Shown piece after piece: positions 1 to 64,000 of a DNA stretch of 64,000 nt. Position numbers and translations under genes: made by a program. The stretch's first letter is position 1. Each line of letters begins with the position of its first letter. The notes under the pieces were generated by a model. The model did not search any database. It saw only the letters and a program-made list of their open reading frames with translations, and had not been told where the DNA came from. The stretch is from Ruminococcus sp. (GTDB lineage: Bacteria; Bacillota; Clostridia; Oscillospirales; Acutalibacteraceae): the NCBI GenBank assembly GCA_022768065.1, contig JALELS010000020.1, forward strand, positions 62,001 to 126,000, read 5' to 3'.

Positions 1-91
1 TTCCGCCGAAGCGGTACGCCGAAACCGAAAAAGCACCGGCATACCGTTAATAATTTAAGCGATGTATTAAACAATCTCCGATCGTTTAACA

Positions 92-402
92 GACTTTGGA
101 GAAAACGGATTAAAGCTCCGCTGCCACGTACTGTGGCACGACAGAGATCGGTTAATTCGTTTTATCAAAGAATACCTTGCAAAAATTATTTTGTTTGATA
201 GGCTTTAGAGAAAACGGATTTAAGTTCCGCCGCCGCGTACTGTGGTACGACAGAGATCAGTTAATTCGTTTTATCAAAGAATACCTTGCAAAATTTATTT
301 TGTTTGATAGACTTTAGAGAAAACGGATTAAAGTTTGACCGCCGCGTACTGTGGTACGTAAGGGAAAAATTAATTCGTTTTATCAAAGATTATCGGACAA
401 AA
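92..402. repeat. Three tandem 109-bp hairpin-forming repeats
   Basis: The segment GAAAACGG recurs at 101, 210 and 319, giving an exact period of 109 bp. Copies run about 92-200, 201-309 and 310-402; the third diverges at its end, next to the transketolase stop codon. Each unit can fold into a long imperfect hairpin: the left arm CTTTAGAGAAAACGGATTAA pairs with a right arm ending TTAATTCGTTTTATCAAAG, with an inner hairpin around CGTAC-TGTG-GTACG at the apex. The repeats lie just downstream of the minus-strand operon and contain no convincing reading frame. They could act as a 3' RNA structure or terminator array, or be a small dispersed element; the sequence does not decide. The unit was not seen elsewhere in the window. 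Confidence 0.8.
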
Positions 403-1413
403 TCAGACCTCATCGTCCCAGTTGTCGTCTAACTCAAAGTCCTTATGCATAAGCTCACGAACCGCCTCGATTATGCCGTTGGCGTCGATGCCGACCATGG
501 ACATAATGTCCTCGTGGAGACCGATGGGAGCGAACTTGTCGGGGTGACCGAGCTTCTTGAAGGCGCAGCCCTTACCGGATTCAACAACAACCTCGGCAAC
601 GGCAGAGCCGAGACCGCCGATTATGTTGTGGTCCTCAACCGTGATTATACGACGAGTATCCTGAACAGCCTTTAAGATAGCCTCTTTATCGATGGGCTTA
701 ATGGTGTGCATATTGAGCACGCGAACCTTAAGTCCGTCTGCACTCTCAAGGAATTTGGCAGCCTCACGAGCCTGGAATACACAGGAGCCGCAGGCTATTA
801 CGGTAATGTCGGTGCCGGGATGAACCTCAACAGCCTTACCTACTTCAAAGCCGTAATCCTCATTATCATAAAGAACACGGTCAAAGCCGCGGTTAATTCT
901 GATGTAATACGGGCCGAAGTTTTCATAAGCGGCGCGAACCGCATTTGCCGTCTCATAACCGTCTGCCGGGCAGATAACGGTGAGATTGGGCATAGCTCTT
1001 GTAACCGCAAGGTCAACAATAGCGTGGTGAGTAGAACCCGCCTGACCGAAAGAGGTGCCGGAATGCGTAGCTATAATTTTAGCGTTGACATTCTGATAGC
1101 AGATATCGGTGTGCAACTGATCTGCCGCACGAAGTGATGCAAATACCGAGAAGGTGGAAGCAAAGGGAACGAGCCCCGCTCTTGCCATACCTGCCGCTAC
1201 GCCGATCATATTCTGCTCTGCGATACCGACATTGAAAACTCTGTCGGGGCACGCATTTGTGAAGTCCTGAAGCTTTGTGGAGGTTGCAAGGTCAGCTGTG
1301 ACCGCAACTATTTCTTTATGCTCCTTGGCAAGGTCCGCCAAGGTTTTTCCGTAAATCTCCGAGGTGGAAAGCTCGGGAGTCTCAATTACGTTATATACAA
1401 ATCCGCCTGCCAT
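403..1413 (-). CDS. Transketolase, C-terminal subunit (split transketolase)
   Basis: This 336-residue protein carries the pyrimidine-binding and C-terminal domains of a transketolase, which in many Firmicutes and archaea are a separate polypeptide. The pyrimidine domain fills about residues 15-180, with the family pattern around FNVGIAEQNMIGVAAGMA (the Glu that activates thiamine diphosphate) and FASTFSVF. The C-terminal transketolase domain follows from about 195. The enzyme would transfer two-carbon ketol units between sugar phosphates in the cytoplasm, together with the upstream subunit. Its ATG overlaps the stop of that subunit in a TAATG arrangement, so the two are translationally coupled and probably made in equal amounts. 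The operon also holds an aminotransferase, so the natural substrate may not be a pentose-phosphate intermediate; the split subunits alone do not show this. Confidence 0.93.
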   Translation of the reverse strand: MAGGFVYNVIETPELSTSEIYGKTLADLAKEHKEIVAVTADLATSTKLQDFTNACPDRVFNVGIAEQNMIGVAAGMARAGLVPFASTFSVFASLRAADQLHTDICYQNVNAKIIATHSGTSFGQAGSTHHAIVDLAVTRAMPNLTVICPADGYETANAVRAAYENFGPYYIRINRGFDRVLYDNEDYGFEVGKAVEVHPGTDITVIACGSCVFQAREAAKFLESADGLKVRVLNMHTIKPIDKEAILKAVQDTRRIITVEDHNIIGGLGSAVAEVVVESGKGCAFKKLGHPDKFAPIGLHEDIMSMVGIDANGIIEAVRELMHKDFELDDNWDDEV

Positions 1414-2291
1414 TATTCAAACTCCTTTCCGCAGCGAGCTATACGCTCAGCACTGTATTCATCAAGGTCTTTTGCGGCAACCTTTGCCATCTCTTCATCA
1501 ATGGCGCCGTAATGCCACTTGTAGTTACCGCTTGTAAGCTTAATTCCGACGCCCTTAATGGTATCGGCAACTATAACGGTAGGCTTATCCTTGGTCTTGT
1601 GTGCCTCATCAATAGCCTTGCAGAGAGAAACGATGTTGTTGCCCTCGCAAACGATTGTATGGAAGCCGAATGCCACGAATTTATCCGCAAGCGGTTCGAG
1701 CTTCATAACATCCTCGGTGTTGCCGTCTATCATGCAATGGTTGCGGTCAACAATCGTGATGCAGTTTGTAAGATTGTAATGACGGATGGTCATAAGACCT
1801 TCCCAGTTTGAACCCTCATCAAGCTCACCGTCGCCTGTTACAACGTAGGTGTAGTAATCCTTGCCGAGAACTCTTGCGGCAATAGCCGTACCTGCCGCTA
1901 TCGGAATGCCGTGACCGAGCGAACCTGTGGATGCGTCAACGCCGGCAACCTTATTTGAGTCAAGATGGATACCCATTTTTGAGTTTGTAAGGTTAAAGGT
2001 CTTTAACTGCTCGGGGTCATTGTAGCCGAAATCGCAAAGCACGGGTGCATAAGCTATGCCGGCATGGCCCTTACTGAGAATGAAGCGATCGCGATCTTCC
2101 CACTTCGGGTCGTCTTTTTTGATGTTGAGGTATCTGTGATACATAACGGTAAGAATGTCCATAACGCTCATACCGCCGCCGATATGGCCGCTTCCCGCCC
2201 AGACTGTGGTCTGAAGACAGAGATGCCTTAAATCGTTGGCTTTTTTCTCAAGCGCGAGCCATTCCTCCTTGGTCAAAGGTGCTCTTTCCAT
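1413..2291 (-). CDS. Transketolase, N-terminal subunit (thiamine diphosphate binding)
   Basis: This 292-residue protein is the N-terminal, pyrophosphate-binding half of a split transketolase. The signature SGHIGGGMSVMDILTVMYH lies near residues 34-52, and the metal/thiamine diphosphate motif VTGDGELDEGSNWE near 151-164. GSLGHGIPIAAGTAIA is also typical. A good ribosome site (GGGAGG) precedes the ATG. The gene sits between the aminotransferase and the C-terminal subunit, and its stop overlaps the next start by one base. A GC-rich hairpin occupies the 80-bp gap to the upstream aminotransferase, which could tune mRNA stability between the two. Function as a transketolase half is firm from sequence; the physiological substrate is not. 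Confidence 0.93.
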   Translation of the reverse strand: MERAPLTKEEWLALEKKANDLRHLCLQTTVWAGSGHIGGGMSVMDILTVMYHRYLNIKKDDPKWEDRDRFILSKGHAGIAYAPVLCDFGYNDPEQLKTFNLTNSKMGIHLDSNKVAGVDASTGSLGHGIPIAAGTAIAARVLGKDYYTYVVTGDGELDEGSNWEGLMTIRHYNLTNCITIVDRNHCMIDGNTEDVMKLEPLADKFVAFGFHTIVCEGNNIVSLCKAIDEAHKTKDKPTVIVADTIKGVGIKLTSGNYKWHYGAIDEEMAKVAAKDLDEYSAERIARCGKEFE

Positions 2292-2324
2292 AATTTTCCT
2301 CCCTGATTGTAAAGTTTTGTATTA

Positions 2325-2356
2325 CGGGCGGCCGCGCTCCACGCACAGCCGCCTTA
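2325..2356 (-). other. Intercistronic GC-rich hairpin
   Basis: In the gap between the aminotransferase stop and the transketolase N-subunit, GGCGGC and GCCGCC can pair around a loop on the transcribed strand. No U-run follows, so it is unlikely to terminate. It may be an mRNA-processing or stability element. Confidence 0.4.
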
Positions 2357-2372
2357 AATCCGTGTTTTAAAA

Positions 2373-3641
2373 TCAGCCCTTGAGCTCGGGATGATTTTTC
2401 TCAACTACCGAGAACGCGTCTTCGGCTATCTCTATGGACTTTTTGATGTCCTCATCGGTAACGGCAGCGTTCATAAAGTGGTTGTGGTGAGACGCGAGGA
2501 ACAAACCGCGGCTTACGCACTCGGATATCCACTCCTGATGAAGCATAAGGCTGTCATCGTTTGCGATACGAAGATAGAAGAGAGCCGGTTCGCCGGAAAC
2601 AACAAGGTCAAAGCCGTGTTCTTTGGCGGCAGCCTTAAAGCCCTCGGTAAGCTTTGTGCCCTTTTCGCGGAACATCTTGGGTGTGTCGAGTTTTTTCATC
2701 TTGTCGATGCAGGCTATGGAAGCGGCAAAGGGAATTGCGCTCATCCAGTAAGAGCCTGTGTATGTAACGCCCGAAACGGTGGCTTTCATATGCTCGCCGC
2801 CGCAGAGCGCCGACATATTGTATCCGTTTGCAAGAGCCTTGCAGAAGCAGATAAGGTCTGCCTTGATTCCGTAGTAATGGTCGGAGCCGGCTATATCGAG
2901 ACGGAAGCCCGTTCTGACGTCGTCAAAGATAAGAACCATACCGTGATCGTCGCAGAATTTACGTACAGCCTGCCAATACTCCTTGGAGGCACAGCGGTTA
3001 TCATAGAAATTACCGTGATCGTAAGGCTGAGCTATAAGGCCGGCAACATCGCCGTCGCAGGCATTGTATGCGTCTTCAAGAGCCTGAAGGTCAAACCACG
3101 GAACAACCACATTGTTTGCAACTTCTTCGGGAAGTATGCCGGGGTAGTCTATCTTCTGACCCCACTGGAAGTCGCCGTGATAATAGCCCTTTAAGAAGAA
3201 CATTTTTTTCTTGTGGGTGTGTGCGCGAGCAGTCATAACCGCGAGGGTGGTAACGTCCGAGCCGTTCTTTGCAAAGAATGCCCAGTCTGCGGAAGCTACG
3301 GTATTGACAAGATTCTCGGCGCACTCAACCATAACCTTGGAGGGAGAGGTTGTGCAGTTGCCGAGCTTCATCTGCTTCATAGCGGCAGCGTCAACGTCCG
3401 GGTCGTTATAACCGAGTACGTTGGGACCGTAAGCACACATATAGTCGATGTACTTGTTGCCGTCAACATCCCAAAAATATGTACCCTTTGCTTTTTCGGA
3501 ATAGAAAGGCCATTTTGAAACGGGAACCCAAAGACCTTCGGCAGGTCCTAAGTGGCCGTAAATACCGGAGGGTATTACCTTAATGGCTCTGTCAAAATAT
3601 TCATGGCTTTTTGTATGTTTGTATTCCGGGAATTTACTCAT
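2373..3641 (-). CDS. Class III PLP aminotransferase (glutamate-1-semialdehyde aminomutase-like)
   Basis: This 422-residue protein has the full class III aminotransferase fold, nearest in pattern to HemL-type aminomutases. PLP contacts seen include the NGSDV segment near 126-130, the IFDDVRTGFR motif near 238-247 (Asp to the pyridine nitrogen), and the Schiff-base Lys at about 268 in FCKALANGYN. A true hemL is unlikely: no tetrapyrrole genes are nearby and the N-terminal specificity region differs. The gene is second in an operon with an SCP2-like protein and a split transketolase, suggesting amination of a sugar-derived or semialdehyde substrate. Its ribosome site AAGGAGGG overlaps the stop region of the upstream gene, 14 bp away. 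The substrate is not identifiable from sequence. Confidence 0.9.
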   Translation of the reverse strand: MSKFPEYKHTKSHEYFDRAIKVIPSGIYGHLGPAEGLWVPVSKWPFYSEKAKGTYFWDVDGNKYIDYMCAYGPNVLGYNDPDVDAAAMKQMKLGNCTTSPSKVMVECAENLVNTVASADWAFFAKNGSDVTTLAVMTARAHTHKKKMFFLKGYYHGDFQWGQKIDYPGILPEEVANNVVVPWFDLQALEDAYNACDGDVAGLIAQPYDHGNFYDNRCASKEYWQAVRKFCDDHGMVLIFDDVRTGFRLDIAGSDHYYGIKADLICFCKALANGYNMSALCGGEHMKATVSGVTYTGSYWMSAIPFAASIACIDKMKKLDTPKMFREKGTKLTEGFKAAAKEHGFDLVVSGEPALFYLRIANDDSLMLHQEWISECVSRGLFLASHHNHFMNAAVTDEDIKKSIEIAEDAFSVVEKNHPELKG

Positions 3642-3655
3642 ATTTATCGCCCTCC

Positions 3656-4417
3656 TTATGCCAAATACAGAGCTACTCTGTCGAGTATTCTGTTCATATT
3701 GTCTACCATGGAAAGCATGCCGCGAATCTCAACGGTGCCCTTGCCTATACATTCAAGCGAATTGACTTTGCCGTTGAAGAGATCGTAAGCAAGGTCAAGA
3801 GAGTCAAACTGCATAATCGCTCTCGGCTTTTTCGGATATTCCTTGATTGTGACAAGGTGATGATCCTTAACGCGGATTGTGGCGGCGGGGCCGTCTTTTA
3901 TACAGAACGCTATATCGCCGTCAAGCATATAAGAAGCGCTTGCCTGACCGATTTTATCCTGATTGCCTATCTGAGACAGCGCAACGGAAATTGTGTAGAA
4001 AGTAAGCTTGGTCGAAAGCTCGAAAAACGCTCTGTCTTTAAGAGCCTCTTCGCTCGGCTGCATTACTTCGGAAAGTCGGTCGGTGAGTGCCGTAAAGGTC
4101 TTGAGAAGAAAACCTATCTTGGTAAGGCCTTTAAGCGGTACAGGAGTAACGGTTCCGTCGATTACGCCGTTGAATTTTTCGCAGGAAGAAAGCGGTATGT
4201 AAATATCGCAGTCCTTCACTCCGTCTTCCATACGGCAACCGCTCTTTGTAAATTTAATTGTCGCAGACGGTCCGTGCTTAACATCGAAACAAACGGATAC
4301 CGGTTTTTTAAGCCCGGAGAGTATCTCTTTCGCCTTGTTATCAAGCTCACAGAGATTTTCGAGAGTTCCGAGGACGGCATACATATTGCTGTATGCAAGT
4401 GTTTTTGTGTCGGTCAA
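3656..4417 (-). CDS. Tandem SCP2-like (sterol carrier-type) domain protein
   Basis: The protein is 253 residues, beginning at a TTG codon seven bases after a perfect AGGAGG; upstream ATG codons in frame lack a ribosome site. It appears to hold two SCP2-type lipid-binding folds. The first includes FDVKHGPSATIKF and a helix-rich end near FLLKTFTALTDRL. The second includes FCIKDGPAATIRV and ends near MVDNMNRILDRV. SCP2 domains bind hydrophobic ligands in an internal cavity and occur as carriers or as domains of enzymes. The gene opens the operon with the aminotransferase and transketolase, so it may present or sequester a hydrophobic substrate. No signal peptide or membrane segment is visible. 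The fold call is by motif and layout, and no exact family is recognised. Confidence 0.65.
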   Translation of the reverse strand: MTDTKTLAYSNMYAVLGTLENLCELDNKAKEILSGLKKPVSVCFDVKHGPSATIKFTKSGCRMEDGVKDCDIYIPLSSCEKFNGVIDGTVTPVPLKGLTKIGFLLKTFTALTDRLSEVMQPSEEALKDRAFFELSTKLTFYTISVALSQIGNQDKIGQASASYMLDGDIAFCIKDGPAATIRVKDHHLVTIKEYPKKPRAIMQFDSLDLAYDLFNGKVNSLECIGKGTVEIRGMLSMVDNMNRILDRVALYLA

Positions 4418-4478
4418 TTTAATTCCTCCTTCGCTTCTTTTGATAAATAAACCGAAATAGCATATAACTATGCATTTA

Positions 4479-4507
4479 ATAATAACAAAATCTTTATCCA
4501 AAGTCAA
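4479..4507 (-). promoter_or_regulatory. Sigma-A promoter for the SCP2/aminotransferase/transketolase operon
   Basis: On the minus strand, TTGACT (4507-4502) and TATTAT (4484-4479) are separated by exactly 17 bp, about 60 bp upstream of the TTG start. Confidence 0.75.
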
Positions 4508-4592
4508 TGAAAACGCCGCACTTTCCCAATAAATTTTATTCAAAAAGTATTCGTAATTTGTAAAAAAACTTAATGATTTTTTTTAATATGTA

Positions 4593-4601
4593 TGGTATAA
4601 T
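4593..4601 (+). promoter_or_regulatory. Extended -10 promoter for secA
   Basis: TGGTATAAT is an extended -10 element (TGn plus TATAAT at 4596-4601). The -35 region is T-rich and weak, as is usual for extended -10 promoters. The secA start lies about 50 bp downstream. Confidence 0.65.
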
Positions 4602-4652
4602 GTAAAACGTATACGGCAAACTCCATTCTTTTTACGAAAGGAAACACGATAA

Positions 4653-7379
4653 ATGTCACTGTTAACCAAAATTTTCGGAGATTATTCGTCGAAAGAAGTA
4701 AAACGCGTAATGCCTATCCAAAAAAAGGTATTAAGTTACGAGGACGAATATTCGCGTCTTTCGGACGAAGAGCTGAAAGCAAAGACTCCGGAGTTCAAAG
4801 AAAGACTTAAAAACGGCGAAACGCTCGACGACATTCTCCCCGAAGCATTTGCGGTATGCCGCGAGGCTTCATCAAGAGTTCTCAATATGAAGCACTTCCC
4901 GGTTCAGATAATCGGCGGTATCATACTTCACCAGGGTCGTATTGCCGAGATGAAAACGGGCGAAGGCAAAACCCTCGTCGCAACATTGCCCGCTTACCTC
5001 AACGCTCTTTCCGGAAAAGGCGTTCACATAGTAACCGTCAACGATTATCTCGCCCGCCGCGACTCGGAGTGGATGGGCAAGCTCTACCGCTTCCTCGGTC
5101 TTTCCGTAGGACTTATAGTCCACGAGCTCAACAACGACGAGAGAAGGGCGGCATACTCTGCCGACATAACCTACGGCACAAACAATGAGATGGGCTTTGA
5201 CTATCTTCGAGACAATATGATAGCCTATGCTGAGCAGAGAGTTCAGCGCGGTCACTCGTTTGCCATCGTGGACGAGGTTGACTCGATCCTTATCGATGAA
5301 GCGAGAACACCCCTTATCATATCAGGCGTCGGCGACAAGTCGACAGACCTTTATAAGATTGCCGACAGCTTCGCAAAAACCCTTAAAAAGGTTACCGTAA
5401 AGGAGCTCGACTCAAAGCAGAACGCCGAGGAGGAGCTTTCCGAGGACGGCGACTTCGTAGTTGACGAAAAGGCAAAAACCGCAACGCTCACAAAATCCGG
5501 TATTGCAAAGGCAGAGGCATATTTTAACCTCGAAAACCTTATGGACAGCGAGAACATAACCGTTCTCCACCACATAGAGCAGGCAATAAAGGCCATAGGC
5601 GTTATGAAACGCGACGTTGACTACGTCGTAAAGGACGGAGAAGTTCTCATAGTTGACGAATTCACCGGACGTATAATGCTCGGCCGTCGTTACAGCGAGG
5701 GTCTGCACCAGGCAATCGAGGCAAAAGAGGGCGTTAAGGTAGAGAGAGAATCAAAAACGCTCGCCACCATCACCTTCCAGAACTACTTCAGACTTTACGA
5801 CAAACTTTCGGGTATGACCGGTACCGCTATGACAGAGAGCACCGAGTTCCAGGAAATCTATTCCCTCGACGTTATTTCAATACCGACCAATAAGCCGATG
5901 ATAAGAATCGACGACCCGGACGTTCTCTATAAAACGGAGCAGGCAAAATTCAACGCGATAATCGACCGCATAATCGAATGTCACGAAAAAGGTCAGCCCG
6001 TACTCGTAGGTACAATAAGCATTGAAAAGAGCGAGGCTCTTTCAAAGGCGCTCAGAAAACGCGGCATAAAGCACGAAGTTCTCAACGCCAAGTACCACGA
6101 AAAAGAAGCCGAAATTATAGCTCAGGCAGGTAAGTTCGGAGCCGTAACAATCGCCACCAATATGGCAGGCCGCGGTACCGATATTATCCTCGGAGGTAAC
6201 CCCGAATATATGGCAAAAGCCGAAATGCGCAAAAAGGGCTATTCGGATGAACTCATAGCCGAGGCAACAGGCTACGCCGAAACAAACGATGAAGAAATCC
6301 TCGAAGCGAGAAAAACATTCCGTGAGCTTGAAAACAAACACAAGGAAGAGCTCAAGGACGAAGCCGCAAAGGTTCGCGAAGCGGGCGGTCTTTACATCAT
6401 AGGTACGGAGCGTCACGAGTCACGGCGAATAGACAATCAGTTGCGCGGCCGTGCCGGACGTCAGGGCGACCCCGGTCACAGCCAGTTCTTCCTCTCTGCC
6501 GAGGATGACCTTTTAAGGCTCTTTGCAGGCGACAGATTCTACAACATCCTCAACAACTTCAAGGCAGTCGGCGATATGCCGATAGAGGCAGGCATTCTTT
6601 CAAAGTCCATTGAGAGCGCTCAGAAAAAGGTAGAGGCCAACAACTTTGCAACGCGCCGCAACGTCCTCGAATTCGACGACGTTATGAACGAGCAGCGTAA
6701 AAAGATTTACAGCGAACGCAATCAGGTGCTCGACGGAGCTGATCTTCACGAAACGATTCAGAAGATGATAAACGACTACTTTGACAGTATGGTTCAGTTC
6801 TACTGCCCGTCGTCACTTCCCGAAAACGAGTGGAACCTCGCCGGTATGAAGACAAAGCTCGGCTGGATTATAGGTTCCGATTCGCTCGACGAGCTCAAGA
6901 CCCCCGACGATTATCTTAAATACTTCCTCTCAAAAGCCGAAAAGCTTTACAACGACCGCAAGCAGAAGTACGGAGCGGAGATTATGAGCCTGCTCGAGAG
7001 AAAAATACTTCTTCAGAACGTAGACCGCCACTGGATGGATCACCTCGACGCAATGGAGGAATTAAAGCGCGGTATTTACCTTCGTTCCTACGGTCAGCAG
7101 AACCCGATAGTAGCATTCCGTATGGAGAGCTACGATATGTTTGAGGAAATGACCGATGCCATTCGCGAGGGTACGGTCACCGGCATTCTTACGGTTGTAA
7201 TCCGCACCGAAGCGGACACAAAGCGTGAGCAGCAGGGCAAGATTACCTCCACAAGCGGAGCTACCGACGGCAGTGAAAAGAAGCAGCCGGTCAGAAAAGC
7301 CAAAAAGCCCGGCAGAAACGACCCGTGCCCATGCGGAAGCGGTAAAAAGTACAAATACTGCTGCGGCAAGGACGACTGA
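4653..7379 (+). CDS. secA: Preprotein translocase ATPase SecA
   Basis: This 908-residue protein is full-length SecA, the cytoplasmic motor that pushes preproteins through SecYEG. Visible elements: Walker A MKTGEGKT at about 100-107, the DEAD-type VDEVDS at 206-211 followed by [14 protein letters not shown], the preprotein cross-linking domain, the second nucleotide-binding domain with [17 protein letters not shown] and [12 protein letters not shown], the helical scaffold and wing, and a C-terminal zinc-binding SEC-C motif [13 protein letters not shown]. The zinc motif binds SecB in proteobacteria; here it may contact ribosomes or phospholipid. The gene stands alone with its own promoter and a strong terminator behind it. 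prfB, its common neighbour, is absent. Confidence 0.99.
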
Positions 7380-7406
7380 TATAACGGTGACTCATAAATA
7401 AATTTA

Positions 7407-7455
7407 AAAGACGGATATAAAGCTTGTGTTTTATGTCCGTCTTTCTTTTTGTCTT
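7407..7455 (+). terminator. Intrinsic terminator of secA
   Basis: AAAGACGGATATAA (7407-7420) pairs with TTATGTCCGTCTTT (7431-7444) over a 10-nt loop, followed by a T-rich tract. Confidence 0.9.
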
Positions 7456-7461
7456 TGTTTA

Positions 7462-7490
7462 TTGACTTATTATATAAATCGCCTTATAAT
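7462..7490 (+). promoter_or_regulatory. Consensus-like promoter for the glycerophosphodiesterase gene
   Basis: TTGACT (7462-7467) and TATAAT (7485-7490) with a 17-bp spacer, 55 bp upstream of the chosen ATG. Confidence 0.85.
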
Positions 7491-7544
7491 ACAATATATA
7501 TTGTTAATTATGCACATTATATGCGCGGTAAGCGGGAGGGCAAA

Positions 7545-8522
7545 ATGAAAACATTTTTTACGGTGCTGTTTATTACGGCAGCGGTTGTATTTTTAGTATG
7601 CATCATATTCAGAGGGGAAACGCCCGACAAGCCCAAGAAGAACATTAAGAGCGACAATCCTGCTATACTGCCATATGGCAAGACGGGAGTTTTGGCTCAT
7701 CGCTCAGGGGCAGGGCTCGCTCCGGAAAATACTCTGCTCGCCTTTCAGAATATGATTAAGAACAGGGATAAATTCGAACTTGAAGGCTTTGAATTTGACC
7801 TGCACCTCACAAAGGACGGCCAAATAATAGTCCTGCATGACGACACGCTTGACCGCACAAGCGATTCGGAGGAATATTTCGGCAAGCCCGGCGTAATGCC
7901 GTGCGACCTCACAATGGAAGAGCTGCGCAACCTCAATATGGGCGAAAAATTCACTCTGCCCGACGGCTCTATGCCGTATAAGGGTCTGCGCGGCGACAAA
8001 ATTCCCGATTCGCTCCGCATAATAAGGCTCAGCGACGTGTTTGATTTTCTTGCGCCGTACGGGGATTACACCTTTACCGTTGATATAAAGAACGACGGCG
8101 ACATCGGATATCGTGCCGCAGATGAGCTCCACCGCCTTTTGGTAAAATACAATATGCTCTCGCGCACCGCGGTCGCCTCTTTCCACAAGAGCAATATCAT
8201 TTATCTTGACGAAAAATACCCGGACATAACACGTTCGGCAACAATACACGAAGTGGTTAAATTCTATTTCCAGAGTTTCTTTCACATTCCCTATAAGCAG
8301 GGGCATTTCAAATTCAAATATCTTCACATTCCGTATAAGGATTACTTTTTCAATCTCGGCACAACAAGGCTGATAAATTACGCCCACAGCTACGGTATAG
8401 CCGTTCAATACTGGACCATAAACGACCCGAAAATAATGAAGCGCCTCGAAAAGAACGGTGCGGACGCGGTCTTTACCGACCTGCCGGACTTAGCTTACGA
8501 GACGCTTAACGATATTAAATAA
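7545..8522 (+). CDS. Membrane-anchored glycerophosphodiester phosphodiesterase
   Basis: This 325-residue protein begins with an uncleaved hydrophobic segment (about residues 4-22) followed by a GDPD TIM-barrel. The first catalytic block reads AHRSGAGLAPENT (His at about 52, Glu at 61). The metal and second His block reads FDLHLTKDG and then VLHDDTLDRTS. The C-terminal pattern QYWTINDPKIMKRLEKNGADAVFTD is also typical. It should hydrolyse glycerophosphodiesters, from phospholipid or teichoic acid turnover, to glycerol-3-phosphate at the outer membrane face. I chose the ATG at 7545 because GGGAGGG lies just before it; an upstream in-frame ATG would put charged residues in front of the anchor. 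The gene is monocistronic and meets the Dabb gene tail to tail. Confidence 0.9.
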   Translation: MKTFFTVLFITAAVVFLVCIIFRGETPDKPKKNIKSDNPAILPYGKTGVLAHRSGAGLAPENTLLAFQNMIKNRDKFELEGFEFDLHLTKDGQIIVLHDDTLDRTSDSEEYFGKPGVMPCDLTMEELRNLNMGEKFTLPDGSMPYKGLRGDKIPDSLRIIRLSDVFDFLAPYGDYTFTVDIKNDGDIGYRAADELHRLLVKYNMLSRTAVASFHKSNIIYLDEKYPDITRSATIHEVVKFYFQSFFHIPYKQGHFKFKYLHIPYKDYFFNLGTTRLINYAHSYGIAVQYWTINDPKIMKRLEKNGADAVFTDLPDLAYETLNDIK

Positions 8523-8530
8523 TGCTTTGA

Positions 8531-8830
8531 TTATTCCGAAACATAATCGGCGACAAAGCGTGTTTTTACATACGGCGCCGAACGTTCCTTATGGGCAATA
8601 TGCAGCGGATGCACCTGAAATGAGGGAATGTTTTCCATGCGCTCGAATTCCGCATAAAATACGAAATCGCAGTCGCTGTCGGCGAAGTTTTCGCCTATTT
8701 CCGCTTTTATGAGCCCCGGGATTTTGCCGACGAGGTTTTTAACGGAATCCGACATCATTTTCAATACCTCTTTGCGGTTTGAATCGTTGACCTTGTCGGA
8801 AAAAGTCCAAAAAATAATATGCCTTACCAT
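8531..8830 (-). CDS. Dabb-family (stress-responsive A/B barrel) protein
   Basis: The 99-residue product starts MVRHIIFWTF and follows the Dabb pattern throughout: a first strand with a conserved His, a helix with an IPGL element near 38, and FVFYAEFERMENIPSFQVHP in the middle, which is the family's usual D/E-x-x-L-x-x-Y-x-x-H-P equivalent. These small dimeric ferredoxin-like proteins are linked to stress responses but mostly have no known reaction. The start at 8830 has AAGGGG 11 bases upstream; a longer in-frame version starting at 8875 lacks a site. The gene converges on the glycerophosphodiesterase gene with an 8-bp gap. Confidence 0.85.
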   Translation of the reverse strand: MVRHIIFWTFSDKVNDSNRKEVLKMMSDSVKNLVGKIPGLIKAEIGENFADSDCDFVFYAEFERMENIPSFQVHPLHIAHKERSAPYVKTRFVADYVSE

Positions 8831-8919
8831 TATGTAACACGCCCCTTGGGAAAATATCGGTATCCCGTAAAACATGGGTACCGATGTTATTGTAGCACAA
8901 AAAAATCAAAAATAAACCC

Positions 8920-8948
8920 TTGACAAAAATTTTAAAGTGTGTTTTAAT
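8920..8948 (+). promoter_or_regulatory. Promoter of the T-box/ABC importer operon
   Basis: TTGACA (8920-8925), 17-bp spacer, TTTAAT (8943-8948). The predicted start is near 8955, which is the 5' end of the T-box leader. Confidence 0.85.
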
Positions 8949-8954
8949 GGCTTA

Positions 8955-9200
8955 AACCGATGAAACGGAAGTAAAACTGCAAAACGAACACCAAGCGAGC
9001 CGGAGGCGGTGTGAGTCCGGTTGTTACGGTGCAGATAAATGGTCCGCTGAGGGCGCAATGAAAAGTTGCGACGGAGCTTTACCGTTACAGAAAGAGGAAT
9101 ATGTCAGTATTCCGTCAGAGTGAGCGTTTTTATCGCTAATCAAGGTGGTACCGCAGGTAATTTCCTGTCCTTGTATTTTTACAAGGGCAGTTTTTTTATT
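8955..9200 (+). promoter_or_regulatory. T-box riboswitch leader (candidate Trp) with terminator
   Basis: The leader contains the T-box sequence AAGGTGGTACCGCA (9142-9155), which pairs with the NCCA end of uncharged tRNA. An intrinsic terminator follows: CTGTCCTTGTA (9165-9175) pairs with TACAAGGGCAG (9180-9190), then seven Ts. Stem I is visible: base stem CGGA (8966-8969)/TCCG (9043-9046), next stem CTGCA (8977-8981)/TGCAG (9030-9034), and a distal loop around GGCGGTGTGAG. The specifier strand between them reads ATAAATGG. UGG (Trp) or AUG (Met) could be the specifier. The TrpX-type importer downstream favours Trp. Uncharged tRNA would favour antitermination and turn on the importer. Confidence 0.9.
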
Positions 9201-9228
9201 ATACAGAAAGTTTCAGGAGGAATTTAAA

Positions 9229-10236
9229 ATGAAAAAGTTTTTTGCAGTTATGCTGTCGCTTATGCTCACAGTGCTCACATTTGCATCATGTCAGAGTACG
9301 GGTAAGACAAACAGCACCACAAACTCCGACCCCGGCACAAACAACACCGGCAAGAAGTACAAGGTCGCAATAGTTCAGCTTGCCGACAACGGCGCTTTCA
9401 CGGAGATGCGCGAGTCGTTTATTCAGGAAATGAGAACGCTCGGCTACGACGAGGCGCAGATGACATTTGACATCAAAAACGCACAGGGTGATCAGTCCGC
9501 GCTCAACACCATAAGCCAGGGACTTAAAAACGGCGACTACGACCTTATTGTTCCGATAGTTACGCCCGCAACAATGTCGGTTGTAAATCAGGGGCTTAAA
9601 ACTCCCGTCGTATTTATTTCCGTTACAAATCCCGTAGGCTCGGGAATTATGACAAGCATGGAGAAGCCCGATAAAAACGCCACGGGTACTTCTAATGTAG
9701 TTCCCGTAGACCAGATATTCGGCCTTGCAAAAGAGCTTACTCCCAACGTCAAAAATATAGGCATACTCTACTGCTCGGGCGAAGATAACGCCGTAAAAAC
9801 CGCCGCCAAAGCGAAGGATTACCTCTCGCAGAACGGCTACACCTACGAAGAAGTAACGGTTACAAATTCTTCCGAGGTACAGTCGGCCGCGACATCGCTC
9901 GCCGCAAAGTGTGACGCTCTTTACATTCCCATAGATTCCACCGTACAGGCCGCTATGGAGCAGGTAGTAGAGGCGGCAACAGCCAAAAAGATTCCCGTAT
10001 ACGGCAGCGACCCCGTAATGGTTCAGAAAGGCGCGCTTGCAAGCGTCAGCGTAAGCAACACACAGCTCGGCGAAAAAGCTGCCGATATGGCTGATAAAAT
10101 CTTAAAAGGCACTCCCGTATCGGAGGTTCCCGCAGTTGCGCTCACGGATTATCAGTATGTCATAAACAGCAAGACCGCAAGCACACTCGGCATTAAAACA
10201 CCTACCGGCGACAACTATCAGTTCATCGGCGCATAA
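9229..10236 (+). CDS. trpX: ABC transporter substrate-binding lipoprotein, TrpX-like
   Basis: The 335-residue protein has a lipoprotein signal with a lipobox ending FASC at about residue 20, then a Ser/Thr/Asn-rich linker and a two-lobed periplasmic-binding-type fold of the PF04392 family. KVAIVQLADNGAFTEMRESF opens the first lobe and VPIVTPATMS, FISVTNPVGSG and the lobe-two NIGILYCSGEDNA pattern follow. Members of this family with adjacent permease and ATPase genes are known as TrpXYZ and are predicted tryptophan importers, often under T-box control. That matches the leader here. The ATG at 9229 has AGGAGG eight bases upstream; an earlier frame start inside the T-box terminator is not used. 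The amino acid specificity is inferred from context. Confidence 0.85.
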   Translation: MKKFFAVMLSLMLTVLTFASCQSTGKTNSTTNSDPGTNNTGKKYKVAIVQLADNGAFTEMRESFIQEMRTLGYDEAQMTFDIKNAQGDQSALNTISQGLKNGDYDLIVPIVTPATMSVVNQGLKTPVVFISVTNPVGSGIMTSMEKPDKNATGTSNVVPVDQIFGLAKELTPNVKNIGILYCSGEDNAVKTAAKAKDYLSQNGYTYEEVTVTNSSEVQSAATSLAAKCDALYIPIDSTVQAAMEQVVEAATAKKIPVYGSDPVMVQKGALASVSVSNTQLGEKAADMADKILKGTPVSEVPAVALTDYQYVINSKTASTLGIKTPTGDNYQFIGA

Positions 10237-10364
10237 TTTGAGTCTTTCAGGGGTTAGAAAAATGTTCGGAAAACATCTCGGCGGCAAAGATTTAACACGT
10301 CGCCTTGATTGTTGCCTTCCGAATATTTTACAGCCCCTTTAAATTTTTCTTAGGGGGAAAGCTT

Positions 10365-11273
10365 ATGCTTTCTGTTATTTCGGGCGCGGTACTGCTCGGC
10401 TTTCAATACGCTCTTTTGGCACTCGGCGTCTATATTTCATTTCGCATACTTAATATTCCCGACCTTACGGTTGACGGAAGCTTCACCTTCGGCATTGCCG
10501 TCTCCGCGGTGCTCTGCGCCTCGGGGCATCCGTTTTTGGGTCTTTTGGCAGCCGTATTCGCAGGATTTGCCGCAGGCGCGGTTACGGGATTTTTACAGAC
10601 AAAGGCAAAAATCCACCCGATACTCGCCGGAATACTCACAATGAGCGGTCTTTACACGGTCAATATAACTATTATGGGCGCTCCAAACGTCTCTCTTATA
10701 GGCAAAAAGAGATTTTATGACAGATTCGCGTCGCTCTTCGGTGAAAACAGCTCCGGAGATCTGCCGAAAATGATTTTGGCGGCGATAATCTGCGCGGTAT
10801 GCGTAGTACTGCTGATTATGTTCTTTAAAACCGTTCTCGGCTTATGTATAAGAGCCACAGGAGGCAACAAGGATATGGTAAGAGCCTCCTCGATAAATAC
10901 CGATACGACCACCGTAACCGCACTTGCAATATCAAACGCACTTGTTGCGCTCTCGGGCGCCGTGATAGCTCAGACGCAGGGCTTTGCCGACGTAAACTCG
11001 GGCAGCGGTATGATAGTTATAGGTCTTGCCTCGGTAATAATAGGCGAAGTCATATTCGGCAGGCGCTCGCTTTCGGTCGGTCTTGTCTCGGCGGTGGTAG
11101 GCTCCGTAATTTACAGAATGATAGTCGCATTTGCACTTGAGACAAATGTATTTTCGGCAAACGCCCTAAAGCTGTTGTCGGCGATTATAGTCGCCGTAAC
11201 GCTGTCGGTACCTGCCGTTAAAAACGCAATTTCCGACAGAAAAATGAAAAGGGAGGGAATGAAAAATGCTTGA
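10365..11273 (+). CDS. trpY: ABC transporter permease, TrpY-like
   Basis: This 302-residue, mostly hydrophobic protein has eight to ten predicted membrane segments and the branched-chain amino acid permease-like pattern (PF02653). Diagnostic stretches are ISFRILNIPDLTVDGSF near the N-terminus and RATGGNKDMVRASSINTD before the later helices, the latter being the cytoplasmic coupling loop that meets the ATPase. It forms the membrane channel of the importer with the SBP and ATPase on either side. The start at 10365 follows AGGGGG by seven bases; an in-frame start 60 bp earlier has no site. Its last 8 bp overlap the ATPase gene. Confidence 0.88.
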   Translation: MLSVISGAVLLGFQYALLALGVYISFRILNIPDLTVDGSFTFGIAVSAVLCASGHPFLGLLAAVFAGFAAGAVTGFLQTKAKIHPILAGILTMSGLYTVNITIMGAPNVSLIGKKRFYDRFASLFGENSSGDLPKMILAAIICAVCVVLLIMFFKTVLGLCIRATGGNKDMVRASSINTDTTTVTALAISNALVALSGAVIAQTQGFADVNSGSGMIVIGLASVIIGEVIFGRRSLSVGLVSAVVGSVIYRMIVAFALETNVFSANALKLLSAIIVAVTLSVPAVKNAISDRKMKREGMKNA

Positions 11274-12066
11274 AATTAAAAACCTCTCCAAAACATTTTT
11301 AAAGGGAACTCCAAACGAGCACAAAGCTCTTGACGGGATTTCATTATCGCTTGACAAGGGCGAATTCGTCACCGTAATAGGTTCTAACGGTGCAGGCAAA
11401 TCCACGCTGTTTAACGCGATTGCGGGCGAATTTTTATGTGACGGCGGTAAAATAGTCCTCGACGGAAAAAACATAACTTACCAAAAAGAGCACGTGAGAG
11501 CCAAAGACATAGGCAGGCTTTTTCAGGACCCAATGCGCGGCACGGCGCCCGACCTTACGATTGAAGAAAATCTCGCGCTTGTCTATTCAAAGGCGACAAG
11601 ACATCTCTTTTCACCTGCGCTCAAAAAAAGGGACGTTGAATTTTTCAGAGAAAAGCTCCTAAGACTCAATATGGGCCTTGAGGACAGGTTAAAGACGAAA
11701 ATGGGGCAGCTTTCGGGCGGTCAGAGACAGGCAGTCACGCTTATGATGAGCACGCTTGTAACGCCGAAGCTTCTCTTGCTTGACGAGCATACCGCGGCGC
11801 TCGACCCGATTACAGCCGAAAAGGTGCTCGACATAACCGAAAAAATAGTGGCGGAAAACAATATTACCACCATGATGATAACGCACAACATCAAATCGGC
11901 TCTTTCGCTCGGCACACGCACAATTATGCTTGAGGGCGGCAAAACGGTGCTCGACCTAAAGGGCGACGAGAGAAGCAATATGAGCGTTCAGGACCTTTTG
12001 AGCCTCTACCGTCAAAAATCCGGAAAAGAGCTTGACAACGACAGAATGCTATTAACCCGTGAATGA
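11266..12066 (+). CDS. trpZ: ABC transporter ATP-binding protein, TrpZ-like
   Basis: The 266-residue protein is a complete ABC ATPase: Walker A GSNGAGKST (39-47), Q-loop near FQDPMRG, signature LSGGQRQ (149-155), Walker B LLLLDEH (169-175) and the switch His in ITHN near 209-212. It powers the importer made with the two upstream gene products. The ATG overlaps the permease stop by 8 bp, so the pair is translationally coupled. A bidirectional terminator lies about 80 bp downstream. Expression should follow the T-box. Confidence 0.93.
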   Translation: MLEIKNLSKTFLKGTPNEHKALDGISLSLDKGEFVTVIGSNGAGKSTLFNAIAGEFLCDGGKIVLDGKNITYQKEHVRAKDIGRLFQDPMRGTAPDLTIEENLALVYSKATRHLFSPALKKRDVEFFREKLLRLNMGLEDRLKTKMGQLSGGQRQAVTLMMSTLVTPKLLLLDEHTAALDPITAEKVLDITEKIVAENNITTMMITHNIKSALSLGTRTIMLEGGKTVLDLKGDERSNMSVQDLLSLYRQKSGKELDNDRMLLTRE

Positions 12067-12144
12067 CATTTGGAATTTAACCGACGTCGTTTTCACTCGG
12101 CACAAACCGACTCAGCTCCTGTGCAAAACAAATACGGTAAAAAA

Positions 12145-12178
12145 AAAGACACGATTTTCATCGTGCCTTTTTTGCTTT
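12145..12178. terminator. Bidirectional terminator between trpZ and MATE gene
   Basis: AAGACACGAT pairs with ATCGTGCCTT around a 4-nt loop, with an A-run before and a T-run after. It serves both converging genes. Confidence 0.85.
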
Positions 12179-12186
12179 TTGCAATG

Positions 12187-13566
12187 TTATTTTTCGGTTG
12201 TTTCGGGCTTTTCAAGTTTTTTCATTGCGCTCCTGAATCTGAACGCAAACAGGATAAGCGTGAAAGTAACGGCCAAAATATCGGCTATCGGCTCCGCGGT
12301 ATAAACGCCCATGGTCTTATCGGAGATTACATGCGGCATTATATAGATAAGCGGTATCAGCAAAACGAACTTACGCACAACGGCAACTATTATGGAACAC
12401 GGCGCATTGCCTATTGATACAAACGCCATCTGGCAGGCTATCTGCGCGCCCATAAGGAACATTCCGCCGAAGTAAATTCTGAGAGCCTTTGCGGCAAACC
12501 CGACAAGCTCGGCATCGGAACTGAAGATGCCTGCAAACGCTTTGGGGAATATGATGACCGCCGCCCACAAAATCACGGCGTATATCATATTGACAATAAG
12601 CAAAAGGCGATAAGTCTTTTTTACGCGGTCGGGATTTCGCGCGCCGTAATTGTAGCTCATTATAGGCTGGGCGCCCTGCCCTATACCCTGCAAAGGAAGC
12701 ATGGCGAACTGCATTACGCTTGTAAGTATTGTCATGGCGCCGACAGCTATATCGCCGCCGTATTTTAAAAGCGACGAATTGAAGCACACGGAAATTACGC
12801 TCTCGCTCGCCTGCATGATAAATGTCGCAAGTCCCAAAGCAATGCATGGCAAAATGACCTTCGGGGACAAACGCATATTTTTAAACCGAATTTTAAGTCC
12901 GGTCTTTTTCGACAGCAAAAAGCACACCGCCCAAACGCACGACACGCCCTGAGAAATTACCGTGGCAACAGCCGCTCCGCGTACGCCCATACCGAAAGCA
13001 AATATAAACAGCGGGTCAAGCGCTATATTTGCCGCCGCGCCTATTATAACGGTGAGCATACCCGTTTTTGCGAAGCCCTGTGCGGTTATAAAGGCGTTAA
13101 GGCCGAGCGTAAGCTGGACAAAAACCGTTCCTACGGCATAAATATCCATATAAGCCGTAGCGTAATCTATTGTATTTTCACTCGCGCCGAACATCAACAG
13201 AAGGTTTCTGTCCCATATCAGCAAAACAGCGGTCAGCACTGCCGATAATATTAACTGAAGTAAAAAACAGTTTCCGAGTATTTTTTCGGCGCCGTCCTTA
13301 TCGCCCTTGCCGATGCTTATCGAAGCGCGCGGAGCACCGCCCGAGCTTACAAGTGCGGCAAACGCCGAAATTATCATGATTATCGGCATACATACACCGA
13401 CTCCCGTGAGAGCCGCGCTGCCCTCGCCCGGGATATGACCTATATATATACGGTCAACAATATTGTAGAGCATATTTACAATCTGCGCTATTACGGTAGG
13501 CACGGCAAGGCGGAAAAGCAGCTTCCCTATTTTTTCCGTTCCGAGAAATTCTTTGTTATTATCCAC
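12187..13566 (-). CDS. MATE-family efflux transporter
   Basis: This 459-residue protein has the twelve-helix MATE layout in two homologous halves: the N-half starts LGTEKIGKLLFRLAVPTV and the second half near LSPKVILPCIALGLATFIMQA. MATE proteins export cationic drugs or metabolites using Na+ or H+ gradients. The start is a GTG with GGAG eight bases upstream, and it overlaps the end of the MarR gene by 8 bp, so the two are coupled. The MarR protein is the likely repressor, and the exported compound the likely inducer. Unlike the two other MATE genes in this window, this one is intact. Confidence 0.92.
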   Translation of the reverse strand: MDNNKEFLGTEKIGKLLFRLAVPTVIAQIVNMLYNIVDRIYIGHIPGEGSAALTGVGVCMPIIMIISAFAALVSSGGAPRASISIGKGDKDGAEKILGNCFLLQLILSAVLTAVLLIWDRNLLLMFGASENTIDYATAYMDIYAVGTVFVQLTLGLNAFITAQGFAKTGMLTVIIGAAANIALDPLFIFAFGMGVRGAAVATVISQGVSCVWAVCFLLSKKTGLKIRFKNMRLSPKVILPCIALGLATFIMQASESVISVCFNSSLLKYGGDIAVGAMTILTSVMQFAMLPLQGIGQGAQPIMSYNYGARNPDRVKKTYRLLLIVNMIYAVILWAAVIIFPKAFAGIFSSDAELVGFAAKALRIYFGGMFLMGAQIACQMAFVSIGNAPCSIIVAVVRKFVLLIPLIYIMPHVISDKTMGVYTAEPIADILAVTFTLILFAFRFRSAMKKLEKPETTEK

Positions 13567-14002
13567 TGTAACCGCTCCGTTTCACATTAAAATAATCCGC
13601 AACGTTAGACCCCATTTTATTGAGAAGAGTCAAAAAGGTTTCGCGCTCCCGTGCGGAAAAACCGCCGCAAAGAATTTCGGCAAATTCTTCCTGTGCCGCT
13701 CTGCCGTTTTTTGCAACGCTCGCGCCGTTTTCGGTGACCGACAGCCTTGTAATGCGCTTGTCGGGGCACTTTTCACCGCTCAGCAAGCCCTTTTCCATAA
13801 GGGAATTTACCGATACCGAGACGTGCGACTTTGCGATATGCCGCATTGCGACGACCTGCGCCGCGGTATTGTACTGCGGATTGTTGTAAAGGAACATCAG
13901 CACGCTGAACTCCATATATGTAAGCCCGTATTTTTTGCAGACGGGCATTACGGTATTTTGGTACAGCTTTGCAGAGTCCGACAAAAACTCGATTCCGTTC
14001 AT
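13559..14002 (-). CDS. MarR-family transcriptional regulator
   Basis: The 147-residue product has the MarR winged-helix core: TYMEFSVLMFLYNNPQYNTAAQVV, recognition helix region AKSHVSVSVNSLMEKGLL, and the wing CPDKRITRLSVTENG near residues 79-93. MarR dimers bind short palindromes and usually repress an adjacent efflux gene until a ligand binds. Here a palindrome overlaps its own transcription start and the downstream gene encodes a MATE pump, so a self-regulating repressor-pump operon is likely. The ribosome site GGAGG lies just ahead of the ATG. Confidence 0.92.
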   Translation of the reverse strand: MNGIEFLSDSAKLYQNTVMPVCKKYGLTYMEFSVLMFLYNNPQYNTAAQVVAMRHIAKSHVSVSVNSLMEKGLLSGEKCPDKRITRLSVTENGASVAKNGRAAQEEFAEILCGGFSARERETFLTLLNKMGSNVADYFNVKRSGYSG

Positions 14003-14015
14003 TAAATTACCTCCG

Positions 14016-14066
14016 ATAGTTCTAAATAGAACTATTTTAGTATATCATATATTGCCCTTTTGTCAA
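14016..14066 (-). promoter_or_regulatory. MarR/MATE operon promoter and operator
   Basis: On the minus strand, TTGACA (14066-14061) and TATACT (14044-14039) are 16 bp apart. The inverted repeat ATAGTTCT-N4-AGAACTAT (14016-14035) covers the predicted start point. Binding there would block transcription, consistent with MarR autorepression. Confidence 0.82.
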
Positions 14067-14070
14067 CAGA

Positions 14071-14109
14071 AAAATAAAAGCGCCGAACGCTCAAAATAAC
14101 GCCCGACGC
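14071..14109 (-). terminator. Terminator of the PPC-domain gene
   Basis: On the minus strand GCGTCGGGCGTT pairs with AGCGTTCGGCGC (with G-U pairs), followed by TTTTATTTTT. It lies between the PPC gene stop and the MarR promoter. Confidence 0.7.
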
Positions 14110-14130
14110 ACATTTATAATTTGTTTCGGC

Positions 14131-14550
14131 TCAGAATTTAAACAGGTTAAGCCCCGTCACATCGTCATAAAATCTGTCAAACTCGCCGTTTATTATCCTT
14201 ATTACGACCTCAGCGGTTGCGCCTATGTGCGCTTCGTTAAGGTGTCCGCCGAAAACACGTCCGCTCTCGTCGCCGGCACTTATATGCAAATGGCTGTAAT
14301 ATTCACCGTCTTTGGTGTTTACGGTGCCCGTGAGCGAAACTATCTCGAAACAGCCTTTAAATTCGTTTTTGACATATTTTTTCTCATCGATTTTATATAC
14401 GCCTGCGCTGAACGCATTTAACGCGCCTATCGCCGAAACGGACGCCGACTTTATATTTTCCTTTTCGCAGAGCTTTTGCAGCGAGCTTACAAATTCCTCT
14501 CCGCGGTCAAATCTCGCTACCACGGTGTCGCCGAATTTTCTGTAATCCAT
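14131..14550 (-). CDS. PPC (DUF296) domain protein
   Basis: The 139-residue protein is a stand-alone PPC domain, the fold also found at the C-terminus of plant AT-hook proteins. Typical features are an N-terminal strand with LDRGEE-like ARFDRGEEFV, SASVSAIGALNAF, and the metal-site-like SHLHISAGDESG followed by GGHL near residues 97-105. Bacterial members are small trimeric proteins, sometimes zinc-binding, with no agreed function. GGAGG lies seven bases before the chosen ATG; an in-frame start 45 bp earlier has no site. It is a single-gene unit with its own promoter and terminator. Confidence 0.88.
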   Translation of the reverse strand: MDYRKFGDTVVARFDRGEEFVSSLQKLCEKENIKSASVSAIGALNAFSAGVYKIDEKKYVKNEFKGCFEIVSLTGTVNTKDGEYYSHLHISAGDESGRVFGGHLNEAHIGATAEVVIRIINGEFDRFYDDVTGLNLFKF

Positions 14551-14608
14551 TGTAATTCCTCCGTTTTTATTTTTATTGTGGAAAGTTGTGTACAAAAATG
14601 ATATACTT

Positions 14609-14637
14609 ATGATAATATCAATTGTGATTTATGTCAA
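14609..14637 (-). promoter_or_regulatory. Promoter of the PPC-domain gene
   Basis: TTGACA (14637-14632), 17-bp spacer, TATCAT (14614-14609) on the minus strand, 52 bp before the start codon region. Confidence 0.65.
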
Positions 14638-14661
14638 TAAACGAGGAAAAGAGGAAATGCA

Positions 14662-15279
14662 ATGGGAGCAATGAAAGACAAAATGCACACGGGCAAATTG
14701 TATTTGCCCGGTGACGAAGAAATAATGAAAAGTCAATTAAAATGTCTTGACAGACTTTACGACTTCAATATGACGCGTCCGACCGAGCTCAAAAAGCGTG
14801 AAGAAATGCTCAGGGAAATGTTTGCCGAAATAGGCGACGGCTGTTACATAGAGCCGCCGTTTCACGCGAACTTCGGCGGAAAACACGTGCATTTCGGAAA
14901 TCACATCTACGCGAATTTCGGGCTTACGCTTGTAGATGACACTCATATTTATGTCGGCGACAACACCATGTTCGGCCCCAATGTCACCGTCGCAACCGCA
15001 GGGCACCCGATAGACCCCGTTCTTCGCTCAAAGGAATACCAATACAATATGGCTGTTCATATAGGCAAAAACTGTTGGATAGGCGCAGGCGCGCTTATAC
15101 TGCCCGGCGTTACGATAGGCGACAATACCGTTATAGGTGCGGGCAGCGTTGTCACAAAGGACATTCCGTCCTCCGTGGTTGCCGTTGGAAACCCCTGCCG
15201 TGTAATTCGCGAGGTCGGCGAACGGGATAAAGAATACTACTTCAAAAACAGAAAAATAGATTATTCGTCAATCGAATAA
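14662..15279 (+). CDS. Maltose/galactoside-type sugar O-acetyltransferase
   Basis: The 205-residue protein has the Maa/LacA layout: an N-terminal helical mac domain (KDKMHTGKLYLPGDEEI), then left-handed beta-helix hexapeptide repeats ending GAGSVVTKDIPSSVVAVGNP. The catalytic His is in the AGHPIDP segment near 112-118. It should transfer acetyl from acetyl-CoA to a sugar hydroxyl, usually for detoxification of excess sugars. It is followed after 21 bp by a GH5 lipoprotein, so both may belong to carbohydrate use. Two in-frame ATGs (14662 and 14671) are possible starts; GGAAA and GGGAG precede them. Confidence 0.92.
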   Translation: MGAMKDKMHTGKLYLPGDEEIMKSQLKCLDRLYDFNMTRPTELKKREEMLREMFAEIGDGCYIEPPFHANFGGKHVHFGNHIYANFGLTLVDDTHIYVGDNTMFGPNVTVATAGHPIDPVLRSKEYQYNMAVHIGKNCWIGAGALILPGVTIGDNTVIGAGSVVTKDIPSSVVAVGNPCRVIREVGERDKEYYFKNRKIDYSSIE

Positions 15280-15300
15280 TTAAAAAATAGGAGAGGTATT

Positions 15301-16689
15301 ATGAAAAAGTTAATTTGCGTTATACTGTCTGCGGCTTTGCTGTTTTGTCTTTCGTCTTGCGGTCAAAAACCGAAAATACGGCGTGAAATAGACAATACTA
15401 AGCTTTTGCGCGTCAGCGAGGACGGCTACCTCACCGACGGCAGCGACAACGGAATACAGCTTCGCGGCGTAAACTTCGGCGGCTGGCTCTTACAGGAGAC
15501 CTGGATGTGCCCCGTTATGAGCCTCGACAGGAGCCTTACCGTAAAGGGCGGGACTGACGACGGTTGGGCGGAAATGGACACCTTGGATAAATTCACATCT
15601 CTTTTCGGCGAAGAAAAAACCTCGGAGCTTTTTAAAAGCTACCGTGACAATTACATCACCGAAGAGGATTTTAAAAATGTTAAAGCCCTCGGATTTAACT
15701 GCATCAGAATACCCTTCTGGTACAGAAACTTTATGTCGGACGAAACCGGCACATACATAACCGAGGACGACAACGAAAATCCCGGATTTATAAAGCTCGA
15801 TTTTGCCTGTGAAATGGCGGAAAAATACAACCTGTATCTGATATTTGACATGCACGGCTGCCCCGGCGGCCAAAACGGCGACCACTCGTGCGGAAAAGCC
15901 GGAAGAAATCTTTTGTACAACGACAAAAATTATCAGGATATAATGGAAAATCTCTGGATGAAAATAGCGGCACGGTATAAAGACCGTACCTGCGTTGCCG
16001 CATACGACGTTATGAACGAGCCGCTCAACAACGCGGACACCGAGCACGGAGTTCTGCCCGAAAACGCTGCCGACCCGTGGCAGGACGTGACGCTCAGAAA
16101 AGCGGTATACGACAGAATGATAAAAGCCATACGCTCCGCAGACCGTGACCACATAATAACCGTAGAGGCACTTTGGCGAATGGATAAGCTCCCCGACCCC
16201 TCCGAGATGGGCTGGACAAATATGATGTATCAGCTGCACTCCTACGACAAGGAGAAAAAGACGACAAAACAGCTTATTCGTTCTATGAAAAAGGCAAGAC
16301 ATCAATACAAAGTTGCGGTCTATATGGGTGAATTCAACCCGACCGTATTCTGCGGCGACGCCGTTTCGCTTATGGACAGCGCTCTTATAAGCTACACGCT
16401 GTGGAATTACAAAACTACCTCTTACAAAGACTCCGATTGGGGACTTTACAACAAATCTCTTGCGATAAATGACATAGCCGCCATGGCTTCTTCGGAAGAA
16501 GCAAAGAACAAAATACTCGCCGAAAGCGGACAAAAAATACCGTCGCTCGAAAATCTTTCGCCGCAGGAGCTCTATGAGCTGTATGAAAAGCTGTGGTCAA
16601 AAGAAAATCTCGCAACCTCTTCATATAAGCTTAACGACAAAACGGTCGGTATTTTCGGCTGTCCCTCTTCGGGTGTTATAGGAGCATAA
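15301..16689 (+). CDS. Glycoside hydrolase family 5 (cellulase-type) lipoprotein
   Basis: The 462-residue protein has a lipoprotein signal ending in LSSC at residue 20, so it is probably tethered outside the membrane. The GH5 barrel follows from about residue 40. Family hallmarks are GFNCIRIPFW (131-140), the acid/base Glu at about 240 in DVMNEP, the LHSYD segment, and the nucleophile Glu at about 344 in YMGEFNP. These enzymes cleave beta-1,4 or beta-1,3-glucans or mannans; the N-terminal RGVNFGGWL motif is closest to exo-beta-glucanase-like GH5 subfamilies. There is no dockerin or binding module. It shares a transcript with the sugar acetyltransferase. Confidence 0.92.
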   Translation: MKKLICVILSAALLFCLSSCGQKPKIRREIDNTKLLRVSEDGYLTDGSDNGIQLRGVNFGGWLLQETWMCPVMSLDRSLTVKGGTDDGWAEMDTLDKFTSLFGEEKTSELFKSYRDNYITEEDFKNVKALGFNCIRIPFWYRNFMSDETGTYITEDDNENPGFIKLDFACEMAEKYNLYLIFDMHGCPGGQNGDHSCGKAGRNLLYNDKNYQDIMENLWMKIAARYKDRTCVAAYDVMNEPLNNADTEHGVLPENAADPWQDVTLRKAVYDRMIKAIRSADRDHIITVEALWRMDKLPDPSEMGWTNMMYQLHSYDKEKKTTKQLIRSMKKARHQYKVAVYMGEFNPTVFCGDAVSLMDSALISYTLWNYKTTSYKDSDWGLYNKSLAINDIAAMASSEEAKNKILAESGQKIPSLENLSPQELYELYEKLWSKENLATSSYKLNDKTVGIFGCPSSGVIGA

Positions 16690-16726
16690 AAGCTCTCGTT
16701 AAAATCAAATAATAAAAAGCAAAAAA

Positions 16727-16762
16727 CAAGGGGCTGTAAAACTTAGTTTTACAGTCCCCTGT
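16727..16762. terminator. Terminator shared by the GH5 gene and cstA
   Basis: AGGGGCTGTAAAAC pairs with GTTTTACAGTCCCCT around a 3-nt loop. The minus-strand side is followed by a T-rich run (toward 16715), so it chiefly ends cstA transcription. Confidence 0.85.
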
Positions 16763-16780
16763 CCGTTTTAACGGTATTGA

Positions 16781-18532
16781 TTAGCCGTTTACTTTTTCTT
16801 CTTTTTTCTCGCTGTTCTTTTTGCTCTTAACATAGCTCTTCATAGAGTTGATAACTATTGTAAGACCGAGAACTATAAGCAAAACCGCTATGATAAGCTG
16901 AAGTCCGTTGTTTAAGAATACCTTGCCCCAAGTGGTCTCGCCTGCGGGAATCGTAACCGCTGCGGCTGTGCTTATAGCCTTTACCATAGCTATAAGGCGC
17001 TGAACGAGTGCCGTAAATGTAACGCAAAGCATAATTATCATCGGCGGGAAGAGCATCTTGTTGCTTCTGCCCGTAACCTTCATAAATACGCAGAGGGTTA
17101 TAAGTACGAGAGCGCTCAAAAGCTGGTTTGCCGAACCGAACAGCGGCCAGATGTTTGCATATCCGATTTTTGTAAGTACAAAACCGCAAAGAAGCGTGAT
17201 AATTGTTGAGAAATACGGATTGCAGAGAACCTTGCACCAGGGCTTTGCGTTTTTCATATCGTCAACCGCAAACAATTCCTGGAAGCTCATTCTGCCTATA
17301 CGTGCAACGGCGTCAAGGCTTGTAAGTGCAAGCGCCGAAACGCACATTGTCATAAATACCGTAGCAAAGTGTACCGGAATACCGAACATTTCAAAGAAGC
17401 CGGCAACGCCGCGGCTGAATATCTGGAAAGGAGTGCCCGAAGCCGGTGTGCCGTCCTGAGAAGCCGCCGCGCCCGCTACGCAAAGCGCAAGTACCGCGAG
17501 CATACTCTCAAGAACCATTGCGCCGTAGCCTACCTTCGGCATATCTTTTTCATTTTCAATGGTCTTTGACGATGTTCCCGAAGATACCAAGCTGTGGAAT
17601 CCCGAAACAGCGCCGCACGCAACCGTTACGAAAAGTATCGGGAACAGTGTGCCGAGTTTATCGTTTGTAAAGCCCGTAAATACGGGAAGATTCATTGTGG
17701 GATGCGCAACAAGCAGTCCTATGACCGCACCGGCTATCATACCGATGAACATAAACGTGGTCATATAGTCACGCGGCTGTTTTAAAAGCCACATAGGAAG
17801 TACCGCCGCAAAGAAGATATAAACAAATGTAATATAGCTCCATGCGTCCTTTGAGAGAATGAGCGGGAAATGCATACCGATTGCAAAAGAAGCTACTACG
17901 CAGAGAAGACCTACAACGGCTTCTTTCCAGCCGGAGAGATTAAACTTCTTTTGGATAAGTCCGAATATTACGGCGAATACCATAAACATTATCGAAATGG
18001 TACCTGCACAGCCGTTTGTATTTGCGGCGTCGGCAAGAACCGAAACGCCGTCCTTTACGGTATACGCGTTAAACGTGCCTGCAACCATATCGGCAAATGC
18101 CGCTATTACAAGCAAGGTAAACAGCCAGCAGAACAAAAGGAAAAGCTTACGGCCTGTTTTGCCTATGTATTTTTCAATAAGCACGCCCATGGATTTGCCG
18201 TCGTTTTTAACCGAGGCGTAAAGAGCGCCGAAGTCCGTGACCGCTCCGAAAAATACGCCGCCGAGCAATACCCAAAGGAGTACGGGAAGCCAGCCGAAAG
18301 CCGCCGCCTGTATAGCGCCGGTTACGGGGCCTGCACCGGCTATTGAAGAGAACTGATGGCTGAAAACGGTCCAGCCGTTTGTCGGTACATAATCTTTGCC
18401 GTCATTGTATTTTACGGCAGGAGTCTGCGCCTTGGGATCTATTCCCCATTTTTTCGCAAGCCAGCGTCCGTAAAGCAGATACGCTGCCACAAGGACAACC
18501 GCCGCGATAAGCACAATTACAAGTGTGTTCAT
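16781..18532 (-). CDS. cstA: CstA-family carbon starvation / peptide or pyruvate transporter
   Basis: This 583-residue polytopic membrane protein matches the CstA family over its length. It begins with a first helix and YGRWLAKKWGIDP, then the conserved FSHQFSSIAGAGPVTGAIQAAAFGWLP block (residues about 57-83). CstA proteins take up peptides or, in the BtsT branch, pyruvate during nutrient limitation. The C-terminus is Lys/Glu-rich. The striking point is a T-box leader upstream, which ties expression to an uncharged tRNA and so to amino acid starvation rather than to CRP or a two-component system. The gene is monocistronic. Substrate is undetermined. Confidence 0.93.
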   Translation of the reverse strand: MNTLVIVLIAAVVLVAAYLLYGRWLAKKWGIDPKAQTPAVKYNDGKDYVPTNGWTVFSHQFSSIAGAGPVTGAIQAAAFGWLPVLLWVLLGGVFFGAVTDFGALYASVKNDGKSMGVLIEKYIGKTGRKLFLLFCWLFTLLVIAAFADMVAGTFNAYTVKDGVSVLADAANTNGCAGTISIMFMVFAVIFGLIQKKFNLSGWKEAVVGLLCVVASFAIGMHFPLILSKDAWSYITFVYIFFAAVLPMWLLKQPRDYMTTFMFIGMIAGAVIGLLVAHPTMNLPVFTGFTNDKLGTLFPILFVTVACGAVSGFHSLVSSGTSSKTIENEKDMPKVGYGAMVLESMLAVLALCVAGAAASQDGTPASGTPFQIFSRGVAGFFEMFGIPVHFATVFMTMCVSALALTSLDAVARIGRMSFQELFAVDDMKNAKPWCKVLCNPYFSTIITLLCGFVLTKIGYANIWPLFGSANQLLSALVLITLCVFMKVTGRSNKMLFPPMIIMLCVTFTALVQRLIAMVKAISTAAAVTIPAGETTWGKVFLNNGLQLIIAVLLIVLGLTIVINSMKSYVKSKKNSEKKEEKVNG

Positions 18533-18584
18533 TTTTCTAACCCTTCTCTAAAAAAAGATTCTCAGCCGAATGCGTTTTTGCAAA

Positions 18585-18928
18585 ACAAAAAGCCCTCGTC
18601 CTCACACAGCATACCCGCTTTCGGGTAGCCCGTGCAAAGACGAAGGCTAAACTTACAAAACGTATATTTTTGCGCCGTTGCAAATTTACTTCCGCGATAC
18701 CACTTTGCTTGCCGATATTTTACTGTCGGCCTCTCGACCGCCGCCCATAATGGATGGCGCGCCCCTTTAACGGTGGGTTTCCGGCTTCGACTACTAGAAA
18801 ATCTTTCACCGAAGCTGCTAACAGGTGAGAGCCAAACGTGCCTTGCTGCCGTCTCGCACTGCCGACGGCTTTCTGAAAGCGGTGATACGAATAGTCATGT
18901 CCTGCTCATTGCATTTGACTGATACATT
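18585..18928 (-). promoter_or_regulatory. T-box riboswitch leader of cstA
   Basis: On the minus strand, the T-box core AAGTGGTATCGCGG (18705-18692) precedes a terminator in which AGCCTTCGTC (18648-18639) pairs with GACGAGGGCT (18600-18591), followed by TTTTTG. An internal hairpin (ACCCGAAAGCGGGT) sits at the terminator apex. Stem I is recognisable by GCCGTC-GACGGC enclosing a GGCAGTGCGA distal loop. A plausible base stem is GAGC/GCTC with TTTG in the specifier position, but I cannot assign the codon with confidence. Length (about 340 nt) suits a complete T-box. Confidence 0.88.
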
Positions 18929-18934
18929 GCTAAT

Positions 18935-18963
18935 ACAATAGTCTTTTTAAAATAATTTGTCAA
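18935..18963 (-). promoter_or_regulatory. Promoter of the cstA T-box leader
   Basis: TTGACA (18963-18958), 17-bp spacer, TATTGT (18940-18935) on the minus strand. Confidence 0.8.
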
Positions 18964-19066
18964 TAATCTTACAGGACAAAATTTATTTTTGTAGAACAGA
19001 ATAAACAACGGTATATTTTGAATGTTATTTCTTGTTGAAATTGCAAACAAATTATTAACAGCATCA

Positions 19067-19100
19067 TAAAAACAGGGTGCCGAACAAAATCCGACACCCC
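19067..19100 (-). terminator. Terminator of putP
   Basis: On the minus strand GGGTGTCGGA pairs with TTCGGCACCC, followed by TGTTTTTAT. Confidence 0.82.
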
Positions 19101-19135
19101 GAAAAGTCAAAATTAAAACCCGACAAAGCTACCGC

Positions 19136-20677
19136 TTATTTCGCCTTACCCATAGCTTTGACCTCGTCAAATTCATCGGTTATTTCCTTGCTCGGAGCTT
19201 TGGTGCAAAGGCTCACAACAATTATTGTGATAAGTCCCATAAGGAACGCCGGCAAAAGCTCATATATTCCGAAAACTCCGCCGAGCGGCTTTATAAGATA
19301 TTTCCAAACAAATACCATTATTCCGCCGACAGCCATGCCCGAGATTGCGCCCGGGAGATTTGTGCGCTTCCAGAAGAGCGCGCATATAACGAGCGGTCCG
19401 AACGCCGCGCCGAAGCCTGCCCAAGCGAACGAAACTATGCCGAATACCGAACTGTCGGGATTTCTGGCTATAACAACGCCGAGTATCGCTATTATAACTA
19501 CCGTAATTCTTGCGGCAAGCATACTCTTCTTCTCCGAAATTTTAAGTCCCAAGGTCTCGCGCAATATGTTCTCGGATACGCTCGATGCGGCAGCCAAAAG
19601 CTGTGAGTCCGCCGTGGACATTGTGCTTGCAAGAATTCCCGCCAAAATAAGACCTGCCATAAGTGCCGGGAAAACACCGTGGGTTGAAAGAAGTCCGGCT
19701 ACGCGAACTATAACCGTTTCCGTATCATTTCCGTGGAGGCTGTCGATAAGTCCCGTACTTGAAAGGCCTCTGCCGACTAAACCTATAAGCACAGCCATAG
19801 CCATTGCTATAACGACCCAAACAGACGCAACTCTTCTTGAGAGTTTAAGCTTTTTATCGTCCTCAATCGCCATAAAGCGAAGAAGAATATGCGGCATACC
19901 GAAATAACCGAGTCCCCACGAAAGAGTTGTGATTATGTGCAAAAGGTTGTACGGCTCGCTCTCGCCCGTAGTTTCGGAATATGACGAAACGAACGAAAGA
20001 TAACCGGGAAGCTGTTTTGCGTTTTCCGCAACAGCCGAGACGCCGCCTGCCGACACGGTGGCATATATCAGTACAAACACAATAGCCACGGTCATAATAA
20101 TGCTCTGAACAAAGTCGGTGGTAGAGGCAGCAAAAAATCCGCCCGCAGCCGTGTAGCCAACTATTACTATTGCCGAAAGCAGCATTGCGGTCATATAATT
20201 CATACCAAACAGCGACGAAAACAGCTTTCCGCAGGCGGCAAAGCCCGACGCCGTATAGGGAATGAAAAATATTATTATAATCAAAGCCGCCATACACGAT
20301 AATATGTTTTTCTTATCGCGGAAACGGTGCGAAAAGAACTGCGGCAGGGTGAAAGAGTCGGTTTTATGGGTATATCTGCGAAGTCTGCCGGCAGTTAAAA
20401 GCCAGTTGAGATATGTACCTACTGCAAGTCCTATGGCGGTCCAGCCGACGTCGGCAACACCCGACAGATACGCAAGACCCGGCAAACCCATAAGCAAATA
20501 GCTTGACATATCGCTCGCCTCGGCGCTCATTGCCGTGACGAGAGGGCCGAGTTTTCTGCCACCGAGATAAAAGTCGGTTGAGGACTCGTTCTTTTTGGCA
20601 TAGTGAAATCCGATTACGAGCATTCCGACGAGATAAACAAATATCGTCGCCAAAATGCATACAGTTGATGACGTCAT
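19136..20677 (-). CDS. putP: Sodium/proline symporter, SSS family
   Basis: The 513-residue, thirteen-helix protein follows PutP closely: FYLGGRKLGPLVTAMSAEAS near residues 36-55 (Na+-site region), DMSSYLLMGLPG, LPQFFSHRFRDKK, and GILASTMSTADSQLLAAASS near 330-350 with Na+-coordinating Ser/Thr. It would import proline with Na+. AGAGGAG precedes the ATG. The transcript starts about 90 nt upstream and contains a compact structured leader with an intrinsic terminator, so readthrough is probably regulated. It has its own terminator downstream. Confidence 0.94.
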   Translation of the reverse strand: MTSSTVCILATIFVYLVGMLVIGFHYAKKNESSTDFYLGGRKLGPLVTAMSAEASDMSSYLLMGLPGLAYLSGVADVGWTAIGLAVGTYLNWLLTAGRLRRYTHKTDSFTLPQFFSHRFRDKKNILSCMAALIIIIFFIPYTASGFAACGKLFSSLFGMNYMTAMLLSAIVIVGYTAAGGFFAASTTDFVQSIIMTVAIVFVLIYATVSAGGVSAVAENAKQLPGYLSFVSSYSETTGESEPYNLLHIITTLSWGLGYFGMPHILLRFMAIEDDKKLKLSRRVASVWVVIAMAMAVLIGLVGRGLSSTGLIDSLHGNDTETVIVRVAGLLSTHGVFPALMAGLILAGILASTMSTADSQLLAAASSVSENILRETLGLKISEKKSMLAARITVVIIAILGVVIARNPDSSVFGIVSFAWAGFGAAFGPLVICALFWKRTNLPGAISGMAVGGIMVFVWKYLIKPLGGVFGIYELLPAFLMGLITIIVVSLCTKAPSKEITDEFDEVKAMGKAK

Positions 20678-20686
20678 TTCAGCACT

Positions 20687-20767
20687 CCTCTTAAAAGCAA
20701 AAATAAAACGAGCCGCCGAGATGCTTCGGCAGCTCTCATTCCCGTATCGCCGTGTGCGATTCCGATA
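20687..20767 (-). promoter_or_regulatory. Structured 5' leader of putP with intrinsic terminator
   Basis: From the predicted start, the RNA forms ATCGC-ACACG-GCGAT, a single-stranded ACGGGAATGA linker, and then a strong hairpin GAGCTGCCGA/TCGGCGGCTC, followed by GTTTTATTTTT. The terminator lies before the putP ribosome site, so it is an attenuator unless read through. About 45 nt precede the terminator, compact enough for a small riboswitch or protein-binding site. I cannot match it to a known class. Confidence 0.65.
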
Positions 20768-20773
20768 AAAGCT

Positions 20774-20802
20774 ATTTTATCACACAAATTAAAATATTTC
20801 AA
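20774..20802 (-). promoter_or_regulatory. Promoter of putP
   Basis: TTGAAA (20802-20797), 17-bp spacer, TAAAAT (20779-20774) on the minus strand. Confidence 0.78.
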
Positions 20803-20955
20803 CGATTTAATACATAAAATCGCCGATAAATTTAACGGTTTAATGTGCAAAAGCCGAATTTCACGGCAAAAAATCCCACACCATACAGATAAAAAACAAC
20901 TCCGCTCCGTAGATGCTGCGCAGCGGGGTTGTTATGTATAAAATACATTTACAAA

Positions 20956-21183
20956 TTACAACTGTGTAAGATGATAAATGCTATAGCCGTATTCTTCTAC
21001 AATTTCCGCTATTTGCCTTAGTCCTTTTGCATCCGTCTTAATGTGCTGTATTTTAGAATATACAGCATCATCGTCCTTAAATTCTTCTATAAGATTGCCA
21101 CGATATGAGATTTTTTTCATCTCTTTCTCCTCGCCTTTAACAATCAAATATGAATCGTTGGCTGTTTTTTCGTTTTTGCTCAT
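20956..21183 (-). CDS. Small hypothetical protein downstream of the collagen-like gene
   Basis: I do not recognise a family for this 75-residue soluble protein. Its first third is charged and polar, and the rest (from MKKISYRGNLIEEF) looks like a small alpha/beta domain ending with YGYSIYHLTQL. GAAAGGA precedes the ATG by about 10 bases, and the gene starts 8 bp after the collagen-like gene stops, so the two are almost certainly cotranscribed. No signal peptide or membrane segment is visible, so it is likely cytoplasmic. A role in folding, export or regulation of the large surface protein is a guess from position only. Confidence 0.7.
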   Translation of the reverse strand: MSKNEKTANDSYLIVKGEEKEMKKISYRGNLIEEFKDDDAVYSKIQHIKTDAKGLRQIAEIVEEYGYSIYHLTQL

Positions 21184-21191
21184 AGTTTTAT

Positions 21192-24100
21192 CTATCCTTT
21201 CTTAGTTTCTTTTATATATGTATATGATGATCCATTCTTTTCACGGCAAACATATAAATTTTCAGCATTGGGGTCATATGTTTTCTTAACAGGAACTGCA
21301 ACCACATAGTATGCTTTGCCTAATAATGCTTTTTTCAATTCGTTTTCATCATCAAAATATAGTGCATATTCTACTCCTTTACCAAATTCAATAGAAGTAT
21401 AATTAGCAAATGTGTATGTTCCATCAGTATTTTTATAGTATAACTTAGTATCATTATTATTATTAGTATTATAAGTATTAACATCTTTCCAAGTAGTAAA
21501 TTCTCCTTCAAAGATAATTCCTTCCTCTCTAAGTTTTGAGCAGTATCCAAACATTCCGCCCGAGGCAATTTTTAACATTACTATATTTGATGGTATTGTT
21601 ATCTGTATCAAATCATAGCATTTGCCGAATCCAGGAGAGCTTGTAGAACCTAAACCTGTAATCGGATATCCCTTATATGTTCTGGGAATTGCTAACACTT
21701 TTTGACCTTTTCCAACATCTGATGCCATTACCTCATAGCCAGAATCTTCATAGTGATATACGAAGTTAACATCGATATTCTCAGATGTACTATCGGAGAT
21801 TTTTCCTAAATTATCCCGAGTATTATCTGTGTACTCAACTATCAATTCCCCATTAGAATTAAAGCTCATTTTTGCTATTCCTCGTCCGTCAGCGCCCTTA
21901 TCGCCCTGCAAGCCTTGCTCGCCTTTTTCGCCCTTGATATTGCCGAGGTTGGATATGGAATTATCGGACATTGTAACCACAAGTTCGCCGTCCGGGGAAA
22001 GTGTGAGCGACTTAATTCCGAGTCCGTCGGCGCCGTTCGCACCGTCCTTACCGTTCTCACCGCTAACCTTGCCGAGATTTTTGACGTCGCCGTTTGAATA
22101 GGTCAAAACAAGCTCGCCGGAGGTATTGATTTCCGCCTTGGTTATGCCTAAGCCGTCGGCACCCTTGATGTTACCGAGGTTAAGAACCGTGCCGTTTGTA
22201 AGCGTTACGGTCAATGCGCCGTCAGCCGTCACATCAACATTTTGTATACCGACGCCGTCTTTTCCGTTAAGTCCGCTGTCGCCTTTATCGCCCTTGTCGC
22301 CCTTTGAGCCTTTGATATTGCCGAGGTTTATAACGTTGCCGTTTGAGAACGAAAGCACAAGCTCGTTATCGGCATTTATTGTAACATCTGTAATGCCTAC
22401 ACCGTCGGTGCCGTTTGTACCGTTGATACCGTCAGTACCGTTGATACCTGCGTCGCCCTTATCTCCCTTGTCGCCTTTTTCGCCTTGGTCACCCTTGTCG
22501 CCTTTTTCACCTTGAATGCCTTGGTCGCCCTTTTCGCCTTTTTCACCTTGAACGCCTTGGTCACCCTTTTCGCCTTTTTCACCTTGAACGCCTTGGTCAC
22601 CCTTGTCTCCTTTATCACCTTTTTCGCCTTGAATGCCTTGGTCGCCCTTGTCGCCTTTTTCGCCTTTTTCGCCTTGAGCTCCCTGTGCTCCGTCGTTGCC
22701 GACTACCTTGCCGAGATTTACCGTTGTTCCGTTGCTGTATTTTATAACAAGCTCACCGAGAGTGTTTATTGCGCTGCTTGCAACGCCTACACCGTCAGCT
22801 CCGTTTGTACCGTTGATACCTGCATCGCCTTTTTCACCTTGTACGCCTTGGTCACCCTTGTCACCTTTTTCGCCTTTTTCGCCTTGAACTCCCTGTGCGC
22901 CGTCGTTGCCGACTACCTTGCCGAGATTTACCGTGTTTCCGTTGCTGTATTTTATAACAAGCTCACCGAGAGAATTTATTTCGCTGCTTGTAATGCCTAC
23001 ACCGTCGGTGCCGTTCGTGCCGTCTTTACCGTCCGCACCGTTGATACCTGCATCGCCTTTTTCACCTTGGACGCCTTGGTCACCCTTGTCTCCTTTTTCG
23101 CCCTTTTCGCCTTTTTCGCCCTGAATGCCTTGGTCACCCTTGTCACCTTTTTCGCCTTTTATGTTTCCGAGATTAAGTGACGTTCCGTTCGTAAGAGTAA
23201 TTAAAAGATTTCCGTCGTTTGAAATTTCAATATTATTTATACCTGTGCCGTCTTTTCCGTCGGTTCCGTTGAGACCCGCGTCACCCTTTTCACCTTGAAC
23301 GCCTTTGTCACCTTTTTCGCCTTTTTCACCCTGCACGCCTTGGTCGCCTTTTTCGCCCTTGTCTCCCTTGTCACCTTTTGCGCCGACAACGGGGCCGAGG
23401 TTTTCGGTAAGCTCGTTTGTATATGTGATTACAAGTTCACCGGCACTGTTGATTTCGGACTTTTTAACTCCTATACCGTCCGAACCGTTAAGGCCGTTTT
23501 CGCCTTTTTCACCCTGTGCACCTTGGTCGCCTTTTTCGCCCTTGTCGCCTTTTGCGCCTACAACCGCTCCGACATTGGCGCGCTGACCGTTAGAGAACGA
23601 AAGCACAAGCTCACCCTCCGAATTGATTTCGGCGGAAGAAACGCTTATGCCGTCTTTACCGTTGGTACCGTTTGTGCCGTTCACACCGTTTATACCGTCC
23701 GAGCCTACTATTTTACCGAGGTTTGCCGTCGTCCCGTCCGAATATGTAATAATAAGCTCACCCGACTCATTTATAACCGCTGCGGAAATGCTTATACCGT
23801 CCGTTCCGTTCGTGCCGTCGGTACCGTCTCTGCCGTCTTTTCCGTCACGGCCGCTAGCGCCCACTACTCCGCCGAGGTTGGCAGTTTCACCGTTTGTATA
23901 AGTCAATACCAGTTCGCCTTTTTCATTTATAATTGAAGAAGCAATACCGACTCCGTTGTTTACTGTTTCACCGACAACCTTGTCAAGATTTACGCTGTTG
24001 CCGTCTGAATAGGAAATGACAAGCTCGCCCTTATCATTGATTTTTGCCGATTTTATTCCTATGCCGTCCTTACCGTCTTTTCCGTCTTTGCCGCTTGCAC

Positions 24101-24512
24101 CGACCGCCTTACCGACATTGATTTTTGTTCCGTCGGAAAGCGTAATTACAAGGTCGCCTTTTTCCGAAAATGCTGCGGAGCTGATATCGGATTTGTCTTT
24201 TTTCGACATTGCGGTAAGGGTTTTGCTCCAATCCTTTTCGCTGCCCGAATATCCGTTATCGACGGCAATCTGATATGCCGATTTACCCTGGAGAGAAACA
24301 AGCCAATCATCAAGACTTCCCGCATATCCCTGCTGCACCGCAAGTTCGTATGCGGACAAGCCGTTTTTAACGCTTGATGCCTGCACGCTTTTTCTGTTGT
24401 GCACAAAATTTGCGACTGCGAACGATATGCCGGTCATTGCACATACCAGCAACACCGCCACAATCACTTTGATTGCCGCTTTACGTTTTGATGATGTTTT
24501 CTGTTTTTCCAT
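21192..24512 (-). CDS. Large collagen-like surface protein with repeated beta modules
   Basis: This 1106-residue protein starts with a basic tail and one hydrophobic segment (about residues 13-34), so it is exported and possibly N-terminally anchored. Two copies of an AYELAVQQGYAGSLDDWL-type motif follow (about 53-100). The bulk alternates Gly-X-Y stretches rich in GEKGDKGDQG and GTDGVNGTNG with about 25-residue modules that contain GELVITYSDG and end in NLGKVVG; I count at least twelve such modules. The longest Gly-X-Y tract is about 22440-22690. The C-terminal 190 residues are non-repetitive, partly resembling BspA-type leucine-rich repeats (ITIPSNIVMLKI), and more AT-rich. Gly-X-Y runs of this length would form triple helices, giving a fibrous trimer. 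No LPXTG motif is seen. Divergent from an XRE gene whose operators sit in its promoter. Confidence 0.88.
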   Translation of the reverse strand: MEKQKTSSKRKAAIKVIVAVLLVCAMTGISFAVANFVHNRKSVQASSVKNGLSAYELAVQQGYAGSLDDWLVSLQGKSAYQIAVDNGYSGSEKDWSKTLTAMSKKDKSDISSAAFSEKGDLVITLSDGTKINVGKAVGASGKDGKDGKDGIGIKSAKINDKGELVISYSDGNSVNLDKVVGETVNNGVGIASSIINEKGELVLTYTNGETANLGGVVGASGRDGKDGRDGTDGTNGTDGISISAAVINESGELIITYSDGTTANLGKIVGSDGINGVNGTNGTNGKDGISVSSAEINSEGELVLSFSNGQRANVGAVVGAKGDKGEKGDQGAQGEKGENGLNGSDGIGVKKSEINSAGELVITYTNELTENLGPVVGAKGDKGDKGEKGDQGVQGEKGEKGDKGVQGEKGDAGLNGTDGKDGTGINNIEISNDGNLLITLTNGTSLNLGNIKGEKGDKGDQGIQGEKGEKGEKGDKGDQGVQGEKGDAGINGADGKDGTNGTDGVGITSSEINSLGELVIKYSNGNTVNLGKVVGNDGAQGVQGEKGEKGDKGDQGVQGEKGDAGINGTNGADGVGVASSAINTLGELVIKYSNGTTVNLGKVVGNDGAQGAQGEKGEKGDKGDQGIQGEKGDKGDKGDQGVQGEKGEKGDQGVQGEKGEKGDQGIQGEKGDKGDQGEKGDKGDKGDAGINGTDGINGTNGTDGVGITDVTINADNELVLSFSNGNVINLGNIKGSKGDKGDKGDSGLNGKDGVGIQNVDVTADGALTVTLTNGTVLNLGNIKGADGLGITKAEINTSGELVLTYSNGDVKNLGKVSGENGKDGANGADGLGIKSLTLSPDGELVVTMSDNSISNLGNIKGEKGEQGLQGDKGADGRGIAKMSFNSNGELIVEYTDNTRDNLGKISDSTSENIDVNFVYHYEDSGYEVMASDVGKGQKVLAIPRTYKGYPITGLGSTSSPGFGKCYDLIQITIPSNIVMLKIASGGMFGYCSKLREEGIIFEGEFTTWKDVNTYNTNNNNDTKLYYKNTDGTYTFANYTSIEFGKGVEYALYFDDENELKKALLGKAYYVVAVPVKKTYDPNAENLYVCREKNGSSYTYIKETKKG

Positions 24513-24554
24513 TTATTTACAACTCCTTCTCAATAATAAAATGCTTCATTTAAT

Positions 24555-24600
24555 ATAGTACTCAATTATTGAGTATATGTCAATACTCAGCTTTTGAGTA
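24555..24600. promoter_or_regulatory. Promoter of the collagen-like gene with two identical operators
   Basis: On the minus strand, TTGACA (24583-24578) and TACTAT (24560-24555) are 17 bp apart. TACTCA-N5-TGAGTA occurs twice: 24559-24575, inside the spacer and touching the -10, and 24584-24600, just upstream of the -35. Centres are 25 bp apart. The divergent XRE gene begins 42 bp beyond the second site. Confidence 0.85.
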
Positions 24601-24641
24601 TGCTAACATTTTCACAAATTACATATGGAGGTTTTGTGGAA

Positions 24642-24848
24642 ATGGATTACAGAACAAGGATGAGAAACATCAGGGAAGACAGAGATTTAACGCAAAAGCA
24701 AGTAGGCAAAATCATCAACAAATCCCAACAGGGCTACAACCATATCGAAACCGGAAGAGCGGAATTGAAAATCGAGGATTTAATCAAGCTCTGTCAATTT
24801 TATAATGTTTCCGCCGATTATTTTATTGGTTTAACCGACCAAGAGTAA
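24642..24848 (+). CDS. XRE-family helix-turn-helix regulator
   Basis: The 68-residue protein is essentially a single Cro/CI-type HTH: MRNIREDRDLTQKQVGKIIN, then the recognition helix region SQQGYNHIETGR, and the stabilising helices ending YNVSADYFIGLTDQ. A TGGAGG site lies 10 bases before the ATG; a GTG two codons earlier is an alternative start. It lacks a sensor or dimerisation domain. Because it is divergent from the collagen-like gene and two identical palindromes separate them, it is the likely repressor or activator of both genes. Confidence 0.9.
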   Translation: MDYRTRMRNIREDRDLTQKQVGKIINKSQQGYNHIETGRAELKIEDLIKLCQFYNVSADYFIGLTDQE

Positions 24849-24939
24849 GTTCGGTTACTTCAACGCATAATGCAGCGGTGCTTTGCGATTTTTACACTAC
24901 TTTGCGCGATGCGGTGCTCAAATTTATCATATCTGTATA

Positions 24940-24967
24940 TTGATGTTAATTTTTTTGGTGATATAAT
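24940..24967 (+). promoter_or_regulatory. Promoter upstream of the broken MATE gene
   Basis: TTGATG (24940-24945), 16-bp spacer, TATAAT (24962-24967). Confidence 0.6.
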
Positions 24968-25046
24968 TGTGTTGCGTCCTACAAGGCGACACAGCTAAAA
25001 AAAACAATACCGAAATAAAAAATACGTAAATGCAAAAAGGATAATT

Positions 25047-26193
25047 ATGCCGAAAAAGACGAAGTTAAAAAACAGTAACAAAATGGATATGATAAACGGC
25101 CCTATATGGAACAAGCTTCCGCGATTTGCGCTGCCCGTGGCCGCAACAGCAATACTTGAGCAGCTTTTCAACGCCTCGGATATAGCCGTAGTCGGAAACT
25201 TCACGGGCGCAGCCAAAACGGCCTCGGTTGCCGCCGTCGGAGCGAACAGCCCGGTAATCGGGCTGATACTCAACCTGTTTATAGGTATAGCCCTCGGTAC
25301 AAATGTAATAATCGCAAACGCAATAGGCAGATACGACAGAGAAACCGTACAGCGTGCGGTTCACACCTCGGTGCTCACCTCAATAATCGGCGGTTTTCTC
25401 GTAATGATACCGGGCGAAATTTTTGCCGCGCAGATTTTGTCGGCAATGAGCGTTCCCGAAGATGTATTGCCGTATGCCGCGCTGTATCTGCGCATATATC
25501 TTCTCGGTATGCCCGTAATATTATTGTATAACTTCGAGTCGGCTGTTTTCAGAAGCGTGGGCGATACAAAAACGCCGCTTATAGTGCTTGCACTCTCCGG
25601 ATGCCTCAACGTGCTTTTGAATTTATTCTTTGTAATAGTTCTTAAAATGACCGTAAACGGAGTTGCTATTGCCACCGTTATATCCAACGCAATCAGCTCG
25701 ATTGTGCTGTTTATTGTTTTAATGAAGTCCGACAAGTACATAAAGCTGTCGGTCAAAGAACTGCGTATAAACAAAAAGGTGCTCGGTCAGATTTTGAAAA
25801 TCGGTCTGCCGGCAGGAATCCAGAGTGCCGTTTTTGCCGTTTCAAACATAATAATTCAGGCGGCTATCAACAGCCTCGGAACAATAGTTATAGCGGCGTC
25901 GAGCGCGGCGTTTAATATAGAGGTAATTGCATACGATGTATTTAACTCGTTCAGTCAGGCGTGCACAACCTTTGTGGGTCAAAACTACGGTGCCGGCTCT
26001 GCTCACCACGATAGGCGTTTGCGGCACGAGAATATTTTGGATATACGCCGTTTTTCCGTCGTCGCCCTCATTCAAAACCATTATGTATGCGTACCCGATA
26101 AGCCTGTCGCTCACGGCGGTACTGATATTTATAGCTCTGCTCGCCTATCACCCGTCGCGCAGATTTAAAAACGCCGCGTCGAATAAGGCTTAA
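25047..26193 (+). pseudogene. MATE transporter with internal deletion and frameshift
   Basis: The first 310 codons encode the N-half and the start of the second half of a MATE transporter (PRFALPVAATAILEQLFNASD, later TTFVGQNYGAG). After GAG the frame runs into an unrelated tail. In the next frame, starting at the same place, VPALLTTIGVCGTRIFWIY and the remaining C-terminal helices appear, ending at 26193. Intact members carry roughly 80-100 residues between these segments, so about 250-300 bp are missing. GGTGCCGG (25989-25996) fits both flanks, suggesting a microhomology deletion. The truncated product would lack helices 9-12 and is unlikely to work. Confidence 0.85.
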
Positions 26194-26302
26194 AAGGAAA
26201 ATTCGGCTTTATTTTAAAGCTCCGCGGCAAATTCGGTAATTTCCCATCGGAGACAAATAAAATCTTAATCTTTATACTAATAACGCCGCAAAAGGCAAAA
26301 AC

Positions 26303-26345
26303 AGCCGATAGATAATTTTTAACTATCTATCGGCTGTAATAATAT
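26303..26345 (-). terminator. Terminator of the ECF sigma operon
   Basis: On the minus strand ACAGCCGATAGAT pairs with ATCTATCGGCTGT, followed by TTTTTGCC. A second hairpin, AAGAGC-GCTCTT type, lies at 26353-26386 between it and the sigma gene. Confidence 0.75.
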
Positions 26346-26408
26346 GTTTTTTAAAGAGCCGTCGGACACATAGCCCGACAGCTCTTAATCTTTGTATACA
26401 TTATTATG

Positions 26409-26891
26409 TTATCGCCGCCCGCAGGGTCTTCCGAGTTCGATTTCAATTTGTTTTTTCAGTACGGCAAGCCTGTTTCTAACCGTTGACGACGGCATATTTT
26501 TTATCTTACCGATTTCTCTGCTCGACCATCCGTAGCTTTTAAGCGTCACTATTTCTCGGTCGGACTCGCTCATTTTTAAAAGTATCTGCTGAATTTCAAC
26601 CGAAGTAATATCATCTGACACTTCGAGGCATTTTATATTTTCGAGTTCCTCAAGCGAATCGGCAAAATTGTTTTTCCGAAGTCTGTCCGCAAGCACGTTT
26701 TTGGCAATTTTAAAAATCAAAGACTTTTCTTTTTTGATATAACCGAGCGCCGGCAAATAACCCCACAGCTTCATAAAGGTAATTTGAGCTAAATCCTCTG
26801 CCTCGTCGCTGTCAAATCGTTTGGAAAAATACGAAACTATGCTTTTATAATACTTTTCATAAATTTGATTGAACAGCTCAATATTATTCAT
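26409..26891 (-). CDS. ECF-type RNA polymerase sigma factor
   Basis: The 160-residue protein has sigma region 2 (YEKYYKSIVSYFSKRFDSDEAEDLAQITFMKLW, residues about 11-43) and region 4 (SESDREIVTLKSYGWSSREI, then SSTVRNRLAVLKKQIE as the recognition helix). It lacks regions 1 and 3, as usual for ECF sigmas. It overlaps the upstream gene by 8 bp and so is translationally coupled to it. Two nearly identical ECF-style promoters upstream suggest that it transcribes its own operon. No typical membrane anti-sigma factor is next to it, so how it is held inactive is open. Confidence 0.9.
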   Translation of the reverse strand: MNNIELFNQIYEKYYKSIVSYFSKRFDSDEAEDLAQITFMKLWGYLPALGYIKKEKSLIFKIAKNVLADRLRKNNFADSLEELENIKCLEVSDDITSVEIQQILLKMSESDREIVTLKSYGWSSREIGKIKNMPSSTVRNRLAVLKKQIEIELGRPCGRR

Positions 26892-27528
26892 CTTTTTCCG
26901 TGATTTTATTGCCTACGATTGAGTTGGCTTTAACATAACCCGAAATATTCTTACTGCATTTCACTTTATTTCCCGCCGCAAATGTTATCTTTTTATCTGT
27001 GAGCATTTGCTCGGTCACATCATTTTTAATATTAATAATATTGCCTGCGACTACCAAAGTATTATTATCAAAATTTCTTACGGTATCGCTGTCGATTTCA
27101 ACAACATTCGTATAAGCTTTGACCGTGACTTCATCACCTAACTCAACACTTCTGCCGTTCAGCAGCGACATATTATACCGCGACTTTTCTCTTTTGACAA
27201 TAATACCGTTTACACATAAATCGGGGACCCTTTCAACCGTTTCAAGAACAGCTATACCATTGATAACATAAATGCAATCGTCCGTAACATTACTGTCGTT
27301 TAAAGTTATAACACCGTTTAAAACGCTGTGCTTGTGAGCGTCGGTCTCGATTATTTGAGCTACATTTTGAATTTTAATATTTGCATACGCATTTTTCCAT
27401 TCTTCGCTCGCATTTTTTGAGATAAGAACTATTGCGCAACCGTCAATTTTCTTTATTCCCCTCAATGCCTCGGCAGTAAAATTTTGCAAATCGAGGACTG
27501 CAATATTTTTTATGGTTTTTCTTAACAT
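26884..27528 (-). CDS. Hypothetical protein coupled to the ECF sigma gene
   Basis: The 214-residue product begins at an ATG after AAGGAG. I do not recognise the family. It is rich in short beta strands with hydrophobic/Asn patterns (CAIVLISKNASEEW; GVITLNDSNV; NTLVVAGNIINIKND) that resemble a stacked beta-helix or bactofilin-like fold, but this is only a visual impression. It has no membrane segment or signal peptide. It precedes the sigma gene and overlaps its start by 8 bp, so it may be a cytoplasmic partner: an anti-sigma factor, sensor or target. Its promoter carries the same ECF-like motif as the microprotein upstream. Confidence 0.7.
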   Translation of the reverse strand: MLRKTIKNIAVLDLQNFTAEALRGIKKIDGCAIVLISKNASEEWKNAYANIKIQNVAQIIETDAHKHSVLNGVITLNDSNVTDDCIYVINGIAVLETVERVPDLCVNGIIVKREKSRYNMSLLNGRSVELGDEVTVKAYTNVVEIDSDTVRNFDNNTLVVAGNIINIKNDVTEQMLTDKKITFAAGNKVKCSKNISGYVKANSIVGNKITEKDE

Positions 27529-27567
27529 AAGTATTCTCCTTAAAAAGTTTTGAAACACACTTCATCT

Positions 27568-27597
27568 ATTAAGACGAATTTAAAATGAAAACTGTCC
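27568..27597 (-). promoter_or_regulatory. ECF-like promoter P1
   Basis: On the minus strand GGACAG (27597-27592), 15-bp spacer, CGTCTTAATA. The spacing and CGTC -10 resemble Firmicute ECF promoters. It is 40-70 bp upstream of the hypothetical/sigma gene pair. Confidence 0.7.
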
Positions 27598-27600
27598 GTA

Positions 27601-27708
27601 TTATTTTAAATTATTTTTACCGCCGATTATATATGCAAAAGTCATACAAAGCAAAGCGAGTATTCGCACGGCGCCATCAATGAGTCGAATTAAAACAATT
27701 TTATCCAT
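27601..27708 (-). CDS. 35-residue micro-membrane protein
   Basis: A short frame from ATG at 27708 to TAA at 27601 encodes 35 residues: a basic N-terminus (MDKIVLIRLIDGAVR), one hydrophobic segment (about residues 15-29, with ILALLCMTFAYIIGG), and a Lys/Asn C-terminus. AAGGG lies 11 bases before the ATG. It is preceded by P2 and followed at once by P1. It is too small for default gene finders. Position and a dedicated promoter suggest a real gene, perhaps a membrane peptide controlling the sigma factor. No homologue is recognised. Confidence 0.6.
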   Translation of the reverse strand: MDKIVLIRLIDGAVRILALLCMTFAYIIGGKNNLK

Positions 27709-27750
27709 AGTTTAAATTTCCCTTAAAAGCTATTGAAGCGCGTTTCACTT

Positions 27751-27780
27751 ATTAAGACGAAATTGAAGAGGAAACTGTCC
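27751..27780 (-). promoter_or_regulatory. ECF-like promoter P2
   Basis: On the minus strand GGACAG (27780-27775), 15-bp spacer, CGTCTTAATA, matching P1 exactly in both elements and spacing. It drives the micro-membrane protein and possibly the whole locus. The surrounding about 50 bp (including the CTTCATCT/TTTCACTT flank) is duplicated between P1 and P2. Confidence 0.7.
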
Positions 27781-27823
27781 ACATTATTTAAAAATTTATC
27801 GGCGTCCGCAAAATGCGGTATCG

Positions 27824-27862
27824 CAAAATAAACAATAAGGGCTCCGTTTTACGAAGCCCTTG
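27824..27862 (-). terminator. Terminator of the acyltransferase gene
   Basis: On the minus strand AAGGGCT pairs with AGCCCTT around an 11-nt loop, followed by ATTGTTTATTTT. Confidence 0.75.
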
Positions 27863-27912
27863 AGCAAGTGTGTTCATATCAAGCGAAAAATCAAAGCCGT
27901 GTGATTTTACGT

Positions 27913-29082
27913 TCATTTTTCCTCGGCGGACATATTTTTGCGACTGTTTGCACGCAAAATCACTTTATTTGAAATATCCTTGATTACAATCGGAACCGCT
28001 ACCGCTAAAATCACATAGAAAAGATAAATTCTGGAATCTCTCCACTGGTATGCGTACCACAATGTGCTCTTAAATGCGGCGACGTCGAACCCCGATATAT
28101 CGACAAATTTTGACATTATATAAATCACAAGATTTACGGAAAACAAAATTATACCATGATGCATCATTATGGAAAATGTGTTATCCCCGATTTTTTTCAC
28201 AATCGTGCTTTTGCAGAAGGCAGGCGCAAGAATTTCGCATATTGTCGCCGTCAATAGTATTTCAAGAATTGTAAGCGCCGTCAAAACGAGCGGATTGCCG
28301 ATAAATTCCGCAAAAACCGCGGTAATATCAAGGTTGCCTTTGCTCAACACCAGCAGCGCATAAACGCAGCCGGTTATAACTCCGATAAGTACCGCCTTAT
28401 GCTTGCCCAAAAGACTCTCATATTTTTTATACACAAAGCCCATTTGAAAGTACGGCAGCAAAAATCCCGCTCTTACCAAACACAGATACACTCCGCTGTT
28501 ATAGCCCTTTTGCGCAAGATATATGGAAATTACCGAAATTACAAATGTTATTGCCAGCAAAACTTCTTCATTCAATATATGAAGAAGCTTCATAAGTCTT
28601 CGCATAATATAAGTTATAACGGACACAATGAACAGCGACAGCAAAAACCATGCGGGTATGTTAAAGTGGAACTGGTGCCCGTCCACCCACGGCCTTACAA
28701 AGAGCGAATAAAGGCTGATTGGGTCGCCGTAATCTATAACGCCTATACCCCTGAAAAACGTGTTCAGAAGTCCGTAGACAACATTCCAAATAAAATACGG
28801 GACAACAAGCCGCAGCGCCTTTGTTTTAATAAAAGAGAAAAAATTTGCGTCGTCCGATTCTTTTTTATAAAAATAACCCGATACAAACACAAAAACAGCC
28901 ATATCGTAGAAATACGGAAGAACCCAATTCTCCATAGGGAACCCGATTCCGCCGCCTCTGCAATGCCCTGCAACAACGGCTATTATGGAATATGTTTTTA
29001 TTAAATTCATTTTTGTGTTTGATTGACGAGTGCGGACTTTTTCTATCTTAGCCGCTTGATTCGCTATAAATTTATCAAACAT
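27913..29082 (-). CDS. Acyltransferase 3 family membrane protein
   Basis: This 389-residue protein has about ten membrane helices and the PF01757 pattern: the catalytic-type His in AVVAGHCRGG near the first helix, VFVFVSGYFY, then FFSFIKTKALRLVVPYFIWN. Members acylate sugars, peptidoglycan, teichoic acids or exopolysaccharide, or act as bare transporters. No sugar gene cluster is near, so the acceptor is unknown. I start at the ATG at 29082 because GGGGAG is close in front; an ATG at 29094 (after GAGG) and a TTG at 29103 are alternatives. It has a good terminator downstream. Confidence 0.85.
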   Translation of the reverse strand: MFDKFIANQAAKIEKVRTRQSNTKMNLIKTYSIIAVVAGHCRGGGIGFPMENWVLPYFYDMAVFVFVSGYFYKKESDDANFFSFIKTKALRLVVPYFIWNVVYGLLNTFFRGIGVIDYGDPISLYSLFVRPWVDGHQFHFNIPAWFLLSLFIVSVITYIMRRLMKLLHILNEEVLLAITFVISVISIYLAQKGYNSGVYLCLVRAGFLLPYFQMGFVYKKYESLLGKHKAVLIGVITGCVYALLVLSKGNLDITAVFAEFIGNPLVLTALTILEILLTATICEILAPAFCKSTIVKKIGDNTFSIMMHHGIILFSVNLVIYIMSKFVDISGFDVAAFKSTLWYAYQWRDSRIYLFYVILAVAVPIVIKDISNKVILRANSRKNMSAEEK

Positions 29083-29222
29083 AATACTCCCCATATTCCT
29101 CAAAATATTAAATATACATTGCCCGTCTTACGGGCGCCTGCTATTCCCACTATCCGTCGCGCCCTGCAATCGGGCGGTTTCAAATATTATACTCCGCCCT
29201 ACGGGAAATATCAACATCGGGA

Positions 29223-30539
29223 TTATGAGGCGGCGTGCAACTTTCTTTCTCGCTTTGCGGCGACCCTGCTCTCGACAAGCCCTATGAAGAATGTCATCAT
29301 CTGCGCCAACGGTACAGCAAGCCATACACTGGTCAATTTCAAAACAGGCGGCAAAATCAGCAGCAGAAGGAAGGTACAAACCGGCTCTGCGTAAACCAAA
29401 ATGTATGACATTACCGTTTCCTCCGTAGCGTAAAAATAGGATGTCATTATGCGCACAAAAGCTAAGAATAACAACGTCGCCAAAAAATACGGCAGATACC
29501 GGGCGACGCCAACATTTGTCTCGGCGGAGGCCCCGAACAGCACGCCGATTTGCTTGCGCGCAAGGAATATTCCAACCATACAGACAACCGTAATTACGGC
29601 GGCGGTTTTATAGGCTGAATTTCTGGTGTGCTTTACGCCGTCAACATCATTTTCGCCGTAGAATCGGCTTACAAGCGGCTGGCTGCCATCACCTACGCCT
29701 TGCAGCAGAAGATAAATAATAGAGGTAATATAACCGATACAGCCATATACCGCCACGGAGCGTTCATCGCCATAGAGCAAAAGCAAACGATTCATCAGCA
29801 ACATTGTGACAGTCGGAGAAAATGTCAAGCCAAACGGAGAGACGGCTACCTTTAAAACTTCCTTTCACAGCTCCGTCAACGCCTTCCGACTCAGGATAGA
29901 AAGACGGCATTTTTTTGTCAGAAAAAATACAACGGATGCAATCATCGTGACCGCCTGACCGATAATGGTTGCCAATGCCGCACCGGACATTCCGAGGGTC
30001 AGAACCCACACCAGTGTATAATCCAAAATAATGTTGGTAACAAATCCGAGGATCATTGCAATCACTGCAAATGAAGCTCCGCCCATATTTCTGATAAACG
30101 GCACAAAACCGGTTGCAAGGAGCTGAAAAACAGCTCCCAAGGCGATAATTCTGACATATTCCGCAGAAAGCCGAAGCACATCTCCTTTAGCGCCCAGCAG
30201 ATGCAGTATCGGTCCTGCAAATCCGTACAACAGTACAGTCAGCAAAACACCCGACAACAGCATTAACAATGCGGTGCCGGTAAAGCACTCCTGCATCTGT
30301 TTTGTTTTGCCGCGAGCTTTCAAAATCGTATAGCGAATAGCGCCCGACAGGCCTATTCCGGTACCGAAGGCTCCAACCAACGCCGAGACGGGATACCCCA
30401 GCGTTATGGCAGCAAGTCCCATGTCTCCAAGGCTTTGACCGATAAAAAAGCCGTCCACGATTGTATAAACTCCGGAAAGAGCAAATGCCAAAACCGACGG
30501 GATAACATAGGAAAAAAATTCCTTATTTCTGCTCTGCAT
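29223..30539 (-). pseudogene. MATE transporter interrupted by an in-frame TGA
   Basis: The whole span is one frame of about 438 codons apart from a single TGA at 29865-29867. The upstream part covers the N-half (SYVIPSVLAFALSGVYTIVD, later YTLVWVLTLGMSGAALATII). The downstream part continues without frame change through KVAVSPFGLTFSPTVTMLLM to the C-terminus. Other MATE proteins have an aromatic or hydrophobic residue at this place, so TGG to TGA is the simplest change. The start at 30539 follows GGAGG and overlaps the MarR gene by 17 bp. The downstream part has no ribosome site, so two-fragment expression is unlikely. Confidence 0.85.
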
Positions 30540-30969
30540 CGCGAACTGCCTCCATTTCTTTTTCAAAAACCGTATTAAAGAGCGATACGGAATCCAACAT
30601 CTGCTTTATTCGTTTCTCACCCAAAATTTCCAACACCCGATCTTCCAGTGCGTGAAGAGAGCCAAGTGCGCTTCTTGCACATTCGGCACCCGCTTCTGTA
30701 AGACGTACGGTTTTTTCGCGACGATCACTGCTGCCCTCCGACAAATCTACCAGTCCTTCTGCTTTCAATGTTCGCATAACTGTTGCAACGGTCTGCTTTG
30801 ACAGCCCTGTATCGTCCGCAATTCTCTTTTGTGTGGTCGGTGCATGGGCTTCCAGCGCATACAAAACCAACTGACGGTAGTAATTCATATTCTGTGCCGC
30901 GCACCACTGTGTATACAATGCATTCGTTTGCCCCCAAACCTCCCATAACTTGCGCGTGTCTTTGTTCAT
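30523..30969 (-). CDS. MarR-family transcriptional regulator
   Basis: The 148-residue protein has the MarR fold: LVLYALEAHAPTTQKRIADD, then the recognition segment SKQTVATVMRTLKAEGL, and the wing SSDRREKTVRLTEAGAE near 80-94. Its own promoter carries two palindromes. It leads the operon with the interrupted MATE gene, so it was probably its repressor; with the pump inactive its remaining role is unclear. GAGGTG precedes the ATG. Confidence 0.92.
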   Translation of the reverse strand: MNKDTRKLWEVWGQTNALYTQWCAAQNMNYYRQLVLYALEAHAPTTQKRIADDTGLSKQTVATVMRTLKAEGLVDLSEGSSDRREKTVRLTEAGAECARSALGSLHALEDRVLEILGEKRIKQMLDSVSLFNTVFEKEMEAVRDAEQK

Positions 30970-30983
30970 AGTTCACCTCTAAT

Positions 30984-31029
30984 TAGTATTTGTAAATACT
31001 ATTATAACATTTGTAAATTCAAATATCAA
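30984..31029 (-). promoter_or_regulatory. MarR operon promoter with two palindromes
   Basis: On the minus strand TTGATA (31029-31024), 17-bp spacer, TATAAT (31006-31001). TAGTATTT-GT-AAATACTA lies at 30984-31001 at the start point, and ATTTGTAAATTCAAAT (31009-31024) fills the spacer. Both suit MarR dimers. Confidence 0.8.
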
Positions 31030-31438
31030 GAATTTATTGCATAGCGGCGGTTTGGCGCTTATCCACATATATAACAAAAACGCACCTTTATGCCGCAAAA
31101 TCTCATTGTTGCTCCGGCAGAAACATTTAAAAGCTGACTGAAAAACAACTTACTCCGAGTAAAATACAAAACCCTAGCCGATAAAATTTAGGCAGCAAAT
31201 AAAATAAGCGGACGATTGACGCCGACGCAAATCGTACGAATTACTGCGAGCCATGTGACAAACTCCATAAATATTACACGAACGGTATGAACCGTAATTT
31301 TAAGCCTATTTCCTGCCATTATTTATCGGAAAATTGACTGTAATATTGTAAAGGAATGCAATAACTCGTTATATAACTACCCCAAGCGTAGTTTTTAATT
31401 CTTGTAAGTAAAATGGAATCCAAATAATATATAAAGCG
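31030..31438. other. Noncoding stretch between the MarR gene and the guaA terminator
   Basis: About 400 bp with no reading frame longer than about 20 codons that has a ribosome site, and no RNA gene that I can name. It is AT-rich and holds isolated promoter-like words (TTGACT near 31332) without a matched -10. It may be decayed sequence left from the same rearrangements that damaged the flanking MATE genes. Confidence 0.5.
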
Positions 31439-31440
31439 CA

Positions 31441-31480
31441 AAAAGGCATTACCGACTGCAAAAGTCAGTAATGCCTTTTA
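31441..31480. terminator. Intrinsic terminator downstream of guaA
   Basis: AAAAGGCATTAC-CGACT pairs with AGTC-GTAATGCCTTTT. A- and T-rich flanks allow action in both directions. It lies about 140 bp past the guaA stop. Confidence 0.8.
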
Positions 31481-31621
31481 TAGTATTAAGATAATTGCAC
31501 CTGCAAACCGATAGAACGCTTAGAATAAAGCCGTTTTACAGTTTGCTATCATTTTGCTGTCAAATCGGGAATTTAAGAGCCCGAAATCCAGTGTTTATGC
31601 GGGTTCACGCAACTCTTGATA

Positions 31622-33154
31622 TTATTCCCATTCGACGGTGCCGGGGGGTTTGGAGGTTATATCGTAAACTACGCGGTTTACGTGTTTTACCTCATTTGTG
31701 ATGCGGTTTGAAACCTTGGCGAGAATATCATACGGTATCTTCGCCCAATCGGCTGTCATAAAGTCATCGGTTGTTACGGCGCGTATTGCCACAAGGTTAT
31801 CGTATGTGCGGTGATCGCCCATAACGCCTACCGTATTGACTCCGGGAAGCACACAGAAGAACTGTGCGAGATTTTTTTCGTAACCGTTCTTCGCCATTTC
31901 ATCTCGGAGAACCCAATCGGCATTTTGGAGAATTTCAATCTTTTCCTTCGTTATCTCACCGATAATTCTGACACCGAGGCCGGGGCCCGGGAACGGTTGA
32001 CGCCAAACAAGCTCATGCGGAATTCCGAGTTTTTCGCCGACCGCTCTGACCTCGTCCTTAAACAGGCTTGAAAGAGGCTCGATAATGTCGATAAACTCAA
32101 CATCGTCGGGCATTTTGACCTTGTTGTGGTGGGTCTTAATCTTATCGGCGTCGCCCTTGCCGGACTCTATGCAGTCGGGGTATATGGTACCCTGTGCAAA
32201 GAAGCCCTTATCCGCCTGTTTTCTTATTTCATCCCAGAATACCTTGTAAAATTCCGTGCCTATGATTTTTCTCTTCTGCTCGGGGTCTGAAACGCCTTTA
32301 AGAGCATTTATGAAATGGTCCTGACAATTTACTCGCACGAAATTCATATCGAACAGCGATGTGAATGTCTTTTCGACGAAATCGCCTTCGTCCTTACGCA
32401 TAAGTCCCTGGTCAACAAAAACGCAGGTGAGCTGTTTGCCGACGGCGCGAGAGAGAAGTCCCGCCGCAACCGAGGAATCTACGCCGCCCGAAAGACCGAG
32501 GATAACCTTTTTGTCGCCGATTTTTTCACGAAGACTCTTTACGGTATCGTCGATAAAGCTGTCCATCTTCCAGTCGCCGTGACAGCCGCAAACATTATAC
32601 AGGAAATTGCGAAGAATTTTAAAACCGAACTGCGTGTGAGTTACCTCCGGGTGGAACTGCACGCCGTATATTTTCTTTTCTTCGTTTTCATAAGCCGCTA
32701 TCGGGCAGGCTTCGGTCTTTGCTGTGATTTCAAAACCCGCAGGCATAGTCTTGACCCTGTCGGTATGGCTCATCCAAACTACGCTCGACTCGTCAACGTC
32801 GGCAAAAATTTCGGACTGCTTTTTTGTAACCGTAAGGTCGATTTTGCCGTATTCGGACTGTTCCGCAGTCTCAACATTGCCGCCTACCATCCACGAAATA
32901 AGCTGGCAGCCGTAGCATATGCCGAGCACGGGTATGCCGAGCTCCAAAATCTCTTTTGTGTAGTGCGGCGAACTCATATCAAATACGGAATTAGGTCCGC
33001 CGGTAAAAATAATACCTTTGTAATTGCCCTCTTTGATTTCGCTGAGCGGTACGGTATACGGCAGTATTTCCGCATAGACATTGTTGTCGCGTACACGCCG
33101 CGCAATCAGCTGATTATACTGACCGCCGAAATCGAGTACAAGTATTTTCTCCAT
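31622..33154 (-). CDS. guaA: GMP synthase (glutamine-hydrolysing)
   Basis: The 510-residue protein is complete GuaA. Domain order: class I glutamine amidotransferase (nucleophile Cys at about 80 in [15 protein letters not shown] later), ATP-pyrophosphatase P-loop [12 protein letters not shown] near 222-233, and the C-terminal dimerisation domain ending KPPGTVEWE. It converts XMP to GMP in the cytoplasm. It follows purA by 14 bp, so both final steps of purine nucleotide synthesis are made from one transcript. AAGAGGA precedes the ATG. Confidence 0.99.
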
Positions 33155-33168
33155 AAATATCCTCTTAA

Positions 33169-34443
33169 TTATCTGTAAATTATAGCTTCTCTCTCGGGTC
33201 CGTTAGATACCATATTTATCTTGTGACCGAGTTCCTTTTCGATGAATTCGACATATTCCTGCGCCTCACGCGGAAGCTCCGAGAAATTGCGGATACCCTT
33301 TATATTGCAATGCCAGCCCTTTAATGTGGTAAATACCGGCTTTGCTTTTTTAAGAAGCGAAGTGTTCGGGAAATCCTTTGTGATGTCATCGCCTATTTTG
33401 TAAGCCGTGCAAACCTTGATTTCGTCAAGATACGAGAGGCAGTCAAGAGCGGTCATGGCAATCTTTGTAGCGCCCTGGCACTCAACGCCGTAACGGGTTG
33501 CAACGCAGTCAAACCAGCCGACTCTTCTCGGTCTGCCTGTGGTAGCGCCGAACTCGCCCTTGTCGCCGCCGTGAATTCTGAGCTCCTGAGCTTCATTTTC
33601 GTCAAGTATTTCCGAAACAAACTCGCCTGCGCCGACCGCCGAAGAATAAGCCTTGGTAACGGCTACAACTTCGCTTATGAGATACGGAGGAATTCCGGCA
33701 CCGACAGCGCCGTAACCTGCCAAAGTCGAGGAAGACGTAACCATGGGGTATATACCGAAGTCCGGATCTTTAAGTGTTCCGAGCTGACCTTCAAGAAGAA
33801 TGTTCTTGCCCTGCTTTAAAGCGTCCTGAATAAATGCGTGAGTATCGCAGATATAAGGAGCTATCTTTTTCTTGTATTCCATGCAGGTATTGTAAAGCTC
33901 ATCCTCGTCAAGAAGAGGTTTATGATAAACGTGCTCAAGAATAAGGTTTTTAAGCGTTACTATGTTGTGAAGCTTTGCCTTTAACACTTCATCGTCAAAC
34001 AGTTCGTTGCACTGAATACCTATCTTTGCGTATTTGTCGCTGAAGAACGGTGCGATACCGCTCTTTGTTGAGCCGAATGCGTTTTTGCCGAGTCTCTCCT
34101 CTTCATATGTATCAAGAAGAATATGATACGGCATAAGTATCTGAGCGCGGTCGGATACAAGAAGCTTCGGATTGACGCCTGCTTTTTTAACGTCTTCAAG
34201 TTCCGAGCAGAACTTGTTTATATCAAGGGCAACGCCGTTTCCGATGACACAGGTAACATTGTCGTAGCAAACACCGCTGGGCATAAGATGCAATGCAAAT
34301 CTGCCGTGTTCGTTTATAATTGTGTGCCCTGCATTTGCACCGCCCTGAAAACGAACAACTATGTCTGCTTCGCTCGCAAACATATCCGTAATTTTTCCTT
34401 TGCCCTCGTCGCCCCAGTTGGCGCCGACAATTGCTTTTACCAT
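33169..34443 (-). CDS. purA: Adenylosuccinate synthetase
   Basis: The 424-residue protein is complete Pur[15 protein letters not shown] (7-20) is the GTP P-loop with catalytic Asp13, GGANAGHTI carries the catalytic His near 41, and the GTP base pattern [13 protein letters not shown] lies near 302-314. It joins Asp to IMP to make adenylosuccinate, the first committed AMP step. It leads the purA-guaA operon from a consensus promoter. GGAGG precedes the ATG. No purine riboswitch is seen upstream. Confidence 0.99.
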
Positions 34444-34519
34444 TAGAGTTTCCTCCTTAAAAATTACGTGCCCGAATGCCGAAAGGCAAAACGGACAACT
34501 TATTAAACATACATTAGAT

Positions 34520-34548
34520 ATTATATATTACACGGCGCGTTATGTCAA
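34520..34548 (-). promoter_or_regulatory. Consensus promoter of purA-guaA
   Basis: TTGACA (34548-34543), 17-bp spacer, TATAAT (34525-34520) on the minus strand. Confidence 0.88.
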
Positions 34549-34594
34549 CGAAAAGCGGAATTTAAAATGGATTTTCGGGTGCATATCAAAGCAC

Positions 34595-34630
34595 ACAAAA
34601 AAGGAGCCGTAAACAATATGTTACAGCTCC
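34595..34630 (-). terminator. Terminator of the cohesin-domain gene
   Basis: On the minus strand GGAGCTGTAAC pairs with GTTTACGGCTCC, followed by TTTTTTG. Confidence 0.85.
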
Positions 34631-34646
34631 GCTTCAGCATTGTTTT

Positions 34647-35285
34647 TTATTTTCTTTTACGTTTTACCGTAACTGCAACAGCCGCCGCGGCAGCGCACAA
34701 AACAACAGTCGCAGAACCTATTGCCGCATACTTACCGGAAGTTTTCGGAATGCTGCCGGCTTTTACCGTTTTACCCTCCGAGGGGGCGGTCTCGTCCGTT
34801 CCTGCCGGTACTGCGGCAGCTCCGGTTAAATCAACGGTAGGACTTATTGCAGATAAATCGATGTTTTGATTATTGGCATCGGTTGAGAAATCGACATTTA
34901 TCGGGAAGGTGGTTTTGCCGGTCGCTCCATCGTTTACCTTAAATGTTATCGTGGCAACCTCGCCGCCGAGCGGTGCGGTGTCTTTCCAAACGGCATTTAT
35001 TTTAACCTCGCCTGCCGTGTTTGAATTTGTGGCGCTGACGTCGCCGCTCGAATACTCGGCGGAAACATATGTGAGCAATTTTGCATCGTATGTAAGTGTA
35101 AACGAAAGCGTACCGAGCTCCGTATTTTGCGGAAGATAAATTTTTACGGTGACAACCGAATCCTTTGCTTCAGCCGAAGAAGTGAGCTTAAACGGATCCG
35201 CCGCAAATACGGGAAATGCGGCAACAAGCAAAATAACAGCCGCAATCAGTACGGAAATTACTTTTTTATTTAACACCTTTTTCAT
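34647..35285 (-). CDS. Cohesin-domain surface protein with sortase-type tail
   Basis: The 212-residue protein has a signal peptide with likely cleavage after FPVFA (residue 29). One cohesin-like domain fills about residues 31-150: VVTVKIYLPQNTELGTLSFT, LTYDAKLLTYVS, and GGEVATITFKVND are typical strands. A Pro/Thr-rich linker leads to IPKTS (179-183), a hydrophobic helix and KRKRK at the end, the architecture of a sortase substrate. Cohesins bind dockerins on secreted enzymes; a single cell-wall-linked cohesin could hold such an enzyme at the surface. No dockerin is evident in the GH5 or GH28 proteins here, so partners must lie elsewhere. AAGGGAG precedes the ATG at 35285, and an upstream in-frame start is not used. 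Confidence 0.8.
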   Translation of the reverse strand: MKKVLNKKVISVLIAAVILLVAAFPVFAADPFKLTSSAEAKDSVVTVKIYLPQNTELGTLSFTLTYDAKLLTYVSAEYSSGDVSATNSNTAGEVKINAVWKDTAPLGGEVATITFKVNDGATGKTTFPINVDFSTDANNQNIDLSAISPTVDLTGAAAVPAGTDETAPSEGKTVKAGSIPKTSGKYAAIGSATVVLCAAAAAVAVTVKRKRK

Positions 35286-35330
35286 TACAGTATACTCCCT
35301 TTCGATTCTTGAACTCAACTCCATTGTTGA

Positions 35331-35359
35331 ATTATACCATTTTATATACACGTTGTCAA
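35331..35359 (-). promoter_or_regulatory. Perfect consensus promoter of the cohesin-domain gene
   Basis: TTGACA (35359-35354), 17-bp spacer, TATAAT (35336-35331) on the minus strand. This is the best promoter in the window and suggests strong expression. Confidence 0.9.
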
Positions 35360-35443
35360 ATATTTTTGAGCAAATTGCGGCACAAAAGTCTTGTCGAAAG
35401 GAACCGAAATAACGGCGCGAACCGCGTCGGTTTTATAAATGCT

Positions 35444-36772
35444 TCAGACGTTATCACCCGTGAAATTTTCAAGTACGGTGCCGACACAGTTTTCCTCTTC
35501 AAGGGCAACCGAATATTCGGGGCAGACATTTCCCCACTTCACGCTCGTGTTGCGAAGTGTAACATTGTCGGCAAAGCGAAGATAAAACCCGGCGTTTTTA
35601 TGCTTTTCAACCTCTTTATTAAGCCCGGGACGCATATCGTAAAGACCGCAGTCCCACTTTGACGTTTTGGAAAGAGTTACGTCAACGTCGGAAAAGGTCA
35701 CGTTTTCAACTTTGTTTTCCGCGGTGCCGCATATCATAACTCCGTTTTCGCCGACGCAGGTTATATTGCGGTAAGATATATTTTTGATATGGCCTGCCCT
35801 TGTGTTTTCGTCACGGTCAAACGCGGTTATCACTATCGGCTCGGCAGTTCCCCACCAATCGGCGCAAAAGCGGCGCGTACCTATTATAATGTCGGAATAT
35901 TTGACATTTTCGACATTGCCGCCGTCGCGTATCTGAATTGAAAGTCCGCGGTTGCTGCGTGAAATGACGCAGTTTGAAACTATTATGTTTCTGAAATCAC
36001 CGACGCCCTCGGTGCCTATTTTTATCGCCGCCGAGGTTGAAATCAGCGTACAGCCGGTTATCAGTATATTTTCACACGGGCCGTATTCGGAATTTCCCTT
36101 TGAAGTTTTAAGGCAGATGCAGTCGTCGGCGCACTCTACGTGGCAGCCGCAAATGCGCACGTTGCTGCAGTGATCGGGGTCTATGCCGTCCGAATTTGCA
36201 ACGTCAAGGTCGTTTAATATATGAATTTCGGATATGAGCACGTCGTCGCAGCCCGCCGGATGGAGGGTCCAAAACGGTGCGTCAACAACGGTGAAATCCT
36301 CAAACACAATGTGGTCGCAATCTTCAAAATACATAACCGTGGGACGCGGATAAAAATCGCCGGTAACATAGTATTTATCTTTTCTCTTTACAAAGCTGTG
36401 GCCGTTTGCGTCGATTTTTCCGCCGCCCGTTATTGCGGCGTTATCCGCTTTGTACGCATATATAAAAGCAAACGACGGCTTGCCGGTAACGGGGTTGCCT
36501 ATAAGAGTGTTGGTCTCGTCATTTATGAAGTCACATGGTCTGAAATAGCCGTTTATATCTGAGGTCGCTTTTAAAACCGAGCCCTTTTGCAGATGGAGTT
36601 CCACATTTTTCTTTAATATAACCGAGCTCGAATAATATGTTTTTCCGCTCTCAAGAACTACGGTTCCGCCGCCGTTTTTTTCGGCTTCGTCGATTGCGGA
36701 CTGTAAAGCCTTTGAATCGTCGGTTGCTCCGTCGCCGAGGGCGCCGTAATTTTCGGGAAAGTAAAATTTCAT
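35444..36772 (-). CDS. Glycoside hydrolase family 28 (polygalacturonase-like), cytoplasmic
   Basis: The 442-residue protein is a right-handed beta-helix enzyme. It opens with YGALGDGATDDSKALQSAID, the usual start of bacterial GH28 and pectate-lyase-like folds. The GH28 acids are seen in NSDGIDPD (about 199-206) and ADDC near 220-223. The usual GHG His motif reads GTEG in this protein, and IQIRDG stands where RIK is expected. No signal peptide is present, so it acts on imported oligogalacturonides or related sugars. The start at 36772 is preceded by AGGTGATAAA; an in-frame extension of 46 residues has no site. It follows the PBP gene after a hairpin, with unclear cotranscription. Confidence 0.87.
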   Translation of the reverse strand: MKFYFPENYGALGDGATDDSKALQSAIDEAEKNGGGTVVLESGKTYYSSSVILKKNVELHLQKGSVLKATSDINGYFRPCDFINDETNTLIGNPVTGKPSFAFIYAYKADNAAITGGGKIDANGHSFVKRKDKYYVTGDFYPRPTVMYFEDCDHIVFEDFTVVDAPFWTLHPAGCDDVLISEIHILNDLDVANSDGIDPDHCSNVRICGCHVECADDCICLKTSKGNSEYGPCENILITGCTLISTSAAIKIGTEGVGDFRNIIVSNCVISRSNRGLSIQIRDGGNVENVKYSDIIIGTRRFCADWWGTAEPIVITAFDRDENTRAGHIKNISYRNITCVGENGVMICGTAENKVENVTFSDVDVTLSKTSKWDCGLYDMRPGLNKEVEKHKNAGFYLRFADNVTLRNTSVKWGNVCPEYSVALEEENCVGTVLENFTGDNV

Positions 36773-36785
36773 TTTATCACCTACA

Positions 36786-36822
36786 TAAAAGTCCGCGCAC
36801 GATAATGCTCGCACGCGGAAAA
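36786..36822 (-). terminator. Hairpin after the PBP gene
   Basis: On the minus strand TCCGCGTGCGAG pairs with TCGTGCGCGGA, followed by CTTTTAT. A modest terminator between the wall operon and the GH28 gene. Confidence 0.65.
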
Positions 36823-36824
36823 TG

Positions 36825-38225
36825 TTATTTAACGTAAATCGAAAGAGCCTTTTGCATGGTCTTGCTTGCCACGGGGATAGCCACCGACGCGCCGCCGCCG
36901 CCGTTTTCAACGACTACGACTATCGCAAGCGGAAGATCCTCGCGCTGCGAATAACCCACAAACCATGCGTGGGGTCTTGCTCCGCCCTCTTCGGAGCTGA
37001 CCTCCGCGGTACCGGTTTTACCGCACATTTTAAGGTTGGGGAATTTATTGTCGCCGTATGCGTTTTTGACATTCGAGCGAAGCATATCGTTCATTTTTGA
37101 TGCGGTATCTGAAGAAATAAGCTGTGTTGCCGAGCCGGGTTTCGCTTCGTAAATCGTCTTGCCCGTCTGCGACGTTATTTTGCCGACAAGATACGGCGAT
37201 ACCGAAGAACCGCCGTTAGCCACCGCGCCGACAATAGACAGCATCTGGCACGGATTTATGCGTGTGGTATACTGGCCTACGCCTGACCAGCCTACATCGA
37301 GGTCCGACGCACCCGTCACGTTGAACGAACTCTTTGCGAGCCTTATATTTCCGACATACATCTGATTACCGAGCCCCAGCTCCTTTGCCGTAGCCATAAG
37401 CTTGTCGGGTCCGAGCTCTATCGCAATCTGTGCAAACGCACTGTTGCAGGACTCATTGAGAGCCTTTTCAAAACCTATTGTGCCGTGAACTCCGAGACAT
37501 TTTACGGAGCTGCCGCCGACCTTGTATTCGCCGGTACATTTGAATGTTTGCGAATTGATGTCGGGGATATTTTCAATGGCGCAAATCGAAGTTATTATTT
37601 TGAAGGTCGAACCGGGAGTATAAACACCCGAGAAAAATCTGTTTAAATAAACGCCGTCATAAGCGCCCGTTTTATCGTTATTTATGCTTGAAACGGGCTT
37701 GTTTGCAATATCGTAAGACGGGCTTGATACAACGCATAAAAGCTGACCCGTTTTGTAATTATAAACGCCGACAGTGCCCTTGTTATTGCCGAGGGCGCTG
37801 TATGCCGCCGCACAGAGCTGCGCGTTTATTGTGAGATTTACGTCATTGCCCTTGCCGTATTTTTTCAGATTATATATGCCGTCCACAAAATTGTAGCCGG
37901 TTATGACGTCCTTATACGACGTCTGAACGCCCGTTGCAACATAGCCCTCGGAGTCGCCTACCGTGTGCATTGTCGCGGTTCTTACGGTTTTGTCGCTGTT
38001 ATATACACGTTTGCCGTCCTTTGTTTCCGCAAGCACCGCTCCGGTTTCGTCCTTAATGCTTCCCGCTACCGACAGCGTGCCCGACGAATACAGATGCCTG
38101 TTTGCCTTTTTCATAGCCCACGAATCGGCGTTCGTGTAAAATGTGTAAAACAACACGACGAGCCCTGCTAAAAATGCCGCTATAAACACATATAGCACCC
38201 AGGCTCTTTTTGACATGGTTTTCAT
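36825..38225 (-). CDS. Class B penicillin-binding protein (transpeptidase)
   Basis: The 466-residue protein has one N-terminal membrane anchor (about 9-30), a short dimerisation region, and a transpeptidase domain with STFK (206-209), SCN (259-261) and KTGTAE near 404-409. It cross-links peptidoglycan outside the membrane. It is short for PBP2/FtsI (usually 600-700), matching the PbpA-type proteins found beside RodA/FtsW in clostridia and actinobacteria. It follows the FtsW/RodA gene by 26 bp and that of an FHA protein, forming a wall-synthesis operon. Whether it serves elongation, division or spore wall is not shown. Confidence 0.94.
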   Translation of the reverse strand: MKTMSKRAWVLYVFIAAFLAGLVVLFYTFYTNADSWAMKKANRHLYSSGTLSVAGSIKDETGAVLAETKDGKRVYNSDKTVRTATMHTVGDSEGYVATGVQTSYKDVITGYNFVDGIYNLKKYGKGNDVNLTINAQLCAAAYSALGNNKGTVGVYNYKTGQLLCVVSSPSYDIANKPVSSINNDKTGAYDGVYLNRFFSGVYTPGSTFKIITSICAIENIPDINSQTFKCTGEYKVGGSSVKCLGVHGTIGFEKALNESCNSAFAQIAIELGPDKLMATAKELGLGNQMYVGNIRLAKSSFNVTGASDLDVGWSGVGQYTTRINPCQMLSIVGAVANGGSSVSPYLVGKITSQTGKTIYEAKPGSATQLISSDTASKMNDMLRSNVKNAYGDNKFPNLKMCGKTGTAEVSSEEGGARPHAWFVGYSQREDLPLAIVVVVENGGGGASVAIPVASKTMQKALSIYVK

Positions 38226-38251
38226 TGTTTCACACTTCCTTTCGGCAGATT

Positions 38252-39544
38252 TTATTTAATGCTTTCCGCTGCTACCTTATCGTACCGTTTGTACGTCTTG
38301 ACATCAATAGCCTTTATAAACGCCACAAGTCCCCAGCAGCACATCATACTCGAACCGCCTCGGCTGATGAACGGCAGCGTAACACCCGTCCACGGGAGAA
38401 GATCGGTAACGCCGAACACGTGCAGAGCCGCCTGGAAAAGAAGAAGCCCCGACGCGGCGCACGCGGCTATTGAGTAGAAAGACGAACGGGCTGCCACGGC
38501 ATAGCGTATGCTGTAAACCACGAGGGCAACGAAGGTCAGAAGTACGGCAAACGCTATAATAATGCCGAATTCCTCGCAGACCATACCGAAAGCCAAATCC
38601 TCCGTGGCGGCATATACATATCTCAGTTTGCCGTTGCCTATTCCGAGGCCGAAAAGTCCGCCGCTGACGGAATATATGAGAAGTCTCGCCTGCTGGTAGC
38701 CGCGGTCGTTTGCGTACTCCCAGACATGGCGGTATGTTTCGAATCGTTTTGCGACATAGGGCTTAAACGTAAGCACAAGTCCGCCGCCGCCGAGTGCCGC
38801 CGCGCATACAAGGAATATCGTCTTTATATCTCCCGAGCGCAGGAACGCCATTATTAAGAATGTAAAGAAGAATATAAGCGCCGTACCGAAATCCTTCATA
38901 AGGAACAGACAGCCTATGCACGAAAGCGCAAATATAAGATATTTTGTAAGGCTTCTCGTGGATTGCAGGTATTCAAGCGTTGCCGCGCCTACAAAGACAA
39001 AGCCTATTTTTACTATTTCGGACGGCTGTATCGAAACGCCGCCTATTCTTATCCAGTTATACGCGCCGTTTATATTGTGCGCCAAAAGTCTTGTGGCAAC
39101 AAGTGTCAAAACCGAAACCACCGCCACGGGCACACGCAGTTTTACTACTCGGTCTATATCGCTCAGCACCCAAAGCATAACTATAAACACCGCAATACCC
39201 ATAATAACGGCGGCAAGCTGAACAAACGCCTTGTCGGGATACACGCTCGTAGTCAGGGTAAGGCCTATGCCGGTAAGGAAAAATGCTATAAGCTCTATTT
39301 CAAAGCTCTTGCGGTGCAAAACCGCGCCGAAAAATATAAAATAAGCCCACTCGATAGCTATATAAGCGCCGAATACTATATATAAGGTAGTCAGCGGTAT
39401 ATCGGGGCTGTTCATATTTATCTGAACGGCGCAAACGAGCTGAAAAACAGTCATTATTATAAGCAGAATAAGCCAATTTACGGGCTTTCTGTATTTTTTG
39501 GTTCTCTTCTTTTTTTGCTTCTTACGAGTGTTTTCCTGAGCCAA
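38252..39544 (-). CDS. FtsW/RodA/SpoVE-family glycosyltransferase
   Basis: The 430-residue, ten-helix protein carries the SEDS hallmarks: WIRIGGVSIQPSE near 157-169, and a C-terminal SRGGSSMMCCWG. SEDS proteins polymerise lipid II into glycan strands and work with a class B PBP, here the next gene. The start is a TTG with GGAGG eight bases upstream. The N-terminal 20 residues are strongly basic. The pair with the PBP and the FHA protein resembles the actinobacterial fha-rodA-pbpA arrangement, without the kinase and phosphatase. Confidence 0.94.
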   Translation of the reverse strand: MAQENTRKKQKKKRTKKYRKPVNWLILLIIMTVFQLVCAVQINMNSPDIPLTTLYIVFGAYIAIEWAYFIFFGAVLHRKSFEIELIAFFLTGIGLTLTTSVYPDKAFVQLAAVIMGIAVFIVMLWVLSDIDRVVKLRVPVAVVSVLTLVATRLLAHNINGAYNWIRIGGVSIQPSEIVKIGFVFVGAATLEYLQSTRSLTKYLIFALSCIGCLFLMKDFGTALIFFFTFLIMAFLRSGDIKTIFLVCAAALGGGGLVLTFKPYVAKRFETYRHVWEYANDRGYQQARLLIYSVSGGLFGLGIGNGKLRYVYAATEDLAFGMVCEEFGIIIAFAVLLTFVALVVYSIRYAVAARSSFYSIAACAASGLLLFQAALHVFGVTDLLPWTGVTLPFISRGGSSMMCCWGLVAFIKAIDVKTYKRYDKVAAESIK

Positions 39545-39587
39545 AAGCGCGTCCTCCGTTTCTTTGAATTAGGTTTTCTCTTTCGTT

Positions 39588-40322
39588 TTATTCGCGGAAG
39601 AGGAAGCTGTAATCGCCTATCGAAATTATATCGCCGTCATACAGCGGGAATGCGCCGAACACCTCTTCGCCGTTTAAAAGCGTACCGTTTTTGGAGTTGA
39701 GGTCCGCAACATACCAGCCGTCCTTTGCGGGATAAACCTCGGCGTGCTCGCCGGAGACGTTTTGCATCGGCAGGCATATATTGCAGGTTCTGTCGCGCCC
39801 TATAAGGCAGGTACCGTTTAAATAGAACGCGCTGTTGTCGGCAAGATTTACAAGCCTTGTGGCGTTTGTGAAGTCGACCTTTTTGCCGTCCTCCGATTCT
39901 TCGCTCTCAACGCCGTAGCCGTTTGAGGTGAACTTCATAACCGCATTTCCGAATGAGACCGTATCACCGTCAATTATCTTGGCGGATTTTTTTATCTGCT
40001 CGCCGTTTACGTAAACTCCGGTTTTCGACTCCGTATCAAAAACATACCAGCCGTCTTTTCTGAGAGCCAGAACGGCGTGGAAACGCGATACCGTGCCGTA
40101 CTTTCTGAGCGATATATCGCACGAGCGCGAACGGCCTATCGAGGTTTCCCAATTTCGTATCTCAATCTCGCTGTCGTCGGCAAGATTTATCAGCGTAGCC
40201 ATAATCTCGCGGCGCGGTCTGAGCCTGAAAAGGGAAAAAATGCACCGGAGAAGTATTATAAGCGCAAGAAACGCCAAAACATATCGCGACAGGAATTCAA
40301 ACTGAGTTAAAAACTGCTCCAA
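39588..40322 (-). CDS. Membrane protein with two FHA domains
   Basis: The 244-residue protein starts at a TTG eight bases after AAGGAG. One hydrophobic segment (about 10-28) is followed by a basic stop-transfer run and two FHA domains: the first has IGRSRSCDISL and SRFHA, the second LIGRDRTCNICL, SGEHA and NSKNGTLLNG. FHA domains bind phosphothreonine peptides. The second domain keeps the complete G-R-S/H-N-G set; the first reads ESKTGVYVNG in place of the Asn. The gene leads the operon with the SEDS glycosyltransferase and the PBP, so it may link Ser/Thr kinase signalling to wall growth. No kinase gene is in this window. Confidence 0.9.
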   Translation of the reverse strand: MEQFLTQFEFLSRYVLAFLALIILLRCIFSLFRLRPRREIMATLINLADDSEIEIRNWETSIGRSRSCDISLRKYGTVSRFHAVLALRKDGWYVFDTESKTGVYVNGEQIKKSAKIIDGDTVSFGNAVMKFTSNGYGVESEESEDGKKVDFTNATRLVNLADNSAFYLNGTCLIGRDRTCNICLPMQNVSGEHAEVYPAKDGWYVADLNSKNGTLLNGEEVFGAFPLYDGDIISIGDYSFLFRE

Positions 40323-40359
40323 CCGGCACACTCCTTTCAAAACTGTATAATACACTTTA

Positions 40360-40388
40360 AGAATACATTTAAAATGCCGAAAAGTCAA
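40360..40388 (-). promoter_or_regulatory. Promoter of the FHA-SEDS-PBP operon
   Basis: TTGACT (40388-40383), 17-bp spacer, TATTCT (40365-40360) on the minus strand. Confidence 0.6.
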
Positions 40389-40451
40389 TAAAAATACTTT
40401 TTGTTTGCCCGCGAGTATCATTTTCGGACTTACAAGTTTCTTCCGTCTTTC

Positions 40452-40480
40452 TTGACAACGGCGCGTGCGGATATTATACT
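40452..40480 (+). promoter_or_regulatory. Promoter of the galM-ilvN-leuCD operon
   Basis: TTGACA (40452-40457), 17-bp spacer, TATACT (40475-40480), about 35 bp before the start. Confidence 0.85.
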
Positions 40481-40516
40481 TATTAAAATGCTAAAAATGG
40501 GGTGGAAGCTTTGAAA

Positions 40517-41560
40517 ATGACCAAATCTCTCTACGGCAAAACCGCCGACGGCAAAGAAGTCTTTTCATTTACAATAAAAAACGAAAGCGGAGCCGAAATC
40601 GAACTGCTGAGTTACGGCGCTACGCTCAATAAAATATCGGTACCAGACAGAAACGGAGCTTTTGCGGACGTACTCGTCGGCTTTGACACTATGGAGGGTC
40701 AGCTGAGCTGTACGGATTCGCAGGGGCGCACCGTCGGCAGAGTCGCAAACCGCATTTCCGGTAACGGCATCACCATAGACGGCAAAAATTATCAGATAAC
40801 AAAAAACATCGACGGTAAATTTACCCTCCACGGCAATCACGAATACGAAAACGCCGTTTGGGACTATGAAATACTCGGCGACGACAGCGTTAAATTCTCA
40901 TATTTCAGCGCCGACGGAAACGAGGGCTTCCCGTCAAATCTGCAAAACGAAGTCACCTTTACGTTCACCGATAAAAACGAGGTCAAAATACACTATGACT
41001 GCAGACCGGACGGCAAAACGCCGATAAACGTCACAAATCACTCATACTTTAACCTCGGCGGATACGCTTCGGGCGACATACTCTCTCACGAAATGCAGAT
41101 TTTTGCAAAATACTTTACGCCGATGGATGAGGACAGCATACCGACAGGCGAAATCAGAAGCGTTGAGAACACGCCGTTTGACTTCAGAATACCGAAGAAA
41201 ATCGGCAGAGACGTTTCCGCTCCTTACGAACAGCTTATAATAGGCAGGGGCTACGACCACAACTTCTGCCTCGAAAACTACACGGGCGCTCTGCGTGAAT
41301 TCGCCATGGTTTACGACCCCGAAAGCGGCAGAAAGATGACGTGCTATACCGATCTTCCCGGAGTTCAGTTTTACATAGGCAACTATATGGACGGCTCGCA
41401 AATCGGCAAAGGTAAGCTGCCCCTCACGCACCGCTCCGGTTTCTGCCTTGAAACGCAGTACTATCCGAACGCTTTAAACAACCCCGATTTTATACAAAAT
41501 CTGTTTGACGAAAACCATCCGTTCGTATCGGACACGGTATATCGTTTTTCGGCGGAATAA
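40517..41560 (+). CDS. galM: Galactose mutarotase (aldose 1-epimerase)
   Basis: The 347-residue protein has the GalM beta-sandwich. Typical stretches are SYGATLNKISVPDRNGAFADV, GRTVGRVANRISG, FTLHGNHEYENAVWD (first catalytic His), NVTNHSYFNLGG (second His), and the C-terminal GFCLETQYYPNALN with the catalytic Glu. It interconverts alpha and beta anomers of galactose or other aldoses. GGGGTGG lies upstream; ATG at 40517 is chosen, but a TTG at 40511 is a close alternative. It shares a transcript with ilvN and leuCD, an unusual partner set. Confidence 0.94.
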   Translation: MTKSLYGKTADGKEVFSFTIKNESGAEIELLSYGATLNKISVPDRNGAFADVLVGFDTMEGQLSCTDSQGRTVGRVANRISGNGITIDGKNYQITKNIDGKFTLHGNHEYENAVWDYEILGDDSVKFSYFSADGNEGFPSNLQNEVTFTFTDKNEVKIHYDCRPDGKTPINVTNHSYFNLGGYASGDILSHEMQIFAKYFTPMDEDSIPTGEIRSVENTPFDFRIPKKIGRDVSAPYEQLIIGRGYDHNFCLENYTGALREFAMVYDPESGRKMTCYTDLPGVQFYIGNYMDGSQIGKGKLPLTHRSGFCLETQYYPNALNNPDFIQNLFDENHPFVSDTVYRFSAE

Positions 41561-41584
41561 GCCGCAAAAGAAAGGAAAACAAAA

Positions 41585-42112
41585 ATGGCAGAAGAAAACA
41601 CAACCGGCCTTGAGAGAATATTTCTCTCGGCTCTCGTATATAACCGCACAGGCGTACTTTTGCGCGTGGCAAGTCTTTTTGCGAGACGCGGCTACAACGT
41701 AATAAGCCTTACCGTAGCCGAAACGGAAAATCCCGTCTATTCGAGAATAACAATAGTTTCCGACGTTGAACCCCACAAATTTTTACAGGTGGAGCGTCAA
41801 CTCTCAAAGCTTGAGGACGTAATAAAGGTAGTAAGGCTCAATGAATCGCGCCTTGTATCCTCCGAGCTCTTGCTTATAAAGGTTCACGCCACAAACAGCC
41901 AGCGCACAGCCGTGCTTAAAACAATCAACGGCTTCGGCGCCAAGGTAAAGGATATAGGTCACACCACAATAACCGCCGAGCTTACCGGTCTGCCGTCGCT
42001 TATCGACAAATTCATAGGCAAAATGGCAAAGCACGGCATAATAGAGCTTTCACGCTCGGGTCTTACCGCACTTGAGAGCGGCGATACAAACATAAAAGGA
42101 ATCGAGGAATAA
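41585..42112 (+). CDS. ilvN: Acetolactate synthase, regulatory (small) subunit
   Basis: The 175-residue protein has an N-terminal ACT domain ([20 protein letters not shown], residues about 18-37) and a conserved C-terminal domain with [10 protein letters not shown] and [10 protein letters not shown]. It binds the large subunit and mediates valine feedback inhibition. The catalytic partner ilvB is not adjacent and must lie elsewhere. GAAAGGA precedes the ATG. The gene sits 24 bp after galM and 4 bp before leuC. Confidence 0.96.
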
Positions 42113-42116
42113 CAGG

Positions 42117-43379
42117 ATGTCAATGACAATGACCCAAAAAATACTTGCGTCGCACGCCGGCCTTCCGTCGGTTTCGGCAGGTCAGCTCATAGAGGCCAAA
42201 CTCGACCTCGTGCTCGGCAACGACGTAACTTCGCCCGTCGCCATAAACGAGATGGCAAAAAAGGGCTTTAAAGATGTATTTTCGACAGACAAAATAGCCC
42301 TTGTTATGGACCATTTCACGCCCAACAAGGATATTAAATCAGCCGAAAACGTTAAGCAGGTTCGCATTTTTGCAAAAGAAAAAGGAATTAAAAATTTCTT
42401 TGATGTGGGCAAAATGGGTATAGAGCACGCGCTTCTTCCCGAGAGCGGTCTCGTTATTTCCGGCGACGCGGTTATAGGCGCCGACTCACACACCTGCACA
42501 TACGGTGCACTCGGCGCTTTCTCTACGGGCGTGGGCTCCACCGACATGGCGGCAGGTATGATTTCGGGCAAGGCTTGGTTTAAAGTTCCGTCGGCAATTA
42601 AGGTTGTGCTCAGAGGCACTTTGCCCGAATTTGTCAGCGGCAAGGATGTAATACTTCACCTTATAGGCAAAATAGGCGTTGACGGCGCAAGATACCGTTC
42701 GCTCGAATTCACGGGAGACGGCGTCGGCGCTCTCTCTATGGACGACCGCTTCTGCATAGCGAATATGGCAATAGAATGCGGCGCCAAAAACGGCATATTC
42801 CCGGTAGACGCCAAAACTCTCGAATACATAAACGGCAGAACCGACAGACAGCCCCGTATATTTGAGGCGGACGAAGACGCCGAGTATGACGAGACAATAG
42901 AGATAGACTTAAATAAGCTGAAGCCCACGGTTGCATTTCCGCATCTTCCCGAAAACACTCACACCGTTGACGAGATTGAAAAAATCGACATTGACCAGGT
43001 AGTTATAGGTTCGTGCACAAACGGAAGAATAGAGGATATGCGTGCGGCGGCTTCGGTCTTAAAGGGCAGAAAGGTAAAAGACGGCGTTCGCGTTATAGTA
43101 ATTCCGGCTACGCAAAAGGTTTACCTGCAATGCATTAAAGAGGGCCTTACCGAAATATTCGTAGAAGCGGGCGCGGTTGTATCGACCCCGACCTGCGGAC
43201 CGTGTCTCGGCGGGCATATGGGCATACTCGCAAAGGGCGAAAGAGCCGTTTCCACCACAAACCGCAACTTTGTGGGCAGAATGGGACACCCTGAGAGCGA
43301 AGTATATCTCGCGAGCCCCTTTGTAGCGGCGGCAAGCGCCGTTACGGGCTACATATGCTCACCTCGGGAGCTCATGTAA
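42117..43379 (+). CDS. leuC: 3-isopropylmalate dehydratase, large subunit
   Basis: The 420-residue protein is the shorter clostridial/archaeal LeuC type. [4Fe-4S] ligand patterns are GSCTNGR near 301-307 and [10 protein letters not shown] near 361-370, with [11 protein letters not shown] near the N-third. With LeuD it isomerises 2-isopropylmalate to 3-isopropylmalate in leucine synthesis. The spacing to ilvN is 4 bp. LeuA and LeuB are not in the window. Confidence 0.97.
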
Positions 43380-43395
43380 GGAAGGAACGATTTAT

Positions 43396-43875
43396 ATGAA
43401 AATACAGGGTAAAGTTCATAAATACGGCGACCATGTGGATACGGACGTCATAATTCCGGCAAGATACCTCAATTCCTCCGACCCGAAGGATCTTGCGGCT
43501 CATTGCATGGAGGATATAGATAAGAACTTTGTAAGCAACGTAAAAGAGGGCGACATAATAGTTGCAGGCGTAAACTTCGGCTGCGGTTCTTCGCGAGAGC
43601 ACGCTCCGCTTGCAATTAAGGCGGCAGGCGTTTCCTGCGTAATCGCAAAAAACTTCGCAAGAATTTTTTACAGAAACGCGCTTAATATAGGTTTGCCGAT
43701 TCTCGAATGCCCCGAAGCAGGCGACGAAATCGAGCAGGGCGACGATGTTTCGGTAGATTTCGACAGCGGTATAATAACCGACAATACAACCGGCAAAAGC
43801 TACAAAGCAGAGCCGTTTCCGCCGTTCATACAAAACATAATCAAAAAGGGCGGGCTGTTGTCGTCGCTTAAATAA
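43396..43875 (+). CDS. leuD: 3-isopropylmalate dehydratase, small subunit
   Basis: The 159-residue LeuD carries the swivelling domain: [16 protein letters not shown] near the N-terminus and the substrate loop [16 protein letters not shown] near 56-71. It completes the active site of LeuC. A 16-bp gap with AAGGAA separates it from leuC. A strong terminator follows directly and ends the galM-ilvN-leuCD operon. Confidence 0.97.
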
Positions 43876-43880
43876 TCCGA

Positions 43881-43925
43881 AAAAGGGGGATGTAAAAGCT
43901 GTGTTTCTTTACATCCCTCTTTATG
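43881..43925 (+). terminator. Terminator of the galM-leuD operon
   Basis: GGGATGTAAA pairs with TTTACATCCC around a GTGTTTC loop, followed by a T-rich tract. Confidence 0.88.
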
Positions 43926-43949
43926 TTTAATTTTAAAAATTTTACAAAT

Positions 43950-43977
43950 TTGTTCACATATTATTTTTAAATATAAT
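43950..43977 (+). promoter_or_regulatory. Probable promoter of the two-component genes
   Basis: TTGTTC (43950-43955), 16-bp spacer, TATAAT (43972-43977). Confidence 0.55.
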
Positions 43978-44019
43978 TTATAATTTCAGCATAACAGAGG
44001 TTTGAAAGGGTGGTATTTT

Positions 44020-44712
44020 ATGCCAAACGAAAAAATACTCGTCGTCGATGACGACACCAACATCTGCGAGCTTTTAAGGCTTTATCTCGAAAAAGAGGGC
44101 TACGTCGTAAAAATAGTTAACGACGGTGTGTCGGCAATAAACGCATTCAAGCAGGAAAATCCCGACCTTACGCTGCTCGACATAATGATACCGAAGCTCG
44201 ACGGCTGGCAGGTATGCCGTGAAATAAGGAAGTTTTCGGACAAGCCCATAATAATGCTCACCGCCAAGGGCGAGACCTTTGACAAGGTTTTGGGTCTTGA
44301 ACTCGGCGCGGACGACTATGTTACAAAGCCGTTCGACACAAAAGAGGTTGTGGCAAGAATAAAAGCGGTACTTCGCCGCACAACTTCGGCTTCGGGCGCA
44401 AACGACGTCAAAGAGGTCAATTACGACAAGCTTTCCATAAACCTTACAAATTACGAGATGAAGGTCAACGGAGTTCCCGTAGACACTCCCCCGAAAGAGC
44501 TCGAGCTTATATATCATCTCGCCTCAAATCCCAACCGTGTATTTACGCGCGATCAGCTTCTTGACGAGGTTTGGGGATTTGACTACTACGGCGACTCAAG
44601 AACGGTAGACGTTCACATTAAGCGTCTGCGCGAAAAGCTTGAGGGCGTTTCCGACAAATGGGAATTGAAAACCGTTTGGAGCGTAGGCTACAAATTTGAG
44701 ACTAAGGACTGA
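44020..44712 (+). CDS. OmpR/PhoB-family response regulator
   Basis: The 230-residue protein has a receiver domain (acidic pocket VVDDD near 8-12, phosphoacceptor Asp at about 54 in LLDIMIP, Lys near 104 in MLTAKG) and a winged-helix output domain ending SVGYKFE. It would bind promoter DNA when phosphorylated by the adjacent kinase. ATG at 44020 follows AAAGGG; a TTG 18 bp earlier is not preferred. Five bases separate it from the kinase gene. Confidence 0.96.
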   Translation: MPNEKILVVDDDTNICELLRLYLEKEGYVVKIVNDGVSAINAFKQENPDLTLLDIMIPKLDGWQVCREIRKFSDKPIIMLTAKGETFDKVLGLELGADDYVTKPFDTKEVVARIKAVLRRTTSASGANDVKEVNYDKLSINLTNYEMKVNGVPVDTPPKELELIYHLASNPNRVFTRDQLLDEVWGFDYYGDSRTVDVHIKRLREKLEGVSDKWELKTVWSVGYKFETKD

Positions 44713-44717
44713 TAAGA

Positions 44718-46253
44718 ATGCAGCAGAGCGTAAAGGCACGTTTCAAAACGGCATTGCACCGCACCTACCGCAAATTCAGTCATCAGTCGCTGTTCACTAA
44801 ATTCCTGTCGGTATTTGTGGCAATGGTACTCATATGCTTTTTGCTTTTGGGAGTAACGCTCGGCGTGTTCCTCTCAAATTACTGGTCGAGCCAGAAAGAG
44901 CAGCTTCTTTCTTCCAATGCAAAAAACATAGCGGACACCACCTCTTCCGTACTCTCATCAAGAATACAGACCGACACCTCCGGTTCAATCGCGATGATTT
45001 GCAGTAACCTCTCGATGATTTCGGACGCTATCTCCGCCGACATCTACATAACCGATACCTCGGGCAACATAATATTGTGCAAGGACGTTATAACGCAGAA
45101 TTACAGCGTCTCAAACAACGGCAGATGCAGTCTGCACGGCGGCTACACGATACCGCAGGACGTTATAGACGAGGCTGAAAACGGCGACTATTTTGCAAGA
45201 AGCACCTTAAACGGCGTTTACATGAAAAAACAGCTCGTCGCGGCGGAACCGGTTAAAGTCGGTGATGAAACCGCAGCCATTGTTTTTGCGGTGGCGCCCA
45301 TGACGGCAGGTTTTGCAAATTATGCGGTAAATATCCTTAAAATGTTCATTTTTGCCTGCCTTATGGCGTTCTCGGTCGGCTTTATCGCGGTATATTTTCT
45401 CACCGCTTCTCTTATAAAACCGCTCCACGATATGTCGGAGGCGACAAAGGCTTACGCGGAGGGCGATTTCGGTCCGAGAGTAAAGGTAAAGGGCGACGAC
45501 GAGCTCGCCGAGCTTGTACGCGCATTTAACAAAATGGCGTCCGACCTGTCGCTTCTTGAAAGCTCGCGGCGAAGCTTTGTGGCAAACGTCTCGCACGAGC
45601 TTAAAACTCCTATGACAACCATAGGCGGCTTTATAGACGGAATTCTTGACGGCACCATTCCCGAAAGCCAGCAAAAACACTATTTGAGCATTGTCTCGGA
45701 TGAGACCAAGCGACTTTCAAGGCTTGTTACGGCAATGCTGAATATGTCAAAAATCGAGGCGGGCGAATTAAAGCTGAACCCGAAGTCGTTTGACATAAGT
45801 GCGGAAATATTCAACGTGCTGTTGTCGTTTGAGCAGATAATAGACCGCAAGCACATTGAAATATCGGGGCTTGACAAGCTTCAGCCCGTAATGGTTACCG
45901 CCGACGAAGATATGATACATCAGGTCATATATAATCTTGTGGACAACGCGGTTAAATTTACCGAGAACGGCACCATAAGCGTTTTTGTCACGACCGATGA
46001 CAGCAACACGCTCATAAAAGTCGTAAACACGGGCGCAGGCATTTCATCGGAAGAGCGCGAAAAAATATTCGAGCGTTTCTACAAGGTGGATAAATCGCGC
46101 AGTTATGACGTTAAGGGCGCGGGACTCGGACTTTATATATGCAAAACCATAGTCGAAATGCACGGCGGCTCCATAGGCTGCAACAGCGAAGAGGGCAAAT
46201 ACACCGAATTTTGGTTTACAATACCGAAATATCTGCCGCCGAAGCAGCAGTAA
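44718..46253 (+). CDS. Sensor histidine kinase
   Basis: The 511-residue kinase has two membrane helices (about 30-55 and 205-230) flanking an extracytoplasmic sensor of about 150 residues, a HAMP linker (KPLHDMSEATKAYAEGDF), the HisKA box SHELKTP with His293, and an HATPase domain with VDNAVKFTENG and GAGLGLYICK. The phosphate goes to the neighbouring regulator. HtrA lies 116 bp downstream in the same direction, as in the CssRS/HtrA envelope stress circuit of Bacillus. The signal is unknown. Confidence 0.96.
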   Translation: MQQSVKARFKTALHRTYRKFSHQSLFTKFLSVFVAMVLICFLLLGVTLGVFLSNYWSSQKEQLLSSNAKNIADTTSSVLSSRIQTDTSGSIAMICSNLSMISDAISADIYITDTSGNIILCKDVITQNYSVSNNGRCSLHGGYTIPQDVIDEAENGDYFARSTLNGVYMKKQLVAAEPVKVGDETAAIVFAVAPMTAGFANYAVNILKMFIFACLMAFSVGFIAVYFLTASLIKPLHDMSEATKAYAEGDFGPRVKVKGDDELAELVRAFNKMASDLSLLESSRRSFVANVSHELKTPMTTIGGFIDGILDGTIPESQQKHYLSIVSDETKRLSRLVTAMLNMSKIEAGELKLNPKSFDISAEIFNVLLSFEQIIDRKHIEISGLDKLQPVMVTADEDMIHQVIYNLVDNAVKFTENGTISVFVTTDDSNTLIKVVNTGAGISSEEREKIFERFYKVDKSRSYDVKGAGLGLYICKTIVEMHGGSIGCNSEEGKYTEFWFTIPKYLPPKQQ

Positions 46254-46369
46254 AAGTATTCAGAATATTAAAAACGAGTTAATAATTTTGTAATAACCGT
46301 CGGTTATGATTATGACAACGATAAGAAAAAAGCTCTTATCTTCATCTGATAAATCAAGGAGATCTTTTT

Positions 46370-47953
46370 ATGGACGATTTCAATAACAACTCGGCTCCGG
46401 AAAACGAGCAGCAAAACACCCCGGAAAGCTCGGGCAATTCTCAAGGTACAAATCCGAGCGGCAACGACGCTCAGAGAGCAAACAGCGGCAGCCCCTATAA
46501 CGGCGGCTATCAGCCGAACAACGGTTACCCCTACTCGAGCGGCAACGGCGGAAATTCCGGCAACGGTTACGGTTCCGGCGGCAACTATAATTCCGGCAAC
46601 GGATATTACGGCAATAACGGCGCGTACCGTCCGAATTCGACATACAGCGGAAACAACAGCTATGTTTATTACGGAAATTCAAATCAACCGCCGAAAAAGC
46701 CCGTTAACAACAAGCCGTCCAAGCATAAAAAAGGCGGCGTTACAGCACTTATAATCGCTGTTGTGGTTTGTGTGGCACTCGGAGTTACGGGCATTGCGGT
46801 TTCTCTCGGCAATAAAAACAGCGCTAAAAAGCAGACAAGCGAAAAAACTTCCGCAGACAGCTCAACCGTTACGATAAACGACACCCCCACGGCGTCCTCT
46901 ACCGACAAGAGCGGCAGTCTTACAGCGGCAGGCGTTTACGACAAGATAAAGGACAGCTCCGTCGGCATACTCGTATACTCCGACAGCCGTTCTTCCTCGG
47001 CGTCCGGTCAGGGCTCGGGCGTTATAGTCGGCGAAGACAGCAGCAAGCAGTACACATATATTATGACCTGCGCTCACGTAATTTCGGGCGGCGGCTCCGT
47101 CAGAGTTCAGCTCTCCGACGAAACGCAGTACGACGCTACCGTAGTGGGATATGATTCAAAAACCGACATCGGCGTTTTAAAAATCAAGGCTACCGGTCTT
47201 AAAGCCGCGGAATTCGGCGACAGCGACAAGCTCTCCGTAGGCGAAACGGTTTACGCGATAGGCAACCCCGGCGGAACGGCATTTGCAGGTTCGTTCACAA
47301 ACGGTATCGTATCCGCGATTTCGCGCCCCGTAAACAGCCAGATAGGCTATGAGATGATTTGTATTCAGCATACGGCGGCGATAAACCCCGGCAACTCCGG
47401 CGGCGCTCTCGTCAATGAATACGGTCAGGTCATAGGCATAAACTCATCTAAGATTGCAAGCACGGATTACGAGGGTATGGCATTCTCCGTTCCGAGCGTT
47501 ACCGCAAAGGAAGTTTACGACGAAATAGTTGCAAACGGCTATGTTACTAACAGACCTAAGCTCGGAATAACCTATTCGCCGGCGTCTTCAAGTCAGATGT
47601 ACAGTATGATAGTAAGCCTTAAGGATCTCCCGGCAGGTTCCTTGATAGTTCAGAGTGTTCAGTCCGATTCAAGCCTTGCGTCTCAGGACGTAAAGCAGGG
47701 CGACTTAATTACCAAGGTCAACGGCAAGGACCTTGACAGCGCAGACGATCTTCCGGACCTTATCGATAAATCTGCCGTGGGCGATACGCTTACGCTTACG
47801 ATTTGCAGAATAGACAGCAATTACAACATCAATGAATTTGAAGTAAAGGCAACCCTCGTTGAGGATAAGGGCGATTCCTCTTCCGTAAAGACGGAGTCCA
47901 CAACACGCAGCAACTCGTACAATCCGTTCAGCGCATACGGTTACGGCAACTGA
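46370..47953 (+). CDS. HtrA/DegP-type membrane serine protease with PDZ domain
   Basis: The 527-residue protein starts with a 120-residue cytoplasmic region very rich in Asn, Gly, Ser and Tyr, then one membrane helix (about 124-146), a trypsin-like domain with the catalytic triad His236 (TCAHVIS), Asp266 (SKTDIGVLK) and Ser343 (GNSGGAL), and a PDZ domain from about 395 (GSLIVQSV, QGDLITKVNGK). It degrades misfolded exported proteins. The C-terminus is Ser/Asn/Tyr-rich. AAGGAG precedes the ATG. Position after the two-component genes suggests shared stress control. The low-complexity cytoplasmic tail is unusually long. Confidence 0.95.
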   Translation: MDDFNNNSAPENEQQNTPESSGNSQGTNPSGNDAQRANSGSPYNGGYQPNNGYPYSSGNGGNSGNGYGSGGNYNSGNGYYGNNGAYRPNSTYSGNNSYVYYGNSNQPPKKPVNNKPSKHKKGGVTALIIAVVVCVALGVTGIAVSLGNKNSAKKQTSEKTSADSSTVTINDTPTASSTDKSGSLTAAGVYDKIKDSSVGILVYSDSRSSSASGQGSGVIVGEDSSKQYTYIMTCAHVISGGGSVRVQLSDETQYDATVVGYDSKTDIGVLKIKATGLKAAEFGDSDKLSVGETVYAIGNPGGTAFAGSFTNGIVSAISRPVNSQIGYEMICIQHTAAINPGNSGGALVNEYGQVIGINSSKIASTDYEGMAFSVPSVTAKEVYDEIVANGYVTNRPKLGITYSPASSSQMYSMIVSLKDLPAGSLIVQSVQSDSSLASQDVKQGDLITKVNGKDLDSADDLPDLIDKSAVGDTLTLTICRIDSNYNINEFEVKATLVEDKGDSSSVKTESTTRSNSYNPFSAYGYGN

Positions 47954-47990
47954 TAAGCTGCCGCAGCACAAGCGCTCCGGTTTAAATAAA

Positions 47991-48030
47991 AAAGTGAAGC
48001 CACGGTTAGCGCTAACCGTGGCTTCGTCAA
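47991..48030. terminator. Bidirectional terminator after the protease gene
   Basis: GAAGCCACGGTTAGC and GCTAACCGTGGCTTC (47996-48025) form a 30-bp perfect palindrome with A/T-rich flanks. It serves the protease and the converging lipoprotein gene. Confidence 0.9.
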
Positions 48031-48032
48031 TT

Positions 48033-48350
48033 TTATCTTGCCGCGTCCGACACAGCCTCGCTTGCGGCTTCGCCCGCACCTGTCGCCGCGTCGTTTACTA
48101 TGTCGCCCGCACCCGTGATAACGTCGCCTGCTATATCGGCGGCTCCGGTAACAACATCACCGACAACATCTCCGGCACCGGTGACTGCGTCACCTACGGC
48201 GTCGCCTGCGTTTGTAACCGCATTTTGCGCGGCGGAGCGAGTAGTATTTCCGTTTCCGGTAACGGCTCCGTCCTCCTTTTTACCGCAGGATGAGAACACG
48301 GCGCAAACAAGAAGCACGGCGAGCAAAACAGCTGCAACAGCCTTTTTCAT
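48033..48350 (-). CDS. Small repetitive lipoprotein
   Basis: The 105-residue product has a lipoprotein signal ending AVFSSC at about residue 22. The rest is a low-complexity amphipathic repeat of about seven residues: GDAVTGAG, GDVVTGAA, GDVITGAG, NDAATGAG. It is rich in Gly, Ala, Asp, Val and lacks aromatic residues. I do not recognise a family and cannot give a function. It lies between ypeB and the HtrA gene and is oriented like ypeB, 70 bp after it, so they may share a transcript. Confidence 0.75.
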   Translation of the reverse strand: MKKAVAAVLLAVLLVCAVFSSCGKKEDGAVTGNGNTTRSAAQNAVTNAGDAVGDAVTGAGDVVGDVVTGAADIAGDVITGAGDIVNDAATGAGEAASEAVSDAAR

Positions 48351-48419
48351 ATCTATCACCACAATCTTTCTTTTGTCTCATTTCGGACAAAATTATTATT
48401 TCCGTATTTTTTCTTTTTA

Positions 48420-49763
48420 TTATTTTGTCAGGATTCCGCCGTCGGAATACAAAAGCAGAAGTATATCGTCCTCATAGCCCGTTTTTGTATCAATATAGAC
48501 GAGCACCTCATTACCGTCCTTATCGGCGCAATGAAATTCCCAGCAATCCTTTTCGCCCTTGCTCTTTGTCGGAATTACGGCTCTTTTTGAATCGAGCACC
48601 GTTAAAAGTCCGCTGACGGATTTTTGAGCGTCCGCCTGTGACAAAATATCGGAGCTTAAATTGCGCTCGGTATGATTCATAATATAGCCCTTGGCGTCAA
48701 ATGACGCAATATCACCAGTTTCGAGATTTACGCCTACCTTTATGAGATCGGGATAATAAATAACACCGTCCTTTTTGTAGGCATAATTTACGGTGCAGAC
48801 CCCGTCCGATGTGCTGTAATAGCTCTCCTTCATATCGGCATAGCCGTGAGACGATAAAAATTCGGAAGCCTTTTTCAGTGCATCGGCTGTTTTCAGCTTC
48901 GCTTCGCCTGCAAAGGACGAGTCGAGCATATATATAACATATCCGCCGCTTTTGGTTACGGCAACCGTCTTATTATTATGAGAAAAACAATACGCAGGCA
49001 CATTTCCCGACTCTTCGCTTAAAAACGATATTTCATTTTTGTCGCAGCCGAGAAAGGCAGCTGCCGCATCAAGGGCGTTTTCCTTTGATATTTCTTTTGC
49101 TCCGCTCGTCATTTTCGGCTGAGCCGACATAATATGGTCGGAAAACGGGCCGTCATAAATAAGCGTGGGATAATCGCTCAGGGACTGCTGTGCGTCCTCC
49201 ATATCGCCTGCAAGATATTCCGTCTTTTCACCCGTTAAGGCAAGCCCGCCGCTTTTTTGTGAAAAGCTGAAGCTTCCGTCGAACATATCCGCGCGTATAT
49301 TTGAAACCTCTCCCGACAGCGCATCGCAAAACGTGATAAGGGAGCGGAGATTTTCACGTTCCTCGTCGGAGATGCTTTCGCCTGAGGCAACCTTGCGGTT
49401 TAAGGTCTCGGTGAAATCGCCGACCTGCGATAAAAATTTATATGTGTTTTCGAGATTTGTATTTTCAAGCGGAAGCACGGAAAGCGAGCTTTTTGCCGCA
49501 AGAGTCTCTCTTGACAGCTCCGACGCCATACCGCTCAGCATCGGCGGAGTGCTTGAATACACCCCTTTTTTGAGGCTTGTACCTATTTCACGCAGCCTTC
49601 CGTCAAGCTCTGTAAGAGCTCGCTGCTGCGACAAAGTAATCTGTCTTTTGTATTTTGACGCGCGCACATTGCCGCATATCGACGCTGCGACAAGCACCGC
49701 CGCAAGTGCTGCGGCAAAGGATACAACGCGCACATAGGAGCGTCTTTTCATCTTCTTTTCCAT
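48420..49763 (-). CDS. ypeB: Germination protein YpeB
   Basis: The 447-residue protein matches YpeB: a signal-anchor helix (about 10-30), an N-terminal domain with ALTELDGRLREIGTSLKKGV, and a C-terminal PepSY-like region ending with ETGYEDDILLLLYSDGG. YpeB is a spore protein that localises and holds the cortex-lytic enzyme SleB inactive until germination, so the host forms endospores. SleB is normally adjacent; it is absent here. The ATG at 49763 follows GAGG; a GTG three codons earlier is less likely. Confidence 0.93.
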   Translation of the reverse strand: MEKKMKRRSYVRVVSFAAALAAVLVAASICGNVRASKYKRQITLSQQRALTELDGRLREIGTSLKKGVYSSTPPMLSGMASELSRETLAAKSSLSVLPLENTNLENTYKFLSQVGDFTETLNRKVASGESISDEERENLRSLITFCDALSGEVSNIRADMFDGSFSFSQKSGGLALTGEKTEYLAGDMEDAQQSLSDYPTLIYDGPFSDHIMSAQPKMTSGAKEISKENALDAAAAFLGCDKNEISFLSEESGNVPAYCFSHNNKTVAVTKSGGYVIYMLDSSFAGEAKLKTADALKKASEFLSSHGYADMKESYYSTSDGVCTVNYAYKKDGVIYYPDLIKVGVNLETGDIASFDAKGYIMNHTERNLSSDILSQADAQKSVSGLLTVLDSKRAVIPTKSKGEKDCWEFHCADKDGNEVLVYIDTKTGYEDDILLLLYSDGGILTK

Positions 49764-49831
49764 AATTTTCACCTCTGCGATATTTTTCGCAAAAAAAACA
49801 TAAATATACTTGAAAAAAGCCGCTTATTTAT

Positions 49832-49860
49832 TTGCCAAACCGCACCTTATAGTGTATAAT
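49832..49860 (+). promoter_or_regulatory. Promoter of the cysteine desulfurase/thiI run
   Basis: TTGCCA (49832-49837), 17-bp spacer, TATAAT (49855-49860), 38 bp before the ATG. Confidence 0.78.
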
Positions 49861-49898
49861 AATATACTGATTAAGTTTGAATTAAAGGAGCGGTCAAA

Positions 49899-51035
49899 AT
49901 GGAATGTTATCTTGACAACAGCGCAACCACAAAACCCTGCAAAGCCGCTGTTGACGCAGAAATTTCCGCGCTGACCGAGCTTTACGGAAATCCGTCGTCG
50001 CTTCACCAAAAAGGCGTTGACGCATATATGCTTCTCGAAAAAAGCCGCAGTACGATTGCCGCAAGTTTAAAAGCCGACGCGGGCGAAATATATTTCACTC
50101 CCTGCGGCACGGTTTCAAACAACACGGCGATATTCGGCGCCGTCGGCGCAAAAAAACGACTCGGCAAAAAAATAGTCACTACGGCACTGGAGCATCCGAG
50201 CGTTGAAAAATGTATGGAACGCCTTGAGGAAAACGGTTTTGAAGTCGTGAGAATACAGCCTCAAAGCGACGGCAACACAAGTTTGTCCGATTTTGAAAAC
50301 GCGATTGACGAAAACACGATTTTGGTATCGGTAATGGCTGTCAACAACGAAGTCGGCTCTGTGATGCCCGTAGAAAATCTCAAGAAAATCATAAAGAGCA
50401 AAAATTCCCCCGCGCTTCTGCACGTTGACGATGTGCAGGGATATATGAAAATCCCGCTCTACCCAAAAAACTGCGGAATAGACCTTATGAGCGTCAGCGC
50501 ACACAAGGTTCACGGTCCTAAGGGCGTGGGAGCGCTTTATATAAATAAAAACGTACGCATAAACCCGTATATTCTCGGCGGCGGTCAGGAAAGCAATATG
50601 TGCTCGGGAACTCAGGGTATGCCGGCGATAGCAGGCTTTGCCGCCGCTGTCGAAAGCGGAGGAAGCGTCGAAAAAAATCTGAAGTATACGGCGGAGCTCA
50701 ATCTCCGTCTGAGAGAGCGGATAAAAGAAATTCCGGGAGTACATATAAATTCCCCCGAAAACGCTCTGCCGTACATCATCAATATTTCCATAGACGAAAT
50801 ACCGTCTCAGGTATCGGTAAACTTCTTTTCGATGAACGGCGTTTACATTTCGGCAGGCTCGGCTTGCTCTAAGGGCCACAGAAGCGACGTACTGCAAAAT
50901 ATGGGTCTTTCGCCCGACAGGATAGATTCCGCGATAAGAATAAGTCTCTCAAACGACACGAAAAAAGAAGAAATCGACTGTTGCGCCGAGGTAATCAAAA
51001 GCGCCGCGGAAAAACTCAGAAAACACAAAGGATAA
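49899..51035 (+). CDS. Cysteine desulfurase (NifS/IscS type)
   Basis: The 378-residue PLP enzyme has the Schiff-base Lys at about 203 in SAHKVHGPKG and the persulfide Cys at about 323 in SAGSACSKG. LDNSATTKP opens the fold. It takes sulfur from Cys and passes it as persulfide. Its position 4 bp before thiI indicates that it feeds tRNA 4-thiouridine synthesis, the NifZ-like role seen in Bacillus. HVDDVQ replaces the usual HVDAVQ; this may matter little. AAAGGAG precedes the ATG. Confidence 0.95.
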   Translation: MECYLDNSATTKPCKAAVDAEISALTELYGNPSSLHQKGVDAYMLLEKSRSTIAASLKADAGEIYFTPCGTVSNNTAIFGAVGAKKRLGKKIVTTALEHPSVEKCMERLEENGFEVVRIQPQSDGNTSLSDFENAIDENTILVSVMAVNNEVGSVMPVENLKKIIKSKNSPALLHVDDVQGYMKIPLYPKNCGIDLMSVSAHKVHGPKGVGALYINKNVRINPYILGGGQESNMCSGTQGMPAIAGFAAAVESGGSVEKNLKYTAELNLRLRERIKEIPGVHINSPENALPYIINISIDEIPSQVSVNFFSMNGVYISAGSACSKGHRSDVLQNMGLSPDRIDSAIRISLSNDTKKEEIDCCAEVIKSAAEKLRKHKG

Positions 51036-51039
51036 AGCT

Positions 51040-52212
51040 ATGAAAGAGATAATACTTATAAAAAACGGGGAGCTTGCGCTGAAAGGTCTTAACCGCTCGT
51101 CATTTGAGTCAACGCTCGCAAAAAACATCAAAAGGCGTCTTCAGTCGCTCGGAAAATTCAAGGTAATCCGTTCGCAGTCAACAATAACCGTAGAGCCTTT
51201 TGACGAGAGCTTTGATATGGAAGAGGCGGAGGACCGCATTTCACGCATATTCGGCATTGCGGGCTATGAGCGCGCCGCCGCAGTAGAAAAGGATATGGAA
51301 GTAATCCTCAAAACGACTCCCGTGTATTTAAGCGAGGCTCTTAAAAACGCTTCGACCTTTAAGGTGGAGGCAAAACGCGCCGACAAAACCTTCCCCTTAA
51401 AATCACCCGAAATATGCTGTGATGTCGGCGAGGCGGTTTTAAACGCTTTTCCGCACATCAGAGTCGATGTTAAAAATCCCGATTTGACCATAGTAATAGA
51501 AATCCGCGAAAATGCGGCTTACATTCACGGCGACCAGAAAAAGGGCGCAGGCGGTATGCCCGTCGGCACGGGCGGCAAAGCGGCGCTGCTTATCTCGGGC
51601 GGAATCGACAGCCCCGTTGCAGGCTGGATGATGGCAAAACGCGGTGTTGTTTTAAATGCCGTGCATTTTGCCTCTCCCCCGTTCACTTCGCCCATGTCCG
51701 AAATGAAGGTTCACGACCTTCTCGCAAAGGTAGCCAAATACAGCGGTACAATCAAGCTTATGACGGTACCGTTTACCGAGATACAGGAAAACATACGCGA
51801 TAAATGCCCCGAGGAGCTTTTCACCCTCATTATGCGGCGCTATATGATGCGTATATCAAATATCCTTGCCGAAAAAGAGGGGTGCGAGGCTATTGTCACG
51901 GGAGAGAGCGTAGGTCAGGTGGCAAGCCAAACCCTTACGGCGATGATGTCTACCGACAGCGTTTCGCGCTTACCGGTGCTTCGTCCGCTTGTCGGTATGG
52001 ATAAAAACGAAATAGTCGTTCTTTCGAGAAAGATAGATACATTTGATATTTCGATAAGACCGTTTGAGGATTGCTGTACGGTATTTACACCGAAGCATCC
52101 GCGTCTTCACCCGAAGGCCGACGAAATCGAAAAAGCCGAGTTATCTCTTGACAGCGACGCGCTCATAAGCCGCGCGGTTGAGGGCGTAAAACAGGAGCTT
52201 ATCACATTTTAA
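51040..52212 (+). CDS. thiI: tRNA 4-thiouridine synthase ThiI
   Basis: The 390-residue enzyme has an N-terminal ferredoxin-like region, a THUMP domain (about 60-165), and an ATP-pyrophosphatase domain with SGGIDSPVAGWMM near 186-198. It adenylates U8 of tRNA and adds sulfur from the upstream desulfurase. It lacks the C-terminal rhodanese domain found in E. coli ThiI, which fits the short Firmicute type that takes sulfur directly from the partner. The gene sits 4 bp after the desulfurase and 12 bp before the amidohydrolase. Confidence 0.97.
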   Translation: MKEIILIKNGELALKGLNRSSFESTLAKNIKRRLQSLGKFKVIRSQSTITVEPFDESFDMEEAEDRISRIFGIAGYERAAAVEKDMEVILKTTPVYLSEALKNASTFKVEAKRADKTFPLKSPEICCDVGEAVLNAFPHIRVDVKNPDLTIVIEIRENAAYIHGDQKKGAGGMPVGTGGKAALLISGGIDSPVAGWMMAKRGVVLNAVHFASPPFTSPMSEMKVHDLLAKVAKYSGTIKLMTVPFTEIQENIRDKCPEELFTLIMRRYMMRISNILAEKEGCEAIVTGESVGQVASQTLTAMMSTDSVSRLPVLRPLVGMDKNEIVVLSRKIDTFDISIRPFEDCCTVFTPKHPRLHPKADEIEKAELSLDSDALISRAVEGVKQELITF

Positions 52213-52224
52213 AGGATAACCGTT

Positions 52225-52701
52225 ATGAGTATTGAAAAGCAGACAGTAGAACTTCTCAAAAGCAAAAAAATGAAGCTTGCCACGGCAGAGAGCTGTACGG
52301 GCGGACTTATTGCGAAACGCATTACCGACGTATCGGGCTCTTCCGAAGTGTTTGAGGGCGGCGTTGTCTGTTATTCAAACCGCTTTAAAGAAAACGTGCT
52401 CGGAGTTTCCCGCGAGACGCTTAAAAAATACGGCGCCGTAAGCCAAGAAACCGCGCGCGAAATGGTAAGAGGGGTTTTGTCTCTTACAAAGGCGGATATA
52501 GCCGTTGCCGTTACCGGCATAGCGGGACCGTCCTCGGACGATACAAATAAGCCCGTGGGTCTGGTTTTTATAGCGGTTTCGGACGGCAAAAGCACAATAG
52601 TTAAAAAGCTTCTAAACAATTTTACCGGCGACGTCAGAACGCAAAACCGCAACCTCAGCGCAGATACCGCTCTTGAAATGATAATGGAGGCAATACGATG
52701 A
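52225..52701 (+). CDS. CinA C-terminal domain amidohydrolase (PncC type)
   Basis: The 158-residue protein is the stand-alone CinA C-terminal domain: ATAESCTGGLIAKRITDVSG (about 19-38), GGVVCYSN, YGAVSQETAREM and VTGIAGPSSD. These enzymes convert nicotinamide mononucleotide to nicotinic acid mononucleotide in pyridine salvage. The N-terminal MoCF domain of full CinA is absent, which is common. It overlaps the first sortase gene by 4 bp (ATGA). A degenerate copy of the same two-domain CinA fold appears 2.6 kb downstream inside a membrane protein. Confidence 0.93.
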   Translation: MSIEKQTVELLKSKKMKLATAESCTGGLIAKRITDVSGSSEVFEGGVVCYSNRFKENVLGVSRETLKKYGAVSQETAREMVRGVLSLTKADIAVAVTGIAGPSSDDTNKPVGLVFIAVSDGKSTIVKKLLNNFTGDVRTQNRNLSADTALEMIMEAIR

Positions 52702-53708
52702 ACGACGATAATGTCATCACCGAAAACACCGTTCCGCCGAAAAAGGGCGGCAAAAAGAAGCAAAGGAAGCCCATGGGCAAGGGCAGTAAATTTATACTCT
52801 TTATATCAATAATTGTTTTAATAGTCTCCGGAACCTTCTGTGTAAAATACGGCGTTGACATAATAAAGAGTAAAAAAGAGGCGGCGGAAATAGCAAGTCT
52901 TGCGGATCCGCAATTCGACGTGCCCGAATATGATTACGGAGACACGGTTTTTCCGGACGGTATTCAGGAAAAATACAAAAAAGCGTATTCCGTAAACCCC
53001 GACCTTGTCGGCTGGATAAAAGTTCCCGGTACAACCATAAATCATCCCGTTGTGCACGGCTCCGACAACAACTACTATTTAAGGCGCAACTTCTACGGCA
53101 ACTACGAGCGCCGCGGAACCCCGTTTGTCGATTACCGCAATACGATAACCGACGGCGAATTTGACACAAACACCATTATTTACGGTCATAATTACCTCGA
53201 TTCCACGATGTTCTCGGACGTTGAAAAATACAAGGACATCGAATTTTGGAAAGCAAACCCCGTAATTGAGTTTGACACTATCTATCACGATTACAAATGG
53301 AAAGTCATAGCGGTCTTTTTGACAAATGCGGATGAAAAAGACGACAACGGCTATGTTTTCAATTACATATATCCGTTTATGAGCGGCGATAATTACGCCG
53401 AGTATTTTAACGAGATTGCGTCGCGTTCGCTCTATTCGACGGGAATAGACGTAAACACCGACGACAAAATACTCACCCTCTCGACCTGCACGCGCGATAT
53501 GGATATTTCAACGCGCCGCGGCGAGACGAATGCCCGCTGCGTACTGGTTGCAAGGCTCGTAAGAGACGGTGAAAGCGAAGAGGTTGACACTTCGCTTGCT
53601 ACGGTAAACGAAAATCCGCGTTACCCGCAGATATGGTATGACAAATATAAAAAGACAAACCCCTATAAAAACGCCGAAAGATGGTACCCGAAAGGAGTGA
53701 GAGCTTAA
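52698..53708 (+). CDS. Class B sortase 1
   Basis: The 336-residue protein has a cytoplasmic Lys-rich tail, one membrane helix (about 31-52) and a sortase B domain. Catalytic residues are His164 in IIYGHNYLD, Cys264 in TLSTC, and Arg near 280. It cleaves a sorting motif and joins the substrate to the wall. After the barrel comes a conserved C-terminal extension with PQIWYDK and AERWYPKG, shared with the next gene. It overlaps the amidohydrolase by 4 bp and adjoins the second sortase directly. Confidence 0.94.
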   Translation: MNDDNVITENTVPPKKGGKKKQRKPMGKGSKFILFISIIVLIVSGTFCVKYGVDIIKSKKEAAEIASLADPQFDVPEYDYGDTVFPDGIQEKYKKAYSVNPDLVGWIKVPGTTINHPVVHGSDNNYYLRRNFYGNYERRGTPFVDYRNTITDGEFDTNTIIYGHNYLDSTMFSDVEKYKDIEFWKANPVIEFDTIYHDYKWKVIAVFLTNADEKDDNGYVFNYIYPFMSGDNYAEYFNEIASRSLYSTGIDVNTDDKILTLSTCTRDMDISTRRGETNARCVLVARLVRDGESEEVDTSLATVNENPRYPQIWYDKYKKTNPYKNAERWYPKGVRA

Positions 53709-55268
53709 ATGAGCAAAAGCAGGAATGAAAAAAACAACGATCAAGAGCTTTTATCATTTGAAGAGCTTAAAAATAAGGTGAACAAGGAAACCGCAAAGGG
53801 TGAAAAGCCAGACAGCGAGATAAACGATTTGCTCTCTGCCCTCGGCGACGAGCCGAAGGACAAAGCGCAGTCCGAGCAGAAAAACGAACAGTCGGTTAAA
53901 GACGAGCCGTTGCATACCGAAAAGACGGAGCGTCAAGACCTTGAGGACAAACCGACGGAAGAAAGCGAAAAGAAAGAAAACGAAGTCGTCGATAAAAACA
54001 CCGACAGAATCTACAACGATATTTTGTCTGCCATAAACGACAATTCGCAAAACGAAAACGAGCAGACTTCAAGAAGAAACAAATATTCCGGTGACGAAAA
54101 CCACTTCATTGATATTACAAATCAATATCAGAAGCCGCGCGAGGAAGAAAAAGCTCCCGCCGAAAACGTCGCAATAGTTCGCCCCTCTAAGGACAAAAAG
54201 CCGGAAGAAAAGGCTCAGGAAAAACCCGAGGAGGAGAAAAAAGAAGAAAAACCGGAAGAAGAGGAAAAGCCCGTCAAGACTTTCGGCGAGATGTTTAAGA
54301 GCGGTCTTGCGTCATTCTTCCCGAACAAGCACGATAAAGTTTCGGAGATAATCCGAAAAGTAATAATGGACGTCTCTGTTTTCACGCTTATCGGCTGTGC
54401 CATTTGGTTCGGCGTGCTGATGGGGCAGAAAAACAGCACCAACAAGCAAAATGCCAACATTAAAGGTCAGGTTATCGACGCCGATTCAAATCTTACCGAC
54501 GAAGAGGCATGGGCGGAATTTTTTGCCAAATACCCCAACGTCACGCTGCCACAGGGTATGATGCCGAAATACGCTTACCTCTACGCCATAAACAACGACC
54601 TTGTCGGCTGGATTCGCGTTCCCAATTCGGCAATTGACGTTCAGGTGGTACAGTCCGAGGATAACGACGAGTACCTCAAAAAGGATTTCTACGGCAATTA
54701 CAGCCGTTACGGCTGCCCGTTTCTCGATTTCCGCTGCGACCCCAAATATCTCAGCCAGAACACGGTAATTTACGGCCATCATATGAGCGACGGTCTCGTA
54801 TTTGCCGAGCTTGACAAGTACAAAAAGCCCGAGGGCTTTAAGGAGTCGCCGATTATTGAATACGACACTCTGTTTAAGACATATAAATTCAAGGTCTATG
54901 CCGTATTTATATCAAACAGCACGCCCGAGCAGGATAACGGCTATCTCTTTTACTACAACACGCCCAAATTCCCGACAAAAGAAAACTTCGACGGATTTAT
55001 AGCGGCAATAGATGAGAGAAAACTTTATTCCACAGGCGTCAGCGTAGACTATTCGGATAAGCTCATTACATTATCCACCTGCAGTTACGAATTTTCAAAT
55101 GCAAGACTTGTAGTTGTCGGCAGACTTCTGCGCGACGGCGAGAGCGAAAACGTAGACACCTCGCTCGTCACGGTAAACGAAAATCCGCACTATCCGCAGA
55201 TATGGTATGATAAAAAAGGTCAAAAGAACCCCTTTGCTTCGGCGGAAAAATGGTACGCCGCCGAATAA
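53709..55268 (+). CDS. Class B sortase 2 with long acidic cytoplasmic region
   Basis: The 519-residue protein has a 215-residue cytoplasmic region rich in Glu, Lys, Pro and Asn, ending in a Glu/Lys block near 165-190. One membrane helix follows (about 219-239), then a sortase B domain with His357 in VIYGHHMSDG, Cys458 in TLSTC and Arg466. The C-terminal extension PQIWYDK and AEKWYAAE matches sortase 1. The start follows the sortase 1 stop immediately, with AAAGGAG as ribosome site. The long tail is not usual for class B sortases and may bind cytoplasmic partners. Tandem duplication with sequence divergence is likely. Confidence 0.94.
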   Translation: MSKSRNEKNNDQELLSFEELKNKVNKETAKGEKPDSEINDLLSALGDEPKDKAQSEQKNEQSVKDEPLHTEKTERQDLEDKPTEESEKKENEVVDKNTDRIYNDILSAINDNSQNENEQTSRRNKYSGDENHFIDITNQYQKPREEEKAPAENVAIVRPSKDKKPEEKAQEKPEEEKKEEKPEEEEKPVKTFGEMFKSGLASFFPNKHDKVSEIIRKVIMDVSVFTLIGCAIWFGVLMGQKNSTNKQNANIKGQVIDADSNLTDEEAWAEFFAKYPNVTLPQGMMPKYAYLYAINNDLVGWIRVPNSAIDVQVVQSEDNDEYLKKDFYGNYSRYGCPFLDFRCDPKYLSQNTVIYGHHMSDGLVFAELDKYKKPEGFKESPIIEYDTLFKTYKFKVYAVFISNSTPEQDNGYLFYYNTPKFPTKENFDGFIAAIDERKLYSTGVSVDYSDKLITLSTCSYEFSNARLVVVGRLLRDGESENVDTSLVTVNENPHYPQIWYDKKGQKNPFASAEKWYAAE

Positions 55269-55310
55269 TCGGTTTTTAATACACATTTATAAACAAGGAT
55301 GGACAAGGAT

Positions 55311-57488
55311 ATGAATTTGAAATTGTTTTCACTTATCTCAGGTGATGACATTCCGGCTACTAAGCTTCAAATCAAAATTTCCGGCAGTCTTAACGCCTTT
55401 ACCGACGACGATGTATCTTTCAAGAGTTTTTCGTCTCTCAAAGAGATGTTCCCGTCACTCGGCAAAGCGCTCACGGACTCCGAGCTTATAGTTATTGCCG
55501 TTGACCCGAAGGTATACGTAAGGACAAAAGCGTTGCTTACAAAGGCACTCTCTCTTGAAATCGAGGAAAATCCGACGGTCAAAAAGGCACTCGGCCGCGC
55601 CGCGGAAATTCCCGAGTCGCAAAAGCTGCTTCAGGCGCAGATGCCGAAAGGCGCCGTTCCGTTTTTAACTCGCGACGGTGTAAATTCCGGCTTTGTTATC
55701 TCAAAGGGACACCAGCAGATAATGTATCTGCCGCTTGACGACGCGCGCATTGACACGGTGCTTCGCAACGGTGTTATCCCCTATCTTACGAGCGGCGAAA
55801 CCATGGCTGTCCGCGAGGAGGCTCCCGCTCCGAAAAGCGCGCCCGCAAAGCCGCAGATTCCGGTCAAAAAGCCCGAAACGCCGGCGCCCGAAAAAGCTGC
55901 GGAAATTCCGCCCGTACTTCCCGAAAACGTCGGGGAAATTACCGCCAAAACCGTAAACATTCTCCGTGAGAGCGGAAGCAGAGTTGCGGTAAACGGCAAT
56001 CAGAATTCCGAATACGTAAAATCCTTCGGCTCCGTTTCGCCCGACTTTTTTGAATTTTTCACCTTTACTCCGCACGTTGAGGATAAAGGCGACTTCAATG
56101 TTACCGATTACACGGCACAGATGGCAAAATCCGCAAAAGAGCTCGCCTCGGCGGATTTCGGCGCGTGCATTTCGGATATTTGCAATACCGACGGCTGTTC
56201 TTACATATGTATAGCCGTTGCAGGCGAAAGCTCCGCGATAGTCAGAAAGCTCTACCAGGAGCCCGACGAAAAGGACGAGAGCTTTATAAAGGACGCCGCG
56301 GAAGAGCTTATAGAGCTTATCGGTGAAAAGGCTTCGGGTGAAAACTCGGTCGGCATAGAAATTTCCGGTGAATCCGCCGCAGAGCCCGAAGACGAAAAGC
56401 CGAGCGGCAAGGGTAAAAAGGTTCTTGTTTCAATCCTTATAATAATCCTCGCTCTTGCCGTTGCGGCAGGCGCATTTTTCCTTGTGAAATATCAAAGAGA
56501 CAAAAAAGCCGCAGAGGCGCTCGCAAACACCGCACCCGAAACAACTACCGAAGCGACCACCGCTCCTCCGGAGATGTCAAAGGACACTGTTCCGCTATCT
56601 GTTTTTATGTATAACGAAACCGTAAACGGAATTGACAAGGACGATCTCGCGAGAGCGGCCGAGGACGCCGCGAACGCAGAGTCTCAAAGCGACAATACGA
56701 CAAACGCCAACACACTGCCCGAATACATCGTGCTCAACGGTGTAAAAACGGACGCCAAAAAGGCAATCGCAAAAATTGTAGCTGCGGATATTGACGACAA
56801 CTACAACTCTGAAGCCATTAAGGCAGACGCCGTGGCCGTTTATACATATTTGAAATACCGCAACACAAACTTTAATGTGAGCGGGCTCAACGCCGCAGAA
56901 AACGTGAGCGACAATATACTGAACGCGGTTTCCGAGGTATTCGGCGAATATGTTGTATACGACGGTCAACCGACATTCACTCCCACGTTTAAGCTGTCGG
57001 CAGGCAAAACAACATCGGCGGACGTTGTTTTCGGAAAATCATTCCCCTACCTTAAAACGGTTGACAGCGCGTCCGATAAAAACGCGGACGGTTACAAGAC
57101 CGAAATCACTCTGACATCGGGAGAATTAAAAGAGCTTGTAAATAAATTTGACAGCTCAATAAATCTTTCCGGATCTGCCAAAGACTGGGTAAAGGTTACA
57201 AAACACGACGGCGCAATCAGCACGGGAGTAGGATATGTTGAAACCGTAAACGTCGGCGGTAAGGAGATAAGCGGATATAAATTCGCCTCTGAGCTTCTCG
57301 AAAACAAGATTCCGTCATACTGCTTTGCCGTTTCTTACGCTTCTTCCGGCGATACATTTAAAATAACCTCATACGGCAGCGGATACGGCGTCGGTATGAG
57401 CCTTGCAGGCGCAAACAAAATGGCTGCCGACGGCTCAACCTACGCGCAGATACTCGCAAAGTACTATCCCGGAACAACTCTTTCATAA
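55311..57488 (+). CDS. CinA-like/SpoIID-like fusion membrane protein, probably non-catalytic
   Basis: The 725-residue protein has three parts. The first (about 5-160) resembles the MoCF domain of CinA: LITVAVDPKVYVRTKALLT stands where GGLGPTxDD is expected, and MPKGAVPFLTRDGVNSGFV then YLPLDDAR echo CinA's PxGA...PGF...LPG. A Pro/Ala linker (175-205) leads to a second domain (about 206-340) like CinA's C-terminus (AQMAKSAKELASADFGACIS) without its TAESCTGG. A membrane helix (370-394) follows, then an exported SpoIID/LytB domain (EAIKADAVAVYTYLKY; GSGYGVGMSLAGANKMA; ILAKYYPGTTL). The expected catalytic Glu of SpoIID reads Asp in AADIDD. No close family is recognised. M1 at 55299 is also possible. 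Confidence 0.7.
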   Translation: MNLKLFSLISGDDIPATKLQIKISGSLNAFTDDDVSFKSFSSLKEMFPSLGKALTDSELIVIAVDPKVYVRTKALLTKALSLEIEENPTVKKALGRAAEIPESQKLLQAQMPKGAVPFLTRDGVNSGFVISKGHQQIMYLPLDDARIDTVLRNGVIPYLTSGETMAVREEAPAPKSAPAKPQIPVKKPETPAPEKAAEIPPVLPENVGEITAKTVNILRESGSRVAVNGNQNSEYVKSFGSVSPDFFEFFTFTPHVEDKGDFNVTDYTAQMAKSAKELASADFGACISDICNTDGCSYICIAVAGESSAIVRKLYQEPDEKDESFIKDAAEELIELIGEKASGENSVGIEISGESAAEPEDEKPSGKGKKVLVSILIIILALAVAAGAFFLVKYQRDKKAAEALANTAPETTTEATTAPPEMSKDTVPLSVFMYNETVNGIDKDDLARAAEDAANAESQSDNTTNANTLPEYIVLNGVKTDAKKAIAKIVAADIDDNYNSEAIKADAVAVYTYLKYRNTNFNVSGLNAAENVSDNILNAVSEVFGEYVVYDGQPTFTPTFKLSAGKTTSADVVFGKSFPYLKTVDSASDKNADGYKTEITLTSGELKELVNKFDSSINLSGSAKDWVKVTKHDGAISTGVGYVETVNVGGKEISGYKFASELLENKIPSYCFAVSYASSGDTFKITSYGSGYGVGMSLAGANKMAADGSTYAQILAKYYPGTTLS

Positions 57489-57541
57489 CAAATTTTTAAG
57501 CAAATAAATTTCACACGTATTTATCAAGGAGGACATTCAAA

Positions 57542-58561
57542 ATGGCAATTTTAGTTACGGGCGGTGCCGGATTTATAGGCACTCACACCTGCATTGAGCT
57601 GGTTAACGCAGGTTACGATGTGGTTGTGGTCGACAACTACTATAACGCAAGCCCCAAAGCACTTGAGCGCGTCGAAGAAATCATCGGCAAAAAGGTTAAA
57701 TTTTACGAATGTGACGTTCGCGACAAGAAAAAGCTCGATACAGTCTTTAAAGAGAACAAAATAGATGCCGTCATACACTTTGCAGGTCTCAAGGCGGTCG
57801 GCGAATCCTGCCACAAGCCGCTCGAATATTACGATAACAACATCGGCGGAACTCTTGCGCTCTGCGAGGTTATGCGAGACAACGGCTGCAAAAAAATCGT
57901 ATTTTCGTCCTCCGCTACCGTCTACGGTATGAACAATGTTTCACCGCTTACGGAAGATATGAAAACCGGCGGAACAACCAATCCGTACGGCACCACAAAA
58001 TATATGATAGAGATAATCCTTGAGGACCTCTACAAGGCGGACAACAGCTGGGATGTAACGCTGCTTCGCTACTTTAACCCGATAGGCGCGCACAAGAGCG
58101 GCCTCATAGGCGAAAATCCCAACGGAATCCCGAACAATCTTATGCCGTATATAACTCAGGTTGCGATAGGCAAGCTTGACTGCCTCTCGATTTACGGCAA
58201 CGATTATCCCACTCACGACGGCACGGGCGTCCGTGATTACATTCACGTGGTAGACCTGGCCCTCGGTCACGTAAAAGCCGTAGAACAGCTGAAATCCACA
58301 AACGGCGGAGTTAGAATTTATAACCTCGGCACAGGCAAGGGCTACAGCGTTCTTGACATAGTAAAGGCATTTGAAAAAGCCACGGGCGTTAAAATCAAAT
58401 ACAAAATAGCTCCGCGCCGCGAGGGTGACATTGCCACCTGCTACTCCGACCCGTCAAAGGCAAAGAGAGAGCTCGGCTGGGAGGCCGCGCGCGATCTCGA
58501 AGAGATGTGCGAGGACTCATGGCGCTGGCAGAAAAACAATCCGAACGGATTTGACGACTGA
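57542..58561 (+). CDS. galE: UDP-glucose 4-epimerase
   Basis: The 339-residue SDR enzyme has the NAD motif [10 protein letters not shown] (7-16), catalytic Ser/Tyr/Lys in SSSATVYG and YGTTKYM (Tyr near 149), and C-terminal conserved [13 protein letters not shown]. It interconverts UDP-glucose and UDP-galactose for galactose use and for surface glycans. AAGGAGG precedes the ATG. It follows the fusion protein gene by 53 bp. Confidence 0.97.
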
Positions 58562-58592
58562 AAAATTATCCCCCAAAAAAGGAGGTAACACC

Positions 58593-59168
58593 ATGAAAAA
58601 CAAAAAAGGTCTCACCATAGGAATTATTATTGCCGTTATAGTCGTTGTGATTATCGGCAGTACAGTCGGCGGCTACAACAACCTTGTAAAGATGCGCGAA
58701 AACGTTTCGAGCGCACAGTCGGCGGTTGAAACACAGCTTCAGCGCCGTGCCGACCTTATTCCGAACCTTGTAAATACCGTAAAAGGTTACACTTCTCACG
58801 AAGAGGGCGTTTTCACGGCGGTTGCGGACGCACGCGCGGCACTTTCGGGCGCCAAGACGGTTGACGAGCTGAATAACGCTCAAACTCAGCTCGACAGCGC
58901 CGTATCACGTCTTTTGGCAATAGCCGAAAGCTACCCCGACCTCAAGGCGGATCAGAACTTCATAAATCTTCAGGACGAACTTGCAGGCACCGAAAACCGC
59001 ATTTCGGTGGCGCGTCAGGACTATAATGACGCCGCAAAAGAATACAACACAAAAATTCAGTCGTTCCCCACCTCTATAATCGCGGCGCTCTTCCATTTTG
59101 AAAAGGCGGACTATTTCACCGCGTCGGCTGAAGCGACAACTGTTCCGACTGTGGATTTCGGTAAATAA
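58593..59168 (+). CDS. LemA family protein
   Basis: The 191-residue protein starts with an N-terminal membrane helix (about 6-26) followed by the LemA helical domain: YNNLVKMRENVSSAQSAVE, RRADLIPNLVNTVKGY and FINLQDELAGTENRISVARQ. LemA proteins are anchored with the helical part outside or inside depending on lineage; function is unsettled. GGAGG precedes the ATG. Three bases separate it from the TPM gene, the usual pairing in bacteria. Confidence 0.94.
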   Translation: MKNKKGLTIGIIIAVIVVVIIGSTVGGYNNLVKMRENVSSAQSAVETQLQRRADLIPNLVNTVKGYTSHEEGVFTAVADARAALSGAKTVDELNNAQTQLDSAVSRLLAIAESYPDLKADQNFINLQDELAGTENRISVARQDYNDAAKEYNTKIQSFPTSIIAALFHFEKADYFTASAEATTVPTVDFGK

Positions 59169-59171
59169 GCC

Positions 59172-60074
59172 ATGAAAAAGACGATAGGTGCAAGCGCACT
59201 GCTTGTTTCACTTTTAATTGTTTTGCTGTCGGTTCTGCCGGCGGCGGCAAAAAGCGATTACCCGTCGCCTGCAAGCGACTTTGCGGTCAATGGTTTTTCT
59301 TCGCGCCTTACCGATAACAGCAAAATGACCACACAAGCTCAAAGCGATTACCCGTCACCTACAAGCGACTTTTTTGTCAATGATTTTGCCTCGTGCCTTA
59401 CCGATGACGACAAAAGAACCATACAGTCTCTCGGTGAAGCGCTCTATGAACAGACAAAGGCACAAGTAGTAGTTGTCACGGTAGAAAGCCTCGGCGGCAG
59501 GGATATTGAGAGCTATTCGATAGGACTTGCGAGAAAATGGGGCATCGGCGACAAAGACGATAATTCCGGCGTATTACTGCTGTTGTCCACGGGCGACAGA
59601 CAGGTGCGAATTGAAGTGGGAAAGGGTCTTGAGGGTACTCTCACCGACGGTAAAGCGGGAAGAATTCTCGACTCCTATGCGATACCGCACCTTAAAAACA
59701 ATGATTTTTCGGCAGGGCTTCGCGAGTGCTACCAAAAGCTCGTCGAAGAGGTCTATTCGGAATACGGAGTAGAGGGCTATACGAGCATTGACGACTCTGA
59801 CATCGGCGATTACTCCTCATCCGGCTTTGGGGACGAAAAAACCGACCTTGCCGTTATGATTATAATAACGGTTCTTGTACTGATTATCTTGTTTTTACCT
59901 CGCCGCATAATTCGCAAGGGAAATTATAACGGCGGAGATTATCACGGAGGCGGTTTTTACGGCGGCGGCTTCGGCGGACCCTCATCCGGAGGTTTTTCGG
60001 GAGGCTCGTCCTCGGGAGGATTTTCGGGCGGAGGCGGCGGCTTCTCCGGCGGAGGAAGCTCACGCGGATTCTAA
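59172..60074 (+). CDS. TPM-domain (YgcG-like) membrane protein with Gly-rich tail
   Basis: The 300-residue protein has a signal peptide (about 1-26), a duplicated 30-residue segment (27-86), the TPM domain (about 90-200) with VVVVTVESLGGRDIESY and NSGVLLLLSTGDRQVRIE and GLEGTLTDGKAG, one membrane helix (about 233-252) and a Gly/Ser/Phe-rich tail. The TPM fold binds metal and in some members has phosphatase activity. Partnership with lemA is common. The signal peptide shows export. A terminator follows. Confidence 0.9.
   Translation: MKKTIGASALLVSLLIVLLSVLPAAAKSDYPSPASDFAVNGFSSRLTDNSKMTTQAQSDYPSPTSDFFVNDFASCLTDDDKRTIQSLGEALYEQTKAQVVVVTVESLGGRDIESYSIGLARKWGIGDKDDNSGVLLLLSTGDRQVRIEVGKGLEGTLTDGKAGRILDSYAIPHLKNNDFSAGLRECYQKLVEEVYSEYGVEGYTSIDDSDIGDYSSSGFGDEKTDLAVMIIITVLVLIILFLPRRIIRKGNYNGGDYHGGGFYGGGFGGPSSGGFSGGSSSGGFSGGGGGFSGGGSSRGF
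59251..59430 (+). repeat. 90-bp in-frame tandem duplication in the TPM gene
   Basis: AAAGCGATTACCCGTC starts at 59251 and again at 59341. The two 90-bp units run head to tail and encode SDYPSPASDFAVNGF and SDYPSPTSDFFVNDF, each followed by a similar LTDDSK-type end. Substitutions at many positions show that the copies have diverged. Confidence 0.9.
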
Positions 60075-60084
60075 TAACCAATAC

Positions 60085-60130
60085 AGAAAACTGTCGAAAT
60101 CCGGTTTATCTTTTTCGGCAGTTTTTGTTT
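60085..60130 (+). terminator. Terminator after the TPM gene
   Basis: AAAACTGTCGAAA pairs with TTTTCGGCAGTTTT and a T-run follows. Confidence 0.8.
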
Positions 60131-60196
60131 TCCCACGCTTTTGCATTGCGGCAAGGCAAATAACATAACCGAATAATAAGAAAAGGTCGTGACGAA

Positions 60197-61498
60197 ATGA
60201 GAATGTATGACATCATCGACAATAAAAAGCACGGAAAAGAACTGTCGTCCGATGAAATCAAGTTCTTTGTCGACGGATTCACCGGCGGCTCGGTACCGGA
60301 TTATCAGGCGTCGGCGCTGCTTATGGCTGTTTGCCTTAAAGGAATGAGTGACAGAGAAATTTCCGATCTCACATTGTGTATGGCGCAGTCGGGCGATATG
60401 AACGATATGAGTAAAATCGACGGTGTTTCATGCGATAAGCACTCAACGGGCGGCGTGGGAGACAAAACGTCGCTTATAACCGCGCCGATAGCCGCAAGCT
60501 GCGGTCTGAAGGTCGCAAAAATGAGCGGCAGAGGGCTCGGTCACACGGGCGGCACGGTTGATAAGCTTGAGTCGATTCCCGGTTACAACACGGCTGTGTC
60601 AAACGATAAATTTTTTGAACAGGTCAATAAAATAGGCATAGCCCTCATAGGTCAAACGTGCAATCTCGCACCTGCCGACAAAAAGCTCTACGCGCTTCGG
60701 GATGTTACCGCCACAGTGGACGACCGAGCGCTTATCTCGGCGAGCATTATGAGTAAAAAGCTTGCGGCAGGCGACAAAAATATAGTTCTCGATGTAAAAT
60801 GCGGAAGCGGCGCATTTATGAAGACATACGAGGACGCAAAGAAGCTTGCCGAAACCATGGTGAATATAGGAAAGCGCTGCGGCAGAAACATCATGGCGGT
60901 TATAACAAATATGGATGAGCCGCTCGGCAGGAATATCGGAAATGCACTTGAGGTTATCGAGGCTGTTGACGTTTTACGCGGCGGCGGCGACAAAGACCTG
61001 CGCGAACTGTCGGTTACGCTCGCCGCAAATATGCTGTCGCTATCATTCGGAAGAGACACAGACGAGTGTATGAAAGAAGCGACAAATGCACTCGACAGCG
61101 GCAGAGCATTTGATAAATTCCGCGAGCTCGTTGAGGCTCAGGGCGGCGATGTTGATTATATAAACGATACTCGCCGTTTCAAAAAAGACAAATGCATTCA
61201 CGACATAGTATCGCCCGACGACGGATACGTCTTTTCGGCTGACACCGGTATGATAGGCGAAGCCGCCGTTATACTCGGCGCAGGCAGAGAGAAAAAGGAA
61301 GATATAATAGACCCGTCCGCAGGAATTATCCTTTATAAAAAAGTCGGCGACAAGGTGAATAAGGGCGAACTCACGGCAAGGCTTTTCACTTCTTCCGAAG
61401 AAAGAGCGGGCAGCGCCGAAAAGTTGTTTTTAAACGCGCTTAAAATATCAAAAAATCCGCCCGAAAATAAAAAACTCATATACGGTATAATTAAATAA
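60197..61498 (+). CDS. pdp: Pyrimidine-nucleoside phosphorylase
   Basis: The 433-residue protein is a full thymidine/pyrimidine phosphorylase: phosphate site KHSTGGVGDK (81-90), the family signature SGRGLGHTGGTVDKLES near 111-127, and the C-terminal domain with ILGAGREKKEDIIDPSAGI. It splits uridine, thymidine or deoxyuridine to base and pentose-1-phosphate. Length and motifs fit the Bacillus Pdp type rather than strict DeoA. AAAAGG precedes the ATG. No nucleoside transporter is adjacent. Confidence 0.96.
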   Translation: MRMYDIIDNKKHGKELSSDEIKFFVDGFTGGSVPDYQASALLMAVCLKGMSDREISDLTLCMAQSGDMNDMSKIDGVSCDKHSTGGVGDKTSLITAPIAASCGLKVAKMSGRGLGHTGGTVDKLESIPGYNTAVSNDKFFEQVNKIGIALIGQTCNLAPADKKLYALRDVTATVDDRALISASIMSKKLAAGDKNIVLDVKCGSGAFMKTYEDAKKLAETMVNIGKRCGRNIMAVITNMDEPLGRNIGNALEVIEAVDVLRGGGDKDLRELSVTLAANMLSLSFGRDTDECMKEATNALDSGRAFDKFRELVEAQGGDVDYINDTRRFKKDKCIHDIVSPDDGYVFSADTGMIGEAAVILGAGREKKEDIIDPSAGIILYKKVGDKVNKGELTARLFTSSEERAGSAEKLFLNALKISKNPPENKKLIYGIIK

Positions 61499-61577
61499 CA
61501 CTTTCCCTCCCGGTTTCGGATAAAACCGTAATTTCGCGGCAAACTCATTATGACAAACGAAAACGGGAGGAATTTTT

Positions 61578-62477
61578 ATGCCCGAAAAATACAATACGAT
61601 TATAATCGGCGGCGGAACGGCGGGTCTTACCGCGGCAATTTACACCGCACGCCAAAACAAGAGCGCCGCGGTTTTTGAAAGCGGAATATTCGGCGGTCAA
61701 ATAGTCGATTCGCCGAGAGTCGAAAACTACCCCGGCTTTTGCGAAATCAGCGGCGGCGAATTTTCGGATAGGCTGTTAAAGCAGGCGTTAAATCTCGGCG
61801 CAGAGCTTATCAAAAAAAGAGTAACCGCAATTAAGATTGAGGGCAAAGACAAATATGTTCTCTCTGGTGACGGCGAAAAAACGCAATGCGATAAAATTAT
61901 AATTGCGGTCGGTACAAAGCCGCGTCTGCTTGGTCTTGAAAACGAACAAGAGCTTTTAGGCAGAGGCATTTCATACTGCGCGGTTTGCGACGGCGCATTT
62001 TTCAAAGGTAAAACGGTTGCCGCGGTCGGCGGCGGCAGCTCAGCTCTGCAAAGCGCAAAACTGCTGGCAAAGCTTTGCAAAAAGGTATATGTGATTCACA
62101 GACGAAACGAATTTCGCGGCGAACAAAGGCTCTGTGAAGAGTTAAAGTCCTTTCATAACATCGAGTTTTTGTTAAACAGCGAAATAAAAAAGATAAACGG
62201 CAAGACGAGGCTCGAAAGCGTTTTAGTTAAAAATAATCTAAGCGGTGAAAAAACGGTTCTTCCGCTTGACGGGCTCTTTGTCGCAATAGGCAAGGAGCCG
62301 CAAAACGAAATATTTGCCGAGGTCACAGAGCTTGATGAAAACGGATACATCAAGGCGGACGAGAGCTGTAAAACAAGCACGGACGGAATTTACGCCGCAG
62401 GCGACTGCCGCACAAAGGCATTTCGTCAGCTTACGACTGCGGCGGCGGACGGAACAGTTGCGGCGTTGTCGCCGTAA
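61578..62477 (+). CDS. trxB: Thioredoxin reductase (TrxB type)
   Basis: The 299-residue flavoprotein has FAD motif GGGTAGLTAA (11-20), the redox pair Cys134/Cys137 in YCAVCDGAFF, a second Rossmann motif GGGSSALQSA (151-160), the NADPH-type HRRNEFRG and the C-terminal FAD motif YAAGDCRTK. It should reduce a thioredoxin or a related small protein with NAD(P)H. No thioredoxin gene is adjacent. GGGAGGAA precedes the ATG. Confidence 0.92.
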   Translation: MPEKYNTIIIGGGTAGLTAAIYTARQNKSAAVFESGIFGGQIVDSPRVENYPGFCEISGGEFSDRLLKQALNLGAELIKKRVTAIKIEGKDKYVLSGDGEKTQCDKIIIAVGTKPRLLGLENEQELLGRGISYCAVCDGAFFKGKTVAAVGGGSSALQSAKLLAKLCKKVYVIHRRNEFRGEQRLCEELKSFHNIEFLLNSEIKKINGKTRLESVLVKNNLSGEKTVLPLDGLFVAIGKEPQNEIFAEVTELDENGYIKADESCKTSTDGIYAAGDCRTKAFRQLTTAAADGTVAALSP

Positions 62478-62635
62478 TTTCCCTGCCGATTTTCAAATTA
62501 CGAAACACAGCGTAAAAAAACTAAAAATCCACACGCTTTAGCTGAGCGTTTATAAGGCAGTTTTGCTTCGCAGCTTCACAGCCGTACATTTTTTATGCGA
62601 AACCGATACTTCCTTATGAACGCTCTACCTTATTA

Positions 62636-62664
62636 TTGATACACAGCGGTTTTTGTGTTATTAT
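62636..62664 (+). promoter_or_regulatory. Promoter of the DUF554 gene
   Basis: TTGATA (62636-62641), 17-bp spacer, TATTAT (62659-62664). The 278-bp intergenic stretch holding it (62478-62755) has no reading frame or RNA gene that I can support. Confidence 0.7.
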
Positions 62665-62755
62665 AGTCGCCGTAATTAAAATTAAGGTAAAGAGTGCCCG
62701 TCACTACGGCATTTCGTCGGTTTCGGCGCGGCACGGTAACAAATAAGGTGAAAAA

Positions 62756-63445
62756 ATGAAACTCATAGGCGCGGCAGTAAACTGCGGAGCTGTTTTTTTA
62801 GGCTCTCTTTTAGGGCTGCTGTTTAAAAAGGGTATTCCGGAACGCGTGCAAAAAAGTCTTAACTATGCGCTGTCGCTGTGCGTACTCTACATAGGAATCA
62901 AGGGTTCGCTTAAAGGAGAAAATACATTGATTGCCGCCCTGTCGCTCGCGATAGGAACAATAATAGGCGAGCTCATTGACATTGACAGGCATTTAAACAA
63001 ATTCGGCGACTTTTTGCAAAAGAAGCTGAGCCGCAATACCGAAAATTCATCGTTCGGCGAGGGCTTTGTAAATGCCACGCTCTTTACCTGCGTCGGAGCT
63101 ATGGCAATAGTCGGCGCGATTGAAGCCGGCATGCAGGGCAGCTTTTCAACATACTATGCAAAAGCTCTGCTCGACTGCTTTTTTGTGATGATAATGACTA
63201 CCACATTCGGAATAGGCTGTTTCTTCTCCGGAATTATAGTTTTTGTCTACGAAGCGATTTTGACGCTCGGCGCCGGCTTTCTCTCGTCATTTCTCTCAGG
63301 CAGTATGATAAACGAGATGTCGTGCGTCGGCTCCGTGCTTATAATAGCCATAGCTCTCAACACAATGAAGGTCACAAAAATAAAGGTTGCAAACCTGCTT
63401 CCGTCGGCGTTTATGCCCCTCTTACTGTGCCTTTTTATTCATTGA
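62756..63445 (+). CDS. DUF554 family membrane protein
   Basis: The 229-residue, seven-helix protein matches DUF554 (YdfK): GAAVNCGAVFLGSLLGLLF at the N-terminus and LAIGTIIGELIDIDRHLNKFG near 60-80. This family is widespread, with no experimentally firm role that I can state. A potassium uptake gene follows after 61 bp. GGTGAAAAA precedes the ATG. Confidence 0.92.
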   Translation: MKLIGAAVNCGAVFLGSLLGLLFKKGIPERVQKSLNYALSLCVLYIGIKGSLKGENTLIAALSLAIGTIIGELIDIDRHLNKFGDFLQKKLSRNTENSSFGEGFVNATLFTCVGAMAIVGAIEAGMQGSFSTYYAKALLDCFFVMIMTTTFGIGCFFSGIIVFVYEAILTLGAGFLSSFLSGSMINEMSCVGSVLIIAIALNTMKVTKIKVANLLPSAFMPLLLCLFIH

Positions 63446-63469
63446 CTTTTACTTTTTTTATGCTATATT
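63442..63469 (+). promoter_or_regulatory. Promoter of trkA
   Basis: TTGACT (63442-63447, overlapping the DUF554 stop), 16-bp spacer, TATATT (63464-63469). Confidence 0.65.
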
Positions 63470-63506
63470 ATATGTGGTTATATATGATTTTTTGGGGGAA
63501 TTGTAA

Positions 63507-64000
63507 TTGAAGATTATTGTTGCAGGTGACGGTAAGGTCGGTGCCACGCTTACACGTCAGCTGACCGCAGAGGGATATGACATTACTCTTATCGACTCAA
63601 ACAAGGATGTTTTGAACTCAAGCATGGAGCAATTCGACATAATGACCGTACACGGCAACTGTGCCACCAAAGACACGCTGCTGAAGGCGGGAATTACAGA
63701 CACCGACCTCATAATAGCCGCCACAAGCGCGGACGAGGTAAATCTTTTGTGCTGCATTACCGCTCACGGACTTAACAAGAACCTGCACACAATAGCGCGA
63801 ATCCGCAATCCCGAATACAGCAATCAAATCTATGATATGCGCGATATGTATGCGCTGTCCATGACCGTAAACCCCGAAAAGCAGGCGTCAAGTGCCATAG
63901 AAAAGCTTCTCAGATACCCGGGATTTTTAAAGCATGACACCTTTGCTAAGGGGCGTGTCGATATAGTTGAGTTGCGCGTCAAAAGCGACAGCAAGCTCTG
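63507..64000 (+). CDS. trkA: TrkA potassium uptake regulatory protein (partial)
   Basis: The reading frame starts at a TTG eight bases after GGGGGA and runs off the window end without a stop, covering 164 codons. The N-terminus reads IIVAGDGKVGATLTRQL, the Rossmann NAD motif of the first TrkA-N (RCK) domain, followed by LIDSNKDVLNSS, the acidic pair that binds the ribose, and VHGNCATKDTLLKAG. TrkA gates Trk/Ktr-type potassium channels in response to nucleotides. The gene is not preceded by an ATG in frame, and is easily missed. A trkH partner probably follows beyond the window. Confidence 0.92.
   Translation, partial: MKIIVAGDGKVGATLTRQLTAEGYDITLIDSNKDVLNSSMEQFDIMTVHGNCATKDTLLKAGITDTDLIIAATSADEVNLLCCITAHGLNKNLHTIARIRNPEYSNQIYDMRDMYALSMTVNPEKQASSAIEKLLRYPGFLKHDTFAKGRVDIVELRVKSDSKL

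Follow-up and report, generated by a model that had tools for sequence, protein, structure and literature searches.

In general, CinA counts as a soluble enzyme with a housekeeping role in NAD recycling, sortase B is seen as an anchoring enzyme that acts alone, and SpoIID is known mainly as an enzyme of sporulation. A MoCF fold, the fold of the N-terminal part of CinA, is also contained in Glp. CinA acts as NMN deamidase and ADP-ribose pyrophosphatase (T. thermophilus structures 4ct8 and 4cta), and SpoIID is an engulfment lytic transglycosylase with structures from C. difficile (5i1t, 5txu) and B. anthracis (4rwr). The available text on the T. thermophilus enzyme (TtCinA) describes CinA as a dimer and names E12, D45, D76, E156, Y296, K301, T340 and R377 as catalytic or ligand residues, of which E12, D45, D76 and E156 belong to the Mg/ADP-ribose site and Y296, K301 and R377 to the NMN site (PMC4246079). 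According to the available part of another source, fusions of the CinA domain with further domains occur now and then; these cases are set aside there, and that part does not mention sortases (PMC3855486). Since CinA fusions are known to exist, a fusion of the kind described below may already have appeared in a database plot. A SpoIID-like candidate sortase substrate is named in C. acetobutylicum in the part of the source available.

Two other systems resemble the protein studied here in their mode of action. As far as the available texts go, SteA/SteB-RipA of Mycobacteriales links a cytosolic, degenerate nucleotide-enzyme fold through the membrane to a wall hydrolase (PMC12977500), and Glp of Corynebacteriales is a repurposed molybdotransferase serving as a divisome scaffold together with the membrane receptor GlpR (PMC10522489). 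Both are precedents for repurposed cytosolic enzyme folds that steer envelope proteins.

The protein described here shares with CinA the MoCF and CinA_C folds in the same order. Unlike CinA, it has no KH domain, its catalytic and ligand residues are lost, and a membrane helix and a predicted outside domain are attached. Unlike the known SpoIID proteins, this outside SpoIID domain has an Asp (Asp497) and a Tyr at conserved positions and is fused to the cytosolic pseudo-CinA. The two sortases beside it resemble known class B sortases in family score and in their intact His and Cys; unlike typical class B sortases, those of other genera and families of the order can be fused to an intact CinA, and in relatives a dead sortase copy is fused to SpoIID. 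SteA differs from our protein by its thiamine-pyrophosphokinase-like fold, by its hydrolase and by the separation of regulator and hydrolase, with no sortase in the available text (PMC12977500); Glp differs by its MoeA lineage and by being a soluble protein with a receptor, with neither sortase nor wall enzyme fused in the available text (PMC10522489). None of the 50 structure matches listed for our model has a SteA-like fold, and the likeness to SteA is in mode of action alone. The component families are known; our searches of open-licence papers found none on their combination. We propose here, with a confidence that is evenly balanced, that the dead CinA body is a cytosolic coupling scaffold that holds SpoIID and sortase B together.

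Layout of the locus

We analysed a stretch of 64 kb (the window; contig bases 62001-126000) from an assembly of 1.92 Mb that is 96.8% complete. A preliminary description of it had proposed a membrane protein in which degenerate CinA halves are joined to a degenerate SpoIID domain, with a genuine CinA C-terminal enzyme upstream and two sortases between. The reading frame is real and intact; the start given in that description is its second in-frame ATG, which fits the start of most homologues. The features are as follows.

49899..52212, + strand: iscS and thiI, upstream flank, which is the flank in relatives too
52225..52701, + strand: CinA_C/PncC, 158 aa, without the MoCF half (PF02464, 188.6 bits; TIGR00199, 161.4)
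52698..53708, + strand: class B sortase 1, His and Cys intact (TIGR03064, 172.8 bits)
53709..55268, + strand: class B sortase 2, directly upstream of the next gene, His and Cys intact (TIGR03064, 158.5 bits)
55299..57488, + strand: pseudo-CinA-SpoIID gene (P0001), intact ORF, 729 aa from the first ATG
55311, + strand: alternative in-frame ATG of P0001
55311..55793, + strand: pseudo-MoCF (CinA N-terminal/COG1058 fold), aa 5-165, GGLGPTxDD and PGPP motifs lost
55794..55925, + strand: linker, aa 166-209, at the position of the KH domain in CinA; mostly low-confidence, pLDDT <50 at 168-186 and 200-203
55926..56336, + strand: pseudo-CinA_C (NMN deamidase fold), aa 210-346, AESCTGG-type motif, catalytic Lys and phosphate Arg lost
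56421..56477, + strand: single transmembrane helix, aa 375-393 (hydropathy 2.97 over 19 residues)
56478..56714, + strand: post-helix linker, aa 394-472, with a Thr-rich start (from the sequence)
56715..57485, + strand: SpoIID/LytB domain, aa 473-729 (family model over its cut-off, and fold)
56787..56789, + strand: Asp497 codon, position of the catalytic Glu (aligns with C. difficile SpoIID E101)
57384..57386, + strand: Tyr696 codon, position of the conserved His of GHGVGMSQ (alignment)

The genuine CinA_C enzyme was thus found where it had been placed, and both genes between it and P0001 exceed the TIGR03064 cut-off of 153.75, with the catalytic motifs YGH and TLSTC. Sortase 2 has about 210 aa ahead of its membrane helix, which hydropathy places at aa 214-232. 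The downstream neighbour of P0001 is a galE-like epimerase gene. Within the 64-kb window we detected no tRNA (ARAGORN) and no Rfam family at gathering score. A plasmid origin of P0001 was rejected: in eight records of a plasmid collection the SpoIID end alone was matched, over at most 31% of the query.

The whole genome was also searched. It encodes elsewhere another SpoIID, which scores strongly against Pfam, and a SpoIIP amidase, so that P0001 is unlikely to be the engulfment enzyme. No match to PF00994 (MoCF) was obtained in this genome at E 0.001, a search positive in 13 of 14 control genomes; the genome therefore seems to have lost the MoCF half of CinA and kept the CinA_C half. Substrates for the sortases seem to be available: seven ORFs exceed the cut-off of an LPXTG model. 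Alone this model is unspecific, since 9 of 14 control genomes also have matches over its cut-off, but all seven ORFs carry a P-x-T-G motif (IPKTG, VPKTG or NPKTG, for example) close to a hydrophobic end rich in Lys. On the same contig, outside the window, lies a third small sortase, of 229 aa from its start codon (230137-230511, locus L154), adjoined by an apparently secreted protein of 201 aa with IAKTG and a hydrophobic tail.

The N-terminal part and its rewritten pocket

The predicted structure contains both halves of CinA, MoCF followed by CinA_C as in the enzyme, and this two-domain fold is predicted with confidence. Profile-profile comparison with CinA gave E 1.2e-24. The KH domain between the two halves is missing: 78-97% of 32 pseudo-CinA sequences have a gap at the conserved CinA columns between 187 and 206. 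Of 116 CinA-conserved columns, only 12 keep their residue in at least half of these sequences. MoCF parts were assigned from profile scores and alignment A2, in which TtCinA E12, D45, D76, E156, Y296, K301, T340 and R377 correspond to columns 11, 44, 75, 155, 303, 308, 350 and 391, as read off the alignment. Identity at these positions is kept in 16, 19, 0, 0, 3, 0, 31 and 0% of the 32 sequences, respectively; seven of the eight residues are thus retained in at most 19%, and five in 0-3%. The window's protein has none of the eight. At the T340 position all 32 have Ser or Thr (Ser292 in the window's protein). Judging from the alignment, the N-terminal part looks like a pseudoenzyme on the CinA fold, in agreement with what had been described.

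In the old active-site loops we observed a new signature: an aromatic residue at 73 (32/32), Lys77 (31/32), Asp126 (27/32), Ser130 (28/32), Phe132 (31/32), Asp147 (28/32) and Arg150 (23/32). The loops look rewritten rather than randomised, and since such a conserved signature is not drift, they may serve another ligand or a protein partner.

The rewritten pocket is the strongest point in favour of an alternative that we consider unlikely, in which the dead CinA would be a cytosolic small-molecule receptor signalling through the helix to SpoIID and sortase. Its ligand would be NMN, ADP-ribose or, more likely, a different nucleotide, for example a UDP-linked wall precursor. The new signature and the invariant Ser/Thr at the T340 place fit such a receptor, as does the case of SteA: this regulator of a wall hydrolase has a degenerate nucleotide-enzyme fold, and its C. 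glutamicum form is stabilised by GDP and UDP, according to the available text (PMC12977500). However, the seven residues of the Mg/ADP-ribose and NMN sites are kept in 0-19% of the sequences and none in the window's protein, the ADP-ribose site lacks the KH domain by which it is closed, and one transmembrane helix after a flexible linker makes a weak signal path. With these residues lost, sensing of NMN or ADP-ribose in the old pockets was rejected as the leading idea, and the suggestion of an NMN-like ligand in the preliminary description is not supported. The coupling scaffold remains our preferred reading.

The SpoIID part

The CinA part is joined through the membrane helix to a SpoIID domain, recognised by family model and fold (pLDDT of the predicted structure, 95.9). 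Each of the three segments matches the family named for it beyond chance. The catalytic Glu is absent from the window's protein, replaced by Asp497 as had been noted. The degeneracy of SpoIID is not a general trait of the family: of 41 distinct SpoIID domains fused to pseudo-CinA (the window's counted), 38 retain the Glu, and the three without a confirmed Glu are the window's (Asp), L035 (Ala) and L046, unaligned at this column. A same-genus orthologue, L034, has the Glu. A family of SpoIID pseudoenzymes was thereby rejected. By the aligned residues, the SpoIID part of most relatives keeps its Glu and probably cuts denuded glycan. The loss belongs to the window's lineage and was seen in P0001 and one relative (L035); with Asp497 and Tyr696, the window's domain more likely binds glycan than cuts it.

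Unlike known SpoIID, 27 of the 41 fused domains are circularly permuted. In this form, the end with GHGVGMSQ and YYPGT precedes the half with the catalytic Glu, and the profile coverages of the two parts are complementary and non-overlapping. Examples are L036:7494-9863, L038, L041, L054, L069, L071, L072 and others; in L071 and L072 the stretch has no sortase match beside the permuted gene. We found no open-licence paper on SpoIID and circular permutation. A split form, with pseudo-CinA and SpoIID as separate adjacent genes, was seen at L054:6948 and L069:6735; the SpoIID protein there carries a repeat resembling dockerin type I.

Linkage of pseudo-CinA to sortase genes

When the single protein P0001 was used as query, the related-locus search returned no relatives. 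The loci counted below (the window, L033-L103 and L134-L153) were gathered with P0001, A1 or A3, that is with pseudo-CinA or SpoIID queries, and the linkage counts therefore describe the set so found. For A1 we selected sequences scoring >120 with a first pseudo-CinA profile, without a CinA_C match >100 and longer than 300; that first profile also took in true CinA, and later counts were made with the profile built from A1, which omits the L055 and L056 genes, hidden by an overlap filter, as well as the degenerate MoCF parts that score more weakly (L062, L063 and L065-L068). Orthologues of the same genus are full length, with 37-44% identity.

In the fetched stretches, every one of the 59 distinct pseudo-CinA genes is accompanied by a same-strand sortase gene. 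For 57 of them this gene lies within 250 bp; the other two are second tandem copies. The tie to sortases that had been proposed was thus recovered throughout this set. A CinA or CinA_C gene on the same strand accompanies 56 of the 59 (full-length CinA in 36 of these 56), the three other stretches ending soon upstream, and thiI is present for 49. SpoIID is fused in 41 of 59. Among the 18 unfused genes, five have a SpoIID gene elsewhere in the stretch and 13 have none there, which indicates that the job of the pseudo-CinA does not need SpoIID in cis. On the other hand, cinA, thiI and iscS could adjoin by old gene order alone, and fusions between neighbours could then partly be accidents of adjacency.

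Some class B sortases have about 670-700 residues before the sortase domain (L053:5518, of 945 aa; L055:4081; L056:5228; L059:4495). Those of L056 and L059 have lost His and Cys (Lys and Ser instead), and they lie beside a pseudo-CinA to which no SpoIID is fused. Directly ahead of their sortase membrane helix, the window's 53709-55268 gene, L053:5518, L066:3174 and L062:10918 have in common a juxtamembrane segment of the FPxKGDxxxEIIRK type (FPNKHDKVSEIIRK in the window), which occurs in fused and unfused sortases alike; this likeness may point to a common ancestor of the two kinds.

Fusions of CinA and of SpoIID with sortase

Class B sortases carrying CinA_C were found as 16 distinct ORFs. 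Fifteen of them retain the sortase His and Cys, and 14 have both MoCF and CinA_C with the AESCT motif; L143 has CinA_C alone, and L134, degenerate in CinA_C and sortase, joins a nearly full CinA without the AESCTGG-type motif to a sortase without His and Cys (L134:8672, 891 aa). Four numbered families of the order (f1, f4, f9 and f15) contain the intact fusions, whereas the degenerate one comes from f26. In the intact form, of 744-1089 aa, CinA is connected via a membrane helix to the sortase (L062:10918, L063:2715, L066:3174, and likewise L067:3914, L068:3004 and L135-L142). One ORF, L066:3174-6092, was tested against the Pfam cut-offs and exceeds those for MoCF, CinA_KH, CinA and sortase at once. 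Beside these fusions, too, lies thiI wherever the stretch reaches that far.

The window's family has eight loci with a CinA-sortase fusion. In five of them (L062, L065-L068) the next gene combines a dead sortase with a Glu-bearing SpoIID domain. Its N-terminus is either a degenerate MoCF or not recognised, and it has a membrane helix, as checked for L065 and L066. At L063 a dead sortase and a separate SpoIID gene lie beside the fusion, no SpoIID was seen in the stretches of L135 and L136, and L064 has an additional dead-sortase-SpoIID gene. The sortase His and Cys are lost in six of seven sortase-SpoIID fusions, the exception being L144 (f26).

The search was extended to the class (391 genomes). 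Among the matches listed, four ORFs are longer than 500 aa: G202 (876 aa, in the window's family), G771 (736 aa, with a TAG inside), G677 (532) and G917 (524). Outside the order, the matches listed are CinA-sized ORFs <500 aa apart from G771, G677 and G917.

Selection and spread

In an unrooted tree with several long-branch rows, the 32 pseudo-CinA sequences form one group against 39 CinA, on a 100/100 branch with a long stem. The dN/dS of the pseudo-CinA part was 0.06-0.27 in 16 of 19 close locus pairs, some sharing a locus and none including the window's protein; three pairs were saturated in synonymous changes. In the 13 pairs with both proteins, it was higher than that of full CinA in nine (up to about fivefold) and lower in four, so that constraint is present but weaker than on the CinA enzyme. 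The dead CinA of the relatives examined is an old, conserved protein, under purifying selection in the pairs tested.

Those relatives that have a title are MAGs labelled Clostridia, Clostridiales, Oscillospiraceae, Ruminococcaceae or Clostridiaceae bacterium, and one is Candidatus Onthovicinus excrementipullorum; many come from the guts of goats and sheep. An A1 match at E 1e-20 or better, which in some cases covers the first half only, was obtained in 70 of 300 family genomes and 29 of 135 genera (61 of the 230 better genomes). The 230 family genomes without such a match indicate that the module is optional. The order search (394 genomes) gave 11 matches of at least 260 bits, each in the window's family; the next had 58.5 bits.

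One could suppose that the work is done by SpoIID, with the CinA-like part a leftover fusion anchor that has a tether role alone. The Glu retained in 38 of 41 fused domains agrees with this, and in several close pairs SpoIID is better conserved than the CinA part (for example 91 versus 62%, L041/L048). But the purifying selection on the CinA part in the pairs tested, its confident two-domain fold, the 18 pseudo-CinA genes without fused SpoIID and the 13 among them with none in the stretch all speak against a mere anchor, and we hold this explanation to be quite improbable. That P0001 is simply decaying in the window's lineage, with no present function, has in its favour the change of both Glu and His in its SpoIID, the genome's lack of a PF00994 match at E 0.001 and the absence of this protein from the dN/dS pairs, but we deem it very improbable given a frame intact over 729 codons, full-length orthologues in the genus, a confident SpoIID model and the conservative nature of Glu to Asp.

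Discussion

A dead copy under selection, a sortase neighbour wherever we looked and a SpoIID domain in 41 of 59 cases make a coupling body the best explanation. In the proposed mechanism, P0001 would be the third member of an envelope module of CinA, class B sortase and SpoIID: a single-pass membrane protein whose dead CinA body (MoCF and CinA_C, no KH) lies in the cytosol and whose SpoIID domain meets the wall glycan outside. The CinA fold dimerises in the enzyme, and on this ground we propose that it could pair the dead CinA in the cytosol with itself, with the neighbouring true CinA or with a CinA-bearing sortase; in the window, the intact CinA_C (52225..52701) is a possible candidate partner. 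Such pairing would keep SpoIID next to sortase B, and glycan would then be opened or gripped where sortase B attaches proteins. We infer the topology, the cytosolic pairing, the coupling and any effect on the wall. Against the scaffold we count the missing KH domain, the constraint weaker than on true CinA, the 18 of 59 genes without fused SpoIID, the 230 of 300 genomes without the module, and L063, L135 and L136, where no dead-sortase-SpoIID gene stands beside the CinA-sortase fusion.

A broader picture, which we put forward as tentative and rather doubtful, is that this large order of gut bacteria (apparently Oscillospirales) has a CinA-fold transmembrane machine. One subunit would be live CinA with live sortase B; in the second, SpoIID would be fused to a dead CinA and in some cases also to a dead sortase. 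The two would pair through CinA in the cytosol, and the rewritten pocket, for a ligand or a partner, would time the opening of glycan and the attachment of surface proteins. If this were true, NAD-recycling chemistry would be coupled to surface building.

The repeated fusion and close linkage across genera and families of gut Clostridia suggest a working connection between CinA, sortase and SpoIID. An enzyme fold has been kept in at least 29 genera after the loss of its catalytic residues, and the dead CinA beside sortases suggests an unrecognised link from inside to outside in the building of the cell surface. It may offer an entry point to wall opening and surface-protein placement in mostly uncultured gut bacteria.
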